Positions 1 through 64,000 of a stretch of 64,000 bases of DNA are shown here, in pieces (within the stretch, counting starts at the first letter, position 1; each line of letters starts with the position of its first letter). Source of the stretch: Chitinophaga pinensis (GTDB taxonomy: Bacteria > Bacteroidota > Bacteroidia > UKL13-3). The DNA is taken from NCBI GenBank assembly GCA_945861965.1, contig CAMAWM010000004.1, positions 1 through 64,000 of the forward strand, given 5' to 3'. A model generated the notes under the pieces. It ran no database searches, was not told the DNA's origin, and worked only from the letters and a program-made list of their open reading frames with translations. Position numbers and translations under genes: made by a program.

Positions 1-230
1 GAAGAGGAGGTGATGAAATAATAATTTATTTACAACCCATTGGAGGCGGTTGGTATTATTTTAAATACGTTAAAGGGACTATGATGACAGTAGGAAGCGA
101 CCTAATTTTTAATGAAATTATTAAAAAAAATTACGATAAAGTTTCAAACGATGATTACAAATTACGCCCTGCAAGTATGAGCGATAGAAATAAATTTGTA
201 AGAGCGATGAAAAAACAAATTGAAAATTAA
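1..230 (+). CDS. C-terminal part of an uncharacterised protein, truncated by the window edge
   Basis: Open frame from base 3 to TAA at 228-230: ...RGGDEIIIYLQPIGGGWYYFKYVKGTMMTVGSDLIFNEIIKKNYDKVSNDDYKLRPASMSDRNKFVRAMKKQIEN*. No family recognised. Confidence 0.6.
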   Translation, partial: RGGDEIIIYLQPIGGGWYYFKYVKGTMMTVGSDLIFNEIIKKNYDKVSNDDYKLRPASMSDRNKFVRAMKKQIEN

Positions 231-247
231 TTAATCAACATATCAAA

Positions 248-1444
248 ATGAAAGACGTTTTTGTAGTAGATGCACTTCGTACACCAATAGCAAAATATGG
301 TGGTGCGTTGAGTTCAATTCGCCCCGATGATTTGGCGGCTTTGGTTATAAAAAAACTAATCGAACGAAACCCAAATTTAGATGTGAATGAAATTGAAGAT
401 GTAATTTTTGGTGCTGCAAATCAAGCAGGCGAAGACAATCGAAATGTAGCGCGAATGGCTGCATTGCTTGCTGGCTTGCCAGTTTCGGTTGGCGGCAATA
501 CAGTAAACAGATTGTGTGCTTCGGGTTTGCAAAGTATAGTAGATGCAAGTAGAGCAATTGAATGTGGCGATGGAGAAATATATATTGCTGGTGGAAGTGA
601 AAGCATGACACGCGCACCCTTTTCAATGGCAAAATCAGATAGTGCATTTGGCCGAACAACTGAAATTTATGACACTACAATTGGCTGGCGTTTTACCAAT
701 AAAAAATTATCCGAAATCTATTACCCTTACTCAATGGGTGAAACAGCAGAAAACATAGCTGAAAAATGGAAAATAACCCGTGAAGCACAAGATGAGTTTG
801 CATTTAATTCTCAAGAAAAATACCAGCAAGCGCATATAGCAAATAAATTTTCAAATGAAATTATTGCAGTTAGTGTACCACAAAAAAAGGGAATTGAGGT
901 GCTGTTTGAAAAAGACGAACATCCAAGAAAAACTTCGATTGAAGAATTAGCAAAATTAAATCCTGCATTTAAAAAAGAAGGAACTGTTACAGCAGGAAAT
1001 TCATCGGGATTAAATGATGGTGCTGCAGCTTTATTATTAGTTTCTGAAAACGCTGTGAAGAAATATAATTTAACTCCTTTGGCAAGAATTGTTGCTCGTG
1101 GTGTTGCAGGTGTTGATCCAACTATAATGGGAATTGGGCCTGTACCAGCAACTCAAAAAGCTTTGAAACGCGCAGGATTAACAATAGACGATATTGGATT
1201 AATGGAATTGAATGAGGCATTTGCTTCGCAGAGTTTGGCTTGCATAAAGGATTTAAAAATAAACCCGCAAATTGTAAATGTAAATGGCGGAGCCATAGCG
1301 TTAGGTCATCCTTTGGGTTGCAGCGGATCACGCATTTCGGCAACTCTGATTCACGAAATGCAAAAACAAAATGTAAAGTTTGGAGTTGCTACTATGTGCA
1401 TTGGAGTTGGTCAAGGTGTGGCTGTAGTTTTCGAAAAAATTTGA
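248..1444 (+). CDS. pcaF: Thiolase (acetyl-CoA C-acyltransferase), 3-oxoadipyl-CoA thiolase-like
   Basis: 398 aa; thiolase motifs NRLCASGLQ, GGSESMTRAPF, NGGAIALGHPLGCSGSR, CIGVGQG; N-terminus resembles PcaF (GGALSSIRPDDLAA, GAANQAGEDNRNVARMAALLAGLP, DTTIGWRF). Confidence 0.9.
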   Translation: MKDVFVVDALRTPIAKYGGALSSIRPDDLAALVIKKLIERNPNLDVNEIEDVIFGAANQAGEDNRNVARMAALLAGLPVSVGGNTVNRLCASGLQSIVDASRAIECGDGEIYIAGGSESMTRAPFSMAKSDSAFGRTTEIYDTTIGWRFTNKKLSEIYYPYSMGETAENIAEKWKITREAQDEFAFNSQEKYQQAHIANKFSNEIIAVSVPQKKGIEVLFEKDEHPRKTSIEELAKLNPAFKKEGTVTAGNSSGLNDGAAALLLVSENAVKKYNLTPLARIVARGVAGVDPTIMGIGPVPATQKALKRAGLTIDDIGLMELNEAFASQSLACIKDLKINPQIVNVNGGAIALGHPLGCSGSRISATLIHEMQKQNVKFGVATMCIGVGQGVAVVFEKI

Positions 1445-1511
1445 TTTGCTTGCTATTTTTTATTAGGCAATTTTGCTTTTGCAAAAAACAAAGGTCTTGC
1501 CCTAAAATAGG

Positions 1512-1531
1512 TTTACACTAAAAAGTGTAAA
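1512..1531. repeat. Perfect 8-bp inverted repeat TTTACACT-AAAA-AGTGTAAA
   Basis: Read directly; lies between the thiolase stop and the transposase remnant. Confidence 0.6.
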
Positions 1532-1792
1532 ACACGAACAAAAAAATCATCCAGGAGTTACTTTCAACCCAATACACCGCTAACAGACGAGCAAAAAGCG
1601 AAGAATAAAGAAAAATCAAAAACACGAGCAAGAGTAGAACACATATTTGGCTTTATGGAACAAAGCATAAATGGATTATTTATACGCTCAATTGGAATAG
1701 TGCGAGCAACGGGAATAATAGGACTTATCAACTTAACCTACAATTTATTGGGGTTAATACAGGTACTAAAAAACCGTAAGATTAGATACTAA
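1532..1792 (+). pseudogene. C-terminal remnant of an IS5-family-type DDE transposase
   Basis: Frame ending TAA 1790-1792 reads ...NTPLTDEQKAKNKEKSKTRARVEHIFGFMEQSINGLFIRSIGIVRATGIIGLINLTYNLLGLIQVLKNRKIRY*; the RARVEHIFGFM...RSIGIVRAT..I.L.NLTYN pattern is typical of the IS5-type transposase C-terminus. No N-terminal part is present. Confidence 0.8.
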
Positions 1793-1824
1793 ATACACTG
1801 ATAGATAGAAATTTATTCTGTTTT

Positions 1825-1857
1825 TTTGTTGACCGAATAAACTATTTGTTATTTTTG
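1825..1857 (+). promoter_or_regulatory. Candidate Bacteroidota sigma-ABfr type promoter (TTTG - 21 bp - TATTTTTG)
   Basis: TTTG at 1825-1828 and TAnnTTTG match at 1850-1857, 36 bp upstream of the 1894 ORF. Confidence 0.4.
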
Positions 1858-1893
1858 TGTTAGAAGTTTCAAAAAATAATTGAAGAGTTCTTA

Positions 1894-3651
1894 TTGTTTT
1901 TTGAAATGTTTTTAGAAAAAAATATTTTTAGAACCCACCCAATAGCTATTAAAAATATAATAAAATTCTTATTAATGCTAATAACTTTTATTTTTTTGCC
2001 TAAATTTAGTGTTGGGCAAGAAACAAAATCGAAATGGAAACTTGTTGGTAATATTGGGCTTTATGGTGATTTTTATTCCATGGAGTCTGATACTCCAGGA
2101 GCAGTAGCTGCTCGCAGGCCAAACAGCATGGAAAGACTTGTTGTAAATTCAACTATTACGTACGGTAAATTTTCAATGCCAATTTCTATGATGCTTTCAG
2201 GTGGTCAGTACAGTGTAGTTTTGCCTCATTTGCCAGAAGGAAATTTAATAGATTATATCAAAAACCCAATGAATAGAATTGGAATTGCACCTAAATATAA
2301 ATGGGCGCAATTGCTTTTGGGAACGCAAGTTCCGCAATATTCTGAGTTAAGTGTTGGCGATTTACCAGTGTTTGGAGCAGGAATAAATTTAACTCCAGGC
2401 AAATTTCGTTTTTCAGCTTTTGCAGGAACTTCGCAATTGGCTATTGATGAAAGCACAACAAAAAATATAAAAGGTGTTTATGCTCGAAATATTTTTTCAG
2501 CTAAAATTGGGTATGGAAAAGAGGACGGAACTCATTTTTATATTATCTCATCCATAATGAAAGACGATACCAATTCATTAAAAACAAAACCAGTAAACAC
2601 TTTACCACAAAAAGGTATTTTAAGTTCAATAGATTATAAACTTAAAATCGGGGAACAATATGCAATAAAAGGTGAAATAGCCGGCTCTGCATTTACCAGA
2701 GATATAAGAAGCAAGCCCATTTCGTTTGCTAATATGCCAATTGATATTCCTTCTGAAATTTTTAAAATTCAAGAATCAAGTAGATTTGATTATGCAACAG
2801 TTTTAAGCATAGTCAAAGAAGGAAAGATTTTTAACTTAAAATTATCAGGTAAATATATTGGTGACGGTTTTGTGCCATTAGGATTTCCATTTATGCAAAC
2901 CGATAGATTGGAAGTAAGCATTGACCCTGGCTTTAATTTACTTAAAAACAAAATACAATTTTCTGGTTCTATTGGCACGCGCTACAATAATCTTTCTGGA
3001 GCAAGAGCATCTACTACCAGGCAAACTATTGGATTTGCCAATTTGAATTGGCAGTTTACCGAAAGTTTTTCATTAGCTACTTCTTTCAGTAATTTCAGTT
3101 TTAGAAATTCACTTAGAAACGATACTTTTCGAATAGATATGGTAACTTTATCTTGGAGTGCAAGTCCAACTTATATATTTACAACTCCAAATAATATGCA
3201 TATTTTTACGGTAATGTATGCTCAAAATACTTTTGCAGATTACAATACAATTAGTGGTGCTTTAAGCAATAATGATTCTCGAAATGCTTCAGCCTCTTAC
3301 TTGCTTTCTAAGGTAAAAAATCCTTTAAGCATCAGCACCATTTTAAGTTATTTTGATAATAATACATCATTTGGTTTACTTACAACTAATGCTGCAAATT
3401 TAACTTTAAGTTACAAATTTTTAGACAAAAAACTCAGCACCAGTTCGGGAATTACGTATAGTGACAATAGTGTGAACAGTCTTGCTTCGGGGTCGCAAAT
3501 AGTAACAGTATTGGGTATGAAATATACTTTAAAAAAGAAAACTGATTTTTCGGTAAACGGCTCTATAAACCTATATAAATATGGTGCTGACAGACCTGGA
3601 ATTTCATATCGCGAAAATCTATTACGTACATCAATAACTTATAAATTTTAA
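1894..3651 (+). CDS. Uncharacterised secreted protein, probably an outer-membrane beta-barrel
   Basis: 585 aa; N-terminal hydrophobic segment; alternating beta-rich sequence; terminal aromatic residue (...LLRTSITYKF). The true start may lie downstream of 1894. Confidence 0.6.
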   Translation: MFFEMFLEKNIFRTHPIAIKNIIKFLLMLITFIFLPKFSVGQETKSKWKLVGNIGLYGDFYSMESDTPGAVAARRPNSMERLVVNSTITYGKFSMPISMMLSGGQYSVVLPHLPEGNLIDYIKNPMNRIGIAPKYKWAQLLLGTQVPQYSELSVGDLPVFGAGINLTPGKFRFSAFAGTSQLAIDESTTKNIKGVYARNIFSAKIGYGKEDGTHFYIISSIMKDDTNSLKTKPVNTLPQKGILSSIDYKLKIGEQYAIKGEIAGSAFTRDIRSKPISFANMPIDIPSEIFKIQESSRFDYATVLSIVKEGKIFNLKLSGKYIGDGFVPLGFPFMQTDRLEVSIDPGFNLLKNKIQFSGSIGTRYNNLSGARASTTRQTIGFANLNWQFTESFSLATSFSNFSFRNSLRNDTFRIDMVTLSWSASPTYIFTTPNNMHIFTVMYAQNTFADYNTISGALSNNDSRNASASYLLSKVKNPLSISTILSYFDNNTSFGLLTTNAANLTLSYKFLDKKLSTSSGITYSDNSVNSLASGSQIVTVLGMKYTLKKKTDFSVNGSINLYKYGADRPGISYRENLLRTSITYKF

Positions 3652-3655
3652 CGCC

Positions 3656-6600
3656 ATGAAAAAAATACACATCATTATTTTATTCTTTACATGTTTGCTT
3701 TCCAGCAATGTTTTTTCACAAACATTTCAGTTATTGATGACACCAAAACCATCACCCTATTTTTCGGATTGGAGCAACAGAACTGAAACTGCTAGAATGA
3801 CTGTTAACAACACTTCAGGTGTTTCATTTGATTGTAAAATAAAAACACAATTATTTAATAGTAGCGGAACTTTAGTAGGCGAAACCGATTTTTCTAAAAT
3901 GCCAATATTAACAATTGTTCCAGGCATTTCTCAGTTCAATGCAGAAGATATTTATCCGGTTTCGGCCATTCAATATTATGGAAATTCAGTAGTGGCAATA
4001 TTACAAACAGGAAGAATTCCAGATGACAATTACCGATTATGTTCCAATTTAATGAATCCAACAACTGGAATTGCATTAAATGGATTGCAACCACAATGTG
4101 CCATGTTTACTATTGCAGCATATCAAGCGCCTGTATTAATTGCACCTCGTGAAGAAGAAATAATTCCTTTAAATAATATTAGAGGAATGCTTTTTAGGTG
4201 GACACCAGTTACACCAACTCCAAATTTTATTGTAACTTATAAATTACAAGTTTGGGAAATTTTAGATGGACAAGATAATGTAACTGCACTTAGAACCAAT
4301 CAACCTATTGTAGATAAGGATTATAAAGGTCTACTACAAACACAATGGCCTGTTGATTTTGCATTGCCAGAGGGAGGAAAGAAATATGTGTGGAGCATTA
4401 CTCCATTTGATGACCAAGAACGAAAAATGGTAGAAGGAATTGGAATGGCAGAACCAAAAGGATTTGAAATTGGTGTTATGCATTTACGAAGTTCATTAGT
4501 TGTCAATCCTCCCGATACCAACACAATTGATTCAACCATTGTTGTTATAAGCGATTCGGCTGAAATTGGAGATACCATAAGAGTTGGATTGAATGGAGAA
4601 TTTGCGTTAAAAGTATTACAAATTACCAAAGAAACTGATGGTTCATTAACCGGAAAAGGCAGCGTTAGAATTCCGTGGCTGAAAACATCCATTGCAGTTG
4701 ATTTTAAAAAAATAAAAATTGATTCCTCAAAACATTTGATAGCTGGCGGTGTTACCAGCACTAAAAGCGATACTAGTTCCACCTCAATTACTGCATATCC
4801 ATTGGCTTGGGGACAAAGTTGGCTGGCTGGTCCGTGGGTTGCTAATAAAACTGATGGGCTAATGAATTGGTCGAATAATGTGGCAAATAATCAAATTGCT
4901 TGGGTAAATAATAATGTGAATTCGGCTCCCTATATTGATTACAACGCAAATATTGCAACGCCAGCCATTCCAAATAGCAATCCTTTAAAAATGCCTTTTG
5001 GCATTCAATTCAATAATGGGAATGATAAATTAGTTATTACTGAATTTATATTTAAACCAAACGAATCGAAAGTAAATTTTTTGGCTCAGGGTGAATTTTT
5101 TAAAAATGGTGTTACTCATAAATTAGGTTTTGCAGGTAAATATTTTAAAATACATCCAAATCAAATTGACTTTAGTGCTGGACGTGTTGAATTGGTAGAA
5201 GATGTGAAAATTCCAAATGTGTCTTCAAATCCAAAAATGAAATTTTGCTTTAAAAAAGGAACTACCAATTCGGGTTGTTATATTCAATGGGCAAACACTG
5301 GAATTACAGATATAAGCATAGGAATGGATGTGAAATTTACCAGAGATTGGTTTCTTCCAGTGCCAACTGCGCCCGATTCTGTGGTGGCTACTTTAACTGG
5401 AAATGCCACCAATATGCACGATATTATTTTAACTGGTTCTATGCCAAAGTGCGAAATTGTTGGCTGCAATGGTTTAAAATTAAATCAAGCATTGACAGTT
5501 TCAATTGATCTTTCTGATATTAGAAATCCAACAAACATGGTATTTCCAACCAATTATCCAGATACAACTGATGGCGTTGCTTGGCAAGGTATTTACATAA
5601 AAACATTGTCAATGCTAATGCCCGATGATTGGAAATCGGACCCTAATTCCAATGCGCCAACTATTGCTGCTTCCGATATAATTATTGACGACATGGGTTT
5701 AACTACCAATGTGAAAGCCTATAATGTACTTACTTTACAAACAGGACAAGTAGCTAATTTAAGTGCAAGTATTGATACCATAAAAATTTCAATAGTTTGT
5801 AATTCATTGGTAAATGGAAAAGTGATGGGAAAAATGGTATTGCCGCTAAGCAATCAAACAATGCAAAATACTTTAAAATATACTGCATCGTTTTCACTGG
5901 CTAATATTGGCACTAGTTTCCAAATGGTAATACTTCCAACTCAACCCATAAGCAATGATATTATGAAAGGAAGTATGACTTTAAGTCCAACTTCAAATAT
6001 TACCGCTACCAAAACGCCTAATTTGTTGACTTTGTCAATTCTGTTAAATGGTTTTTTTAAATGGGATCACCCTGATTTGGCAGCTCCAGTTATCAATTTA
6101 ATAAATTCACCACCAACGCGAGCATTGGGAATAAAAGGCGTAAAAATGGAAATGGCATTTGAAAATTTGAGCTTAACTTATAAAAATTATTCCGTTCCAA
6201 ATGTCGATTCTACATCCTTCAATGTAGGTAATTGGAGCTTTGCAAGTCCCCAAAAATTCTTGGCAAATTTTCCAGTAACTATTAAGCATTTTCGATTTAA
6301 AAAGTTACCAACTGTTCCTCCTGCAGATGCAAATATGAAAGAAGTTTTTAGAGGTCAAATTTTGATTGACATCATTGCAAATTTAACCGAAGATATTGGT
6401 GGAATGACAACTGTAGGTTTAGCATTTGCGCTAGAGCGCAATAAAACTACTAAAGGTTTTACCCCAAAATATAAAGGTGTTTTTGTAGATAGTATTGCTG
6501 TACATGCCGACTTATCGGCTGTAAAAATAAATGGTGCTTTACTTATGTACGACAATGACCCTAAGTTTGGTGATGGATTTAAAGCTACTTTAGGTGTTAC

Positions 6601-8506
6601 ATTTACAGCAGTTTCTTTGCAAATAAATGCTTTGGCGCAGTTTGGAAGCACTACTTATTTAAATAATGGTCAGTTTTACAGGTATTGGCGAGTAGAAGCC
6701 GATGTGAAATTACCAGTTGGCATTCCATTTTTAACAGGTGTAGGTTTTTATGGTTTTGGTGGGGGTGCATTTTATAACATGAAGGCCAATTCAATAGCAA
6801 GTATTGCCAATCCTGGAAGTACTGCTTATACCTTTGACCCCAAAAAAGGCTTGCTCGGATTTCAAGTAAAAGCTACTGTGGCAACCATGCCTAAATTTGA
6901 AACATTCAATACCGATGTAGAGTTAATGGCATCATTTACTTCATCTGGTGGTATTACTCAAATTGGCTTTTTAGGAAACTTTTGGTTGGCAGCAAAACTA
7001 GCTGAAAGACCAGCTTCAAAAATAAAAGGCAGTGTAATGGTTGATTATATTTTTACCGAAAAAATATTTAACATGGCAGCAGGGTTGCTAATAAATATTC
7101 CTGATGTAATTGTAACTCCTGCGCCAATTGGATTTACAATGAACATAAATGGTACTACTAATTTATGGTATTTTAAATGCGGTGTTCCTGATGCTCCAAA
7201 CCAAGTAAATGTGTTCAATATTCCATTGTATTCTTATCTTATGTTTGGTAATAATATTCCACCTCCAAGTGGTTTTACAACAAGGTTTAGTAACAATTAT
7301 TTTTCTGCAACTGGCTATTATCCAAGTGCTGGCGGAATTGTTGCAACGAATGGTGTAAACAATGATTCGAAAACAGCCAAAGGTTTTGCTACTGGCGTGG
7401 GGATTGAATTTTCAAAGGATATGCACCAAGAACTTTATACCGGAGTATGTAGAAACTGGAGTATTGATGGGAATTTATTAGCAGGAGCTGAGTTGAATTT
7501 GTCATTGATGCAGCAAAATGGTTGCATTGGAATAAACGGCTATAGGGCATCTGGGAATTTAGGACTTTATGCAAGTGTGGCTGCTACTATTAATGGCAAT
7601 GGTTATAGATATAATTGTGACAATAAATCAATCAATTTATTTACCATAAAAACGGGTGCGTGGATTGAAGGTAAATTTCCAAATCCTGAATATATAGCTG
7701 GTAGTTTATATGCCGATATTGATTTATTTAACCACTTGTGCCAGGTTACTTATAGCAAATATTTTGAAAAAGGAACTAATTGCTTTGGAACTGAAGTAGT
7801 AACTGCAAATGCAGCACAACAAGACAAAGCAGGAGATTTAAAAAATAAACTAATTCAATATGTTTCTCCAACCATGCGCTATAATTTTCCTATTATATCA
7901 ACCAACAATGTAAAGTATGCCTTATTACCAAACCAAGTGTTTGACGTAGCCGAAAATCAAGGTGATGGAACCATAAAAAACAGAACTTTTAAATTAGTTG
8001 TTACTACCTCATTGGCTGTTCAAAATAATGGTTGGGTAAATAAAATAATACAAACTAAAGCTAATAACATGGGCGAATTCATGTATTATATGAAACCTCC
8101 TTTAAATACCACTGTTGTGCAAGGAAGCACTCAGTTTGTGGCTACCATTCCAAGCACGGTAAATACTAATAATGGGAATAATTTTGTTGCTGCAAATGGT
8201 ATACTTCATATTAATACTATTACGACTCCATTGCCACCGCCACCTACCCCAAATTATCCAAATCCAGTTGTTGATCCTATCAATAATTTAACAGCTAATA
8301 TGGAATATAAATTTATAGTAACAGCAACTTTAATGGAATATAGTGTGAACCATATACCTGGGCTAGGAGGAAGAGGAGATGGCACTGATGTATTGATGTG
8401 GGCACCAGCAAAAAATAGGACAGGAGTTGTAATATCCGAAACAAAAACTGTTTTATTTAGAACGGGACCAATGCCAATTTACCAAGCAAATTCTGGCAAT
8501 AGATAA
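3656..8506 (+). CDS. Very large (1616 aa) secreted protein with Ig-like N-terminal region; function unknown
   Basis: Signal peptide MKKIHIIILFFTCLLSSNVFS; beta-rich throughout; begins 5 bp after the preceding stop; no T9SS tail or transmembrane anchor recognised. Confidence 0.7.
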   Translation: MKKIHIIILFFTCLLSSNVFSQTFQLLMTPKPSPYFSDWSNRTETARMTVNNTSGVSFDCKIKTQLFNSSGTLVGETDFSKMPILTIVPGISQFNAEDIYPVSAIQYYGNSVVAILQTGRIPDDNYRLCSNLMNPTTGIALNGLQPQCAMFTIAAYQAPVLIAPREEEIIPLNNIRGMLFRWTPVTPTPNFIVTYKLQVWEILDGQDNVTALRTNQPIVDKDYKGLLQTQWPVDFALPEGGKKYVWSITPFDDQERKMVEGIGMAEPKGFEIGVMHLRSSLVVNPPDTNTIDSTIVVISDSAEIGDTIRVGLNGEFALKVLQITKETDGSLTGKGSVRIPWLKTSIAVDFKKIKIDSSKHLIAGGVTSTKSDTSSTSITAYPLAWGQSWLAGPWVANKTDGLMNWSNNVANNQIAWVNNNVNSAPYIDYNANIATPAIPNSNPLKMPFGIQFNNGNDKLVITEFIFKPNESKVNFLAQGEFFKNGVTHKLGFAGKYFKIHPNQIDFSAGRVELVEDVKIPNVSSNPKMKFCFKKGTTNSGCYIQWANTGITDISIGMDVKFTRDWFLPVPTAPDSVVATLTGNATNMHDIILTGSMPKCEIVGCNGLKLNQALTVSIDLSDIRNPTNMVFPTNYPDTTDGVAWQGIYIKTLSMLMPDDWKSDPNSNAPTIAASDIIIDDMGLTTNVKAYNVLTLQTGQVANLSASIDTIKISIVCNSLVNGKVMGKMVLPLSNQTMQNTLKYTASFSLANIGTSFQMVILPTQPISNDIMKGSMTLSPTSNITATKTPNLLTLSILLNGFFKWDHPDLAAPVINLINSPPTRALGIKGVKMEMAFENLSLTYKNYSVPNVDSTSFNVGNWSFASPQKFLANFPVTIKHFRFKKLPTVPPADANMKEVFRGQILIDIIANLTEDIGGMTTVGLAFALERNKTTKGFTPKYKGVFVDSIAVHADLSAVKINGALLMYDNDPKFGDGFKATLGVTFTAVSLQINALAQFGSTTYLNNGQFYRYWRVEADVKLPVGIPFLTGVGFYGFGGGAFYNMKANSIASIANPGSTAYTFDPKKGLLGFQVKATVATMPKFETFNTDVELMASFTSSGGITQIGFLGNFWLAAKLAERPASKIKGSVMVDYIFTEKIFNMAAGLLINIPDVIVTPAPIGFTMNINGTTNLWYFKCGVPDAPNQVNVFNIPLYSYLMFGNNIPPPSGFTTRFSNNYFSATGYYPSAGGIVATNGVNNDSKTAKGFATGVGIEFSKDMHQELYTGVCRNWSIDGNLLAGAELNLSLMQQNGCIGINGYRASGNLGLYASVAATINGNGYRYNCDNKSINLFTIKTGAWIEGKFPNPEYIAGSLYADIDLFNHLCQVTYSKYFEKGTNCFGTEVVTANAAQQDKAGDLKNKLIQYVSPTMRYNFPIISTNNVKYALLPNQVFDVAENQGDGTIKNRTFKLVVTTSLAVQNNGWVNKIIQTKANNMGEFMYYMKPPLNTTVVQGSTQFVATIPSTVNTNNGNNFVAANGILHINTITTPLPPPPTPNYPNPVVDPINNLTANMEYKFIVTATLMEYSVNHIPGLGGRGDGTDVLMWAPAKNRTGVVISETKTVLFRTGPMPIYQANSGNR

Positions 8507-8518
8507 TTTAAAATAAAT

Positions 8519-10609
8519 ATGAAAAAATCAATCAAAATATTCATCATCCTACCCATAATTTTATTGACTATCAATAGCTATGCGCAAGACAATATTGCAA
8601 AATGCAAAATAGCTGGTGTAGCCCGATTTACCAATATTGGAGTCGAACTTAGATGGTTTCCCAGCAATAAAACAATTCTACGATTAGGATTTGAAAGAGG
8701 ATTTACCCTTGAAAGAAGTGACTTTGGAACTAACAAGTTTGAAACTATTAGAACAATAAAAGCTTTACCAAAAGACAAATGGGATTTACTTATTGGAACT
8801 GAAACAAATTTAGAAACAAAATCGAACTTGGAATTGGCAGCCGATTTTCTTTTTGTGGAAGCAATAAAAGAACAAAAAAGCATAAACTTAGATGAAGGAA
8901 TTGCGGAGCTAAATGAACAAAAAGGAAAAGAAGACATGGTTTATGCAGTGTTTGTGTTAACAGCAATAAAAGACTCAAAAGTGGCGGAAGCATTAGGTTT
9001 GGGTTATGCAGACAAAACTGCAACGGATGGAAACACTTATACATATCGCATTAAATTAAATGGTAAATCGGCAATTTATGAAATAGAAGATGGACTGATA
9101 AGTGTTAAAGCTAGTTTGAATCCAGATAAATATAAAAATGAAGTTTTTGTTTATCCTGGCAATAAACAATTGTCGTTTGTTTGGTCAGCTAAACCAGAAC
9201 TTTCGGGCTATTTTGTAGAAAGAAAAGCAGCAGGAGAAAATGCTTTTTTGCAATTAAATACTGTCCCAATTTATGCCTCTACTGGTGGTGGATTTGAAGG
9301 AATTGCTAATGGTGCTTATTTAGACGATTCATTGCAAAATTATACCACTTATTATTATCGTTTTTTTGGTTTAAGTGCCTTTGGCGAAAAAATTATGTTT
9401 GCCGAAACCAAAGGAATGCCGAGAGATTTAATCCCTCCAAGTAATCCAATTATTTACCAACCCAAACACACAAAAACCAAGGAAGTATTGGTAAATTGGG
9501 ACTTGTATGGCGATATAAGCGATTTGAGAGGATTTATTGTAGCTCGTTCTGATAGAGATACAGGAAATTTTACCATTATAAATAAAACAATTCTTTCAAG
9601 TAAAGCTAGGAGTTATAGCGATTCTACCTTTAATGCAGAAGGCATCAATTATTATATGGTTTATGCCATGGATACTGCTGGGAATATTAGTTATTCTTAT
9701 CCTTCTTATGTAGTTATTATAGACAGTACACCACCCACCCAGCCTCAAATTGTGAATGCAATAATTGATAGTTTTGGTATTGTAACTTTAACTATAAAAC
9801 AAGGGAAAGAAAAGGACATAAAAGGCTATAAATTATTTAAAGCCAATAGCCCCGAACACGAGTTTTCAGTTATTGAAGAGGGTTATTTAAACGATAAATG
9901 GGATACTAATGCTGTTAAATTGCTTTTCTACGACACTGTAACTTTGCAATCGCTTACTCCTAAAATTTATTACAGAATAAAAGCATTGGATTTCAACTAC
10001 AATCAATCTGTTTTTTCGGAAATTGCTGTGGTAAAAAGGCCAGATACTATTCCTCCTGTTACCCCTGTAATTAACAATGTGTTGGTGAGCGAAAAACAAA
10101 TAGAAATACATTTTGTGCCTAGCGAAAGTGTGGATGTAAAAGAACATTTAGTGTATAGAAAAATTGATTTTGCAGCCGATTGGGAAATCATTTTAAAGTT
10201 TGATTCAACCCAATATTCCATGATTGATACCAATGTAACCACAGGCGTAATGTACTATTATACCCTAAGAGCCAAAGATGAAAGCAATCTTTTTTCTGGC
10301 TATGCAAGTCCTGTTTCTGGCAAAACTTATGACAGTGGAATTAGGCCTCTAGTTCAAAATTTTTCAGTTTCTATAGTTAATAAAAAAGCAGTACTCAAAT
10401 GGGATTACCCTGACATTGGAAAAGATGTATTATTTGTTATTTATAAATGGAATGGAAATGGGCAGTTAACCCAATACGCTAATACTGCAGACAAAACATT
10501 TACCGATAATAATACTAAAAAAGAAAACTCATACTCCATTAAAGCGCATACTACTGATGGCGGAAAATCGAAAATGAGTGAAGAAGTTTATATAAAAATG
10601 GAAGAATAA
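8519..10609 (+). CDS. Secreted protein with tandem fibronectin type III-like domains
   Basis: 696 aa; signal peptide; repeated linkers DLIPPSNPIIYQP, DSTPPTQPQIVNA, DTIPPVTPVINNV followed by V.L.W/YKLF.../Y..RA.D..GN type FN3 segments. Confidence 0.75.
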   Translation: MKKSIKIFIILPIILLTINSYAQDNIAKCKIAGVARFTNIGVELRWFPSNKTILRLGFERGFTLERSDFGTNKFETIRTIKALPKDKWDLLIGTETNLETKSNLELAADFLFVEAIKEQKSINLDEGIAELNEQKGKEDMVYAVFVLTAIKDSKVAEALGLGYADKTATDGNTYTYRIKLNGKSAIYEIEDGLISVKASLNPDKYKNEVFVYPGNKQLSFVWSAKPELSGYFVERKAAGENAFLQLNTVPIYASTGGGFEGIANGAYLDDSLQNYTTYYYRFFGLSAFGEKIMFAETKGMPRDLIPPSNPIIYQPKHTKTKEVLVNWDLYGDISDLRGFIVARSDRDTGNFTIINKTILSSKARSYSDSTFNAEGINYYMVYAMDTAGNISYSYPSYVVIIDSTPPTQPQIVNAIIDSFGIVTLTIKQGKEKDIKGYKLFKANSPEHEFSVIEEGYLNDKWDTNAVKLLFYDTVTLQSLTPKIYYRIKALDFNYNQSVFSEIAVVKRPDTIPPVTPVINNVLVSEKQIEIHFVPSESVDVKEHLVYRKIDFAADWEIILKFDSTQYSMIDTNVTTGVMYYYTLRAKDESNLFSGYASPVSGKTYDSGIRPLVQNFSVSIVNKKAVLKWDYPDIGKDVLFVIYKWNGNGQLTQYANTADKTFTDNNTKKENSYSIKAHTTDGGKSKMSEEVYIKMEE

Positions 10610-10621
10610 ATTATAGCATAA

Positions 10622-10652
10622 AAAAAGCGCACTTAAATTAAGTGCGCTTTTT
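10622..10652. terminator. Bidirectional intrinsic terminator
   Basis: Near-perfect palindrome AAAAAGCGCACTTAA-A-TTAAGTGCGCTTTTT between convergent genes, with flanking A and T tracts on both sides. Confidence 0.9.
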
Positions 10653-10668
10653 CTTTTTTATCTAAAAA

Positions 10669-13600
10669 TTATTTTACTACACTAATTTTTTTAACAAATG
10701 TTTTGTCGTCAATTTCAATATGAATAAAATAAACACCTGATGATTGAACACTTAAATCAAGCACTTTTTCAGTCATATCGTTTTTACCGATAACAACACT
10801 TTTAATTCTATTTCCTAAAATGTCTAACACTTCAATTTTCATCTCAGATTTAAGATTTCCCAACGATTTCAATTTAAGTTTTCCATTGTTAGGATTAGGA
10901 TAAACTGCCAATACATTTTCTGCATTCATCACATCTTCAACACTTGTATTTGCAATTACATTAACCATTCGAGTTGCCTCTGCAGATCTGTTTCCTGAAA
11001 GGTCAGTAACTTTGTAGTTTACATAAAACAAACCTTCTTCGTCACCAAAATAATTTCCACCTGCATTTTTCGGAAGAGTAGATGTAATAATCAAATAAGG
11101 ACGAATTTGAGCATCGGTATTGTAATTATCAATCAACTCAACTCCGGGTTCTGAATATTCTTTCCAACGTAAAAGCATAAATGGATTTGTTCCAAGTATT
11201 TTAACTGTAGGAGCAATTTTGTCTAAAACTTTAACCACACGCATAATGCTGTCTTTATTTCCAGAACCATCTGTTGCAGTGTACCAAATATAATAAGTAC
11301 CCAACACATTAATATTTAGATTTGTGGTTTTATTTACAGCTATTGAATTTTTTGGCCAATAGTTATCGTTAACCAAAACACCTGGATCAACATAATTGTT
11401 AAATACATTTACTTCGGCTATTGCTGGTCCGTTTAATTGAATGGTAGGTTTAATAATATCTGAAACAATAACCTGCAAATAATAGGTTGGAGAAATATTT
11501 CCTGAACCATCAGTTGCTCTATAAGCTATATAGTATGAACCTACATTGTTTACATCAATCAGACCTGAATTTGTAAGAGTTATTGTATTCCAATAATTAT
11601 CTGTCCAGTTGATTGCAGACATTGCATCAAACGATTGATTTACCTGATGATAATATGGATTTCCATAACGTGCAGTTATTATTGGAGCGATTGTATCTTG
11701 AACAATAACAATTCTAGTAATTTCTGCTTTGAATCCAAATGCATCTGTAATTGAATATTTAATGATGTAGTTTCCTAAAGATGAAACATTCAAATTACTA
11801 ATAATTACCACTTGATTTGAAATATCATTGTTCAAATTATCTTTAGCAATATAGCCAGGTTCAACATACGAAGTGTTTACATTGGTTCTGTAAATTGCAC
11901 CACCAAGCAAACTAATACTTGGTCCCGTTCTGTTTAATTCAACAAATACAGTTCTATATGCCGTGTCTGATGTATTACCATATAAATCTTGAACTATGTA
12001 TTTTAAATAGTATGGACCAACTACAGTTGTATCTACTGTTCCAAAAACAATAAAGCGACTGCTAATATCTCCTTCTAAATTGTCAATTGCAGTAACTCCA
12101 GGTTCAATATATGCTTTGTTCTTTTCCGTTCTAAAAACAGAACCTCCATTAAGCGCAATGGTTGGTTTAATTGTATCAAATCCAAATGCAACTGTGAAAT
12201 CTTTAAACATTCCCATAGTTGCATAAACAGAATTTAATTGAGATGAGTTACCTAAGTCAACTGCTACACGCATTCTGGTAGTTCCAACTCTTTGATTAGC
12301 TCCAATTACAAATGAATCTGTACGTAGCAATGTATATGCATTGATTTCATTTGTTACTAATTCATTGGTTTCAAAAGCTGCATTCAAATTAAAATCAATC
12401 CACACTTTTCTATCCATTGCACTTGCAGTTCCTGGTCTATTCATTTGAATAAAATATTTAACTCCTCTAAACAAAGTAGTACTTTGATTTCCGTAAACAT
12501 ATTGATAAGTTGGTCCAATAGGATTTGGGAATAAACTATCAATTTGATTGAGTCTTACTCTTGAAATTCCAATACTTCCATCTCCCACTTGATCAACTGC
12601 CATACTACTACTTGGAGTTTGATAAGCTGCTATACAAATGTATGCTGTTTTGGTTGTTGAATCTGATCCAAAAGAATTCGATGCAACTAGTTTAGCTGTA
12701 TAACAAGTTTGAGCTGTGAATCTAATTGTCGGGTTTTGACTTGTTGAATTGGTTCCATTTAAATATTGTACGGTTGTAGGAACAAATGACCATCTCCACT
12801 GGTTAGGTCCATGCAAACTCTTATCAATCATTTTAAATGTGTCAGTATTGAACCCCGCAATTTTATCTGAGGTAAATCGAGCTTCAGGTTTTTGAGTTAC
12901 TGGTAAAAATACAATATTCTTGCATATAGTATCTACGCCTACACAATTATAAGCTACCAAACATATTTTACGAATTGATGGGATCGTAACTATATAGGTT
13001 CTTGTAGGACTTGCGCTAACAGAATCAAACAAATTGTTTCCATCTGTATCCCAACTGTATTGCATTAATACACCTTCCGATTTATTAAACAATGTTATTG
13101 GTGTAGTTGAATAAACAGTATCAGCTATATTAAATGCAGCAATCGGTTTTGAATAGCTTGCTGGTTTCATATCCCAACGAATAATGAAACCTGCCGAATC
13201 GTATCCTGGAGGAACAGCAGTTCCGCCTGTTTTGAATTTAGCAAAAATTGCTCTTCCACCACGAATAACTTTTTTATTATTTGCTAATGGTAATTGCCCA
13301 CCTGGACTTGCGCCAATAGTTGTTAATAATGGAGCATTTGCATTTATTCCATTGAAAAATTGTAAGCTATCGCTTGGCAACATTTTTAATCTTTCAACAT
13401 ACAATGTAATTGAATCAGCACAAGGATTGATTAAAAACCCTGGGCAAGTTGCAACTTGAGATCTTGTATAAGAAAAATTCGGTCCAGATGGCCCATAAAT
13501 ATACCCTTCTGCATCTTGGCTTCCAAATGATCCTGTACCACTACACATATTGTAACCATTGACTACTTTTATATAATCTGTTTTACAAATAGAATCCGTT

Positions 13601-14883
13601 CCTCTAGCATTCCAAACCCGTAAACAAATGGTATAAATGCCAGGATCAAAACCAGTGAATTTAGGATTGGCTACTGAACTGTTTGGATCAAAATAATTAG
13701 GTGCAAATGGCATTTGACTACACTTGTTACAAGGAGGGAAATATTCCCACTGCCACTGGTTTGGACCATTGTCTGAAAGATCAATAAATGAGCTTTGATC
13801 GGCAAATCCAACAATCTTTTTGAACGAAATGAAATTTGCAGTGGGTACTCTACTTGGAGTATCAACCCAAATATATTTTGTGATTGAATCTCGTAATGAA
13901 TCGGATTTCAAAAAGTTTACTGCTAATAATCTTAGTTTCCACCATCCACGTTTATCAAATGTATAATTTAAGTTATTGGTATATTTAATTGTATCAATAT
14001 ATCGCTGTGTGCTAAATTTAACATTTTGACGGAAATAACCTGGATTTAATGTTGTATCAGCAGTCGGCACATATTCTTCAACATCCCAATAAACTCTGCT
14101 TTGGCTGCTACTTGTATTGATAATAATTTGTGGACTATTGATCCAAACTGTGTCCATTGGTCCTGCTGTTGTATCACTTACTCCTTGGAAAAAATTTGCA
14201 ATTGGTGGAAGTGTTGGACCACTGCCTCCAGTATAAGTAAATTGCATATCAGCTCTTTGGGTATAAATCCCTCCACCAGTAATTCCACAATACGAACCAG
14301 CTCCATCAGCCCAACTGTGCAAAGTGCTATTAAAAGTTGTAGCTGTATAAGTAAGTTGTGGCGACCATGAATAGCAAACTGAACCCGAAGGTGTATTATC
14401 ATGACATGCATCTACCAAAAGATTTGAAACTCCATCCCAAACAAAGGGCGTGTTAAACATGTGTTGGTTCCAGTTTACAACAGATGTAGTATAACTTACT
14501 GGGTTTAATACCGTTGTAAGTCCAGCATTGTCAAAAGCTGTCAAAACTGTTGCTGAACTATTTTTTAGTTTTATAGTAAAAGATAAATGCACACCACCGC
14601 CCGGACAAGTAGAACCAGCGCACGAAACACTTGGCACATAAAACGCTATTGATGTAAGTGTTTTTGATCCAGTTAAACCTGCTGCATTCAACTCGCTTGC
14701 AAGAATTAGGTATTGAACACGCGAAGATGTATACCAAGCACCGTACGGTGTTGGCCCACTATTACAGGCCAAATTAGTTATACCGGTACCAATTGTAACT
14801 GTTTGAGCATTTACAATGTTTGAAAAACTAATTGATAGCCCAAACAAAAATGCGATTGTTTTAAGTGTATATTTTTTCATCAT
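10669..14883 (-). CDS. Multidomain secreted protein (PKD-like, GEVED-like, tandem DUF5011/HYR-like domains) with T9SS type A C-terminal sorting domain
   Basis: 1404 aa; signal peptide; PKD-like segments (ANFISFKKIVGFADQSSFIDLSDNGPNQWQWEY); GEVED-like DRKVWIDFNLNAAFETNELVTNE; five repeats of the xxYVEPGxxAxDNxxxDIS type; C-terminus VYPNPNNGKLKLKS...GVYFIHIEIDDKTFVKKISVVK. Confidence 0.85.
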   Translation of the reverse strand: MMKKYTLKTIAFLFGLSISFSNIVNAQTVTIGTGITNLACNSGPTPYGAWYTSSRVQYLILASELNAAGLTGSKTLTSIAFYVPSVSCAGSTCPGGGVHLSFTIKLKNSSATVLTAFDNAGLTTVLNPVSYTTSVVNWNQHMFNTPFVWDGVSNLLVDACHDNTPSGSVCYSWSPQLTYTATTFNSTLHSWADGAGSYCGITGGGIYTQRADMQFTYTGGSGPTLPPIANFFQGVSDTTAGPMDTVWINSPQIIINTSSSQSRVYWDVEEYVPTADTTLNPGYFRQNVKFSTQRYIDTIKYTNNLNYTFDKRGWWKLRLLAVNFLKSDSLRDSITKYIWVDTPSRVPTANFISFKKIVGFADQSSFIDLSDNGPNQWQWEYFPPCNKCSQMPFAPNYFDPNSSVANPKFTGFDPGIYTICLRVWNARGTDSICKTDYIKVVNGYNMCSGTGSFGSQDAEGYIYGPSGPNFSYTRSQVATCPGFLINPCADSITLYVERLKMLPSDSLQFFNGINANAPLLTTIGASPGGQLPLANNKKVIRGGRAIFAKFKTGGTAVPPGYDSAGFIIRWDMKPASYSKPIAAFNIADTVYSTTPITLFNKSEGVLMQYSWDTDGNNLFDSVSASPTRTYIVTIPSIRKICLVAYNCVGVDTICKNIVFLPVTQKPEARFTSDKIAGFNTDTFKMIDKSLHGPNQWRWSFVPTTVQYLNGTNSTSQNPTIRFTAQTCYTAKLVASNSFGSDSTTKTAYICIAAYQTPSSSMAVDQVGDGSIGISRVRLNQIDSLFPNPIGPTYQYVYGNQSTTLFRGVKYFIQMNRPGTASAMDRKVWIDFNLNAAFETNELVTNEINAYTLLRTDSFVIGANQRVGTTRMRVAVDLGNSSQLNSVYATMGMFKDFTVAFGFDTIKPTIALNGGSVFRTEKNKAYIEPGVTAIDNLEGDISSRFIVFGTVDTTVVGPYYLKYIVQDLYGNTSDTAYRTVFVELNRTGPSISLLGGAIYRTNVNTSYVEPGYIAKDNLNNDISNQVVIISNLNVSSLGNYIIKYSITDAFGFKAEITRIVIVQDTIAPIITARYGNPYYHQVNQSFDAMSAINWTDNYWNTITLTNSGLIDVNNVGSYYIAYRATDGSGNISPTYYLQVIVSDIIKPTIQLNGPAIAEVNVFNNYVDPGVLVNDNYWPKNSIAVNKTTNLNINVLGTYYIWYTATDGSGNKDSIMRVVKVLDKIAPTVKILGTNPFMLLRWKEYSEPGVELIDNYNTDAQIRPYLIITSTLPKNAGGNYFGDEEGLFYVNYKVTDLSGNRSAEATRMVNVIANTSVEDVMNAENVLAVYPNPNNGKLKLKSLGNLKSEMKIEVLDILGNRIKSVVIGKNDMTEKVLDLSVQSSGVYFIHIEIDDKTFVKKISVVK

Positions 14884-14948
14884 AATTTTATATAAATTTT
14901 TACTAATTTTAAAAGTCCGAATGTAAATTAAATAACATTAATTCCAAA

Positions 14949-16070
14949 TTATGGTTTGTCAAATTTCGGATTTGTAATAAAAGTCGAATCCGTTAAGCAT
15001 TTTAAGAACGAAACTAAGTCTGCTTTTTGCTTAATATTCAGGTTTAAAGTTCCTCCGTGTGTAAAGTGTTTTCCAATCAAAGGATCAACATAAATAGAAT
15101 TTTTTGTGCCTGAATTATAGAACTCTACAACCGAATCCAAGGAGCTAAAACGGCCATCGTGCATGTAAGGTGCTGTAAAAACTAGATTGCGCAAACTGGG
15201 TGTTTTAAACTTACCAAAATCCGAAATATTGTTAGTAATATGATATAACCCTGAATCGGTTGGGTAAACATCCAATCCGTTGTTGTGAAAATCAAAATCG
15301 GTTAAAAAATAAGTGCCTTGCGAACCATGGCAATGAAAACAATCGCCAAGCCCTGAAGCTCCATTGTCATTTACTCCAAATAGAGTTTGCATACCGCTGT
15401 ATTCTTCTTGAGTAAACACTGCAATATTTTTGGTTTGAAGGTATTTGTCGTATTTGCTACCAAATGAAATAAGGGTTCGTTCAAATTGTGCAATCGCTTT
15501 TTGCACTAAAAAAATATAAATGGAATCGCTTCCAAAAGCTTTTTTAAATAATTTGGAATATTCAGAATGCACTTGTAATTTATTCACCACATTCAGTAAA
15601 CTTTCGTCCATTTCAATTGGGTTTTGAATGGGCGCCAACACTTGTCTTTCTAAATCATTTGCGCCACCATCCCAGAAAAACCGGTGATTTGTTTTTGATT
15701 TACTTTCCCAATATCCCAAGTTAAAAAGTGGCATTGAATTTCTAGTACCAAAAAGCCCATGAATACCTTCGCTAAATTTCTTTCCATTATCTGAAAATGC
15801 GTTTTTTTGATTGTGGCAACTTGCACACGATTGCGTGTTGTTTGCCGACAAAATTGGATCGTAAAATAGTTTTCTTCCCAATTCAACTCCAGCATTGGTT
15901 AGCGGATTGTTGTCGGGCATTTTCAAAAAATCTTGTGGATTTGTAAAATACGATGGATATGCTATTAGATAAGGCGTTCTATCCCAAAGCACTTCTTCTT
16001 CAATCGGCTTATCTTTTCGGCACGCAATTGATAAGACAACTAAAAAAACCAATAACAATTTTTTCTTCAT
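14949..16070 (-). CDS. Di-heme cytochrome c peroxidase / MauG family protein
   Basis: 373 aa lipoprotein; two CXXCH motifs (CASCH, CFHCH); ELGRKLFYDPILSANNTQSCASCHNQ and TPSLRNLVFTAPYMHDGRFSSL are family hallmarks. Confidence 0.92.
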   Translation of the reverse strand: MKKKLLLVFLVVLSIACRKDKPIEEEVLWDRTPYLIAYPSYFTNPQDFLKMPDNNPLTNAGVELGRKLFYDPILSANNTQSCASCHNQKNAFSDNGKKFSEGIHGLFGTRNSMPLFNLGYWESKSKTNHRFFWDGGANDLERQVLAPIQNPIEMDESLLNVVNKLQVHSEYSKLFKKAFGSDSIYIFLVQKAIAQFERTLISFGSKYDKYLQTKNIAVFTQEEYSGMQTLFGVNDNGASGLGDCFHCHGSQGTYFLTDFDFHNNGLDVYPTDSGLYHITNNISDFGKFKTPSLRNLVFTAPYMHDGRFSSLDSVVEFYNSGTKNSIYVDPLIGKHFTHGGTLNLNIKQKADLVSFLKCLTDSTFITNPKFDKP

Positions 16071-16846
16071 CTAACATCTGTTAAAGTTATCATATCGCCC
16101 ATATTTGCAACTAATTTTGGAAGCAGAGGATGAAAAGTGGTATGAATATTTTCTGTGTCGGCCATAATTCCAAAATTTTGAGGATTCTGAAACATCTCGT
16201 TTACATCCATTTTCAAGTCTAAGTTAATTGTATTTTTTTTCAGTTTATAGGCGTTTAAATTCAAACTATATGTAATCAGATTTGCATCTCCGCCAATGTC
16301 GTAAGCATAGGAAATATTGCGATTTGTACGGCCAAAAATCCTGTAAAATATATATCCCGAATTCCAGTCCCAGTACATTCCAAGACTTGGATCTAATGCG
16401 CCTGTTTGATCACCGCTGTGATTTCGAAAACTATCAACTCCCATTGAAAATTTAAGATCTGTATAAATGCCTGCAGGAATATTTGAAAGATTTACAGAAT
16501 ATAAATACGCATCGGTTCCACGATTCAAAAAATAATCTCCTACTTTTATCCAAGTTGAATCTGATTTTTTCAAATAAATATTTGAAACTCTGTACTCAAA
16601 ATTCTCAACATTAAAAGTATCTCCCGAAGAATTTATAAAATTTTTGCTTGCATAAACAATCGGCTCATTTTTGAAATAATGAGAAAGATTTAAATTCAAA
16701 ATTCCGGGCTGAGCAAATACAATTCCCGAGAAATTTGTAATCGTATCCAATGGATTTATTGGCTTTGGCGTAATATCTACTTGATCATCTTTGCCACATG
16801 AAAATATAAATAAAGTAAGAAAAAAAAATAAAGCAGCGTTTTTCAT
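16067..16846 (-). CDS. MbnP-like family protein
   Basis: 259 aa lipoprotein; NFEYRVSNIYLKKSDSTW, GVDSFRNHSGDQTGALDPSLGMYWDWNSGYIFYRIFG resemble MbnP-like proteins; ATGA overlap with the downstream di-heme peroxidase. Confidence 0.8.
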   Translation of the reverse strand: MKNAALFFFLTLFIFSCGKDDQVDITPKPINPLDTITNFSGIVFAQPGILNLNLSHYFKNEPIVYASKNFINSSGDTFNVENFEYRVSNIYLKKSDSTWIKVGDYFLNRGTDAYLYSVNLSNIPAGIYTDLKFSMGVDSFRNHSGDQTGALDPSLGMYWDWNSGYIFYRIFGRTNRNISYAYDIGGDANLITYSLNLNAYKLKKNTINLDLKMDVNEMFQNPQNFGIMADTENIHTTFHPLLPKLVANMGDMITLTDVR

Positions 16847-16913
16847 TTATTGTTAGAATATTTGCAGATTCAAATTTATCATTAAATAGTAAAATAACAA
16901 ACAAAATTACTTT

Positions 16914-17405
16914 ATGCCAAGTTTCGATATTGTTTCAAAAACCGACATGCAGAAAATTGATAACGCTATTAATACTGCAAAAAAAGAGTTGATAAATCGC
17001 TATGATTTGAAAGATGAAACCTGCGAAATAGATTTAGACAAAAGTGCCAAACTTGTAAAGTTGGCAGCAAAACAAGATATGGCTATAAAAACTTTGGTTG
17101 ATATCGTTTTGTCCAAATTCAGCAAACAACAATTGGATGTACGAACGCTGGATTTGAGTAAAGATACTAAGCCAAGCGGAAAATTGGTATTAAAAGATTT
17201 GCCTATTAAAGATGGAATTGAGAAAGAAACTGCTAAAAAAATTGTATCCTTTATAAAAGAAACTCGGATGAAAGTGCAAGCATCAATAATGGACGATCAA
17301 GTTAGAGTAACCGCTAAGCAAATTGATGACCTTCAGGATATGATTGCGAAATTGCGAGACAAAGATTTTGAAATTCCGCTGCAGTTTGAAAATATGAGGA
17401 GTTAA
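16914..17405 (+). CDS. yajQ: YajQ family (UPF0234) nucleotide-binding protein
   Basis: MPSFDIVSKTDMQKIDNAINTAKKELINRYDLK ... RVTAKQIDDLQDMIAKLRDKDFEIPLQFENMR. Confidence 0.95.
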   Translation: MPSFDIVSKTDMQKIDNAINTAKKELINRYDLKDETCEIDLDKSAKLVKLAAKQDMAIKTLVDIVLSKFSKQQLDVRTLDLSKDTKPSGKLVLKDLPIKDGIEKETAKKIVSFIKETRMKVQASIMDDQVRVTAKQIDDLQDMIAKLRDKDFEIPLQFENMRS

Positions 17406-17420
17406 TAGTTAAATCTCCTA

Positions 17421-17903
17421 CTACTTTCCTTCAAACTTAACATCTAAGGCGTCTCCCCAAAGTTCTTCAAGTGCATAAAACTCGCGTTTTTCTTTTTGAA
17501 AAACACTGGCAACTACATTAAAATAGTCTAGTAAAACCCACTCTAAATTTTCGAAACCTTCGCGATGCAAAGGGTGATCACCAGTTGTTTTTTTAGCTAT
17601 TTCTTCAGCACTTTTGGCAATGGCATCCACCTGTTTATCGTTGCTTGCATGCGATATTACAAAGTAATTTGTACTTGCTGCAGCAATATTTCTTAAATCT
17701 AAAATCCGAATATCACTTGCTTTTTTCTCATACATGCCTTGTGCTATCGACATCGCAAGTATCAAATCGTTTTCGAGGGTTCTTATTGGTTTTTTAGGTG
17801 CTTTTCTCTTTGCTGGAGTTTTTTTAACAGCGGCCTTTTTAACAGCGGCTTTTTTAGCTATTTTTTTTACAATCGGTTTTTTTACCGCAATTTTCTTTAC
17901 CAT
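17421..17903 (-). CDS. rsfS: Ribosome silencing factor RsfS with Lys/Ala-rich N-terminal extension
   Basis: Core ASDIRILDLRNIAAASTNYFVISHASNDKQVDAIAKS...HREGFENLEWVLLDYFNVVASVFQKEKREFYALEELWGDA. Confidence 0.92.
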   Translation of the reverse strand: MVKKIAVKKPIVKKIAKKAAVKKAAVKKTPAKRKAPKKPIRTLENDLILAMSIAQGMYEKKASDIRILDLRNIAAASTNYFVISHASNDKQVDAIAKSAEEIAKKTTGDHPLHREGFENLEWVLLDYFNVVASVFQKEKREFYALEELWGDALDVKFEGK

Positions 17904-17953
17904 GCTTATTTGTGATGCTATATTGCGCTGCGAAAATACATCTTTTTACTCAA

Positions 17954-18694
17954 ATGTTTAGTCCACTCATATTTCAAGTTAAATTTGTTGAGAAAACTAC
18001 GTCTAGCAACGATGAAGTTAAAAAGCTATTGAATTTAAATTTAGCAAAAGAAGGACTGGCTGTTTATACTTTTTTTCAAGAAAAAGGACGCGGTCAGGGA
18101 ACAAATTCATGGGAAAGTCAAGATGGAAAAAATGTATTGATTAGTGTTTTATTAGAGCCCGATTTTTTAACAATTGATGAGCAAATATATTTGAATATGG
18201 CAGTTAGTATTGCAATCACAGACCTATTTAGTAATTATGAAATTAAAAATTATTCGATAAAATGGCCAAACGATATTTTTTTGAACGAAAAAAAAATTGC
18301 TGGAATTTTAATTGAAAACACCTTGCAAGGAAAAAGTATAAAAAATTCAATTATCGGCATTGGCTTGAATGCAAATCAAACTATTTTCAACTCATCAAAA
18401 GCTACTTCGTTGTTGAATGAGACAGGCAAAAATTTTTCGATTGAAAGCTGCATTCAAACACTTCTAGGAAAAATTTCGATTCGCTACCAACAGCTGAAAG
18501 TTGGTATGAAAAATCAACTTTTTGATGACTACTTAAACCTGCTTTATAAAAAAAATGTTCCTAGTTATTTTAAAATTAACAATCAAATTGTACTTGGCGA
18601 AATTACTGGTGTAAACAAAAATGGCAAATTGGAAGTTTTGATTAATCGGCAAATGCAGTATTTTGCAAACAAAGAAATTGAACTGTTATCATGA
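17954..18694 (+). CDS. birA: Biotin--[acetyl-CoA-carboxylase] ligase
   Basis: TTSSNDEVKKL, EKGRGQGTNSWESQDGKNVLISVLLEP, IKWPNDIFLNEKKIAGILIENTLQG. ORF track starts at 17912; the ATG at 17954 (MFSPLIFQVKF) is more likely. Confidence 0.92.
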   Translation: MFSPLIFQVKFVEKTTSSNDEVKKLLNLNLAKEGLAVYTFFQEKGRGQGTNSWESQDGKNVLISVLLEPDFLTIDEQIYLNMAVSIAITDLFSNYEIKNYSIKWPNDIFLNEKKIAGILIENTLQGKSIKNSIIGIGLNANQTIFNSSKATSLLNETGKNFSIESCIQTLLGKISIRYQQLKVGMKNQLFDDYLNLLYKKNVPSYFKINNQIVLGEITGVNKNGKLEVLINRQMQYFANKEIELLS

Positions 18695-19458
18695 GTAAAA
18701 ACTTAGTTATTGATATTGGCAACAGCGAAATAAAAGCAGGTATTTTTTTGAACGATAACTTAATTAATGATTTTGTATTATCAGAAAACGAAGCGAAGAA
18801 TATTGAACATTTTTTAATCAAACATGAAATTGAAAATTGCATTTTGAGCAATGTAGGAAACGAGATTGTTGAGTTAGAAAAAGCATTGGCTGATAAAACT
18901 TTTTTTGTAAAACTAAATTCAGAAACCAAAATTCCGTTTGCAAATTTATACGCCACACCAACTACTTTAGGCGCAGATAGAATTGCACTAATTGCTGCTT
19001 CAAACTATTTTTTCGCTGAAAAAAACTGTTTAGTAATTGATGCTGGCACTTGTGTAACGTTTGATTTCATAAATTCAACAAACGAATATTTAGGCGGAGC
19101 AATTTCACCGGGTTTGCAAATGCGATTGAATGCAATGCATACGTTTACCAATAATTTACCACAATTAAATTTTGAAAAATCAATAGATTTCAATGGAAAC
19201 TCAACTGAAAATTGTATGCAAAGCGGTGCTTTTTTTGGTTTAATTGAAGAAATTAAAGGCAGAATCAAACTGTATGAAAACCGTTTTGGCAATGTTCAAA
19301 CATTACTTTGTGGTGGCGATAGCGAAAAAATTATGTCCGCTATAAATGCCGATGAAACATTTGTAAATGAGCTGAAAAATAAGATATTTGCACACCCTAA
19401 ACTAATCCTTTACGGGCTTAATAAAATTCTAAAATTCAATGCAACTATCAGCCATTAG
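18691..19458 (+). CDS. coaX: Type III pantothenate kinase
   Basis: LVIDIGNSEIKAGIF, TTLGADRIALIAA, LVIDAGTCVTFDFI, YLGGAISPGLQMRLNAMHTFT. Confidence 0.95.
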   Translation: MSKNLVIDIGNSEIKAGIFLNDNLINDFVLSENEAKNIEHFLIKHEIENCILSNVGNEIVELEKALADKTFFVKLNSETKIPFANLYATPTTLGADRIALIAASNYFFAEKNCLVIDAGTCVTFDFINSTNEYLGGAISPGLQMRLNAMHTFTNNLPQLNFEKSIDFNGNSTENCMQSGAFFGLIEEIKGRIKLYENRFGNVQTLLCGGDSEKIMSAINADETFVNELKNKIFAHPKLILYGLNKILKFNATISH

Positions 19459-20866
19459 GCGAATTTCCATTTCACTTTTTTGTATTTTTTCACTGAATTC
19501 TTCAGCTCAAAATCTTACGCAATCCCCTTATTCATTTATTGGCATTGGCGAGTTGCAGTTTATGGGAAGCAACCTGTTTTCTAGCATTGGACAAACCACT
19601 CAAGGAATTAGAAGATTATATGATATTAATACCTCAAATCCTGCATCGTATAGTTGTTTAAAACAAACAAATATTGAAGCTGGAGGAATGTTAATGAACG
19701 GTACATTTACTAGCAACAACAAAAGTAGTTTGGTGAGTTTGGCCGGTTTAAATTATTTTAATTTTGGAAGCAACGTATCTGAAAAATATGGCTTGGGAAT
19801 AGTTGTTGGAGTTGCACCATTTAGCAGTATTGGATACGATGTTAGTTCTACTACAAGCGTTCAGGCCGATACGTTTTCAATGCCTGCTATGAATATATTT
19901 ACTGGCGAAGGCGGTCTTAACAGAGCTTTTGTTGGTTCAGGTATAAAATTAGCAAAAAGTATTTCAATAGGAATAAATGCGGGTTATGTTTTTGGTCAAA
20001 TAAATTCTTCGAATACTTTTCTTTATCCTAAAGAATTTAAAAGATTTAATGTGGCTGAAGATCAAAGAAATTATATTGGCGGTTTTTTAGTTGAGTATGG
20101 AATTCAACTTCATCTAGATTCGATAAAAAATTTAATTCCCTCTTATAAAAGTTACAAGGATACTTTAATAAAAACGCATCCGCTTTCAGGCAAAATAGAT
20201 ACCATTTACAAGAAAAAATTCAGCCAAATTAAAAACGAAAACAATTATTTTTTACGTGCTGGACTTACATTTAACCTTCAAAGCAATTTAGACATTAGTC
20301 AACAATATACGCTAAGAACTTTGCCAATCGGATTTCCGACAGGAGTGAAAGATACGGTTAGCCATTCAGACAATTTTAAAGGTGAAATACTTTTGCCTTT
20401 TGGCGCTAAATACGGTGTTTCATTAGGCAATAGCAATAAATGGATGATTGCGGCTGATGCAGGAACAACAATGTGGCAAGACTATAAAATGATGGGCAAA
20501 AGCGATTTATTGAGGAATAGTTTTACACTTAATTTGGGCGCTACTTATTTGCCAAATCCAAGAGATGACGAAAGAAATTATTTTAAAAGAATTGAATACC
20601 GCACAGGTTTTCGATATGAAAAAACAAACATTTTTATTAATGAAACCGGCATTGATTTGATGGGAATAAGTTTTGGAATTAGCATTCCTGTTGCTGGAGA
20701 TGACAGGTACGATTTTCGCTATAAAAAATATTCGCGAATTAATTTAGGTTTTGAATACCTGACTCGTGGAAATGAAAACCCAAGTTTAGTTAAAGAAGAA
20801 TATTTTAGATTTACATTAGGTGTGGTTTTTACCGACAGATGGTTTTTGAGATTTAAATACGATTAA
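19439..20866 (+). CDS. Putative outer-membrane beta-barrel protein, uncharacterised
   Basis: 475 aa, signal peptide, SPYSFIGIGELQFMGS...; beta-rich with barrel-like C-terminus (FRFTLGVVFTDRWFLRFKYD); overlaps coaX by 20 bp at its start. Confidence 0.7.
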   Translation: MQLSAIRRISISLFCIFSLNSSAQNLTQSPYSFIGIGELQFMGSNLFSSIGQTTQGIRRLYDINTSNPASYSCLKQTNIEAGGMLMNGTFTSNNKSSLVSLAGLNYFNFGSNVSEKYGLGIVVGVAPFSSIGYDVSSTTSVQADTFSMPAMNIFTGEGGLNRAFVGSGIKLAKSISIGINAGYVFGQINSSNTFLYPKEFKRFNVAEDQRNYIGGFLVEYGIQLHLDSIKNLIPSYKSYKDTLIKTHPLSGKIDTIYKKKFSQIKNENNYFLRAGLTFNLQSNLDISQQYTLRTLPIGFPTGVKDTVSHSDNFKGEILLPFGAKYGVSLGNSNKWMIAADAGTTMWQDYKMMGKSDLLRNSFTLNLGATYLPNPRDDERNYFKRIEYRTGFRYEKTNIFINETGIDLMGISFGISIPVAGDDRYDFRYKKYSRINLGFEYLTRGNENPSLVKEEYFRFTLGVVFTDRWFLRFKYD

Positions 20867-20905
20867 GAAAATACAAACTAAAATCTAATTTTATTTTTTT
20901 GCAAA

Positions 20906-21484
20906 TTGAATAGTTTTATGCAACAGTTTTTTCCAAAAATTAGCGTTCTAAATTCAATCGCTTTTTTTGCTGTAATTTTGACATTGTCAAACTGCAAAAA
21001 CGATAACATCGAAAAAATTCGAAATATAACTTACAGCGATAATTTGCCAGTTGAACGAGGATCAAATATTGAAATTATTTATACCGATTCAGGATATACA
21101 AGAGCAAAAGTTTACGCTCCACAGCTCGAAAGATTTGACAACGACAAGCGAAATCAAAGCGAAATGAAAATGGGAATTACTGCGTTTTTTTATGATAACA
21201 AAAAACGAGCTACGAGTTTTATAAAAGCAAAATATGGATTAAGAGACGAACGCGAAAGAGTAATGACCGCAAAAACGGATGTGATGGTTGTAAATAATAA
21301 AGGCGATACTTTGAGAACTGATATATTGACTTGGGACGAAAAAACAAATCTAATTCATACGCATTCTGCTGTAAAAATTACAACTCCTGACGAGATTATT
21401 TATGGCGATGGCTTGGAATCAAATGCTGAATTTACAAAATATAAAATTTTTAAAATAAAGGGAATTATTAGTCTCAAAAAATAA
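20906..21484 (+). CDS. lptC: LPS export ABC transporter periplasmic protein LptC-like
   Basis: 192 aa; lipobox-like LSNCKND; VERGSNIEIIYTDSGYTRAKVYAPQLERF... VMTAKTDVMVVNNKGDTLRTDILTWDEKTNLIHTHSAVKITTPDEIIYGDGLESN. Confidence 0.85.
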   Translation: MNSFMQQFFPKISVLNSIAFFAVILTLSNCKNDNIEKIRNITYSDNLPVERGSNIEIIYTDSGYTRAKVYAPQLERFDNDKRNQSEMKMGITAFFYDNKKRATSFIKAKYGLRDERERVMTAKTDVMVVNNKGDTLRTDILTWDEKTNLIHTHSAVKITTPDEIIYGDGLESNAEFTKYKIFKIKGIISLKK

Positions 21485-21525
21485 AAAAACCTGAACAACA
21501 CATTGTGAAAGTTTAAATATCACCT

Positions 21526-21693
21526 ATGGAAAAATGGATTTTACGAAACTGGCTTTGGCTTGCAATTGCATGTTTATTAGTTGGCTTTTACATTGCAATA
21601 TTTGAAAATTTTGTGAAAGACAAGGCTTGGATTTATTTTATACTTGCAATTGCGTTTGCATTTATTTGGCTTAAAAAAAGAGGAAGCTTTTAA
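21526..21693 (+). CDS. 55-aa small membrane protein (not in ORF track)
   Basis: ATG 21526 to TAA 21691-21693: MEKWILRNWLWLAIACLLVGFYIAIFENFVKDKAWIYFILAIAFAFIWLKKRGSF*; two predicted transmembrane segments. Confidence 0.65.
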   Translation: MEKWILRNWLWLAIACLLVGFYIAIFENFVKDKAWIYFILAIAFAFIWLKKRGSF

Positions 21694-21881
21694 AAAAATA
21701 TTTTCTTGCCATTATAAAATAATTCATTATACTTGCAAGCGGATATCCTTTCTGGCAATCTAATTAATAAATCAATTCCCTCAGTTTTCTTTTTTTATAA
21801 ATAAAATTTCAATTCTGAAAACATTAGTGGGTATTTAATCAAATCAAACAAAATAACTTTTGTTGAATTAACTTACATATT

Positions 21882-23477
21882 ATGTACGACATCCTTACAC
21901 TTAACGAAATGTTGCTATCCGAACTGCGTGATTTAGCTACAAACCACAAAGTAAAAAACGCAGAAAAATTGGAGAAACAAGATTTAGTTTATCGCGTCCT
22001 TGAGGCACAAGCTATCACTCCAGAAACAGCAAACGATTCAAGCAATTCATTGATTGAAGACGAGCCGAAAAAGAAAAAAATCAGAACTAAAATAGTTAAA
22101 AAGAAAAAACCAGACGATGATTCAAGTACTGAAATTTCTGACAAAATAGAAACTACAACTATTGAAAATTCTGAACCAACTGATGTAGAAAATAATAATG
22201 CAGAGCTAAGTTCAGAAAATGTTTCTCAATCTGATGAAAACAAAGAAGAAAAACAAAACGAAACTGAAAATACTGGCGAAAATCGTGATCAAAAAAAATG
22301 GGACAACAACCGCAACAATAGGTTCAACAGAGATGCTCGTCCACAAAGCACTTACGCTGAATTAGAAGGAATTGTTTCTAGCGAAGGTGTGTTAGAATCT
22401 ATGCCTGATGGCTATGGTTTTTTACGCTCAAGCGATTACAATTACATGTCGTCACCGGATGATATTTATGTTTCGCCATCGCAAATAAAATTGTTTGGTT
22501 TAAAAACAGGCGATACCGTTCGTGGAACTATTAGACCACCCAAAGAAGGCGAAAAATATTTTGCGTTAATTAAAGTTGAAAATATAAATGGACGCGAGCC
22601 CGCAGATGTGCGAGACAGAGTTTCGTTTGAACACCTCACTCCCCTATTTCCGGACGAGAAATTAAAACTTGCCGACAATACAATTAGCTATTCAACCCGA
22701 ATTATTGATTTGATTTCTCCAATCGGAAAAGGTCAAAGAGGATTAATTGTAGCTCAGCCAAAAACAGGTAAAACTATATTACTTAAAGACATTGCTAATG
22801 CAATCGCAAAAAATCATCCTGAAGTATATTTATTAATTTTGCTAATTGATGAACGCCCTGAGGAAGTAACCGATATGCAACGCAGTGTAAAAGCCGAAGT
22901 TGTTGCATCAACATTTGATGAGCCCGCAGAAAAACACGTGAAATTAGCCAATATTGTTTTAGAAAAAGCAAAACGTTTGGTTGAGTGTGGGCACGATGTG
23001 GTTATACTTTTAGATTCCATTACTCGAATGGCACGCGCATTTAATACAGCACAACCAGCATCAGGAAAAATACTTTCAGGTGGTGTGGATGCAAATGCTT
23101 TACACAAACCAAAAAGATTTTTTGGCGCTGCACGAAAAATAGAAAATGGTGGATCGCTTACAATCATTGCAACTGCATTAATTGAAACTGGCAGTAAAAT
23201 GGATGAAGTAATTTTTGAAGAATTTAAAGGTACTGGAAATATGGAATTGCAATTAGATCGCAAATTATCTAACAAACGAATTTATCCTGCCATAGATATT
23301 GTTTCATCAAGCACTCGTAGAGAAGATTTATTGCTTGACAAAGCTGCCTTGCAACGCATTTGGGTATTGCGAAATCACATTGCAGATATGAACCCAGAAG
23401 AAGCAATGAATGTGGTTTTGAAAAACATGAAAAATACACAAAGCAACGAAGAGTTTTTAGCCAGCATGAATGGTTAA
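21882..23477 (+). CDS. rho: Transcription termination factor Rho with charged low-complexity insertion
   Basis: [76 protein letters not shown]. Confidence 0.97.
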
Positions 23478-23519
23478 AACGAATTTGTTTTTGTGAATCC
23501 TTTGTAAAAAATACTGCGA

Positions 23520-24368
23520 ATGAACCTCCAACATTTTTATCAATATTTTTTTAATGAATTAAAAAAAATATACGATGAAAATGAAGCCGACAATATATCC
23601 GTTTGGGTATTTGAAGATGTACTTTTAATTAAAAAATCTCACCTAAAACTTTTAGAAAAAGAACTTACTTTTTTTGAAGAAGAAACGCTTCAGAAAATAC
23701 TAAAAAGATTACTTTCAAAAGAACCCTTGCAGTATATTTTAGGGTATACAGAATTTTACGGTCTGAGATTTTTAGTCGATAAAAATGTATTGATACCAAG
23801 GCCCGAAACTGAAGAATTAGTGAGGATTTGCATTGAACAATGTTTACCTAACAAATCAATTAAAATACTCGACATCGGAACTGGAAGTGCTTGCATTGCA
23901 ATAACGCTAAAGAAAAATTTACCTAATGCTGAAATTTGGGCTACAGATATTTCGGAAGATGCTTTGCAAATTGCAAAACAAAATGCATTGCAAAACAATG
24001 CAGATATAAAATTTCTTAATCATGATATTTTAAATTCAAAACTAGAAATTCAGAATGATAAATTTGATATAATAATTAGCAATCCTCCATACATTACACT
24101 TTTAGAAAAATCATCCATACAGAGTAATGTTTTGGATTTCGAACCACATGTAGCACTATTTGTACCAAACGAAGATGCACTGATATTTTATAAAAATATT
24201 TTAGAGTTTGCAGCTAATAATTTAGCTATAGACGGAAAAATATTTTTTGAAATAAATGAAATGAAAGCAAGCGAAATCTTAACAATGGCAAAACAATTTC
24301 ATTATGAAAACGCTACTATTATTAAGGATATGCAAGGAAAATCTCGCATTGCGTATTTGCAAAAATAA
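23520..24368 (+). CDS. prmC: Peptide chain release factor N5-glutamine methyltransferase
   Basis: PLQYILGYTEFYGLRFLVDKNVLIPRPETEELV, ILDIGTGSACIAITL, IISNPPYI. Confidence 0.94.
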   Translation: MNLQHFYQYFFNELKKIYDENEADNISVWVFEDVLLIKKSHLKLLEKELTFFEEETLQKILKRLLSKEPLQYILGYTEFYGLRFLVDKNVLIPRPETEELVRICIEQCLPNKSIKILDIGTGSACIAITLKKNLPNAEIWATDISEDALQIAKQNALQNNADIKFLNHDILNSKLEIQNDKFDIIISNPPYITLLEKSSIQSNVLDFEPHVALFVPNEDALIFYKNILEFAANNLAIDGKIFFEINEMKASEILTMAKQFHYENATIIKDMQGKSRIAYLQK

Positions 24369-24413
24369 AATCACAAACTCTTTTATATTCGTACACTTAA
24401 CAAAAATTTAAAA

Positions 24414-27359
24414 ATGAACAAAATTAAATTAAGCTTAACCTATTTTCTTTTGATAGGTGCAACTGCAATTGCACAAGTAAAAACTTTTAATACAATTGAA
24501 AATACATCAGCCGATGGAAAGTATAAATATTTAACTGTATCAAACGATCCATTAAAAGTTCGCAAATATGTTTTAACAAACGGACTAACAGTTTTGATGA
24601 GTGTAAATAAAAAAGAACCAAGAATTCAAACACTTATTGCAACCAAAGCTGGAAGCAAAAACGATCCTGCTGAAAATACTGGATTAGCACATTATTTAGA
24701 GCATATGCTTTTTAAAGGGACGGATCAATTTGGTTCAAAAGATTGGGAAAAAGAAAAAATTCAACTCGATAAAATAGATGCTTTGTATGAAATTTATAAC
24801 AAAACAAGCGATGAAAATTCGAGAAAAACAATTTACCATCAAATCGATTCTGTTAGTGGTGTTGCAAGCAAATATGCTATTGCTAATGAATACGATAAAT
24901 TGATGCAAACCTTAGGTGCACAAGGAACAAATGCTTTTACTTCGTTAGAACAAACTGTTTATGTAAACGATATTCCGCAAAACAATTTGCAAAGATGGCT
25001 TACCGTAGAAGCTGAACGATTTCGCAATCCAATTTTAAGGTTGTTTCATACTGAATTGGAAGCTGTGTACGAAGAAAAAAATATTGGATTGGATGATGAT
25101 GAAAATAAAATGTTTGAAGCTTTGCTGGCAAATTTATTTCGCAAACACTCTTATGGAACTCAAACTACAATTGGAACTATTGAGCATTTAAAGAACCCTT
25201 CGCTATTAAAAATTAGAGCGTATTACAATACGTATTATGTGCCAAATAATATGGCAATAATTTTGGCTGGAGATTTTGATCCTGACGAAACAATTAAGTG
25301 GATTGACGAAAAATTTAGCTACATGCAGCCCAAACCACTTCCAAATTTTAAAGTTTCATCTGAAGATAAAAACCCAACTCCGATACAAGTTGACATTTAC
25401 GGACCCGATGCAGAAAGCATGATGTTGGGCTACAGATTGCCTGGGGCATCTACTCGCGAAGCTTTGATTTTACAAATGTGTGATATGATTTTAGCAAACG
25501 CAAAAGCAGGATTGATTGATTTAAATTTAACTAAAAAACAGCTTTTGTTATCTGCATCTTCATCATACTGGATTAACAAAGATTACAGCATTGAATTTTT
25601 ATCAGCTAAACCTAAACAAGGACAAACATTGGATGATGTGAAAGAATTATTGTTACAACAAATAGATAAATTGAAGAACGGAGAATTTGATGAATCGCTT
25701 TTGAAATCGATTGTATCTAATTTAAAAGTTATGAAAATTGAAGAACGAAAAAGCAACCAAGGTAGAGCTTACTCAATTCTTGAATCTTTTATACTTGATA
25801 GAGGATGGGAAAATTCGGTTTCTGATTTAGACGAAATGAGTAAAATTTCGAAAACTGAAATTATGCAATTTGCAAACAACTACTTTACAAATGACTGCGT
25901 TTTGATTTACAAACATATTGGCGAAGACAAAAGCATTGTTAAAGTTCCTAAACCTGAAATAAGTCCTGTTGAAGTAAACAGAAATGATGTTTCAGCATTT
26001 GTGACAACTATAAAAAACACAACTAGCGAAACCATAAAACCAAAATTTATTGATTATTCAAAAGACTTAACAATTAGCACGTTTAAAAAACAAATTCCAG
26101 TTTATTATGTAAAAAATAACGACAACGATTTGTTCCAATTGTATTATGTTTTGGATATGGGAAAATGGCACGATTTGAAATTACCAATTGCTGTAAGTTT
26201 GCTTGAATATTTAGGCACATCCAAACTGAGCAGCGAAGATTTAAGTAAAGAATTTTACAAACTAGCTTGCGATTTCAATGTATTTGTTAGCGATGAACAG
26301 GTATATGTTTCATTAAGTGGCTTGAATGAAAATTTTGATGCTGCACTTAAACTTTTTGAAAATTTATTAGCCAATGCAAAACCTGATCAACAAGCATTAA
26401 ATAGTTTGGTTGAACGAACTTTGAAATCAAGAATTGATGCAAAATTAAACAAGGGAATTGTTTTCAGAAGAGCGTTGCAACAATATGCCATTTACGGAAA
26501 AAACAATCCTTTCACATATAATTTAAACGAGTCGCAATTAAAAGATTTGAAAGTTGAAGAATTGGTTTCATACATTAAAAATTTGAGTTCGTATAAACAC
26601 ACCGTTTATTATTTTGGGTCTAAAACAAATGAACAAGTAAATACATCGTTACAAAAATTTCACACATCATCAAGCAATCTAAAAGACTACCCAAAACCTG
26701 TAGAATTTGAAAGAAATGAAACGAAAGAAAATACAGTTTTCTTTACTCATTACAACATGGTTCAAGCAGAAATTATGTGGATTAACAAATCTCATTTAAC
26801 ATTTGATTCAACGGCTGTTGCAAACACACAAATGTTTAACGAATATTTTGGTGGAGGCATGAGCAGTTTAGTTTTTCAAACCATTCGCGAAAGTAAAGCG
26901 TTGGCATATTCTACTTATTCTCATTATCAATCTCCAAGCAAAAAAGACAACCCTTATTACATTTTAGCTTATGTAGGAACACAGGCAGATAAAATAAACG
27001 AAGCCATACCTGCTATGAATGAATTATTAAATAATATGCCGCGTGTAGATGCTAATTTTCAGTCGGCCAAAATTTCAATAAAAAATACTATTGAAACGCA
27101 ACGTATAAATGACGAAAGCATAATTTGGAATTATGAAGCTGCCAAAAAACTTGGAGTTCATCACGATTTGCGTGAAGATGTTTATAAAAAAATCGACAAA
27201 ATGACTTACGAAGATATTCAGAAATTTTATTCTGAAAATTTCATCGGCATACCTTATTTCTATTGTGTAATGGCATCAAAAGACAAAATCAATTTAGACG
27301 ATTTGAAAAAATATGGTTTGCTTAAAGAACTAAGTTTAGAAGAAATTTTTGGCTATTAA
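24414..27359 (+). CDS. M16 family zinc peptidase (two tandem peptidase halves)
   Basis: 981 aa; HXXEH motif HYLEHMLFKGT; second half FFTHYNMVQAEIMWINK ... MSSLVFQTIRESKALAYSTYSHY. Confidence 0.93.
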   Translation: MNKIKLSLTYFLLIGATAIAQVKTFNTIENTSADGKYKYLTVSNDPLKVRKYVLTNGLTVLMSVNKKEPRIQTLIATKAGSKNDPAENTGLAHYLEHMLFKGTDQFGSKDWEKEKIQLDKIDALYEIYNKTSDENSRKTIYHQIDSVSGVASKYAIANEYDKLMQTLGAQGTNAFTSLEQTVYVNDIPQNNLQRWLTVEAERFRNPILRLFHTELEAVYEEKNIGLDDDENKMFEALLANLFRKHSYGTQTTIGTIEHLKNPSLLKIRAYYNTYYVPNNMAIILAGDFDPDETIKWIDEKFSYMQPKPLPNFKVSSEDKNPTPIQVDIYGPDAESMMLGYRLPGASTREALILQMCDMILANAKAGLIDLNLTKKQLLLSASSSYWINKDYSIEFLSAKPKQGQTLDDVKELLLQQIDKLKNGEFDESLLKSIVSNLKVMKIEERKSNQGRAYSILESFILDRGWENSVSDLDEMSKISKTEIMQFANNYFTNDCVLIYKHIGEDKSIVKVPKPEISPVEVNRNDVSAFVTTIKNTTSETIKPKFIDYSKDLTISTFKKQIPVYYVKNNDNDLFQLYYVLDMGKWHDLKLPIAVSLLEYLGTSKLSSEDLSKEFYKLACDFNVFVSDEQVYVSLSGLNENFDAALKLFENLLANAKPDQQALNSLVERTLKSRIDAKLNKGIVFRRALQQYAIYGKNNPFTYNLNESQLKDLKVEELVSYIKNLSSYKHTVYYFGSKTNEQVNTSLQKFHTSSSNLKDYPKPVEFERNETKENTVFFTHYNMVQAEIMWINKSHLTFDSTAVANTQMFNEYFGGGMSSLVFQTIRESKALAYSTYSHYQSPSKKDNPYYILAYVGTQADKINEAIPAMNELLNNMPRVDANFQSAKISIKNTIETQRINDESIIWNYEAAKKLGVHHDLREDVYKKIDKMTYEDIQKFYSENFIGIPYFYCVMASKDKINLDDLKKYGLLKELSLEEIFGY

Positions 27360-27377
27360 AAAATACTTAACTTCTTT

Positions 27378-29096
27378 ATGAAAAAGTTTTTTGCTGTTTT
27401 TTTATTTCTTTTTGTTTTAGAAACATCCGCTCAAGAATTACATGCTATTTTTAAAAACAATCAAAGCGTTGATTATTGGAATTTAATTGCTGCATACAAA
27501 AAAATAGATGCACATTCTGATCAAATGAAATTGATTGAATACGAAAAAACAGATGCAGGATTTCCTTTGCACTTACTGGTTATTAACAAGAAAAAAGACT
27601 TTTCAAAGCCAGCAAAAAAAGCAAAAAACCATTCTACATTTTTAATCATGAATGGAATTCATCCTGGCGAATCTGAAGGCATTGATGCTTCGCTTTTGCT
27701 AGCTCAAGAAATGGCTTATGGCAAATTGGCGATTCCTGAAAATGTAACAATTTGTATAATGCCAGTGTACAATGTAGATGGGATGCTGAACAGAAAAAAA
27801 CACACGCGAGTTAATCAAAATGGGCCCGAAGAAAAAGGTGCTCGAGGAAATGCAAGAGGCTATGATTTGAATCGCGATTTTATTAAAGCAGACACAAAAA
27901 ACACATTTGCATTTTACAAAATATTTCACAACTGGAAACCTGAAGTGTTTTTAGATAATCATACATCAAACGGTGCAGATTACCAATACACAATGACATT
28001 GATTGCAACGCAACGACAAAAACTTGGAGGAAAAACAGCCGAGCTTTTGAGCAAAAAAATGTTGCCCGATTTGTACAGTCAAATGAAGCGCAAAAATTTT
28101 GAAATGATTCCTTATGTTAATCTGTTTGGTAAATCTCCAGATGAAAACGGTTACGAAGAGTTTTTAGAAACTCCTAAATATTCAACTGGATATACCGCGC
28201 TTTTTGGGACCATTGGTTTTGTAGCCGAAACACACATGCTGAAACCTTATCCATCAAGAGTTGAGGCCACTCACGAATTGATGAAATGCATAATAAATTT
28301 TATTGAAAACAATACTTCTAGTATTCGCGAAGCAAAAACGAATGATGAATTAAACTATAAAATAGCCACTGATTATGAAACAAATTTCAAATTAGATACA
28401 ACACAATTTTCTAAAATTATTTTCAACGGATATGAAGCTCAAAAAATTCCAAGTCAACTTGGAAACTATAAGCGAACTTTTTATAACCGTGAAAAACCTT
28501 TTAGTAAAGAAATTAATTATTATAATTATTACACATCAAAATTGAAAATAGTTTTACCAAAATACTATGTGATTTCTAAAGGTTGGCTAACAGTTATTGA
28601 ACGATTAAAAGCAAATCAAATTGAAATGAAAAAATTTGAAAAGGATACTTCCTTTGATGTTTCGGTACAGTATATTACACATTACGATTGTTCATCAAAA
28701 CCATACGAAGCTCATCATCCAAATTATTCGATACAAACTGAAAAACAGACAATGAATATTAAGTTTCTAAAGGGTGATTATTTGATTCCAACAAATCAAA
28801 TAGGTAGCCGTTACCTTGCAGAAACACTGGAACCTAAAAGCGAGGACGGATTTTTTGCTTGGAATTTTTTCGATAATATTCTACATGCAAAAGAAGGATT
28901 TTCAGACTATGTATTTGAAGACGATGCATTAAAAATAATAAATGAAAACAATGACTTGAAATTGAAATTCGAAAATTGGAAAATTAACAATCCAACAAAG
29001 GCAAATAACAGCTACGAAGTTTTAAACTTTATTTTTAAAAACGCTACATACAAAGATGTTGAGCACAATAGAATTCCGGTTTTCAGAATTGACTAA
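27378..29096 (+). CDS. M14 family zinc carboxypeptidase-like protein
   Basis: 572 aa; signal peptide; MNGIHPGESEGIDASLLLAQEM, YDLNRDFIKADTKNT, DNHTSNGADYQYTMT. Confidence 0.88.
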   Translation: MKKFFAVFLFLFVLETSAQELHAIFKNNQSVDYWNLIAAYKKIDAHSDQMKLIEYEKTDAGFPLHLLVINKKKDFSKPAKKAKNHSTFLIMNGIHPGESEGIDASLLLAQEMAYGKLAIPENVTICIMPVYNVDGMLNRKKHTRVNQNGPEEKGARGNARGYDLNRDFIKADTKNTFAFYKIFHNWKPEVFLDNHTSNGADYQYTMTLIATQRQKLGGKTAELLSKKMLPDLYSQMKRKNFEMIPYVNLFGKSPDENGYEEFLETPKYSTGYTALFGTIGFVAETHMLKPYPSRVEATHELMKCIINFIENNTSSIREAKTNDELNYKIATDYETNFKLDTTQFSKIIFNGYEAQKIPSQLGNYKRTFYNREKPFSKEINYYNYYTSKLKIVLPKYYVISKGWLTVIERLKANQIEMKKFEKDTSFDVSVQYITHYDCSSKPYEAHHPNYSIQTEKQTMNIKFLKGDYLIPTNQIGSRYLAETLEPKSEDGFFAWNFFDNILHAKEGFSDYVFEDDALKIINENNDLKLKFENWKINNPTKANNSYEVLNFIFKNATYKDVEHNRIPVFRID

Positions 29097-29662
29097 AGAT
29101 GAATGAGTTTAAATTCTAATTTTTTGGCAAATGTTTTATAATACGTTTTGATGTGCGCCTCAACACGACTAACATCTAAAAATTCCTGAAACATATCGAG
29201 CAATAAAACATCAAATGCCGAACCTTCAATAAATTTTATTTCAGTTTGAAAACCACACACACAAAGTGCTTTTGTTTTTCGTAAAAATCGCTTGAGATGC
29301 CTTAAATCAGTACCTAATATATGGCAACTTCCAAAATGAATTATTTTATTTTGACAATTTGAACCCATCATTTCAGCTAATTCATCAAGCCGAACAGGTT
29401 CTTTTCCTATCAATATATAACCGGGTTTTCCGTGAAAAGCAAGGTAACCAATAGAGTATTGTTTATACCTTTTTAGTTGCCATTGTTTAAGGTAGTAAGC
29501 TAAATTTTCTTTTGTTCCGCAATGTCTATAGATGTAATTAATTTCGCGATTTGCTTTCAAAAAATCCAAGGCGGATTTAATGCTGTATTGTTTCAACAAA
29601 TTTCTAGTCCAATCGCCCTCAAGGCAAAAAATATCTTTATCGTATGCTTTTGCAATTTTCAT
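29093..29662 (-). CDS. Uncharacterised 189-aa protein with caspase/CHAT-like (clan CD) layout
   Basis: IGYLAFHGKPGYILIGKEPVRLDELAEMMG...NKIIHFGSCHIL...HLKRFLRKTKALCVCGFQTEIKFIEGSAFDVLLLDMFQEF; candidate His77 (29432-29434) and Cys113 (29324-29326). Confidence 0.6.
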   Translation of the reverse strand: MKIAKAYDKDIFCLEGDWTRNLLKQYSIKSALDFLKANREINYIYRHCGTKENLAYYLKQWQLKRYKQYSIGYLAFHGKPGYILIGKEPVRLDELAEMMGSNCQNKIIHFGSCHILGTDLRHLKRFLRKTKALCVCGFQTEIKFIEGSAFDVLLLDMFQEFLDVSRVEAHIKTYYKTFAKKLEFKLIHL

Positions 29663-29783
29663 AGTGATAGCGATGCAAACTAATTATTCAAAAAGGAATT
29701 TACGAAATTTATTGTAAAAAATAAGTTTAATTTTTTTCGTTAGCATTGCACTTGTTATCTAAACTCTAAATTTTACGGGCATT

Positions 29784-31091
29784 TTGGCTGAAAAAAACGA
29801 CTACATAAAAAACAGTTTCTGGGCTTTGCTTGAAAAGGCCGCACGAATAATTTCGGGTATTTTGGTGGGTGTTTTAGTAGCTCGCTATCTTGGAAAAGAC
29901 CAATTTGGATTGATTAGCTATGCACTGAGTGTATTGGCTATTTTTACTGTTATTTCTACACTTGGCCTTGATGGTCTTGTGGTTAGAGAGCTGATAACAA
30001 GGCCTGATAAAAAGTATGAAATAATGGGGACAGCTTTCTCATTAAGGTTTTTGGGCTCTTTTGTTGTTATATTATTGGCTTCGACTTACTCCTATTTTCG
30101 CGATACAGACGAGCAATTTTGGATTGTAGTAATTGTAAGTATTTCCATCTTTTTTCAGTCTTGGTCGGTCATTGATTTTTATTTTCAATCACAGGTAAAA
30201 GGCAGATTTATTGCTATCAATCAAGTAATTACATTACTGATATCGGCTATAGTCAAATTGGTGTTTATTTATATAAATGCCCCTGTTCAGTGGTTTGCGG
30301 CTATGGCGGTTTTTGAGGCAATGTTAACTATGTTCAATCAGCTTATATTTTACAAACGACAAGGAGAATTTACAAGAAATTGGTTTTTTACCAAGTCGGA
30401 AGCTAAAATATTATTTATAAGTGCTAGCCCAATTATTCTATCTATTTTTATGCAAATGCTTTATCAAAAATCAGATCAAATTTTGATTTTGCGTTACCTT
30501 CGAGATATTGGTTTGGTTGGCCAATATGCTGCCGCTATTAGAATAAGTGAAGCATCTTTTTTTATTCCGGTAGCTTTAAGCGCAGCACTTTTGCCTGGTA
30601 TAATAAAAAATAGAGACAACGAAGAATTGCAACTGAAAAGACTTACTCAAATCTTTTCCTTAATGATTTGGAGCGCACTCATTATTTCAATTGGCGGATT
30701 GATTTTTGGCGATTGGGTGATTCAGCTTTTATACAAAGACAAATTTGATTTGGCACCTGCCATTTTTAAAATTCATATTTGGATAACTATTCCTGTTTTT
30801 CTGGGCACCGCTTGGGGTTCATGGCTTTTAGCCATCAACAAACTAAAAATATTAACCATTTTTCAGGCTTTGGTATTGCCAATTGCGATTGGACTTGAAA
30901 TGTATTGTATTCCTCGATGGGGAGTTTTTGGTGCGGCAAAAGCAATTGTTTCTGCATTTTATATCAGCATAATTTTTATGTTTACATTATATAAACCCAA
31001 ATTAGTTACTGGACTTTTTATAGCTGCATTAAATCCAAGAAACATAGTAGAAATTTTTACTTATTGGAAAGAAAACAGAAAAGCAGAATAG
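29784..31091 (+). CDS. Flippase / polysaccharide biosynthesis (Wzx-like MOP family) membrane protein
   Basis: 435 aa multi-pass; NSFWALLEKAARIISGILVGVLVARYLGKDQFGLISYALSVLAIF; probable TTG start. Confidence 0.9.
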   Translation: MAEKNDYIKNSFWALLEKAARIISGILVGVLVARYLGKDQFGLISYALSVLAIFTVISTLGLDGLVVRELITRPDKKYEIMGTAFSLRFLGSFVVILLASTYSYFRDTDEQFWIVVIVSISIFFQSWSVIDFYFQSQVKGRFIAINQVITLLISAIVKLVFIYINAPVQWFAAMAVFEAMLTMFNQLIFYKRQGEFTRNWFFTKSEAKILFISASPIILSIFMQMLYQKSDQILILRYLRDIGLVGQYAAAIRISEASFFIPVALSAALLPGIIKNRDNEELQLKRLTQIFSLMIWSALIISIGGLIFGDWVIQLLYKDKFDLAPAIFKIHIWITIPVFLGTAWGSWLLAINKLKILTIFQALVLPIAIGLEMYCIPRWGVFGAAKAIVSAFYISIIFMFTLYKPKLVTGLFIAALNPRNIVEIFTYWKENRKAE

Positions 31092-31113
31092 TCTGAGATC
31101 AAGAATTTATAAA

Positions 31114-32865
31114 TTAATTCTTGAACAACATGTCTTTAATATTCAATTGCATATTCACATGCCCATTAAAATGATTTTCTTCGATGGTGTAGCACACATC
31201 AAATGAAATTCCTTGCGAAACTTTATCGTAATGATGTCCCAAATTAAATCCGATTGCTTTAAAAATCCTGCCTCCATCCTCTTGTGTCATGCTCAATTTT
31301 AAATGATTTTTTCCGACAACTGTTGCATCGCCAACATCCCAAACATTTTTACTCATAAAAATAGGATTCATGTTTGCCGGACCAAAAGGCGCTAGCTGTT
31401 TAAGAACATTAAAAAATTTGGGCGTAAATGTTCTTAATGGAATTTCAACATCGTATTCAATCTCAGGAGTAAGGCTGCGTTCCAAAATATTTTCGCAAAC
31501 AACGCGCTCAAATTTTTCGATAAATCCAGCAACGTTTTCTAAGCGCATGGTCAATCCCGCAGCGTGTGTGTGGCCTCCGTATTGTTCTAACAAATCGCTG
31601 CATTGTTCAATGGCACTGTACAAATCAAATCCATCTACCGAACGAGCAGATCCAGTTGCCATTCCATTGCTCTCAGTCAACACAATTGTTGGTTTGTAAT
31701 GTTTTTCAATTAATCGCGAAGCAACAATTCCAATTACTCCTTTGTGCCACTCGCTATGAAAAAGCACCGTTGACTTTTTATGTTTAAATGTCTCGTCTTT
31801 TTCAATAATATCAAACGCATGCTCCGTTATTGTTAAATCAAAATTTCTTCGTTCGTTGTTGTGATGATTTATCATTTCGGCAATTTTCAATGAATCGCTT
31901 GTATTCTCTGAAATCATAAGCCGAACAGAATCTTTTGCATCAGCAATTCTTCCTGCTGCATTTATACGAGGACCAATAAAAAAAACAATATCGTTTACCG
32001 AATATTCTGCCCTAGGACTATACGTATTTAACAATGCTTTTAATCCGTTGTTAGGATTTGATTTTAATTTTTTAAGTCCGTTGTACGCTAAAATCCTGTT
32101 CTCGTCTAAAATATTAACTAAATCGCTAGCTACGCTAACAGCCGACAAGTCAATATAATGCTCAACTTCTTTAAAATCAATTTGGTGAGTTATTGAATAT
32201 CCTTGAATTAGTTTAAATCCAATTCCACATCCCGATAATTCTTTAAACGGATAAGTGCAATCTTTTTGTTTAGGATTTAGAATAGCAACAGCGGCTGGAA
32301 TTTCATCTCCGGGCAAGTGATGATCGCAAATGATAAAGTCAATATTTTTTTTATTTGCATACCTAATTTTATCAACGGCTTTTATACCACAATCGAGAGC
32401 AATTATTAAATGAAAAAAATTGTTTGAAGCCCAATCGATGGCGTTAAATGAAATTCCATATCCTTCGGTATAACGATCGGGAATGTAAAAGTCTAAGTTT
32501 TTGTATCGTTTGGAAAAAAATCCATAAACCGTTGCAACAGCAGTTGTTCCATCTACATCGTAATCGCCATAAATCAATATTTTTTCATTGTTGGCTATTG
32601 CTTTGTCTATTCGTTCAATTGCAGTTTGCATACCTTTCATCAGAAAGGGATCGTGTAAATCGGAATACTGTGGGCGAAAGAATTTTTTGGCTACATCAAA
32701 AGTTTCAATTCCACGCTGAACCAAAATTTCGGCCAATGCTTTATTGATATTGATAGCCGTTGCCAATTCATCAACTAATTTTTTATCGGGCTCAAATTTT
32801 CTAATCCAGCGTTTTTGCATTGTGTTTTTGCGAATGTATACGTTTTTATAAAAATATAACTCCAC
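31114..32865 (-). CDS. recJ: Single-stranded-DNA-specific exonuclease RecJ
   Basis: ILIYGDYDVDGTTAVATVYGF, IICDHHLPGDEIPAAVAILNPKQ, GPRINAAGRIADA, QYGGHTHAAGLTM. The start may be internal (MQKRWIRKFEPD). Confidence 0.95.
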   Translation of the reverse strand: MELYFYKNVYIRKNTMQKRWIRKFEPDKKLVDELATAININKALAEILVQRGIETFDVAKKFFRPQYSDLHDPFLMKGMQTAIERIDKAIANNEKILIYGDYDVDGTTAVATVYGFFSKRYKNLDFYIPDRYTEGYGISFNAIDWASNNFFHLIIALDCGIKAVDKIRYANKKNIDFIICDHHLPGDEIPAAVAILNPKQKDCTYPFKELSGCGIGFKLIQGYSITHQIDFKEVEHYIDLSAVSVASDLVNILDENRILAYNGLKKLKSNPNNGLKALLNTYSPRAEYSVNDIVFFIGPRINAAGRIADAKDSVRLMISENTSDSLKIAEMINHHNNERRNFDLTITEHAFDIIEKDETFKHKKSTVLFHSEWHKGVIGIVASRLIEKHYKPTIVLTESNGMATGSARSVDGFDLYSAIEQCSDLLEQYGGHTHAAGLTMRLENVAGFIEKFERVVCENILERSLTPEIEYDVEIPLRTFTPKFFNVLKQLAPFGPANMNPIFMSKNVWDVGDATVVGKNHLKLSMTQEDGGRIFKAIGFNLGHHYDKVSQGISFDVCYTIEENHFNGHVNMQLNIKDMLFKN

Positions 32866-32923
32866 TATTTTGATTTTAGTTTTAAATCAAGCTTAAAAAC
32901 TAAACTCTTACCTTTGCTAACCC

Positions 32924-33622
32924 ATGTCGTACATACTTTGTATAGAAACTGCCACCGAGATTTGTTCAGTCGCATTGAGCGAAAACAAGAAACTCTTGGC
33001 ATTTGCCGACAGCCAAACTCCAAATTCTCATGCATCGCAACTGCACGTTTTAGTCGAAAATGTTTTAACAAAATCGGGAATAAAACTGCAACAACTTGAT
33101 GCAATTGCAGTAAGCAAAGGTCCTGGAAGTTATACTGGTTTGCGTGTAGGCGTATCGGCCGCTAAAGGATATTGTTATGCTTTAAATATTCCTTTAATTT
33201 CAATCAATACGCTTCAATCACTTGCACAACAAGTTGTTTTAAAATCAGAACTTGATACATCAGATTCAAAAATTTTACTTTGTCCCATGTTGGATGCAAG
33301 GCGAATGGAAGTTTATTGTGGCTTGTACGATTTTTCATTGAATGAGATTGAAGCAACTCAAGCAATTGTTGTTGATGAAAACTTTCAAAATTCAAAGTTT
33401 ACAGATTTTAAAGTTTTACTTTTGGGAAATGGTTCGGAGAAATGTAAGTTGATTATTCAAAATCCAAATGCAATTTTTATTGATGAAATAAAGTGCAATG
33501 CAAAATCAATGATTGAACTTGCAGCTAACAAATTTCAAAAAAAAGAATTTGAAGACGTGGCTTATTTTGAACCTTTTTATTTGAAAGATTTTGTGGGAAC
33601 AATTGCAAAAAATTCAATTTAA
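32924..33622 (+). CDS. tsaB: tRNA threonylcarbamoyladenosine biosynthesis protein TsaB
   Basis: ILCIETATEICSVALSENKKLL, LDAIAVSKGPGSYTGLRVGVSAAKGYCYALNIPLISINTLQSLA, CPMLDARRMEVYCGLYD. Confidence 0.95.
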   Translation: MSYILCIETATEICSVALSENKKLLAFADSQTPNSHASQLHVLVENVLTKSGIKLQQLDAIAVSKGPGSYTGLRVGVSAAKGYCYALNIPLISINTLQSLAQQVVLKSELDTSDSKILLCPMLDARRMEVYCGLYDFSLNEIEATQAIVVDENFQNSKFTDFKVLLLGNGSEKCKLIIQNPNAIFIDEIKCNAKSMIELAANKFQKKEFEDVAYFEPFYLKDFVGTIAKNSI

Positions 33623-33665
33623 AAATCATAATCCTAAATTTGAAAACTAAAATAATTTACCTTGT

Positions 33666-35054
33666 ATGAAAGTAGAACAAATATATACCAAATGCCTTTC
33701 ACAGGCTTCGTATTACATAGAGTCGGAAGGCGAGGTTGCTATTGTAGATCCTTTGCGCGACTATCAAACTTATATTGAAAAAGCAAACTCAAACGGTGCT
33801 AAAATCAAATATATTTTCGAGACACATTTTCATGCCGATTTTGTAAGCGGACATATTGATCTAGCTAAAAAAACAGGTGCGAAAATTGTATTTGGACCAA
33901 CAACACAAGCAAATTATCCGGTACATGTTGCACAAGATGAAGAAGTACTTCAACTTGGAAAAATAAAAATCAAAGTATTGCACACACCAGGACATACGAC
34001 CGAAAGCAGTTGCTATTTACTAATAGATGAATACGGAAAAGATTTTTGCATTTTTAGTGGCGATACTTTATTTGTTAGCGATGTTGGCAGACCCGATCTG
34101 TTAGATGGAATTATTAGCAAAGAAGAGTTAGCAGGAATGATGTACAATTCACTCAATACAAAAATTAAACCCTTAGCTGATGATGTAATTGTATATCCTG
34201 CGCATGGTGCTGGCTCAGCTTGCGGAAAAAATTTAGGCAAAGAAACTTTTAGTACAATAGGCGAACAGAAAAAAAATAATTATGCCTTGCAATCGATGAG
34301 CGAGAAAGATTTTATTAAAATAGTAACCGATGGAATTGCTCCTGCTCCCGCTTACTTTTTTAAAGATGCAAAACTAAACAAACAAGGATATGCAAGTTTT
34401 GATGACGTATTAAATAAAGCTGAAAGAGCTTTGACGATTCAACAATTTGAAGAGGAAATAAAAAATGGTGCAACTATTATTGACACCAGAATTCCCGATT
34501 TTTTTGAATTGGGATTTATTCCATCGTCTTATAATTTTGGTTTGAATGGACAGTACGCAATTTGGGCTGCAACTATTTTGGATATTGCGCAGCCGATAGT
34601 AATTGTAGCAAAACATGGAACCGAAAAAGAATCTATTGAGCGATTAACCCGCGTTGGATTTGATACTATTTTAGGATTTTTGGATGGCGGATTTGATGCA
34701 TGGAAAAATGCAGACAAAAAAATCGATATGGTAATTTCTATTTCTGCTGAAGAATTTGCACTTGATGTAAAACACAATTCAAATGCAAAAACTATTGATG
34801 TTCGCAAGCCAAATGAATTCGAAACAAAACATGTTGTTGATGCAAGCAACATACAGCTGTCTGAACTTGCAAACAAAATGAATGAATTAGAGAAATCTAC
34901 TGAATATTTAGTTCATTGCGCAGGTGGTTATCGTAGCATGATTGCTGCAAGTATGCTCAAAGCAAATGGATTTAATTACATTAAAAATGTTTGGGGTGGT
35001 TTTGAAAAAATTAAAGACGAGAAAGTAAAATTAGTCGCGTCAAAAACCGCTTAA
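33666..35054 (+). CDS. MBL-fold metallo-hydrolase fused to two rhodanese-like domains
   Basis: 462 aa; ETHFHADFVSGHIDLAKKTGA, HTPGHTTESSCYLL, SGDTLFVSDVGRPDL; C-terminal rhodanese with active-site-like HCAGGYRSMIAASML. Confidence 0.93.
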   Translation: MKVEQIYTKCLSQASYYIESEGEVAIVDPLRDYQTYIEKANSNGAKIKYIFETHFHADFVSGHIDLAKKTGAKIVFGPTTQANYPVHVAQDEEVLQLGKIKIKVLHTPGHTTESSCYLLIDEYGKDFCIFSGDTLFVSDVGRPDLLDGIISKEELAGMMYNSLNTKIKPLADDVIVYPAHGAGSACGKNLGKETFSTIGEQKKNNYALQSMSEKDFIKIVTDGIAPAPAYFFKDAKLNKQGYASFDDVLNKAERALTIQQFEEEIKNGATIIDTRIPDFFELGFIPSSYNFGLNGQYAIWAATILDIAQPIVIVAKHGTEKESIERLTRVGFDTILGFLDGGFDAWKNADKKIDMVISISAEEFALDVKHNSNAKTIDVRKPNEFETKHVVDASNIQLSELANKMNELEKSTEYLVHCAGGYRSMIAASMLKANGFNYIKNVWGGFEKIKDEKVKLVASKTA

Positions 35055-37108
35055 TAATTTAACAAGGCATCTATTTTTTCAGCAACTTTTTCAGCATTTG
35101 GCAACACCTCTGATTCCAAACCAATGTTTAGTGCAATAGCGGGAACATTTTTGGCTCCGATGGTCATAACTGGTGCGTCTAATTTTGTAAAACACTCTTG
35201 CATAATGCGCCCTGCAAGGCTTTCGGCAAATGAATTTAATAATGATTCTTCTGTTACAATCAAACATTTTCCATGTCGTTTAACTGCTTCCATAATTGTA
35301 AATTCATCCAATGGTTGCAAAGTTCGCAAATCAATAATTTCAATCTTGCCTGAAAACTTTTTACTTGCATTCAAACTCCAATATACTCCCATTCCCCAAG
35401 TTATAATGCAACAACTTTCGCCATTTTCAATTGCATCTGCATTTGCTTGTTGAATACTATTAGCCTTGCCAAAAGGCAAAATATAATCTTCATCTGGCTC
35501 AATGCATTTTGCCAATTCAGTTCCAGGATTTTTGCTCCAATACAAGCCTTTGTGTTCAAGCATAATACAAGGATTTCCATCGTAAAAAGCGGCTTTCATC
35601 AAACCTTTCATATCGGCCGAATTGCTTGGATATGCAATTTTAATTCCTTTTAAAGTTAGCAAAGTAGATTCAATGCTTCCGCTATGATATGGACCACCTC
35701 CACCGTATGCGCCAATTGGAATTCTGATTACGCAAGCTACCGGAAATTTTCCCATGCTTAAATAACTTGACTTTGTTATTTCACAAACCAACTGATTGAT
35801 TCCTGACCACACATAATCGGCAAACTGAATTTCAACAATTGGTTTTACTCCTGCTGCGCTCATTCCAACTGTCGATCCAACAATGTATGCTTCTTGAATT
35901 GGTGTATTAAAAACCCTGTTTTCACCATACTTATCAGCCAATGTTGCAGCTTCGCGAAATACTCCACCTAATCTTTTTCCAACGTCTTGTCCATAAAATA
36001 TTGCCTCTGGATGTTTTCGCATAATTTCATCAACTGCATGCAAAGCGGCATCAACCATCACTACTGGTTCTTTGCCTTCTGGTTTTCTAATACCAAGCTC
36101 TTCAGTAATTTTTGTTGGGGCAAAAATATGCTCTTCAACTGTTGATGAATGTGGCTCGGCTGCATTTTTTGCTTTTTCAAATTGTTCGGCAACTTCGGCT
36201 ACAGCTTTTTCTTCAATGCTTTTTAATTCGCTTTCAGACGCAATTTTTTCATTGATAATATACGACCAGAGTTTTGGTTTTGGATCGTTTTTAAATTGAT
36301 TGTTTAGTTCTTCTTCGCTTCGATACCATTCTTTGCGAACACCCGAAGTGTGATGACCTAACAAAGGAACTTTTGCGCACAATAAAATTGGCGCTCGATG
36401 AACACGAACATAAGCCAAACATTCGCGAACACTTTGCCACGATTTATAAAAATCACTTCCATCAACTCTACGTCTTTCCATCCCTTTAAATCCAGCAGCG
36501 TAATCAAAAGCATCCATTGCTCGCATTTCATTTGCGCTTGCACTAATTCCCCAATCGTTGTCTTGAATTAAATAAAATACAGGTAGTTTTTTTAAGACTG
36601 CCATTTGAAATGCTTCGGCCACTTCGCCTTCGGTTACCGATCCATCACCCATGCTGCAAACCACTACAGGTTTTTCGTTTGGTGTATTTAATTTTTGCGA
36701 TTCTTTATATGCTACTGCATGAGCCAAACCAGTGGTTGGAATTGCTTGCATTCCTGTTGCGCTACTTTGATGCGGTATAATTGGCATTCCATTTTTTCTA
36801 AGACTAGGATGAGAATAATATGTTCTTCCGCCTGAAAACGGATCGTCAGCTTTTGCCAAAAGCTGCAACATTAATTCGTAGGGAGTAATTCCTAAACCTA
36901 ATAATAAACTTTCGTCACGATAATATGGAGAAACAAAGTCAAAGGATAATAGTTGAAACGCTAATGCTAGTTGAATGGCTTCGTGCCCACGACTGGTGCT
37001 ATGTACATATTTTGTAATTGTACGATTTGCATCGTAAATTTCTGCCATTGCTCCAGCTTCACACATCAATTTATATGCTTTGAGTAATTGGCGTTTTTCT
37101 AACATCAT
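35051..37108 (-). CDS. Fused alpha+beta E1 component of a 2-oxoacid dehydrogenase (branched-chain/pyruvate type)
   Basis: 685 aa; E1-alpha STSRGHEAIQLALAFQLL, VVCSMGDGSVTEGEVAEAFQMAVLKKLPVFYLIQDNDWGIS; E1-beta FYGQDVGKRLGGVFREAATLADKYGENRVFNTPIQEAYIVGSTVGMSAAGVKPIVEIQFADY. Confidence 0.93.
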   Translation of the reverse strand: MMLEKRQLLKAYKLMCEAGAMAEIYDANRTITKYVHSTSRGHEAIQLALAFQLLSFDFVSPYYRDESLLLGLGITPYELMLQLLAKADDPFSGGRTYYSHPSLRKNGMPIIPHQSSATGMQAIPTTGLAHAVAYKESQKLNTPNEKPVVVCSMGDGSVTEGEVAEAFQMAVLKKLPVFYLIQDNDWGISASANEMRAMDAFDYAAGFKGMERRRVDGSDFYKSWQSVRECLAYVRVHRAPILLCAKVPLLGHHTSGVRKEWYRSEEELNNQFKNDPKPKLWSYIINEKIASESELKSIEEKAVAEVAEQFEKAKNAAEPHSSTVEEHIFAPTKITEELGIRKPEGKEPVVMVDAALHAVDEIMRKHPEAIFYGQDVGKRLGGVFREAATLADKYGENRVFNTPIQEAYIVGSTVGMSAAGVKPIVEIQFADYVWSGINQLVCEITKSSYLSMGKFPVACVIRIPIGAYGGGGPYHSGSIESTLLTLKGIKIAYPSNSADMKGLMKAAFYDGNPCIMLEHKGLYWSKNPGTELAKCIEPDEDYILPFGKANSIQQANADAIENGESCCIITWGMGVYWSLNASKKFSGKIEIIDLRTLQPLDEFTIMEAVKRHGKCLIVTEESLLNSFAESLAGRIMQECFTKLDAPVMTIGAKNVPAIALNIGLESEVLPNAEKVAEKIDALLNY

Positions 37109-37224
37109 GAAGCAGCAAGTTTAAGAAAATTGTACGAAAGCTAAAATGAAATGAAGTTTAATTTATTAAAAATAAATGAAAAGGTAGATACAGAACTTAT
37201 AATCTATCGGTTTGGTAAAAATAA

Positions 37225-37256
37225 AAACAGCCTAACAAAAAATTGTCGGGCTGTTT
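37225..37256. terminator. Intrinsic terminator hairpin downstream of the RRM gene
   Basis: AAACAGCCTAACA-AAAAAT-TGTCGGGCTGTTT; 13-bp stem with one G-T pair and one mismatch, A/T tracts on both sides. Confidence 0.75.
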
Positions 37257-37332
37257 AATTTTTTGCAATATGTATTTCTGATTGAAAAATTTGAGTAACT
37301 GATTACTCCATTCAAACAGATTGAAGAGTTAC

Positions 37333-37647
37333 TTAAAATTTGTCTCCAAATTCACGGTCTCCACCACCGCGATTGTTATTTTTTCTATAACCGCCTTCGC
37401 TTCCCTCTTCACGTGGACGAGCTTCGTTCACTTTCAATGGTCTTTCCATAAAATCTTTACCATCTAATTCGGCAATAGCTTTTGCTCCGCCTTCGTCATC
37501 CATTTCAACAAAACCGAAACCACGGCTACGCCCTGTCATCTTATCGGTTAAAATTTTCAACGTTTTGATTTCACCATACTGACTAAAAAGTCCCTTAAGG
37601 TCATCTTCCTTTACGCGGAAGCTGATGTTTGCTACATAAATATTCAT
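37333..37647 (-). CDS. RRM-family RNA-binding protein with Gly/Arg/Asn-rich tail
   Basis: 104 aa; RNP2 NIYVANISF, RNP1 RSRGFGFVEM; C-terminus GGYRKNNNRGGGDREFGDKF. Confidence 0.95.
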   Translation of the reverse strand: MNIYVANISFRVKEDDLKGLFSQYGEIKTLKILTDKMTGRSRGFGFVEMDDEGGAKAIAELDGKDFMERPLKVNEARPREEGSEGGYRKNNNRGGGDREFGDKF

Positions 37648-37825
37648 ACTTTTTTTTGATTACTCGTTTCTATCGGGTTTAAAATACTTTCCCCCTTTAG
37701 TTTACGAAAGAAAAATTAATTATTTTTTCAAATAACTAATATTTAATTGAGATTACCAAGAATCATTTGTAAAATGCTGACAATGTGTTATTTTATCTAA
37801 ATTCCGAAGGATTTTATTCCTACTT

Positions 37826-39961
37826 TTATTGCGACTGTATTTTATTATAAACCTTTTTTCCTTTTTCTAAAAAGTCAATAAAATGCTGTACATCTCTATC
37901 GTATGTTCTAGGTTTTGCAAGTAAGTTTTCATTAGCATCAATTAATACATACAAAGGTTGAGCATTGAAATTAAATTTACGAATCTGTAAATCTAAAACT
38001 TGTTTGCCAATAGTCTTTTTTACTTTTCCATCAAGCGCTGAAGTGTACCATTCGCTTTCGGGCAATTGATATTTTAATTTGTTTTCATCTGCGTACAATG
38101 AAACCACAACGTAATCTTCTTTTAGCAATTTTAAAACTTGTGGATCGCTCCAAACATTGGCTTCCATTTCGCGGCAGTTTACGCACCCATGTCCAGTAAA
38201 ATCTAAAAACAAAGGTTTGTTTAGTTTTCGTGCATTTTCAATTGCTTCGCAATAATCAAAATATCCTTGAATGCCATGAGGTATGTGAAGAAAATCGCTA
38301 TGCTTGGCTTTATTTGATTCTGTTTTATTTAGATTGCCGATATCAAATGAGAGAGTATGTTGTGGAGGCAAATATCCAGAAATTGCTTTTAACGGAGCTC
38401 CAATTATTCCGGGTGCTAAGTACAATGCAAATGCAAAAAATGGCAATGAAAAAAATAGTCGAGTTACGCTTATGTACGAAAGTTCTGAATCGTGAGAAAA
38501 TTTTAATTTTCCAAGTATATATATTCCTGTAAGCAATGATAAAATAATCCAAAGAACAATGTAAATATCACGGTTTAAAATCCCCCAATGATAAACTGTA
38601 TCTGCTACCGAAAAAAACTTTAGCGCCAATCCCAATTCGATAAAACCCAATACAACTTTTACAGAATTTAACCAACCACCAGATTTTGGAAGATTGCTAA
38701 GCCACTGCGGAAAAATTGCAAATAATGTAAAGGGAATTGCAAATGCCATTGAGAATGCAAACATGCCCGCAATTGGCCTTAAATAATTTCCTCCAAATGC
38801 TTGAATTAAAACATTACCAACCAATGGTCCGGTGCATGAAAATGAAACCAACACCATAGTAAACGCTAAAAAAAATACTCCAAGATAACCGCCAACATTT
38901 GATTTTTTGTTAACGCTATTTACAAATGAAGTTGGCAATGTGATTTCAAAAAGTCCTAAAAACGACACTCCAAACACCACAAAAATTGCAAAAAACAACA
39001 AATTTGGCAGCCAATGCGTACTAAGCCAATTTGCAAAATCAGGGCCCATTACAATGCTAACTGCAGTTCCTATAATTGTATAAATAAATACGATTGATAA
39101 ACCATAAAAAATCGCATTCTTTTTTCCGTTGTCTTGGTTTTTTGTAAAAAAAGTTACTGTCATCGGAATCATCGGAAAAACACAAGGTGTAAGCAATGCC
39201 GCCAATCCAAAAAGAAATGCATACAGCATAAAACCAAGCAATGATTTATCGCTTCCATCCACTGCTTCTGTTAATGATTCATCGTTAATATATGAATCAT
39301 TGGGCTTGCTCATATTTACTTTTTCGCAAGCATTATTATTTGTTGTTTTGTTTGTATCAACTGAAGTTTTTGTGTTATTTTCAGTAGTCGATTCTTGAAT
39401 TATTGCATCCCCATCAATAACTTTCAATTCATTAAACTGCAAATCGTAATTGTATGGAGGCATGCACATTCCGGTAATTTCAGAACACTCCTGAAATTCG
39501 ATTGAAACTTTTATAACTGGATTTGCAGAAAGTACTTTTACCTTTTGTCTGAATTCGGCTTTTCCAGTCATTGTACTTACATCGCCTGGCCAAATTTCTT
39601 CGTAATGATGTTTGGCACCAACTGGTTTTATTTTTCCAATAAGTTGGTAGCTCGCATGTTTTTTAAAATCAAAACTTGCAACAATGGGCCCAATATTAGG
39701 ATCCATATCGCTGCTATACATGTACCAATTTTTTTCAATCTGACTGTTAAAAGTTAACTCGATTTCATCCCCTGCTTTTATTTCACTTTTGTTGGATGTA
39801 ATTTTCCAAGTAGGATCCGTTTTTAACTGAGCAAAAGATTGATTTAATCCGCAGCTAAAAAAAACAATTACAGCACAAACGAATTTTAATTTATTTGACA
39901 TGGTATAAATTTGAAAGCGACAAATGTAAGATTTATAAATTAACGATGAAAATTCATCCAA
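37826..39961 (-). CDS. Thiol:disulfide interchange protein DsbD-like (N-terminal sensor, transmembrane domain, thioredoxin domain)
   Basis: 711 aa; TPCVFPMIPMTVTFF, SFSCTGPLVG, thioredoxin FLDFTGHGCVNCREMEANVWSD. Confidence 0.92.
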   Translation of the reverse strand: MDEFSSLIYKSYICRFQIYTMSNKLKFVCAVIVFFSCGLNQSFAQLKTDPTWKITSNKSEIKAGDEIELTFNSQIEKNWYMYSSDMDPNIGPIVASFDFKKHASYQLIGKIKPVGAKHHYEEIWPGDVSTMTGKAEFRQKVKVLSANPVIKVSIEFQECSEITGMCMPPYNYDLQFNELKVIDGDAIIQESTTENNTKTSVDTNKTTNNNACEKVNMSKPNDSYINDESLTEAVDGSDKSLLGFMLYAFLFGLAALLTPCVFPMIPMTVTFFTKNQDNGKKNAIFYGLSIVFIYTIIGTAVSIVMGPDFANWLSTHWLPNLLFFAIFVVFGVSFLGLFEITLPTSFVNSVNKKSNVGGYLGVFFLAFTMVLVSFSCTGPLVGNVLIQAFGGNYLRPIAGMFAFSMAFAIPFTLFAIFPQWLSNLPKSGGWLNSVKVVLGFIELGLALKFFSVADTVYHWGILNRDIYIVLWIILSLLTGIYILGKLKFSHDSELSYISVTRLFFSLPFFAFALYLAPGIIGAPLKAISGYLPPQHTLSFDIGNLNKTESNKAKHSDFLHIPHGIQGYFDYCEAIENARKLNKPLFLDFTGHGCVNCREMEANVWSDPQVLKLLKEDYVVVSLYADENKLKYQLPESEWYTSALDGKVKKTIGKQVLDLQIRKFNFNAQPLYVLIDANENLLAKPRTYDRDVQHFIDFLEKGKKVYNKIQSQ

Positions 39962-39981
39962 AAATCAGACTCATTCTCTGA

Positions 39982-41304
39982 TTAAATTTCATTAAAAACA
40001 ACATTATATTTTTTCAGTTCTTTAAGTATTGGTTCATAAAATTCTTTTGCCACTGGCATAACCACACCACGTGATTTAATTTTGTTCTGTAAAATTAATT
40101 TTGCTGCAATAGCCATTGGCAATCCAACAGTTTTGGCCATTGCAGTGTATGTTTCGTTTTCGCCTTTAACAATTAATGAACTTTCTTTTTTAAATTTTTT
40201 CCCTTCAAACTGATAAATTATTTCGTGTTTCATTACAATTAAATCCAAATCATCGGCTTGTAATTTCCATTTTTGCTGCAACAGATTTTGAAGAATTTGT
40301 GCTGGACTTGCATTTTTAAATTCAATTTTTCTATTCTCGAAAAGTCCAAGCCATTTTATTTTTTTAAACTCAATGGATGATTTATTTATTTTGAGAAAAC
40401 TGCAAAGTTTATTTTCCACATTTTTATCATTTGCATTTGAAATTAATGAAACCAACAGCTCGCGATAGGTAAGATTTTCGCTTGTATTAATTTTATATGA
40501 ATCGTCAGTCAGTCCAAGTTTAACAATATTATTCCAGCTTTTACAAAAACCAATTTTACGCAATGTTCCTCTTAAAACAGTTTTAGCATTTTGAATTCCA
40601 TAAGGTAAAATATAATTTAACGAATCGCGATTTGCATAACTTTCAAGAAATAAATTTTCGTCTATTTTAATTTTTTCTGTTTGCAAAAAAAGTTGAGACT
40701 GCGGTATAAATTTAACCTTCCCCTTTTCTAAATATTTTACTGTTGCTTGTCCTGCCAATACAACATTTCGCGGATTCCAAGTAAATTTGTAATGCCACGG
40801 ATTGGTATCAAATTCTGGCGCAATCAATCCACCGCAATACGATTTAAACGAAACTATTTCAGCGCCACTTTTTTGTATATCTTGAATCATTTGCATGGCC
40901 GAAAGATGATCGATACCTGGATCTAAACCAATTTCGTTTAACAAGATAACATTTGCATCCAATGCCTTTTTGTTCAAGGCTTTCATTGCCTCGGTAATAT
41001 ACGAAGCAGTAACTAAATGTTTCTTGAAACGAATGCAATCTTTTGCAACTTTAATATGCAATGTTGGTGGCAAAAGCGAAACTACAATATCCGCTTTTTG
41101 TATTTCCGTCTCACGCTCTGGTTTTTTATTAACATCAAATTGAATTGCAGTCGTGTTTTTTTTGTTTTTAATTCTGCTTTTTGCCAATTCTAAATTTGCA
41201 TCTGCTACACAAATTTTCCATTTATCTTTTGTGGCATGCTCAGTTAAATATTTTATCAGATACGATGAAGATAATCCTGCGCCAATCACTAAAATATTTT
41301 TCAT
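39982..41304 (-). CDS. Saccharopine dehydrogenase family protein
   Basis: 440 aa; NILVIGAGLSSSYLIKYL, ADIVVSLLPPTLHIKVAKDCIRFKKHLVTASYI, LLNEIGLDPGIDHLSAMQMI, GLIAPEFDTNPWHYKFTWNPRNVVLAG. Confidence 0.93.
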   Translation of the reverse strand: MKNILVIGAGLSSSYLIKYLTEHATKDKWKICVADANLELAKSRIKNKKNTTAIQFDVNKKPERETEIQKADIVVSLLPPTLHIKVAKDCIRFKKHLVTASYITEAMKALNKKALDANVILLNEIGLDPGIDHLSAMQMIQDIQKSGAEIVSFKSYCGGLIAPEFDTNPWHYKFTWNPRNVVLAGQATVKYLEKGKVKFIPQSQLFLQTEKIKIDENLFLESYANRDSLNYILPYGIQNAKTVLRGTLRKIGFCKSWNNIVKLGLTDDSYKINTSENLTYRELLVSLISNANDKNVENKLCSFLKINKSSIEFKKIKWLGLFENRKIEFKNASPAQILQNLLQQKWKLQADDLDLIVMKHEIIYQFEGKKFKKESSLIVKGENETYTAMAKTVGLPMAIAAKLILQNKIKSRGVVMPVAKEFYEPILKELKKYNVVFNEI

Positions 41305-41307
41305 AAA

Positions 41308-42216
41308 TTAATTTAAGGGCAAACTAATTTCAAAAGTTTCGCCTTCTTTTAAAGTTAATGTATTTTTTTTGAGCCAAGGATTTAGCAACTTCATTTTTTT
41401 GTAGTTTGTACCTTTGTCAATCGACCACTTTGCTAAATCAACGATTGAACTTTCAATAGAAATTTTTTGTGTTGGAATGTGGTTGTACAAATGCGATTGC
41501 GACAAATAAAATCCGTATCGAACGGGATGTTCAGCAATTTCTTTCATGGCTAAAACTCTGAACATATAGCGAGATGTTTCGGCATTTAAATGCAAATCGA
41601 AATAATTGTTGCCGTATTGGTTTTGCATTTGCTTTCTCAATCCATCAATGCCCATGTTGTAACTTGCAGAAACCAAACTCCAATCTTTAAATTCAGCATA
41701 CGATTCTTTAAAATATGCACACGCTGCAAGTGTTGCTTTTTCTAAGTGGTATCGTTGATCAACTTCTTCGTTTATAATCAAGCCATATTGTTTTCCTGTT
41801 TTATCCAAAAATTGCCAAAACCCTGCTGCACCAGCGGGCGAAACAACATTTAAAAACCCACTTTCAATCATTGCTACATATTTCATATCGGCCGGAATGC
41901 CTTGTTCTGATAAAATTTTTTCAATGATTGAGAAATATCTATTTGCTCTTTTTAATAACAAAAGCGTTTGAGATTGCCAATACACATTTGTCAGCAATTC
42001 TCGGTCAAATCGCTCCTTGTTATCGTAATCTTTTAATGAAATTTTTTCGCCTGCAAAATCTACAGCATCCGGAATTGGCAATGAAAATACATGGTATTTC
42101 TGTTCAAAATCTGCTCTTTGTTTATCATCATCGGTTAGTGTTGCATAAATAAAAAACACAGTTCCAAAGCTGACTAATGCTAAAAAAATAAATAAATATT
42201 TGCGAGAGAAAAACAT
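41308..42216 (-). CDS. Lytic transglycosylase (SLT domain) protein
   Basis: 302 aa; GIPADMKYVAMIESGFLNVVSPAGAAGFWQFLDKTGKQYGL, SYNMGIDGLRKQM. Confidence 0.9.
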   Translation of the reverse strand: MFFSRKYLFIFLALVSFGTVFFIYATLTDDDKQRADFEQKYHVFSLPIPDAVDFAGEKISLKDYDNKERFDRELLTNVYWQSQTLLLLKRANRYFSIIEKILSEQGIPADMKYVAMIESGFLNVVSPAGAAGFWQFLDKTGKQYGLIINEEVDQRYHLEKATLAACAYFKESYAEFKDWSLVSASYNMGIDGLRKQMQNQYGNNYFDLHLNAETSRYMFRVLAMKEIAEHPVRYGFYLSQSHLYNHIPTQKISIESSIVDLAKWSIDKGTNYKKMKLLNPWLKKNTLTLKEGETFEISLPLN

Positions 42217-42281
42217 AAAACAAATATAATATAAGTTTTGCCGAAAAAAATCTTGATTATATTGCGGCTCTAAATAAAACT

Positions 42282-43241
42282 ATGCCAGAAGCCACATCAT
42301 TTTCAAAAAATCCTGTTGTTTACTTTTTATCTAAAAGTTTAATTTTACTTGGAATGGTTTTAGTTTTTTTATCCATTTCTTCTTTTGCATTTACGTTAAT
42401 CATACAAGCAATTTGGGACATCAATATTGAACAATTAACAGCAATCATTTCAAATCCAAATTCTGTACCAAATGGCATTTTAGTTTTAAAACTTTTTCAG
42501 GTATTTGTAAGCATCGGTTCATTTGCCATTCCAGCATTTATGTTTTCAAAAGCAATTGGCCAAAACCCCTTTACTTTTTTAAATATTAATAAAAATGGAA
42601 GTTTAATCAATTATGTTTTTATACTGCTTATTATGTTGGCATCAATGCCAATTATTTCTTGGCTTTATAGTTTAAATCAACAGATGAGTTTCCCTTTGCA
42701 ATTTGCCGATTGGGAACAAAAAATTAGAGAGTGGGAAAATGCTGCCAGCCAGCAAATGCAACTTTTTATATCGGCTGATTCGATATCTGTTTTGTTGTTC
42801 AATTTGTTTATTTTTGCTGTTGTCCCTGCAATTACCGAAGAGATATTTTTTAGAGGTTGCTTGCAAAATTTTATTCGCTTTTCATTTAAAAATATCCATG
42901 CTTCAGTAATTGTTTCAGCATTTATTTTTAGTGCCGTTCATGGCCAGTTTTATGGATTTATTCCTCGATTTGCGCTCGGTTTGGCTTTGGGGTATTCATT
43001 TGCTTTTTCAGGTTCTATTTGGGTTTGTATTGCTGGTCATTTTTTAAACAATGCTGTTGCATTAATATCAAGTTATATTCTGTCAAAAAATAGTAATTTT
43101 GATTTCTTGAAGGATGATTTTGCATTTCCATTTTATATAAATTTACTAAGCGTTTTATTGTGTGTTGGAATGTTGTATTGGATGTACAAACAAAATCTTA
43201 AAACTATTTTATTAACCAATAATTGTAAAACAGATGAATAA
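42282..43241 (+). CDS. CPBP family intramembrane metalloprotease (CAAX protease-like)
   Basis: 319 aa multi-pass; AITEEIFFRGCLQNFIR, SAFIFSAVHGQFYGFIPRFALGLALGY, AGHFLNNAVA. Confidence 0.92.
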   Translation: MPEATSFSKNPVVYFLSKSLILLGMVLVFLSISSFAFTLIIQAIWDINIEQLTAIISNPNSVPNGILVLKLFQVFVSIGSFAIPAFMFSKAIGQNPFTFLNINKNGSLINYVFILLIMLASMPIISWLYSLNQQMSFPLQFADWEQKIREWENAASQQMQLFISADSISVLLFNLFIFAVVPAITEEIFFRGCLQNFIRFSFKNIHASVIVSAFIFSAVHGQFYGFIPRFALGLALGYSFAFSGSIWVCIAGHFLNNAVALISSYILSKNSNFDFLKDDFAFPFYINLLSVLLCVGMLYWMYKQNLKTILLTNNCKTDE

Positions 43242-44040
43242 CTTTTTGCAAAGAACTTTAAGCGGTGCATTCTATGTTTTGGTAGTAGTAGTGTGCATAC
43301 TGTTTGATCAAAAATCATTTTTAGTATTGTTGTTTTTGATAAATGCCATTTGCCTGAATGAGTTTTTTGGTTTGATGTTAAAAAACAAAAACACATTTGA
43401 TAAAATATTATCAGTTTTAGCAGGAAGTTTAGTATTTGTAGTTTTATCTTCAAATGATTTTTTTTCTGTTGAAACGAATTGGATTATTCCTGCATTTTTA
43501 ATTCTTTTTTTGGCAAAACTTTACCAAAACAAAGGAAATGAATTTGAAACTTTGGCCCAACAAATTTTGGGAATATTTTATATCACACTTCCACTTGCAC
43601 TATTTTTTAATCTTTCGAACATGCCGCATTTTAGCTTCCATCCTGAATTGCCAATGGGTATTTTTATTTTGCAATGGACAAGCGATACCGGAGCTTACTT
43701 AATAGGAAAAAGTTTTGGGCGACATAAATTGTTTGAACGCATTTCGCCTAAAAAAACATGGGAAGGATTTTTGGGTGCAATTGCACTTGTAATATTAACC
43801 GCTTTTGTATTAACACAATTTCAATTTTTTGGGACTTATACTCTCCAAAATTGGATAATTATTGGCCTTCTGATTTCAATATTCGGCACACTTGGCGATT
43901 TATTTGAATCCTTACTCAAACGAAATCTAAAAATTAAAGACTCTGGAAATATTTTGCCCGGTCATGGTGGCGCATTAGATAGATTTGATGCTTTCTTTTT
44001 TTCGGTGCCTGCAGTTTATTTTTACCTTAGCTTGATATAA
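43234..44040 (+). CDS. cdsA: Phosphatidate cytidylyltransferase
   Basis: SDTGAYLIGKSFGRHKLFERISPKKTWEGFLGA...IKDSGNILPGHGGALDRFDAFFFSVP. Confidence 0.94.
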   Translation: MNNFLQRTLSGAFYVLVVVVCILFDQKSFLVLLFLINAICLNEFFGLMLKNKNTFDKILSVLAGSLVFVVLSSNDFFSVETNWIIPAFLILFLAKLYQNKGNEFETLAQQILGIFYITLPLALFFNLSNMPHFSFHPELPMGIFILQWTSDTGAYLIGKSFGRHKLFERISPKKTWEGFLGAIALVILTAFVLTQFQFFGTYTLQNWIIIGLLISIFGTLGDLFESLLKRNLKIKDSGNILPGHGGALDRFDAFFFSVPAVYFYLSLI

Positions 44041-44099
44041 ACGCAACTCGATTTTTTCTAAAACTTTTTTATTCTTCAATATTATTTTAACCTTGCTTC

Positions 44100-45632
44100 A
44101 TGCCTTTGGTAAATTCACTTGTAAGTTGGTATCTTAAAAAAAGAATTCCATTAATTGAACGGATGTTACAAAATCCGTTGGAAGTACAACACGAGCAATT
44201 GATGAAAAATATTCGGTTTGCCGAAAAAACACAATACGGCAATAAATATAATTTTGTTTCAATAAAAAATTTAGAGGATTTTAAAAACAAGGTTCCAATA
44301 ACCAATTACGAAGGATTGCAACCGTACATTGAACAAATGATGAAAGGCAATCAAAACATTTTGTGGCCTAGCAATATTTCGTGGTTTGCCAAATCCTCGG
44401 GAACAACTGGTTCAAAAAGCAAATTTATTCCGGTTACATACGAATGTTTAGACGAATCTCATTATCAGGGCGGCAAAGACGCCATGTTATTTTACATAAA
44501 CCAAAACCCAGAATCAACCATATTTGATGGAAAAGGATTGGTTATTGGCGGAAGTCACAATGTAAACAAACTAAACGAAGAAAGTTTTTTTGGCGATTTA
44601 TCAGCTGTTATGATGCAAAACATGCCACTCTGGGCGCATTTCCTTCGCACACCCGAACTTTCAATTGCATTGATGGATAATTGGGAAGAAAAAGTTGAAC
44701 GAATGGCTAAAGCAACGATCAATGAAAATGTAACCAACATTTCTGGAGTTCCAACTTGGACGATTGTATTGATTGAAAAAATGTATGAACTAACTGGCAA
44801 AAATTGTTTGAGCGACATTTGGCCTAATCTTGAATTATATGTTCATGGTGGCGTTAGTTTTACACCATACAAAGAAAGGTTTAAACAACTTACTTCTTCA
44901 AGTCAATTAACGTATTTGGAAACCTACAACGCTTCTGAAGGGTTTATCGGAATTCAGGACGATTTAAAACGAGATGATTTATTGCTCATGCTGGATTATG
45001 GAATTTATTATGAGTTTATGCCTATGTCTGAATATGGAAAAGATTTTCCCAATACATATTCATTAAGTCAAGTAAAAATAGGTGAAAATTATGCATTGGT
45101 TATCTCAAGCAATTCGGGTTTGTGGCGATACATAATTGGCGATACAATAAAGTTTACCGAAACCAAACCTTTTCGATTTAAAATTACAGGCCGTACTCGG
45201 CATTTTATTAATGCTTTTGGCGAAGAATTAATCATTGAAAATGCAGATTTTGCAATTAAAAAAGCTTGCGAAAAATCTCAGGCTTTATTAGTTGATTATA
45301 CTGCAGCTCCTATTTATAATGATGACAAACACAAAGGCGGACATGAGTGGTTGTTAGAGTTTGATAAAGAACCTACAGACATTAATTTGTTTATTGAAGA
45401 ATTGGATATTGCACTGAAAAATGCAAACAGTGATTACGAAGCCAAGCGATATAAAAATTTAGCCATGCAAGCTCCTGTAATTAAAATATTACCGCGTGGT
45501 ACTTTCAACACTTGGTTGAAACAAAAACAGAAATTAGGAGGCCAACATAAAGTTCCTCGCCTTTCAAATAATAGAACTATTGTAGATGAAATTTGTGGAA
45601 TGATGACTTCAGTAAAACAAAAAAGGCCTTAA
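44100..45632 (+). CDS. GH3-like acyl-adenylating enzyme (GH3 auxin-responsive promoter family)
   Basis: 510 aa; NISWFAKSSGTTGSKSKFIPVT, YNASEGFIGIQDD, YALVISSNSGLWRYIIGDTIKFTETKPFRFKITGRTRHFINAFGEELI. Confidence 0.93.
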   Translation: MPLVNSLVSWYLKKRIPLIERMLQNPLEVQHEQLMKNIRFAEKTQYGNKYNFVSIKNLEDFKNKVPITNYEGLQPYIEQMMKGNQNILWPSNISWFAKSSGTTGSKSKFIPVTYECLDESHYQGGKDAMLFYINQNPESTIFDGKGLVIGGSHNVNKLNEESFFGDLSAVMMQNMPLWAHFLRTPELSIALMDNWEEKVERMAKATINENVTNISGVPTWTIVLIEKMYELTGKNCLSDIWPNLELYVHGGVSFTPYKERFKQLTSSSQLTYLETYNASEGFIGIQDDLKRDDLLLMLDYGIYYEFMPMSEYGKDFPNTYSLSQVKIGENYALVISSNSGLWRYIIGDTIKFTETKPFRFKITGRTRHFINAFGEELIIENADFAIKKACEKSQALLVDYTAAPIYNDDKHKGGHEWLLEFDKEPTDINLFIEELDIALKNANSDYEAKRYKNLAMQAPVIKILPRGTFNTWLKQKQKLGGQHKVPRLSNNRTIVDEICGMMTSVKQKRP

Positions 45633-45651
45633 ATTTCTTTAAAGCCTTTTA
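45621..45651. terminator. Intrinsic terminator overlapping the GH3-like stop codon
   Basis: AAAAAGGC...GCCTTTT hairpin read directly; convergent with the ompH gene at 45672. Confidence 0.65.
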
Positions 45652-45671
45652 TAAAATACCTTTTCAACTAA

Positions 45672-46247
45672 TTATTTACCTCCTGCTGGTTTTGGTGCAG
45701 TTGGATTTGCCTGAGGAGCTGGCTCAGCAATTCCCAATTTCTTTTTAATAGATGAAGTCAAATTATCTCCTTCTGGTTTGTAAAGCATACCTGCTGTATT
45801 GCTATCAAAAACGTAAGAATATCCACCCTCTTTTGCTACTTGAGCAATTACTGATTTAGCTTTATCAATAATTGGTTTCACTAATTCGGTTTCTTTTTTA
45901 CGCGCATCTTCTTGAGCAGTTTGTTGAAACTCTTGAACGCTTTGTTGCAATTTTTGCAATTCACTTTGTCTAAATTCTTTCATTGTTCCAGAAAGTTTTC
46001 CAGGAGTTTCGGCATCTTTTTGAAATGCTTCGTACTTCTTTTTAAACTCATCGTTTAATTTAATCAATTCGCCTTCAAGTTGTTTGTTGTAAGATTCCAT
46101 TTCAGTGCTGGCATTTTTATACTCAGGCATTGATACCATGATTTCTTGTAAATCGACATACGCAATTTTTTGTGCAGTTGCCGAAAAACTTCCTACGCTA
46201 CTTGCAAGCAATATTGTTGTCGCAATTTTTTTCATGTACATGTTCAT
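45672..46247 (-). CDS. ompH: OmpH/Skp family periplasmic chaperone
   Basis: 191 aa; KIAYVDLQEIMVSMPEYKNASTEMESYNKQLEGELIKLNDEFKKKYEAFQKDAETP; KPIIDKAKSVIAQVAKEGGYSYVFD. Confidence 0.92.
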   Translation of the reverse strand: MNMYMKKIATTILLASSVGSFSATAQKIAYVDLQEIMVSMPEYKNASTEMESYNKQLEGELIKLNDEFKKKYEAFQKDAETPGKLSGTMKEFRQSELQKLQQSVQEFQQTAQEDARKKETELVKPIIDKAKSVIAQVAKEGGYSYVFDSNTAGMLYKPEGDNLTSSIKKKLGIAEPAPQANPTAPKPAGGK

Positions 46248-46346
46248 TATTTTTTATATTTATTTTTTGAATTTTTGAGGTGGCAAATATTCAACCAGAT
46301 TTCCAAAAAACCATAGAATTAAGAAAAATATGTCTTTTTTCTATAC

Positions 46347-46931
46347 TTATTTGCCTCCATTTGTATCTCCTCCACCTGTATTTCCGCCACTTCCAGTATT
46401 TTTATTTTTTGTAACTGAAATGCCTAATTCTTGCAAAACCTCATCGCTTTTATCGTATTTAGCATTGGTATAAAGCATTACTACCTCACCGCCTTTAGCA
46501 AAAATAAAATCGAGAGCACTTTTTTTAGCAACCGCCTGAACTGCATCAAATATTTTGTCCTGAATGGGCTTTACCAGTTCCTGTCTTTTCTTAAATAATT
46601 CACCTTCGTAGCCAAATTTTTTGTTTCTAAAATCTCGGGCTTCTTCTTTCTTGGTGTTTATTTCAGACTCGCGTTTCTTCTTTAATTCTTCGGTTAATAA
46701 TATTTGCTCAGCCTGAAATTCTTTTTCCATTTTTTCTATCTCAGAAAATTTCTTTTCTAATTCTTTTTGCCACTCTTCACTCATCAAATCAAGTTGTTTT
46801 TGTGCCGAACGATACTCTGGCATTAAGTCCAAAATATATTCCGTATCGACATAACCAATACGCGCTGTCTGCGATTGGACATTGAAAACAAACAATAGAA
46901 GCAGTAGTAAACTCGAAATTATTTTTTTCAT
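46347..46931 (-). CDS. ompH: OmpH/Skp family periplasmic chaperone (second copy)
   Basis: 194 aa; RIGYVDTEYILDLMPEYRSAQKQLDLMSEEWQKELEKKFSEIEKMEKEFQAEQILLTEE. Confidence 0.92.
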   Translation of the reverse strand: MKKIISSLLLLLLFVFNVQSQTARIGYVDTEYILDLMPEYRSAQKQLDLMSEEWQKELEKKFSEIEKMEKEFQAEQILLTEELKKKRESEINTKKEEARDFRNKKFGYEGELFKKRQELVKPIQDKIFDAVQAVAKKSALDFIFAKGGEVVMLYTNAKYDKSDEVLQELGISVTKNKNTGSGGNTGGGDTNGGK

Positions 46932-46942
46932 TTTTATTGAAT

Positions 46943-49489
46943 TTAAAATTGTTGCCCTATGAGAAAATGAAAGTTTCCACCGTTTGCACCAATTCTGAGT
47001 GGAACATCGTCAATTCCCCAACCGTAATCCAAACCAATCATACCAAACATTGGAAGAAAAATGCGAACGCCTAAACCGTATGATCTGTAAACTTTAAAGG
47101 GATTGAAATCTCTGAAATTCGACCAGTCTCCACCGGCTTCAGCAAAAAGTAATGGAAAAACAGTTGCTTGTGGATTTAGTGATACCGGATATCTTAATTC
47201 CATTGTGTAACGGTTATAAACTGTTCCGCCTTTTTGTTGCAATCCTAAATTTGAATTAAAAACCATTGGCGTAAGTGTGTTGTCTTGATATCCACGCAAT
47301 GCTATCAATTCGCGACCATCTAAACTAAAACCTGTAAGTCCAGAACCGCCAAGCCAAAATCGATCGAAGGGAGTAATTCCGGTTGAAGAATTATACGATC
47401 CAATTGCACCAAAATTTACACGTGTCATAAACACCAGGTTTCCCATAATTCTATTAAAAAAACTTGCATCAAATTTCCATTTGTGAAACTCTAACCAACG
47501 TAGATTCACATTGTTCTCTTCGTTAGAACTGTTTGCATTTAACTGAGAAACATCTACTCCAAAAAGCGAATAAGGTGGTGAAAATTGTAGCGATAATGAA
47601 ATGTTAGATCCGCTTCGAGGATATATTATTTGATCGGTTGAGTTTCTGCTAAGTATTACTTTAAAGCTGATATTGTTTGACAGTCCTTTTCCAATTGATG
47701 AAATATACGGTACGCCTAACAAACTATATTGATGATCGTATTGCTGAAAGCTAAGTTGGTATTGAAGTGTAAAATAATCATCCGGAAATTTTAATCTCTT
47801 TCCCAATCCAATTTGCATTCCGGTTGTATATAAACCTGCAAGTCTTGAATCTTCTGAAGTATAGCCATTGCTTTGGCGCGAATGATAAATGGAAAGACTA
47901 AATGAATTTGGTCTTTTACCTCCCAACCAAGGTTCAGAAAAAGAAGCACTATACGATTGAAAAAACGTTCCGCTTGTTTGTGCACGTAACGAAATTCGTT
48001 GTCCATCTCCAGAGGGGATTGGGTTCCAATATTTTGGTGTAAATAACTTGCGTGCCGAAAAATTATTCAAACTTAATCCAAGGGTTCCAACTATCATTCC
48101 TGCGCCCCAACCTCCCGAAAGTTCTATTTGATCATTGGCTCGTTCTTCAACTTTATATTCAATATCAACTGTTCCTGTATTTGGATTTGGAACTGGATTT
48201 ACACCCAATGCCTCAGGATTAAAATACCCAATACTTGCTAATTCGCGCAAGGATCTGGTAATATCGCTTCGGCTAAAAAGCTGTCCAGGTTTTGTTCGTA
48301 ATTCTCGCAGAATTACATGATCGCTAGTTTTGGTATTTCCTTTTACGGTTACTTTGTTTATTCGAGCTTGTTCGCCTTCAAATATTCTAATTTCTAAATC
48401 AATTGAATCATTTTCTACCAATACTTCAACTGGTTCTATTCTGAAAAATAAATACCCGTCATCCATATAAATCGTGCTAATATCAAGTCCGGCTTGGCTC
48501 ATGTTTAGTTTTTCATCCAACTGCGATTGGTCGTAAATTGTGCCTGATTTTATGTTTAAAACTCCCTTTAATTTCTCTTCGCTATATTTTGTATTTCCGA
48601 CAAATTTCAAGTTGCGAAAAAAATATTTTCTTCCTTCAAAAATCGAAATGTGAATTTGTAATGAGTTTAGATTATGCTGCCAAACCGAATCCGATACAAT
48701 TTGTATATCGCGATAGCCAAGACTTAAATATTTATCTATTATTTTTTGCTTGTCATCGTTGTATTCTTCCTCCATAAAACGTGATTTGGCAAAAAGTCTT
48801 CTTTGGCGTTTTGTGTTTTTAAACAATCCTCTAATTTGCTTTTCTGTCAAAGCTGAATTGCCCGAAAAAGTAATATCGTAAATTTTTATTTTTTGCCCTT
48901 GATCAATTGTTAATTTTAGCTTGGCAGTATTCTGCGATGGATTATCAGATTCTTGTTCGATTTTTACACTTGCATTGGGTCTACTTTTATCGGTAAAGAA
49001 TTTTTTTACCTCGCGTTCTGTACTTTTCAAAAGGTTTTCGGTGATAATAATTCCCGAAGTCATGGTCAACTCAGTTCGTAAATCTTCCGCTTTTCCTTTT
49101 CGCAAACCTTTGATTGAAAAAGTAGAAAGTCTCGGTTTTTCGCGCAATTGAATTTCTAACCAAATTTTTTCGTCTTCAATTTTTTGCACTTTAATTTTTA
49201 TATCATCAAACAACTTTTGTTTCCAAAGATTGTTAATTGTTTTGGTTACTTCATCTGAAGGAATTCGAATTTTTTGTCCAGGTTGAATACCTGCCAAAAC
49301 CAACAAAACACTTTTGTCGTAATAGTTAGTGCCGCTTATTTCTACGCCACCAACTATGTAGGTTTTAGGCGAATTGTAATCAACAACAGCATACAATCCA
49401 TTGCTATCTTTTTGAGCAAATGACATGCTGCAGAAAACCATACTTAGCAAAAATAAATTTAAACTTTTTCTACTCATTTTTTTAATCAA
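46943..49489 (-). CDS. bamA: Outer membrane protein assembly factor BamA
   Basis: 848 aa; POTRA repeats (IYDITFSGNSALTEKQIRGLFKNTK, INKVTVKGNTKTSDHVILRELRTKPGQLFSRSDI), C-terminal barrel with ELRYPVSLNPQATVFPLLFAEAG and final LIGQQF. Confidence 0.96.
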   Translation of the reverse strand: MIKKMSRKSLNLFLLSMVFCSMSFAQKDSNGLYAVVDYNSPKTYIVGGVEISGTNYYDKSVLLVLAGIQPGQKIRIPSDEVTKTINNLWKQKLFDDIKIKVQKIEDEKIWLEIQLREKPRLSTFSIKGLRKGKAEDLRTELTMTSGIIITENLLKSTEREVKKFFTDKSRPNASVKIEQESDNPSQNTAKLKLTIDQGQKIKIYDITFSGNSALTEKQIRGLFKNTKRQRRLFAKSRFMEEEYNDDKQKIIDKYLSLGYRDIQIVSDSVWQHNLNSLQIHISIFEGRKYFFRNLKFVGNTKYSEEKLKGVLNIKSGTIYDQSQLDEKLNMSQAGLDISTIYMDDGYLFFRIEPVEVLVENDSIDLEIRIFEGEQARINKVTVKGNTKTSDHVILRELRTKPGQLFSRSDITRSLRELASIGYFNPEALGVNPVPNPNTGTVDIEYKVEERANDQIELSGGWGAGMIVGTLGLSLNNFSARKLFTPKYWNPIPSGDGQRISLRAQTSGTFFQSYSASFSEPWLGGKRPNSFSLSIYHSRQSNGYTSEDSRLAGLYTTGMQIGLGKRLKFPDDYFTLQYQLSFQQYDHQYSLLGVPYISSIGKGLSNNISFKVILSRNSTDQIIYPRSGSNISLSLQFSPPYSLFGVDVSQLNANSSNEENNVNLRWLEFHKWKFDASFFNRIMGNLVFMTRVNFGAIGSYNSSTGITPFDRFWLGGSGLTGFSLDGRELIALRGYQDNTLTPMVFNSNLGLQQKGGTVYNRYTMELRYPVSLNPQATVFPLLFAEAGGDWSNFRDFNPFKVYRSYGLGVRIFLPMFGMIGLDYGWGIDDVPLRIGANGGNFHFLIGQQF

Positions 49490-50229
49490 CTACTTAATTG
49501 CTCAGAGGTTTTTCCAAATCTTCTTTCGCGGTTTTGATAATCTACAATGGCTTTGTACAATTCTTCTTTTGTAAAATCAGGCCAAAGTTTTTCGGTAAAA
49601 TACAATTCACTATACGCAAGTTCCCACAACAAAAAATTACTGATACGTTGCTCACCGCTAGTTCGTATCATCAATTCGGGATGAGGAATTCCGGCAGTTG
49701 ATAGATTTTCATCAACTGTTTTGTCCGATATTTTTTCAATATCAAGCAAATTATTTTTTACTTTTTCCGATATTTTTTTAACGGCTTTTAGTATATCCCA
49801 TTTTGCACTGTAACTTAAAGCCAAAACTAATGTCATTCGGTCGTTATTTTTGGTTGCTTCTATTGCTTCCATTAATTCTTTTTGACATTTTGGAGGCAAA
49901 TCATCCATATTTCCAATTGCAATCAAACGAATATTGTTTTTTTGTAGTGTGGCAGTTTCTTTTTTAATAGTTGATACCAAAAGCTCCATCAAGGCTCTTA
50001 CTTCTAATTGAGGCCTGTTCCAGTTTTCGGTGCTAAAGGCATAAAGAGTTAGGTATTTAACGCCCAACTCCGCACACGCTTCGGTTGTTTGTTGTACGGC
50101 AGTAACACCATTTTGGTGTCCAAAAACACGCAACTTGCCCAAGCCTTTTGCCCAGCGGCCATTTCCGTCCATAATTATGGCTATATGTTGCGGAAGTCGC
50201 TTAGTATCTATTTTATTTTTAAATGACAT
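49486..50229 (-). CDS. uppS: Isoprenyl (undecaprenyl diphosphate) transferase
   Basis: HIAIIMDGNGRWAKGLGKLRVFGHQNGVTAVQQTTEACAELGVKYLTLYAFSTENWNRP; ATGA overlap with bamA. Confidence 0.96.
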   Translation of the reverse strand: MSFKNKIDTKRLPQHIAIIMDGNGRWAKGLGKLRVFGHQNGVTAVQQTTEACAELGVKYLTLYAFSTENWNRPQLEVRALMELLVSTIKKETATLQKNNIRLIAIGNMDDLPPKCQKELMEAIEATKNNDRMTLVLALSYSAKWDILKAVKKISEKVKNNLLDIEKISDKTVDENLSTAGIPHPELMIRTSGEQRISNFLLWELAYSELYFTEKLWPDFTKEELYKAIVDYQNRERRFGKTSEQLSS

Positions 50230-50301
50230 ATACTAAGCTGCGAAAATATAAATTTTAGAATGAAATTTTTTTGAAATTTTTCAAGGCTAAACAGACTCGT
50301 T

Positions 50302-50928
50302 TTATCCAATAATCAATTTAGAAACTAATGGAAATAATAACACCATTGCAACTACGATAAACACAATTCCTATTCCGTGGTTGAGAACAGTTAGAAATTT
50401 ATCAGAAAGAAACTTTTTGATTTTTGTGGCTGAATAACATAGAAAAAATTGATTGAAAAACATAGCTACAATTAGTGCTGAAAAATACAAAAGTAATTCG
50501 TCAAAACTTTCAAGTACCGTTTCTTGATACGCTGTAATTCCAAGCCAAGTAAGTAATATTAGTGGATTGATAAGGTTTAGTACAATTCCTTTCAGAACAT
50601 AAAAAATATTTTTGGTTTCGTTGCTATAAATTTTTGCGGCTTCACGTTTGTGTTTTCTATACGTGTAAATTCCCATTATGATGAGAGAAACAGCTCCGAT
50701 AATTCTAATTTCACTATCAAAATTTTTCAATTCGTTTTCAACGAAACTGCTTGCAAAAAGACAAAGTCCAATATAAACCAAATCGCTAAGCAATGCGCCC
50801 AATGCTATGTACAGCGCTTTTTTATAGCCACGATTTATACTGGTTTCAATCAGCGCAAAAAAACCTGCTCCGAAAGAAAGTGTAAGAATTATGCCTGTAA
50901 AAATCCCTTTTAATAAAATCCCAATCAA
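50302..50928 (-). CDS. LysE family transporter
   Basis: 208 aa multi-pass; LSFGAGFFALIETSINRGYKKALYIALGALLSDLVYIGLCLF; LNLINPLILLTWLG. Confidence 0.85.
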   Translation of the reverse strand: MIGILLKGIFTGIILTLSFGAGFFALIETSINRGYKKALYIALGALLSDLVYIGLCLFASSFVENELKNFDSEIRIIGAVSLIIMGIYTYRKHKREAAKIYSNETKNIFYVLKGIVLNLINPLILLTWLGITAYQETVLESFDELLLYFSALIVAMFFNQFFLCYSATKIKKFLSDKFLTVLNHGIGIVFIVVAMVLLFPLVSKLIIG

Positions 50929-51108
50929 CTGAAGTAAAATTTAATTTGCCGAAAATACTTTTAAAATCTTCTTCTAAAAAGTTTTTATATAATTTTATTT
51001 AGTAATTACTTTCTACTTTTTGTAAAGTTTGCATTGATCAATGATAAAATGATTCAAAATTATACCAATAAAATAAAACTCGAATTTGTTTTCTTTGTAA
51101 AAAAGTAA

Positions 51109-52593
51109 ATGTTGCGGTTTATGTTTTCAAATAAAACAATTTTATTAATCATTTGTTTTGTGTTAATCAAATTTAACGCAAATGCTCAAACGGTAGAATG
51201 GGGAAATCCGCAACGACAAAAAGGAAAAACAAACTATTCTCAAATACTTGGCGAAAACTCTTCGGGAATTTTTTTGATACGATGCAGAGACAATGATTTT
51301 CAAAAAAATGTGCTGATTGAAAAATACAAAAGCAATCTAACGCTTGAAAGCGCTAAAGAAATGCCACTAACAATTCCTGGAACTATCGAAAAAGTTTTGC
51401 TTATTGGCGATCGTGTGTTTGTTTTTTTATCTGCCAAAAATGTAAGCAGCGATAAAATTGATGTGTTGGTTCAAAAACTTGATATGAATTTAAATATTGA
51501 TGGCGGATTGACAACTATTGCAAGTATCAATGAAAATCAAATTGGATATCGCAGTAATTTTTACATTAAAAACTCGAGCGACAAAAGTAAAATTGGCTTA
51601 ATGTTTTTGACAACATCGCCCGAAAAAAATCGATCCGCTTTAAATATGTTTACATACAACATCGAGCTTCAACAGATTTATGGAAAACGTTTTGAATTGA
51701 ACTACGATGACCGAGATGTATTTATTACCAATTACGATTTGGACAATTCAGGCAATAGTTTTTTACTCTTAGATTATCCAAAAGATTTAAAACGAAGAAA
51801 AGATTTTGATCCGCGCGTGTTTTTCTTGAATGCTTACTTTCATCAAAGCGATAAAATGTTGGAATACGAATTGGGATCTGGAGAAAAATCAATAGAAGAG
51901 CTTGGCATGTGCATCAATAATTTTAATAAAGAAGTAAATGTAGTTGGATTTTTTTCGAATGAAAATAACGGAAAAATTGCTGGGTATTTTAATCTAAATA
52001 TTGATATATCAAGCACAGAAATTAGAAACAAAGTGTATGATACAATTCCAATAAATATTTTTAGCAAGCAAAGTTTTATTCGAAATGGCGGCAACGATTT
52101 AACCGATATGTTTATTAGAAAATTAGCACCACGAAGCGATGGCGGGTGCATGATGGTTGCCGAAAAATATTTTCAAACACGGCAGTCGTACACTTATTAT
52201 GTAAATGGATTTGCACAAACCAACAGTCGAATAGTTTTTAATTACAACGATGTGATGTTGTTGTCGTTTAATAAAAATGGAAGCATCCAATTTTGTAACA
52301 TTATTCCAAAAGAACAACAATCTGTTAGCGATGGCGGTTATTATTCATCCATTGCGCCCGTAATTACCAACGACAATATTTATACATTATTTAATGGCGA
52401 TGTAAATCAGGAAGGCGATATTATGCTCAATATGTCAAACTATGCTGGCAAATCAGAAAATAAAGTTTTAGTAAAAGCGGTAAATCAAAGTTCATTGCTG
52501 ATACCAAGAGAAACAAAACAAACTTCGGCAAATTCAATTATAGCTTGTACTATTCGCGAGAAGCGATTTACTTTGATGCGTGTAACTTTTTAA
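51109..52593 (+). CDS. Uncharacterised secreted protein
   Basis: 494 aa; signal peptide-like N-terminus (TILLIICFVLIKFNANAQTVEW); no recognised domain. Confidence 0.7.
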   Translation: MLRFMFSNKTILLIICFVLIKFNANAQTVEWGNPQRQKGKTNYSQILGENSSGIFLIRCRDNDFQKNVLIEKYKSNLTLESAKEMPLTIPGTIEKVLLIGDRVFVFLSAKNVSSDKIDVLVQKLDMNLNIDGGLTTIASINENQIGYRSNFYIKNSSDKSKIGLMFLTTSPEKNRSALNMFTYNIELQQIYGKRFELNYDDRDVFITNYDLDNSGNSFLLLDYPKDLKRRKDFDPRVFFLNAYFHQSDKMLEYELGSGEKSIEELGMCINNFNKEVNVVGFFSNENNGKIAGYFNLNIDISSTEIRNKVYDTIPINIFSKQSFIRNGGNDLTDMFIRKLAPRSDGGCMMVAEKYFQTRQSYTYYVNGFAQTNSRIVFNYNDVMLLSFNKNGSIQFCNIIPKEQQSVSDGGYYSSIAPVITNDNIYTLFNGDVNQEGDIMLNMSNYAGKSENKVLVKAVNQSSLLIPRETKQTSANSIIACTIREKRFTLMRVTF

Positions 52594-52605
52594 AAAATAT
52601 ACTCC

Positions 52606-53601
52606 TTGTTATCGCTTTTTAGACAGAACAATATTTTTGCAGCAGCAGCACTTTTTCTATTTACAATAGTAATTAGGGTGTCGCCATTTTTTTCTCCAAT
52701 ACATGTAGATTTAAATATCAATGCTCCGCTTGCTCAATTTATTTTTAATCGAGTTCAAAATTTCGACAGCTATTATTTTTTCAGCATAATTGCAGCAAGC
52801 CTATTGGTTTTTATTCAAGCTTGGCTGATAAATTATATAACTTCTGAACACGGAATTTTATATAATGATTCGTTTTTACCAGGATTGATTTTTGTAACGC
52901 TGAATAGTTTATATCCCGATCAAATGCTGCTAACTCCGCAACTGTTGGCTAATACTTTTATCATTCTACTTTTCCAACGTTTGTGCAGATTGTACGAATC
53001 AGAAAAACCACTTTACATTGTTTTAGATTCGGGCTTGTACTTGGGCTTGGCGTCTATGTTTAATTACGATTTGTTGGTGTATTTACCTTTTATTTTGATT
53101 AGTGTTATTGTGATGACATCATTTAATCTTCGATATCTTGCAGTTGCAGTTTTAGGAATATTAATTCCTATTTATTTTACCGCCATTATTTTTTTTCTAA
53201 GAGATAACTTCAATGAATTGCTTTTGATGTTGGAAAAAAGTTTCAATCGTCAATACGTTCCAAATTTAAAAATAAATTTTTCGCAAGTATTTCCTTGGTT
53301 AATTTTAGCACCAATTGTGTTGTTCTCGACAATAAATATGCAATTAAAATATTTTAAAAATCGTGTTAAAACAAGAAGAATATTACTTGATATTGGGTTG
53401 ATGTTTTTGTTTTCGTTGTTAGTCGTAAGCATCGAAGACCGCAATTTTATTTTTGCTGTAACCTATTTAAGCGCGCCTTTATCTATTGTTGTGGCTTATT
53501 ATTTTCTAAGTCCAAAACATCTAATACTTAAAGAAATATTTTATTTGCTTTTAGTAGCTTCGGCTTTCTATTATCAATATTTCGCACCTTTGTTTTCATA
53601 A
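52606..53601 (+). CDS. Multi-pass membrane protein, DUF6427-like
   Basis: 331 aa; MLSLFRQNNIFAAAALFLFTIVIRVSPFFSP..., many hydrophobic helices; probable TTG start. Confidence 0.7.
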   Translation: MLSLFRQNNIFAAAALFLFTIVIRVSPFFSPIHVDLNINAPLAQFIFNRVQNFDSYYFFSIIAASLLVFIQAWLINYITSEHGILYNDSFLPGLIFVTLNSLYPDQMLLTPQLLANTFIILLFQRLCRLYESEKPLYIVLDSGLYLGLASMFNYDLLVYLPFILISVIVMTSFNLRYLAVAVLGILIPIYFTAIIFFLRDNFNELLLMLEKSFNRQYVPNLKINFSQVFPWLILAPIVLFSTINMQLKYFKNRVKTRRILLDIGLMFLFSLLVVSIEDRNFIFAVTYLSAPLSIVVAYYFLSPKHLILKEIFYLLLVASAFYYQYFAPLFS

Positions 53602-53617
53602 GTTTTTTTTGAACAAA

Positions 53618-54832
53618 TTAGTTTCCAATTGCTGCTATTCCTGGCAATTCTTTTCCTTCAAAAAACTCGAGCAAAGCTCCTCCTCCAGTGCTTACATAAC
53701 TCACTTTGTTTTCAAAACCAAATTTTGCAATAGCTGCGGCACTATCTCCTCCGCCAATTAAGCTAAATGCACCTAATTCGGTTGCATCGGCAATTGCTTG
53801 CGCTACGGCTTTGGTTCCTGACTGAAAACTCTCCATTTCAAAAACTCCCATTGGACCGTTCCACAAAATAGTTTTCGATTCCATAATTGTTTTGCAATAT
53901 TCTTTTTCGGCTTCTGGACCTATGTCTAAACCCATCCATCCCTTTTCAATATTTTTATTATCGCAGATTTTTTTGTTTGCATCGTTATCAAATTTATCTG
54001 CAACAACACTATCAATTGGCAACAAAAGTTTTACGTTTTTAGTTTCTGCTTTTTTCAAAAGTTCTAAGCATAATTCCAATCTATCTTCTTCACAAAGCGA
54101 TGATCCAATTTCAAAGCCTTGAGCTTTTAAAAAAGTATACGCCATTCCACCGCCAATAATTATTGTATCAACTGTGTTTATCAAATTTTCAATAATTAAT
54201 AATTTATCAGAAACTTTTGCGCCACCAGTAATTGCGGTAAAAGGGCGAGCTGCATTTTTCATTACTTTTTGAGCATTCGCAATTTCTCTTTCCATTACAT
54301 ATCCAAAACATTTTGCAACCGGAAAAAACTGAGCAACAACTGCCGTACTTGCATGAGCCCTGTGCGCTGTTCCAAAAGCATCGTTTACATATATATCGCC
54401 ATGTTGCGATAGTTTTTGTGCAAATGCTACTTCGCCTTTTACTTCTTCCTTATAAAAGCGTAAATTTTCTAGCAACAATACTTCGCCACTTTTTAATGTT
54501 GATGACATTTCAATTGCTTGATCGTTGATACAATCGTTTGCGAATTTTACATCCATTCCAAGCAAACCCGATAAAGTATTCAATGTACTTTTTAAAGTAA
54601 ATTTTTCAATGTCAATCGTTCCATCTTCATTTAATTTTTTCAATGGCCTACCTAAATGTGACATCAAAACACATGAACCGCCATCACTCAATATTTTTTT
54701 TATTGTAGGAATTGCCGCTCTTATTCTGGCATCGTCTGTTACTTGCAACGTTTTTTTATCAAGCGGCACATTAAAATCCACTCTTATTAATGCCCTTTTT
54801 CCTAAGAAATTTATAGTATCTAGCGTTTTCAT
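53618..54832 (-). CDS. pgk: Phosphoglycerate kinase
   Basis: KRALIRVDFNVPLDK, SCVLMSHLGRPLKK, NDAFGTAHRAHAST, WNGPMGVFEMESFQSGTKAVAQAIA, SLIGGGDSAAAIAKFG. ORF track starts at 54862; the internal ATG (MKTLDTINF) at 54832 is more likely. Confidence 0.97.
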   Translation of the reverse strand: MKTLDTINFLGKRALIRVDFNVPLDKKTLQVTDDARIRAAIPTIKKILSDGGSCVLMSHLGRPLKKLNEDGTIDIEKFTLKSTLNTLSGLLGMDVKFANDCINDQAIEMSSTLKSGEVLLLENLRFYKEEVKGEVAFAQKLSQHGDIYVNDAFGTAHRAHASTAVVAQFFPVAKCFGYVMEREIANAQKVMKNAARPFTAITGGAKVSDKLLIIENLINTVDTIIIGGGMAYTFLKAQGFEIGSSLCEEDRLELCLELLKKAETKNVKLLLPIDSVVADKFDNDANKKICDNKNIEKGWMGLDIGPEAEKEYCKTIMESKTILWNGPMGVFEMESFQSGTKAVAQAIADATELGAFSLIGGGDSAAAIAKFGFENKVSYVSTGGGALLEFFEGKELPGIAAIGN

Positions 54833-54951
54833 TTGTTTTATTTTAAACTCGTTTTTTGGCAAAAATATGTATTAATAACAAATCAATTTTTGATTTTTGT
54901 TTTTAAAACAAATTTTAAATGTAAAATTGCTTATTAATAAATGTATCACAT

Positions 54952-56181
54952 ATGAGAAGCAAACAAATCATTCTACTATTCTTACTTCTAATTTGTATTT
55001 TTTTAAATGCAAATGCACAACGATACTTAAACAAAATATTCGATAGTGTAACCGTTGAATCGTCTGTTATATATGGAATGAATAAAAATGTTAACGGCAT
55101 TATGGATACTTTGCCAATGGCTATTTATCAGCCCAAAAACGATACAGCAACAAAACGGCCATTGATAATATTGGCACACGGGGGATTTTTTTTAGGTGGT
55201 TCATATCTCGCGTCTGATGTAAGTTATTTATGTAATGAATTTGCACTTCGAGGTTATGTTTGCGTAAGTATCGAATACAGGGTTGGAATTGGATTATCAG
55301 GACATAGCATTCAATACGAATATGCAAATGCTGCATGGCGTGCAACACAAGATTTCAAAGCTGCTGTGCGATTTTTTAGAAAAGATTTAGCAACAAACAA
55401 TCTCTATAAAATTGACGAAAAATTTATTTATGCTGGTGGAGTTTCTGCAGGTGCAATTTCAGCATTGCATTTGGCTTTTTGTGATTTGCCCGAAGAAGTT
55501 GCTACTAACTTAGAAATTGACACCCTTGCAAATGGAGGTATTGAGGGCAATACAGGAAATTCCGGATATGCATCTAAAGTTCGTGGCGTGTTAAGTCTTT
55601 CGGGTGCAATTTCGGATGTTAGGTGGATGAATAACAATAAAAACGTTTCGCTTTTTTTGATGCATGGAAGCAACGATGCTACAGTTCCATACGGCACAAA
55701 TTACTATATTTTATTTGGACAAAAAATAGCTTTGCTTCAAGGTGGATTCAGTACCGATTCTGCAGCAAAAATAAATGGAATGCGAAGTACATTTTATCCT
55801 TTTTATGGAGCTGGACATGTTCCGTTTAGCGCATTAGATAATACCGGCAAAAAATACATGGATACAACCGAAACGCAGATGTGTCTTTTTTTATTTAACG
55901 ATTTAAATCGTTCAACTTTTGCAGTAAATGAATATTCAAATGATTTAAAAGATTTTGTTAAAATTTATCCTATTCCTTCAAGCGAAACTATTTTTATTGA
56001 AATTGGAAAAGGGAAAAAATCAAAAATTAAATTAGTTGATTTTACAGGAAAAGTTGTCCGTTATTTTGAAGCAGAAAGCAATTTTTTAAAAATAGAAAAA
56101 AATGAACTTAGTTCAGGAATTTATTTTTTGAATATTAAGAATGAATACGGTTCGTTTGCTAGTAAAGTTGTGTTTGATTAA
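54952..56181 (+). CDS. Secreted alpha/beta hydrolase (carboxylesterase-like) with T9SS type A sorting domain
   Basis: 409 aa; RPLIILAHGGFFLGGSYLASDV, YAGGVSAGAISALHLAF, LMHGSNDATVPYG; C-terminus VKIYPIPSSETIFIEIG...SSGIYFLNIKNEYGSFASKVVFD. Confidence 0.88.
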   Translation: MRSKQIILLFLLLICIFLNANAQRYLNKIFDSVTVESSVIYGMNKNVNGIMDTLPMAIYQPKNDTATKRPLIILAHGGFFLGGSYLASDVSYLCNEFALRGYVCVSIEYRVGIGLSGHSIQYEYANAAWRATQDFKAAVRFFRKDLATNNLYKIDEKFIYAGGVSAGAISALHLAFCDLPEEVATNLEIDTLANGGIEGNTGNSGYASKVRGVLSLSGAISDVRWMNNNKNVSLFLMHGSNDATVPYGTNYYILFGQKIALLQGGFSTDSAAKINGMRSTFYPFYGAGHVPFSALDNTGKKYMDTTETQMCLFLFNDLNRSTFAVNEYSNDLKDFVKIYPIPSSETIFIEIGKGKKSKIKLVDFTGKVVRYFEAESNFLKIEKNELSSGIYFLNIKNEYGSFASKVVFD

Positions 56182-56186
56182 TAAAA

Positions 56187-57485
56187 TCAAAACACATTCA
56201 ACAAAGCTTCTAAATGCATGCCACGAGAGCCTTTAACAAATATATTTTTATGTTGAATTGGCTTTGATTTTAAATACACCATCAATTCATTTGTTGTATT
56301 AAAACACATAAAATTATTTTTTGTTTTATAGAATTCTTCACCAATCAAAAAAACATTTTCTAATTTCAATTTTTCGCACAATTCAACAATTGCTTGGTGT
56401 TCTTGCTCAGCAAATTTTCCCAATTCAAACATATCGCCAAGTACTATTATTTTATCTTCGAATGACATTGCTGAGAAATTTAGTAGTGACGCTTCCACAC
56501 TGCTTGGATTTGCATTGTAAGCATCCAAATAAATTGTATTGTTTTTTGTTTTTACTATTTGCGAACGATTGTTTTTCGGTTCGTAAGTTTCGATTCCCAA
56601 TTTAATCTCTTCTTCGCTTAAACCAAAAAACAATCCAAATGAAACAGCAGCCATTATGTTATCAAAATTATAATCACCACTAAGCGTACTACTCATTTCT
56701 ACTTGCAAATTGCAAATTGCGAATTTAATTTGAGGCCTTAATTTTCGAGCAAAACCAATATAATCTGCTTTAGTTTCTTGCTCATCAAAATTTGCAGCAT
56801 ATGTTTTTTTGTTTTCCAATCCGGATGCCATATTCATTAACAAATTATCGTGTGCATTAACAAATGCAATGCCTTTATTTTCCGATAAATAATCATACAA
56901 TTCTTTGTTCGATTTTATAACACCTTCAATATCGCCAAAACCTTCGAGATGATCTTTTCCATTGTTTGTTACAATTCCAAAATTGGGTAATGCAATGCTG
57001 CATAAAAATTCATTTTCGCCACAATGGTTTGCTCCCATTTCAATTATTGCCATTTCGTGTTGAGCAGAAATTTGTAAAATAGTTAATGGCAAGCCAATGT
57101 GATTATTCAAATTCCCTGACGTACTTAGCACTTTGTATTTTGCTCTTAATACAGATGTCATCAATTCTTTAGTGGTAGTCTTTCCATTGCTCCCAGCTAT
57201 TGCAATCACTGGTATTTTTAATTGCAATCTATGATGTGCGGCTAATTGTTGCAAAGATTTTAATGTATCATCAACTACTATAAATTGATTGTCTAGTTTA
57301 AAATTTTCATCGTCAATTACAGAGAATTTTGCGCCATTTTTTAAAGCTTCATCAGCAAATTTATTTGCATTGAAATTTTGTCCTTTTAAAGCAAAAAAAA
57401 TAGAGTCAGGTTTTATATTTCGAGTATCCGTACTGATATTGGGATATTGTTTAAATAGTTGGTATAGTTCTTCTGTATTCATCAA
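56187..57485 (-). CDS. murF: UDP-N-acetylmuramoyl-tripeptide--D-alanyl-D-alanine ligase
   Basis: STDTRNIKPDSIFFALKGQNFNANKF, VIAIAGSNGKTTTKELMTSVL, LDAYNANPSSVEASL, VKGSRGMHLEALL. Confidence 0.95.
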   Translation of the reverse strand: MMNTEELYQLFKQYPNISTDTRNIKPDSIFFALKGQNFNANKFADEALKNGAKFSVIDDENFKLDNQFIVVDDTLKSLQQLAAHHRLQLKIPVIAIAGSNGKTTTKELMTSVLRAKYKVLSTSGNLNNHIGLPLTILQISAQHEMAIIEMGANHCGENEFLCSIALPNFGIVTNNGKDHLEGFGDIEGVIKSNKELYDYLSENKGIAFVNAHDNLLMNMASGLENKKTYAANFDEQETKADYIGFARKLRPQIKFAICNLQVEMSSTLSGDYNFDNIMAAVSFGLFFGLSEEEIKLGIETYEPKNNRSQIVKTKNNTIYLDAYNANPSSVEASLLNFSAMSFEDKIIVLGDMFELGKFAEQEHQAIVELCEKLKLENVFLIGEEFYKTKNNFMCFNTTNELMVYLKSKPIQHKNIFVKGSRGMHLEALLNVF

Positions 57486-57530
57486 TTTTGATAAAATATT
57501 AAGTTTCGCTTAAACTTTCTTTGTTTAGAT

Positions 57531-59879
57531 TTGTTTGAGCAAATCAAAAAAATAATGCGCAGAATATTTCAGTCTTTTATTGCACTTGTGTTTACAACTT
57601 CAATTTTATCTGCACAATCTCCAATTGAATTCAGTTTTTCAAATACAGTTAAATTTTTAAAATCAAATTCTACAGACACTCTGCTTTTCCCCTTTGTTGG
57701 CGGCTTGAATGCGCCTCAATTCAACAACATAGATTTGGATAGAGATGGCAAAAAAGATTTGTTTGTTTTTGATCGTGCTGGACATAAACATTTTACTTTT
57801 TTATGGAAAAACAATAGATGGGAATACGCACCTCAATTTGAACAAATGTTTCCTCGAATGTATAAATGGGTTTTTTTACGCGATTACAATTGCGATGGCG
57901 AATTGGATATTTTTTCTGAAGTTGATCAACAATCAAAACCCGAACCCGATAAATTTATTTACAATCAAGGAATTCGAGTACTTAAAAATGAATTTTTAAC
58001 AAACGGAAAACTTTCTTTTCGTCAATATCAAAATCAAATTTGGGATACAGGATATTTATTAAATCCACCATCGCCAATTAATTATACAAGTAGCGATTTA
58101 GGTGTAATTGAAGATTTGGACAACGATGGAGATATTGATATTTTAAGAATTCCTTCAGGTGACAATACGGTTGATTTGTTTGAAAATGTCCGCAATTTGA
58201 AAGGATACTCATGCGATTCGTTAACCTATTTTTTACGTGCCCAAGGTTGGGGATATATGTATTATAAAATAGTAAAACACGAATGGGGATTGGCTGACTT
58301 GGGTGCAGGCTTGATAAAAAATTACCTGTGCAAAGGTGCGCACGGTGGAAACACAATGGCTGTGTATGATATGGATGGAGATGGAGATAAAGATTTATTG
58401 TATGGCGATGTAGCATACCCCAATTTAATTTATCTAAAAAACGGGAAAGAACTTTGCGCTACTGGTTGTAAAAAAGATACAATAATTTTTCAAGATACAG
58501 TTTTCCCTCGCGGAACATTTGTCCCAAATGATTTTACATGGCCATCGGCATATTTTTTTGATGCCGATGCTGATGGAATATCAGATTTAGTAATTGCGCC
58601 TAATGATCCTGTTGCATCAAAAAATTTAAATCAAGTTAATTTATTTAAGAATAATCCTGTTGCAGGTGCTGCGAATTTTTCATGGGTAAAAGAAAATTTT
58701 TTACAAGATGAAATGATTGATTTAGGAGGGCAAGCCAAACCTGTTTTTGTTGATATTGATAACGATGGAGATGAAGATTTAATAACTGCAACAAGCGGGA
58801 ATTTTTTGTTTTCAATGAATAGCAAAGACAGACTTGTGCTGTATAAAAATATAAACACAAAGTCAAATCCAGTCTTTCAACTTGCGGACACTAATTTTTT
58901 AAATATCAGTGCTGGGCAAGGATCTGGTTTTTTTGATATTCACCCAAGTTTTGGAGATTTGACAGGCGATGGAAAAAAAGATTTACTAATTGGCGATTTT
59001 AATGGATACATTCATTTTTATGAAAATACATCTGTTGGAAACACAATTAGTTTTTCAAAACAAAGCGATGATTACTTTTCGATATTTTGTGGTGTAAATG
59101 CAAAACCACAAATAATTGATTTAAACAAAGACGGAAAATCCGATTTGGTAATTGGGCGTAAAAACGGAACGCTAGCTTATTACGAAAACAATGGAACAAC
59201 AAGCAATGCAAATTTCACTTCGGCACCAACAATTGATTCGCTTGGTGGAGTTGATGTAAGCGAAGTATTTTTTTCTGGTGGCCAATATATTCCAGGTGGA
59301 AATGGGTACAGTTCGCCATTTATTTACGATATAAACAAAGATGGAAATTACGAAATGTTGGTTGGAAGCAATAACACTGGAATTCATTTTTATTTAGGCG
59401 TAAACCCAATTAAAGGGCAAAAATTTTCTTTGCATCGAAAAGTGCTAAAAGATAATTTGACACTTGATGCCGACAGCATAAATCAAGGGTATTTTACAAA
59501 TATTGCATTGGCGAATTTAGATTCAGATTCAATTCCTGATTTAATGATTGGCAATTCAAGGGGTGGTTTACGGTTTTATAAAACAGCAATTACAGGAAGT
59601 TTAGATGGATTGCCTCATGTAGTAGCACCAAAAATAAATTTTACAGTGTATCCAAATCCGGCAGAAAATATTTTAAACATTAGTTTAGAAAACTTGAATG
59701 AATCAGTAAATTTTTCTATAATTAATATATTGGGAGTTGAATTAACTTCGGGAAAATTAAAAAAATCAGAACGCAATTCAAGATTAAATATTTCTGAATT
59801 TCCGCAAGGAATTTATTTTATAAAAATTTTTAACGACTTCGGAATTACTACTTCGAAATCATTTATAATCTCAAGGTAA
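57531..59879 (+). CDS. Secreted FG-GAP/VCBS repeat protein with T9SS type A sorting domain
   Basis: 782 aa; repeated Ca-binding-like motifs DLDRDGKKDLFVFD, DLDNDGDIDILR, DMDGDGDKDLLYGD, DIDNDGDEDLITA, DLTGDGKKDLLIGD, DLNKDGKSDLVIG; tail VYPNPAENILNISLEN...FPQGIYFIKIFNDFGITTSKSFIISR. Confidence 0.92.
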   Translation: MFEQIKKIMRRIFQSFIALVFTTSILSAQSPIEFSFSNTVKFLKSNSTDTLLFPFVGGLNAPQFNNIDLDRDGKKDLFVFDRAGHKHFTFLWKNNRWEYAPQFEQMFPRMYKWVFLRDYNCDGELDIFSEVDQQSKPEPDKFIYNQGIRVLKNEFLTNGKLSFRQYQNQIWDTGYLLNPPSPINYTSSDLGVIEDLDNDGDIDILRIPSGDNTVDLFENVRNLKGYSCDSLTYFLRAQGWGYMYYKIVKHEWGLADLGAGLIKNYLCKGAHGGNTMAVYDMDGDGDKDLLYGDVAYPNLIYLKNGKELCATGCKKDTIIFQDTVFPRGTFVPNDFTWPSAYFFDADADGISDLVIAPNDPVASKNLNQVNLFKNNPVAGAANFSWVKENFLQDEMIDLGGQAKPVFVDIDNDGDEDLITATSGNFLFSMNSKDRLVLYKNINTKSNPVFQLADTNFLNISAGQGSGFFDIHPSFGDLTGDGKKDLLIGDFNGYIHFYENTSVGNTISFSKQSDDYFSIFCGVNAKPQIIDLNKDGKSDLVIGRKNGTLAYYENNGTTSNANFTSAPTIDSLGGVDVSEVFFSGGQYIPGGNGYSSPFIYDINKDGNYEMLVGSNNTGIHFYLGVNPIKGQKFSLHRKVLKDNLTLDADSINQGYFTNIALANLDSDSIPDLMIGNSRGGLRFYKTAITGSLDGLPHVVAPKINFTVYPNPAENILNISLENLNESVNFSIINILGVELTSGKLKKSERNSRLNISEFPQGIYFIKIFNDFGITTSKSFIISR

Positions 59880-59972
59880 TTTCATTTCTATTTAAAATTG
59901 GATTATCATTGCCAGTAACAAAAAACGAAGATTTATTTCAAACTATTTTATTAAGAATTTGCTTTAAAAACA

Positions 59973-60761
59973 ATGACTGAATTTAAGGTTAAAACATTAG
60001 CAGATATGTTGGCTTCAGGCGAAGAGGCAGAAATACTTTTTTGGGTGGGTTGTGCAGGAAGTTTTGATGAACGTGCACAGAAAATAACAAAAGCCGTTGC
60101 TAAAATTTTGCATCACGCCAATATAAAATTTGCAATATTAGGCGCAGAAGAAGCATGCACAGGAGATCCAGCCAAGCGTGCCGGAAATGAATTTTTATTT
60201 CAGATGCTTGCAATGCAAAATATTAATACGCTGAATGGATATAATGTTAAAAAAATCGTTACCGCTTGCCCTCATTGTTTCAATACTTTATTAAATGAAT
60301 ATCCCGAATTAGGAGGGAACTACGAAGTTGTTCATCATACAACTTTGATCAATCAATTGTTAGAAGACGGCAAAATTAAAATTGATGGCGGCTCATTTAA
60401 AGGGAGACGAATTACATACCATGATTCGTGTTATCTTGGAAGAGCAAATAATATTTACGAAGCGCCAAGACAAGTTATTGAAAAATTAGATGCTGAATTT
60501 GCAGAAATGAAACGCAGCAAAGCAAATGGTTTGTGTTGTGGTGCTGGTGGTGCGCAGATGTTTAAAGATGCTGAAAATGGCACTAAGGAAATTAACATTG
60601 AACGCACTGAGGATTTAATTGAAACCAAATCAGAACTAGTAATTACTGCATGCCCATTTTGCATGACCATGTTGCGCGATGGAATAAAACATCAAAATAA
60701 AGAAGAAGAAATTCAAGCGTTGGATTTAGCCGAAGCAGTTGCAAATGCTATGGATTTGTAA
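59973..60761 (+). CDS. (Fe-S)-binding protein with CCG/cysteine-rich domains
   Basis: 262 aa; ACPHCFNTLLNEYPELGG, HDSCYLGRANNIYEAPRQVI, GLCCGAGGAQMF, ACPFCMTMLRDGI. Confidence 0.92.
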   Translation: MTEFKVKTLADMLASGEEAEILFWVGCAGSFDERAQKITKAVAKILHHANIKFAILGAEEACTGDPAKRAGNEFLFQMLAMQNINTLNGYNVKKIVTACPHCFNTLLNEYPELGGNYEVVHHTTLINQLLEDGKIKIDGGSFKGRRITYHDSCYLGRANNIYEAPRQVIEKLDAEFAEMKRSKANGLCCGAGGAQMFKDAENGTKEINIERTEDLIETKSELVITACPFCMTMLRDGIKHQNKEEEIQALDLAEAVANAMDL

Positions 60762-60763
60762 AA

Positions 60764-62002
60764 ATGAAACATTTCAATAAAAAATATATTCTCAAATTTA
60801 TTGTACTACGTTTTTCGTTAGTAGTTGCAATTTTTTTATTCGCAATTCGAATTTCTTTTGCTCAACTAGATAATACTTATCTGCAAGACAAAATTTCAAT
60901 AAATCAGTCTGATAGTGCAAAAATAGGTTTGAATATAAATGTATTTAATTACATGCGCAACACTGAGTATTTTAATAACATAGAAAAAGGAAGAACGCTA
61001 TTTGGTTATCAATTAAATCCTAAGATATTTTATTCTCCCAATCGATACATAAAAATCGAAACTGGACTATTTTTAAGAAATGATTTTGGCGGCCCAAATC
61101 CTTACACATACGCAACTCCAACACTTACAATCAAAACAGAATACCGTAATTTGTCTATGTTGTTTGGCACATTAGAAGGCGCTTTGAGCCATAGAATTAT
61201 TGAACCAATGTTTGATATATCTGCAGCAATTGAAAAGCGAATTGAAAATGGATTTCAATTAAAATATGAAAACTCAAAAACGTTTTTTGATACGTGGATT
61301 AATTGGGAAAAATTTATTGAAAGAAACTCTCCATTTAAAGAAGAATTTACAGTTGGATTGAATTTACAAAAAGTCGTTTTATACAAAAATAAAACAATTC
61401 AAATTGAAAACTCAAACACTAATTCATCGAATGCTGAAACAAAAAATAGCTTTAGTTTTAGTCCAATTATTCAAGTAATGGCTAAGCATCGTGGAGGCCA
61501 AATAGACTTAGACACAACAAATAAATTTTATGTAAAAATTAATTCAGCTATTGGATTTAGATTGTCAAAAAAATTCAACATTTCAAACACCAATCACAAA
61601 GGATTTATAAAAGAATTGAGAATTGAACCTTATTATCTTTTGTACAAAGAAAATTCAAATTCCGGAATGCCTTTTACTGATGGCAATGCCTATTATTTAA
61701 ATGCATTAATTAAAACAAATCATTTCGGATTGATGCTTAGTTATTGGTTGGCTAAGAACTTTATTGCTCCAAACGGGACTTCAATTTATCAAATTCAGTC
61801 AGCTGATAATCCAATTTATTTTTCGTCAGAAGGAAAACGCGAATTGCTTTTTTTCAGACTTTTGTATGAAAAACCACTTTTTAATAAATTATTTATGACT
61901 GCTAGGTTTGAGCCATTTTATGATTTTAAAAGCTCGCAAATTGATTTTTCGTACTCTTTTTATTTAAGCTACAATATGGATTTTAAATTGTCAAAAAACT
62001 AA
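60764..62002 (+). CDS. Uncharacterised, probable outer-membrane beta-barrel protein
   Basis: 412 aa; signal peptide; beta-rich; follows the Fe-S protein with only 2 bp between stop and start. Confidence 0.65.
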   Translation: MKHFNKKYILKFIVLRFSLVVAIFLFAIRISFAQLDNTYLQDKISINQSDSAKIGLNINVFNYMRNTEYFNNIEKGRTLFGYQLNPKIFYSPNRYIKIETGLFLRNDFGGPNPYTYATPTLTIKTEYRNLSMLFGTLEGALSHRIIEPMFDISAAIEKRIENGFQLKYENSKTFFDTWINWEKFIERNSPFKEEFTVGLNLQKVVLYKNKTIQIENSNTNSSNAETKNSFSFSPIIQVMAKHRGGQIDLDTTNKFYVKINSAIGFRLSKKFNISNTNHKGFIKELRIEPYYLLYKENSNSGMPFTDGNAYYLNALIKTNHFGLMLSYWLAKNFIAPNGTSIYQIQSADNPIYFSSEGKRELLFFRLLYEKPLFNKLFMTARFEPFYDFKSSQIDFSYSFYLSYNMDFKLSKN

Positions 62003-62024
62003 AATTTAGTTGGTTTTTAGACAT

Positions 62025-62052
62025 AAAAAACTCCTATAAAAGGAGTTTTAAT
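62025..62052. terminator. Bidirectional intrinsic terminator between the 60764 gene and tRNA-Cys
   Basis: AAACTCCT-ATAAA-AGGAGTTT hairpin with an A tract upstream (T tract on the minus strand). Confidence 0.8.
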
Positions 62053-62057
62053 TTTTG

Positions 62058-62128
62058 AGGTACCGAGCAGATTCGAACTGCTGTAGAGGCTTTTGCAGAG
62101 CCTTGCCTAGCCTCTCGGCCACGGTACC
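62058..62128 (-). tRNA. tRNA-Cys (anticodon GCA)
   Basis: Minus strand GGTACCGTGGCCGAGAGGCTAGGCAAGGCTCTGCAAAAGCCTCTACAGCAGTTCGAATCTGCTCGGTACCT; acceptor GGTACCG/CGGTACC, anticodon loop CTGCAAA, T-loop TTCGAAT; no encoded CCA. Confidence 0.95.
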
Positions 62129-62202
62129 AAACAATGCGACAAATATATGTCAATTTTAATTGATTAAAAATATTTTCTTTGTAGAAAAAATCAAAGCACA
62201 AA

Positions 62203-62688
62203 ATGAAACAAATAATTATAGCTTCAATACTATTTTTTGTATTGTTTTCATGCGGAAACAATACGAAAACTCAAAACAAACAAGTTGCAGACAGTTCCAT
62301 TTCCATGTTTTTTGGCGAAAAAATAAACGAAGAAGGTGCTATCAGCATGTCTGAAATTGCAAGCAAAATGGGCACTAACACTGAAATGAAATTAAAAATC
62401 AAAGGCGAAGTTGATAATGTGTGTCAGAAAAAAGGATGTTGGATGAATATTAAAAATCCTACTGGCGAAAGTATGAATGTATCGTTTAAAGATTATGGAT
62501 TTTTTATGCCAATGGATTGTGCAGGAAAAACTGCAATTATTGAAGGCGTAGCAAGTTTAGAAGAAACCTCTATTGAAAGATTGAAAGAACTTGCCAGAGA
62601 CGAAAAACAACCAAAAGAAATTGTTGATGCAATAACCAAAACTAAGCGCGAATTAGTGTTTGAAGCCTTTGGAGTTATCTTAAAATAA
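62203..62688 (+). CDS. DUF4920-like lipoprotein
   Basis: 161 aa; lipobox FVLFSCGNN; FFGEKINEEGAISMSEIASKMGTNTEMKLKIKGEVDNVCQKKGCWMNI. Confidence 0.85.
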   Translation: MKQIIIASILFFVLFSCGNNTKTQNKQVADSSISMFFGEKINEEGAISMSEIASKMGTNTEMKLKIKGEVDNVCQKKGCWMNIKNPTGESMNVSFKDYGFFMPMDCAGKTAIIEGVASLEETSIERLKELARDEKQPKEIVDAITKTKRELVFEAFGVILK

Positions 62689-62698
62689 TTTATCGCAA

Positions 62699-63184
62699 TT
62701 GATGAAAAAAGGAATTTTCTCTGTTTTTATTTCCGTTTTTATATTGATTATAACTGACGCTTGTTCAAACAACAAAAACTCGACTACAGAATCAGAAATA
62801 GAACAATCCGAACAATATATAAAAACGCAACAAGGAACAATTTTAGATCCAAATAAACCAAAAGCAATGGCGTTAATGATGAGGCAAATGGCATCAAATG
62901 CAGACAGCATGAAATCCATTTTATTGTCGGGAAAAAGTATTGATTCTTTACGTTTTCCATTTATTCGTTTTTATCTTGCCGAACCAACAGATCCTAGCGT
63001 TTTAGAGCCCTTGTTTTATGAAAATGCGCGATTATTTCAGCATGACTATAAAAATATTTTTATCGAAAAAAACAATCAAATTATAGCGTTCAATACAATG
63101 GTTGGAAAATGTATAAATTGTCACGAAAATTATTGTAACGGTCCTTTAAAACGTATCAAAAAACTACTTATAGAATCTAAATAG
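62699..63184 (+). CDS. Lipoprotein with a single C-terminal heme-binding motif (CINCH)
   Basis: 161 aa; lipobox IITDACSNN; MVGKCINCHENYCNGPLKRIKKLLIESK. Confidence 0.7.
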   Translation: MMKKGIFSVFISVFILIITDACSNNKNSTTESEIEQSEQYIKTQQGTILDPNKPKAMALMMRQMASNADSMKSILLSGKSIDSLRFPFIRFYLAEPTDPSVLEPLFYENARLFQHDYKNIFIEKNNQIIAFNTMVGKCINCHENYCNGPLKRIKKLLIESK

Positions 63185-63262
63185 GTTTACATTTTTAAAA
63201 ACTATTTGAATGAATTTTCGGTATTCTTGTGTATTAATTAACTTGAATAAAATGTATTTACT

Positions 63263-64000
63263 ATGAACACCTTTACATTAAAAAAAATTGTCGCCATTTT
63301 ATTTATCTCTACACTTATAAGTTTAACCGCAACTGTTATTAGCTATACCTCTGGCGGACCGGCTGGATATAGCAATGCACCAGGAGGATCCAATTGCACA
63401 TCGTGTCACAATTCATATCCATTACAAAGCAGTGGAGGATCTTGGAGCAACATTTCACTTTCGCAATTATCGCCTTACGGATCGGGCACAAGTTCCTATC
63501 CTTATAGATTTACTTTGAGTATAAACAATCCTGGGCATTCTAAAATCGGGTTTCAACTTTGCGTATTGCCGCCATCTGCCATTTCTACAACCGCAAGCAT
63601 CGGTACATTGTCAGTTCCTTCAATCAGCACAGGATTAATTCAAACCGTTACTTCCGGAAACAGGCAATATCTTGGACATACATCAAGCGGTACAACAACC
63701 AGTGCAGGATTAATTTCGTGGACATTTAATTGGGTTCCTCCTACAAGTGCTTATACTGGAAATACAAATTTTTATGTGGTAATAAATTCTACTAATTCAA
63801 GTAGTTCAACAATTGGTGATTCTATTTATTTTAAATTATTTACCCTAAATGTATTGCCAGTAAAATGGAATGATTTCAATGCAGAGTTTATTAATAAAGA
63901 TGTAAAAATTAATTGGAGTACAGCTTCAGAAATAAACAACAATTACTTTGAAGTTGAACGAAGCGTTAATCAAGTTGAATGGAATTCAATTGGAACTGTT
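63263..64000 (+). CDS. Choice-of-anchor V-like secreted protein with CTSCH motif, truncated by the window edge
   Basis: ATG 63263, open to the window end (246 codons): MNTFTLKKIVAILFISTLISLTATVISYTSGGPAGYSNAPGGSNCTSCHNSYPLQ...; WNDFNAEFINKDVKINWSTASEINNNYFEVERSVN typical of T9SS cargo. Not in ORF track. Confidence 0.8.
   Translation, partial: MNTFTLKKIVAILFISTLISLTATVISYTSGGPAGYSNAPGGSNCTSCHNSYPLQSSGGSWSNISLSQLSPYGSGTSSYPYRFTLSINNPGHSKIGFQLCVLPPSAISTTASIGTLSVPSISTGLIQTVTSGNRQYLGHTSSGTTTSAGLISWTFNWVPPTSAYTGNTNFYVVINSTNSSSSTIGDSIYFKLFTLNVLPVKWNDFNAEFINKDVKINWSTASEINNNYFEVERSVNQVEWNSIGTV

What the first reader, a model, noticed from the sequence alone, without database searches (positions are those of the whole stretch)
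1894..10609. Candidate undescribed three-gene envelope system: beta-barrel protein + 1616-aa secreted protein + FN3 repeat protein
Seen: three co-directional genes with 4-bp and 12-bp gaps, a plausible promoter upstream (TTTG-21-TATTTTTG) and one strong terminator at 10622-10652, so a self-contained operon. All three products carry export signals, none has a recognised T9SS tail, and none gives a functional family by eye. Inference: an outer-membrane barrel, a giant beta-rich protein and an FN3 scaffold encoded together suggest a surface assembly or an export/adhesion apparatus. This is the best candidate here for something undescribed.
Basis: partly seen in the sequence, partly recalled or inferred. 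Interest (0 to 1): 0.62.

Follow-up and report, generated by a model that had tools for sequence, protein, structure and literature searches.

The report
Toxin-free TANFOR surface operon with barrel
Three neighbouring genes encode an outer-membrane barrel, a giant exported protein and a scaffold protein; the set recurs across the Bacteroidota and is the kit that some relatives use around a known toxin family, except that here no toxin is attached, and the barrel is a candidate for the missing partner that brings these proteins to the cell surface.

Summary
The three-gene operon is real and the trio recurs across the phylum, but it is not wholly undescribed. The N-terminus of the 1616-aa protein is a divergent TANFOR domain, the delivery domain of a Bacteroidetes polymorphic-toxin class (Jana et al. 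2020, PMC7073777); FN3 neighbours were already reported. New here: (1) the 560-aa barrel, which has no Pfam or NCBIfam model, is a near-obligate TANFOR partner. In 396 genomes, 88 of 89 with strong TANFOR hits encode it, no strong barrel hit occurs without TANFOR, and 101 of 119 barrel genes lie within 10 kb of a TANFOR gene. (2) The rest of the giant protein is a second conserved module ('body'); in Flavobacteriaceae-like toxin loci it is a separate gene beside the barrel. (3) Outside that group 0 of 36 TANFOR C-termini match a Pfam toxin, against 3 of 11 inside it. Best reading: barrel, TANFOR and body form an outer-membrane export or display platform with toxins as lineage-specific cargo; the window carries a toxin-free form. 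Binding, export route and structure are inferred; both AlphaFold models failed. T9SS co-presence is uninformative: SprA is also in 65 of 66 comparison genomes without strong TANFOR hits.

The parts
1825..1857 (+). Bacteroidetes-type promoter string TTTG-21-TATTTTTG (candidate only)
   Evidence: 8 such strings in the window, 10 expected by chance
1894..3651 (+). P1: 560-residue outer-membrane beta-barrel candidate, TANFOR partner; true start probably an ATG at 1906 or later
   Evidence: ORF; family alignment; terminal F in 50/60; phylum-wide linkage to TANFOR
3656..8506 (+). P2: 1616-aa exported protein, TANFOR domain fused to body module
   Evidence: ORF
3713..4525 (+). TANFOR domain of P2 (divergent; residues about 20-290)
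   Evidence: hhalign to TANFOR toxins 99.0%, E 3.4e-18; profile match 3707-4519, E 1e-96, seeds include the window
4490..8500 (+). Body module of P2 (residues about 279-1615), beta-rich, distantly similar to DUF6603 in its middle
   Evidence: HMM hits in other TANFOR proteins and in separate genes; DUF6603 comparison
8519..10609 (+). P3: FN3-repeat exported protein
   Evidence: ORF; fn3 in 7 of 13 family members; 70 of 71 P3 genomes have TANFOR
10622..10652 (+). Intrinsic terminator hairpin between convergent genes
   Evidence: 14-bp stem and T run

Best explanation
The operon is a toxin-free TANFOR surface system. All three proteins cross the inner membrane by Sec. P1 folds into a dedicated outer-membrane barrel that recognises the TANFOR domain at the N-terminus of P2 and carries or anchors P2 at the outer membrane. 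The 1300-residue body of P2 forms an extended beta-rich structure exposed at, or spanning, the outer membrane, and the FN3 protein P3 is an accessory scaffold of the same assembly. In Flavobacteriaceae-like relatives the same kit, with the body as a separate gene next to P1, serves TANFOR-toxin fusions; here no toxin is fused and the assembly is structural (adhesion or envelope function). Shown: TANFOR homology, co-inheritance of P1, TANFOR and P3 across the phylum, the fused and split forms of the body, and the absence of known toxin domains. Inferred: that P1 binds TANFOR, the export step, surface exposure and the adhesion role.
For: TANFOR homology: hhalign 99.0%, E 3.4e-18; an HMM iterated from the window family alone recovers every TANFOR toxin tested. 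Co-inheritance in 396 genomes: P1 in 88, TANFOR in 89, both in 88, Fisher p 1.5e-88; 101 of 119 P1 hits within 10 kb on the same strand of a TANFOR hit, about 1 expected; P1 upstream in 70 of 80 pairs within 2 kb. P3: 70 of 71 genomes also have TANFOR. Of 60 P1 neighbourhoods 44 have TANFOR, 39 directly adjacent, 25 have TANFOR and P3. Body fused to TANFOR in 21 of these loci, in a gene without a TANFOR call in 8. P1 also pairs with short TANFOR proteins of about 290-530 aa, so TANFOR plus P1 looks like the minimal unit. No toxin: 0 of 36 C-termini match a Pfam toxin, 3 of 11 in the Flavobacteriaceae-like group do; the window C-terminus is conserved in its nearest relatives.
Against: No structure: both AlphaFold2 models are meaningless (mean pLDDT 27 and 26), so barrel and binding are unproven. 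P1 is not related by profile to PorP/SprF, the known partner barrels. 30 of 146 TANFOR hits have no P1 hit within 20 kb, some of them near contig ends. The P1 cut-off (about 1e-24) was set after seeing the list; weaker hits are mostly 800-aa proteins in genomes without TANFOR. Genomes in one family are not independent, so the Fisher p overstates the evidence.
Confidence: 0.5

Rival explanations
1. P2 crosses the outer membrane through the T9SS translocon SprA/Sov by a signal that is not a known CTD, and P1 only receives and anchors it afterwards, as SprF does for SprB.
For: SprA is in the window genome and in 80 of 80 TANFOR genomes. Toxin loci hold SprB/CTD proteins next to P1, as published. 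SprF binds and anchors its neighbour-encoded substrate SprB (PMC9143113).
Against: P2 and P3 have no type A or B CTD. SprA is also in 65 of 66 genomes without a strong TANFOR hit, so its presence says nothing. P1 is not a PorP/SprF relative (hhalign 1.9%).
Confidence: 0.3
2. P2 works inside the envelope, for example as a periplasmic or membrane-bridging beta-rich protein hung from the P1 barrel, and is never displayed outside.
For: The body has enriched alternating hydrophobicity (z 3.8), and its middle is distantly similar to DUF6603 (73.9%, E 2.8e-5, against at most 2.9% for controls).
Against: Relatives fuse TANFOR to nuclease-type toxins (PMC7073777), which have no use in the periplasm.
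Confidence: 0.12
3. P2 is a polymorphic toxin whose C-terminal toxin domain is simply not in the libraries.
For: The TANFOR class is defined by toxins and many members have C-termini of unknown activity (PMC7073777).
Against: The C-terminus is conserved with the body in the nearest relatives rather than swapped, no small immunity-like gene follows, and 0 of 36 C-termini in this group match a toxin.
Confidence: 0.06
4. The three genes are neighbours by accident, a porin next to two unrelated surface proteins.
For: Family members are patchily present in the window's own family (16 of 64 genomes match P2).
Against: Genome-level and locus-level association across the phylum.
Confidence: 0.02

Closest known systems
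TANFOR-domain polymorphic toxins (TIGR02542; Jana, Salomon and Bosis 2020, PMC7073777)
   Same: N-terminal TANFOR domain on a large Sec-exported protein, FN3 gene beside it, Bacteroidota with T9SS
   Different: No toxin domain, no immunity gene, window protein does not score on TIGR02542 itself, body module fused, barrel partner not mentioned in the paper's text
SprF-SprB and PorP-PG1035 (T9SS type B substrates with a cognate barrel, PMC9143113)
   Same: Large exported protein encoded next to an outer-membrane barrel that may anchor it
   Different: P1 is about 560 aa and unrelated by profile to the about 300-aa PorP/SprF family; P2 has no type B CTD
DUF6603 proteins (PF20248)
   Same: About 250 columns of the body align with a shared FYGFGGG-type motif; one TANFOR protein of 2006 aa hits the model weakly, E 6.5e-4
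   Different: No hit of the window protein to the model; function of DUF6603 unknown and no paper found

Membership tests
TANFOR domain (homology) | N-terminal TANFOR domain by profile comparison | tested here: met
   hhalign 99.0%, E 3.4e-18; iterated HMM
TANFOR domain (curated model) | Score over the TIGR02542 cut-off | tested here: not met
   No hit for the window protein; 9 of 18 family members do match, and no genome of 396 passes the cut-off
TANFOR polymorphic toxin class | C-terminal toxin domain | tested here: not met
   No Pfam hit in P2 or its last 320 residues
TANFOR polymorphic toxin class | Immunity gene downstream | tested here: not met
   The next gene is the 696-aa FN3 protein, then a convergent gene
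TANFOR polymorphic toxin class | Sec signal peptide | tested here: inconclusive
   Clear by eye in the sequence; no predictor run
TANFOR neighbourhood | FN3 gene in the locus | tested here: met
   P3; 70 of 71 genomes; COG3401 enrichment published
T9SS substrate | Type A or type B CTD | tested here: not met
   No TIGR04183 or other CTD hit in P1, P2 or P3
PorP/SprF barrel | Homology to PF11751 | tested here: not met
   No Pfam hit in 12 members; hhalign 1.9%
Outer-membrane beta-barrel (P1) | Barrel fold | tested here: inconclusive
   Terminal F and alternation support it; model failed
DUF6603 | Homology of the body | tested here: inconclusive
   Profile-profile 73.9%, controls at most 2.9%; direct HMM search negative

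The most novel reading that the evidence does not exclude
P1, with the body module, is a dedicated outer-membrane export or display machine for TANFOR proteins, independent of T9SS: in effect an unrecognised two-partner type secretion route of Bacteroidota, used by toxins in some lineages and by structural surface proteins in most.
Probability: 0.25. Interest if true: 0.85.

Novelty: new variant of a known kind. Interest (0 to 1): 0.52.

Why it matters
How TANFOR toxins leave the cell is an open question: the 2020 paper could only propose T9SS. A barrel encoded beside them in almost every genome gives a concrete gene to delete and a concrete pair to fold. It also suggests that toxin delivery is a special use of a wider, mostly toxin-free surface system, and it names two protein families without models.

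Tried and rejected
Barrel and long-protein scans of viral contigs found no relative, and the family alignment was too variable to scan with. PDB profile searches found nothing for P1 or P2. PorP/SprF membership of P1 was tested and rejected. T9SS co-presence was tested as evidence and rejected as uninformative. The promoter was tested and is not above chance. TIGR02542 alone would have missed the family. The 'bits=0' column printed is a script error and was ignored.

Full report
Observation. The three ORFs, gaps and terminator hairpin are as described. The TTG start of the first gene is probably too far upstream and the promoter motif is at chance frequency. No product matches Pfam at E<=1, and none carries a T9SS sorting domain.

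Identity of the giant protein. P2 (3656-8506) has no hit to TIGR02542, but its N-terminal 270 residues align with those of bona fide TANFOR toxins at 99.0% probability, E 3.4e-18. An HMM built only from the window family's N-termini and iterated recovers all TANFOR toxin proteins tested, and 9 of 18 members of the aligned family do match TIGR02542 (some of these were found through that model). TANFOR proteins were described in 2020 as polymorphic toxins with FN3 genes enriched nearby (PMC7073777). The curated model therefore misses most of the family: it rings in 12 of 396 genomes where the wider profile rings in 108.

The barrel is the new partner. A profile of 12 P1 proteins and a profile of 14 TANFOR domains were run over the same 396 genomes of the phylum. 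At E about 1e-24 for P1 and 1e-19 for TANFOR, P1 is in 88 genomes, TANFOR in 89, and 88 are shared (Fisher p 1.5e-88; not corrected for relatedness). 101 of 119 P1 hits lie within 10 kb on the same strand of a TANFOR hit, about 1 expected by chance; within 2 kb P1 is upstream in 70 of 80 pairs. The P1 cut-off was chosen after seeing the list; of the 14 next weaker P1 genomes checked, only one has a TANFOR hit, and the weaker hits examined are mostly 800-aa proteins of another kind. Seed sequences of both profiles include five genomes picked through TANFOR, too few to produce the result. The 2020 paper's text does not mention a barrel.

P3 and architecture. P3-type FN3 proteins are in 71 genomes, 70 of them TANFOR genomes. 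In 60 P1 neighbourhoods, 44 have TANFOR, 39 immediately adjacent, 25 have both TANFOR and P3; several are cut by window ends. The order P1-TANFOR-P3 is commonest; TANFOR-P3-P1 also occurs.

The body. Residues 279-1615 of P2 define a second module. It is fused to TANFOR in 21 of the 60 loci and lies in a gene without a TANFOR call in 8, some of those truncated or weak. In the Flavobacteriaceae-like loci L097, L098, L103 and L106 a 1558-1592-aa body protein directly follows P1, while the TANFOR protein is elsewhere in the locus. This fused/split arrangement suggests that P1, body and TANFOR act together. The body's middle is distantly similar to DUF6603: 73.9%, E 2.8e-5, against at most 2.9% for reversed, block-shuffled and unrelated profiles.

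Toxin or not. None of 36 C-termini outside the Flavobacteriaceae-like group matches a Pfam toxin; 3 of 11 inside it do (DNase, LHH, TNT). The window C-terminus is conserved in its nearest relatives and no immunity-like gene follows. So the locus is a TANFOR system but not a member of the toxin class as defined.

Mechanism. P1 is most likely an outer-membrane barrel (terminal F in 50 of 60; alternation) that is the cognate partner of TANFOR. It could be the exporter, or an anchor after T9SS export, as SprF is for SprB (PMC9143113). P1 is not related to PorP/SprF. T9SS presence cannot decide: SprA is in 80 of 80 TANFOR genomes tested but also in 65 of 66 genomes without strong TANFOR hits (that comparison set was not random). 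The deciding experiment is surface exposure of the TANFOR protein without P1 and without T9SS.

Limits. No usable structure was obtained. Functions are inferred from co-inheritance and homology.

Noticed in passing
window 1580-1792 (+): Remnant of a DDE transposase C-terminus just upstream of the operon (PF01609, E 2.4e-5).
   Followed up: yes
window 10669-14883 (-): Convergent 1404-aa T9SS type A protein with bacterial Ig-like and GEVED domains, sharing the hairpin with the operon.
   Followed up: partly
window 3677-8506 against L026 (G041 contig C2): Third-codon-position identity varies from 48 to 97% along P2 between the window and a genome of another genus, a mosaic that suggests recombination.
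   Followed up: partly
L111 8944-11391, L100 8108-10567, L109 8285-10744: In Flavobacteriaceae-like genomes P1 carries an extra C-terminal part of about 250 residues, apparently helical.
   Followed up: no
G076, G097, G194 and others: TANFOR domains in open frames of about 4000 to 6400 residues.
   Followed up: no
L036, L037, L040, L041: Recurrent locus: short TANFOR-like protein next to a 450-790 aa protein, two small proteins and a 2200-2400 aa protein without Pfam hit.
   Followed up: partly
L042, L043, L038: Body-like stretches in about 1250-aa proteins without TANFOR; in L042 and L043 without an obvious signal peptide.
   Followed up: no
396-genome sample: T9SS SprA is near-universal in the comparison genomes (65 of 66), so the published argument that over 95% of TANFOR genomes have T9SS carries little weight.
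   Followed up: yes
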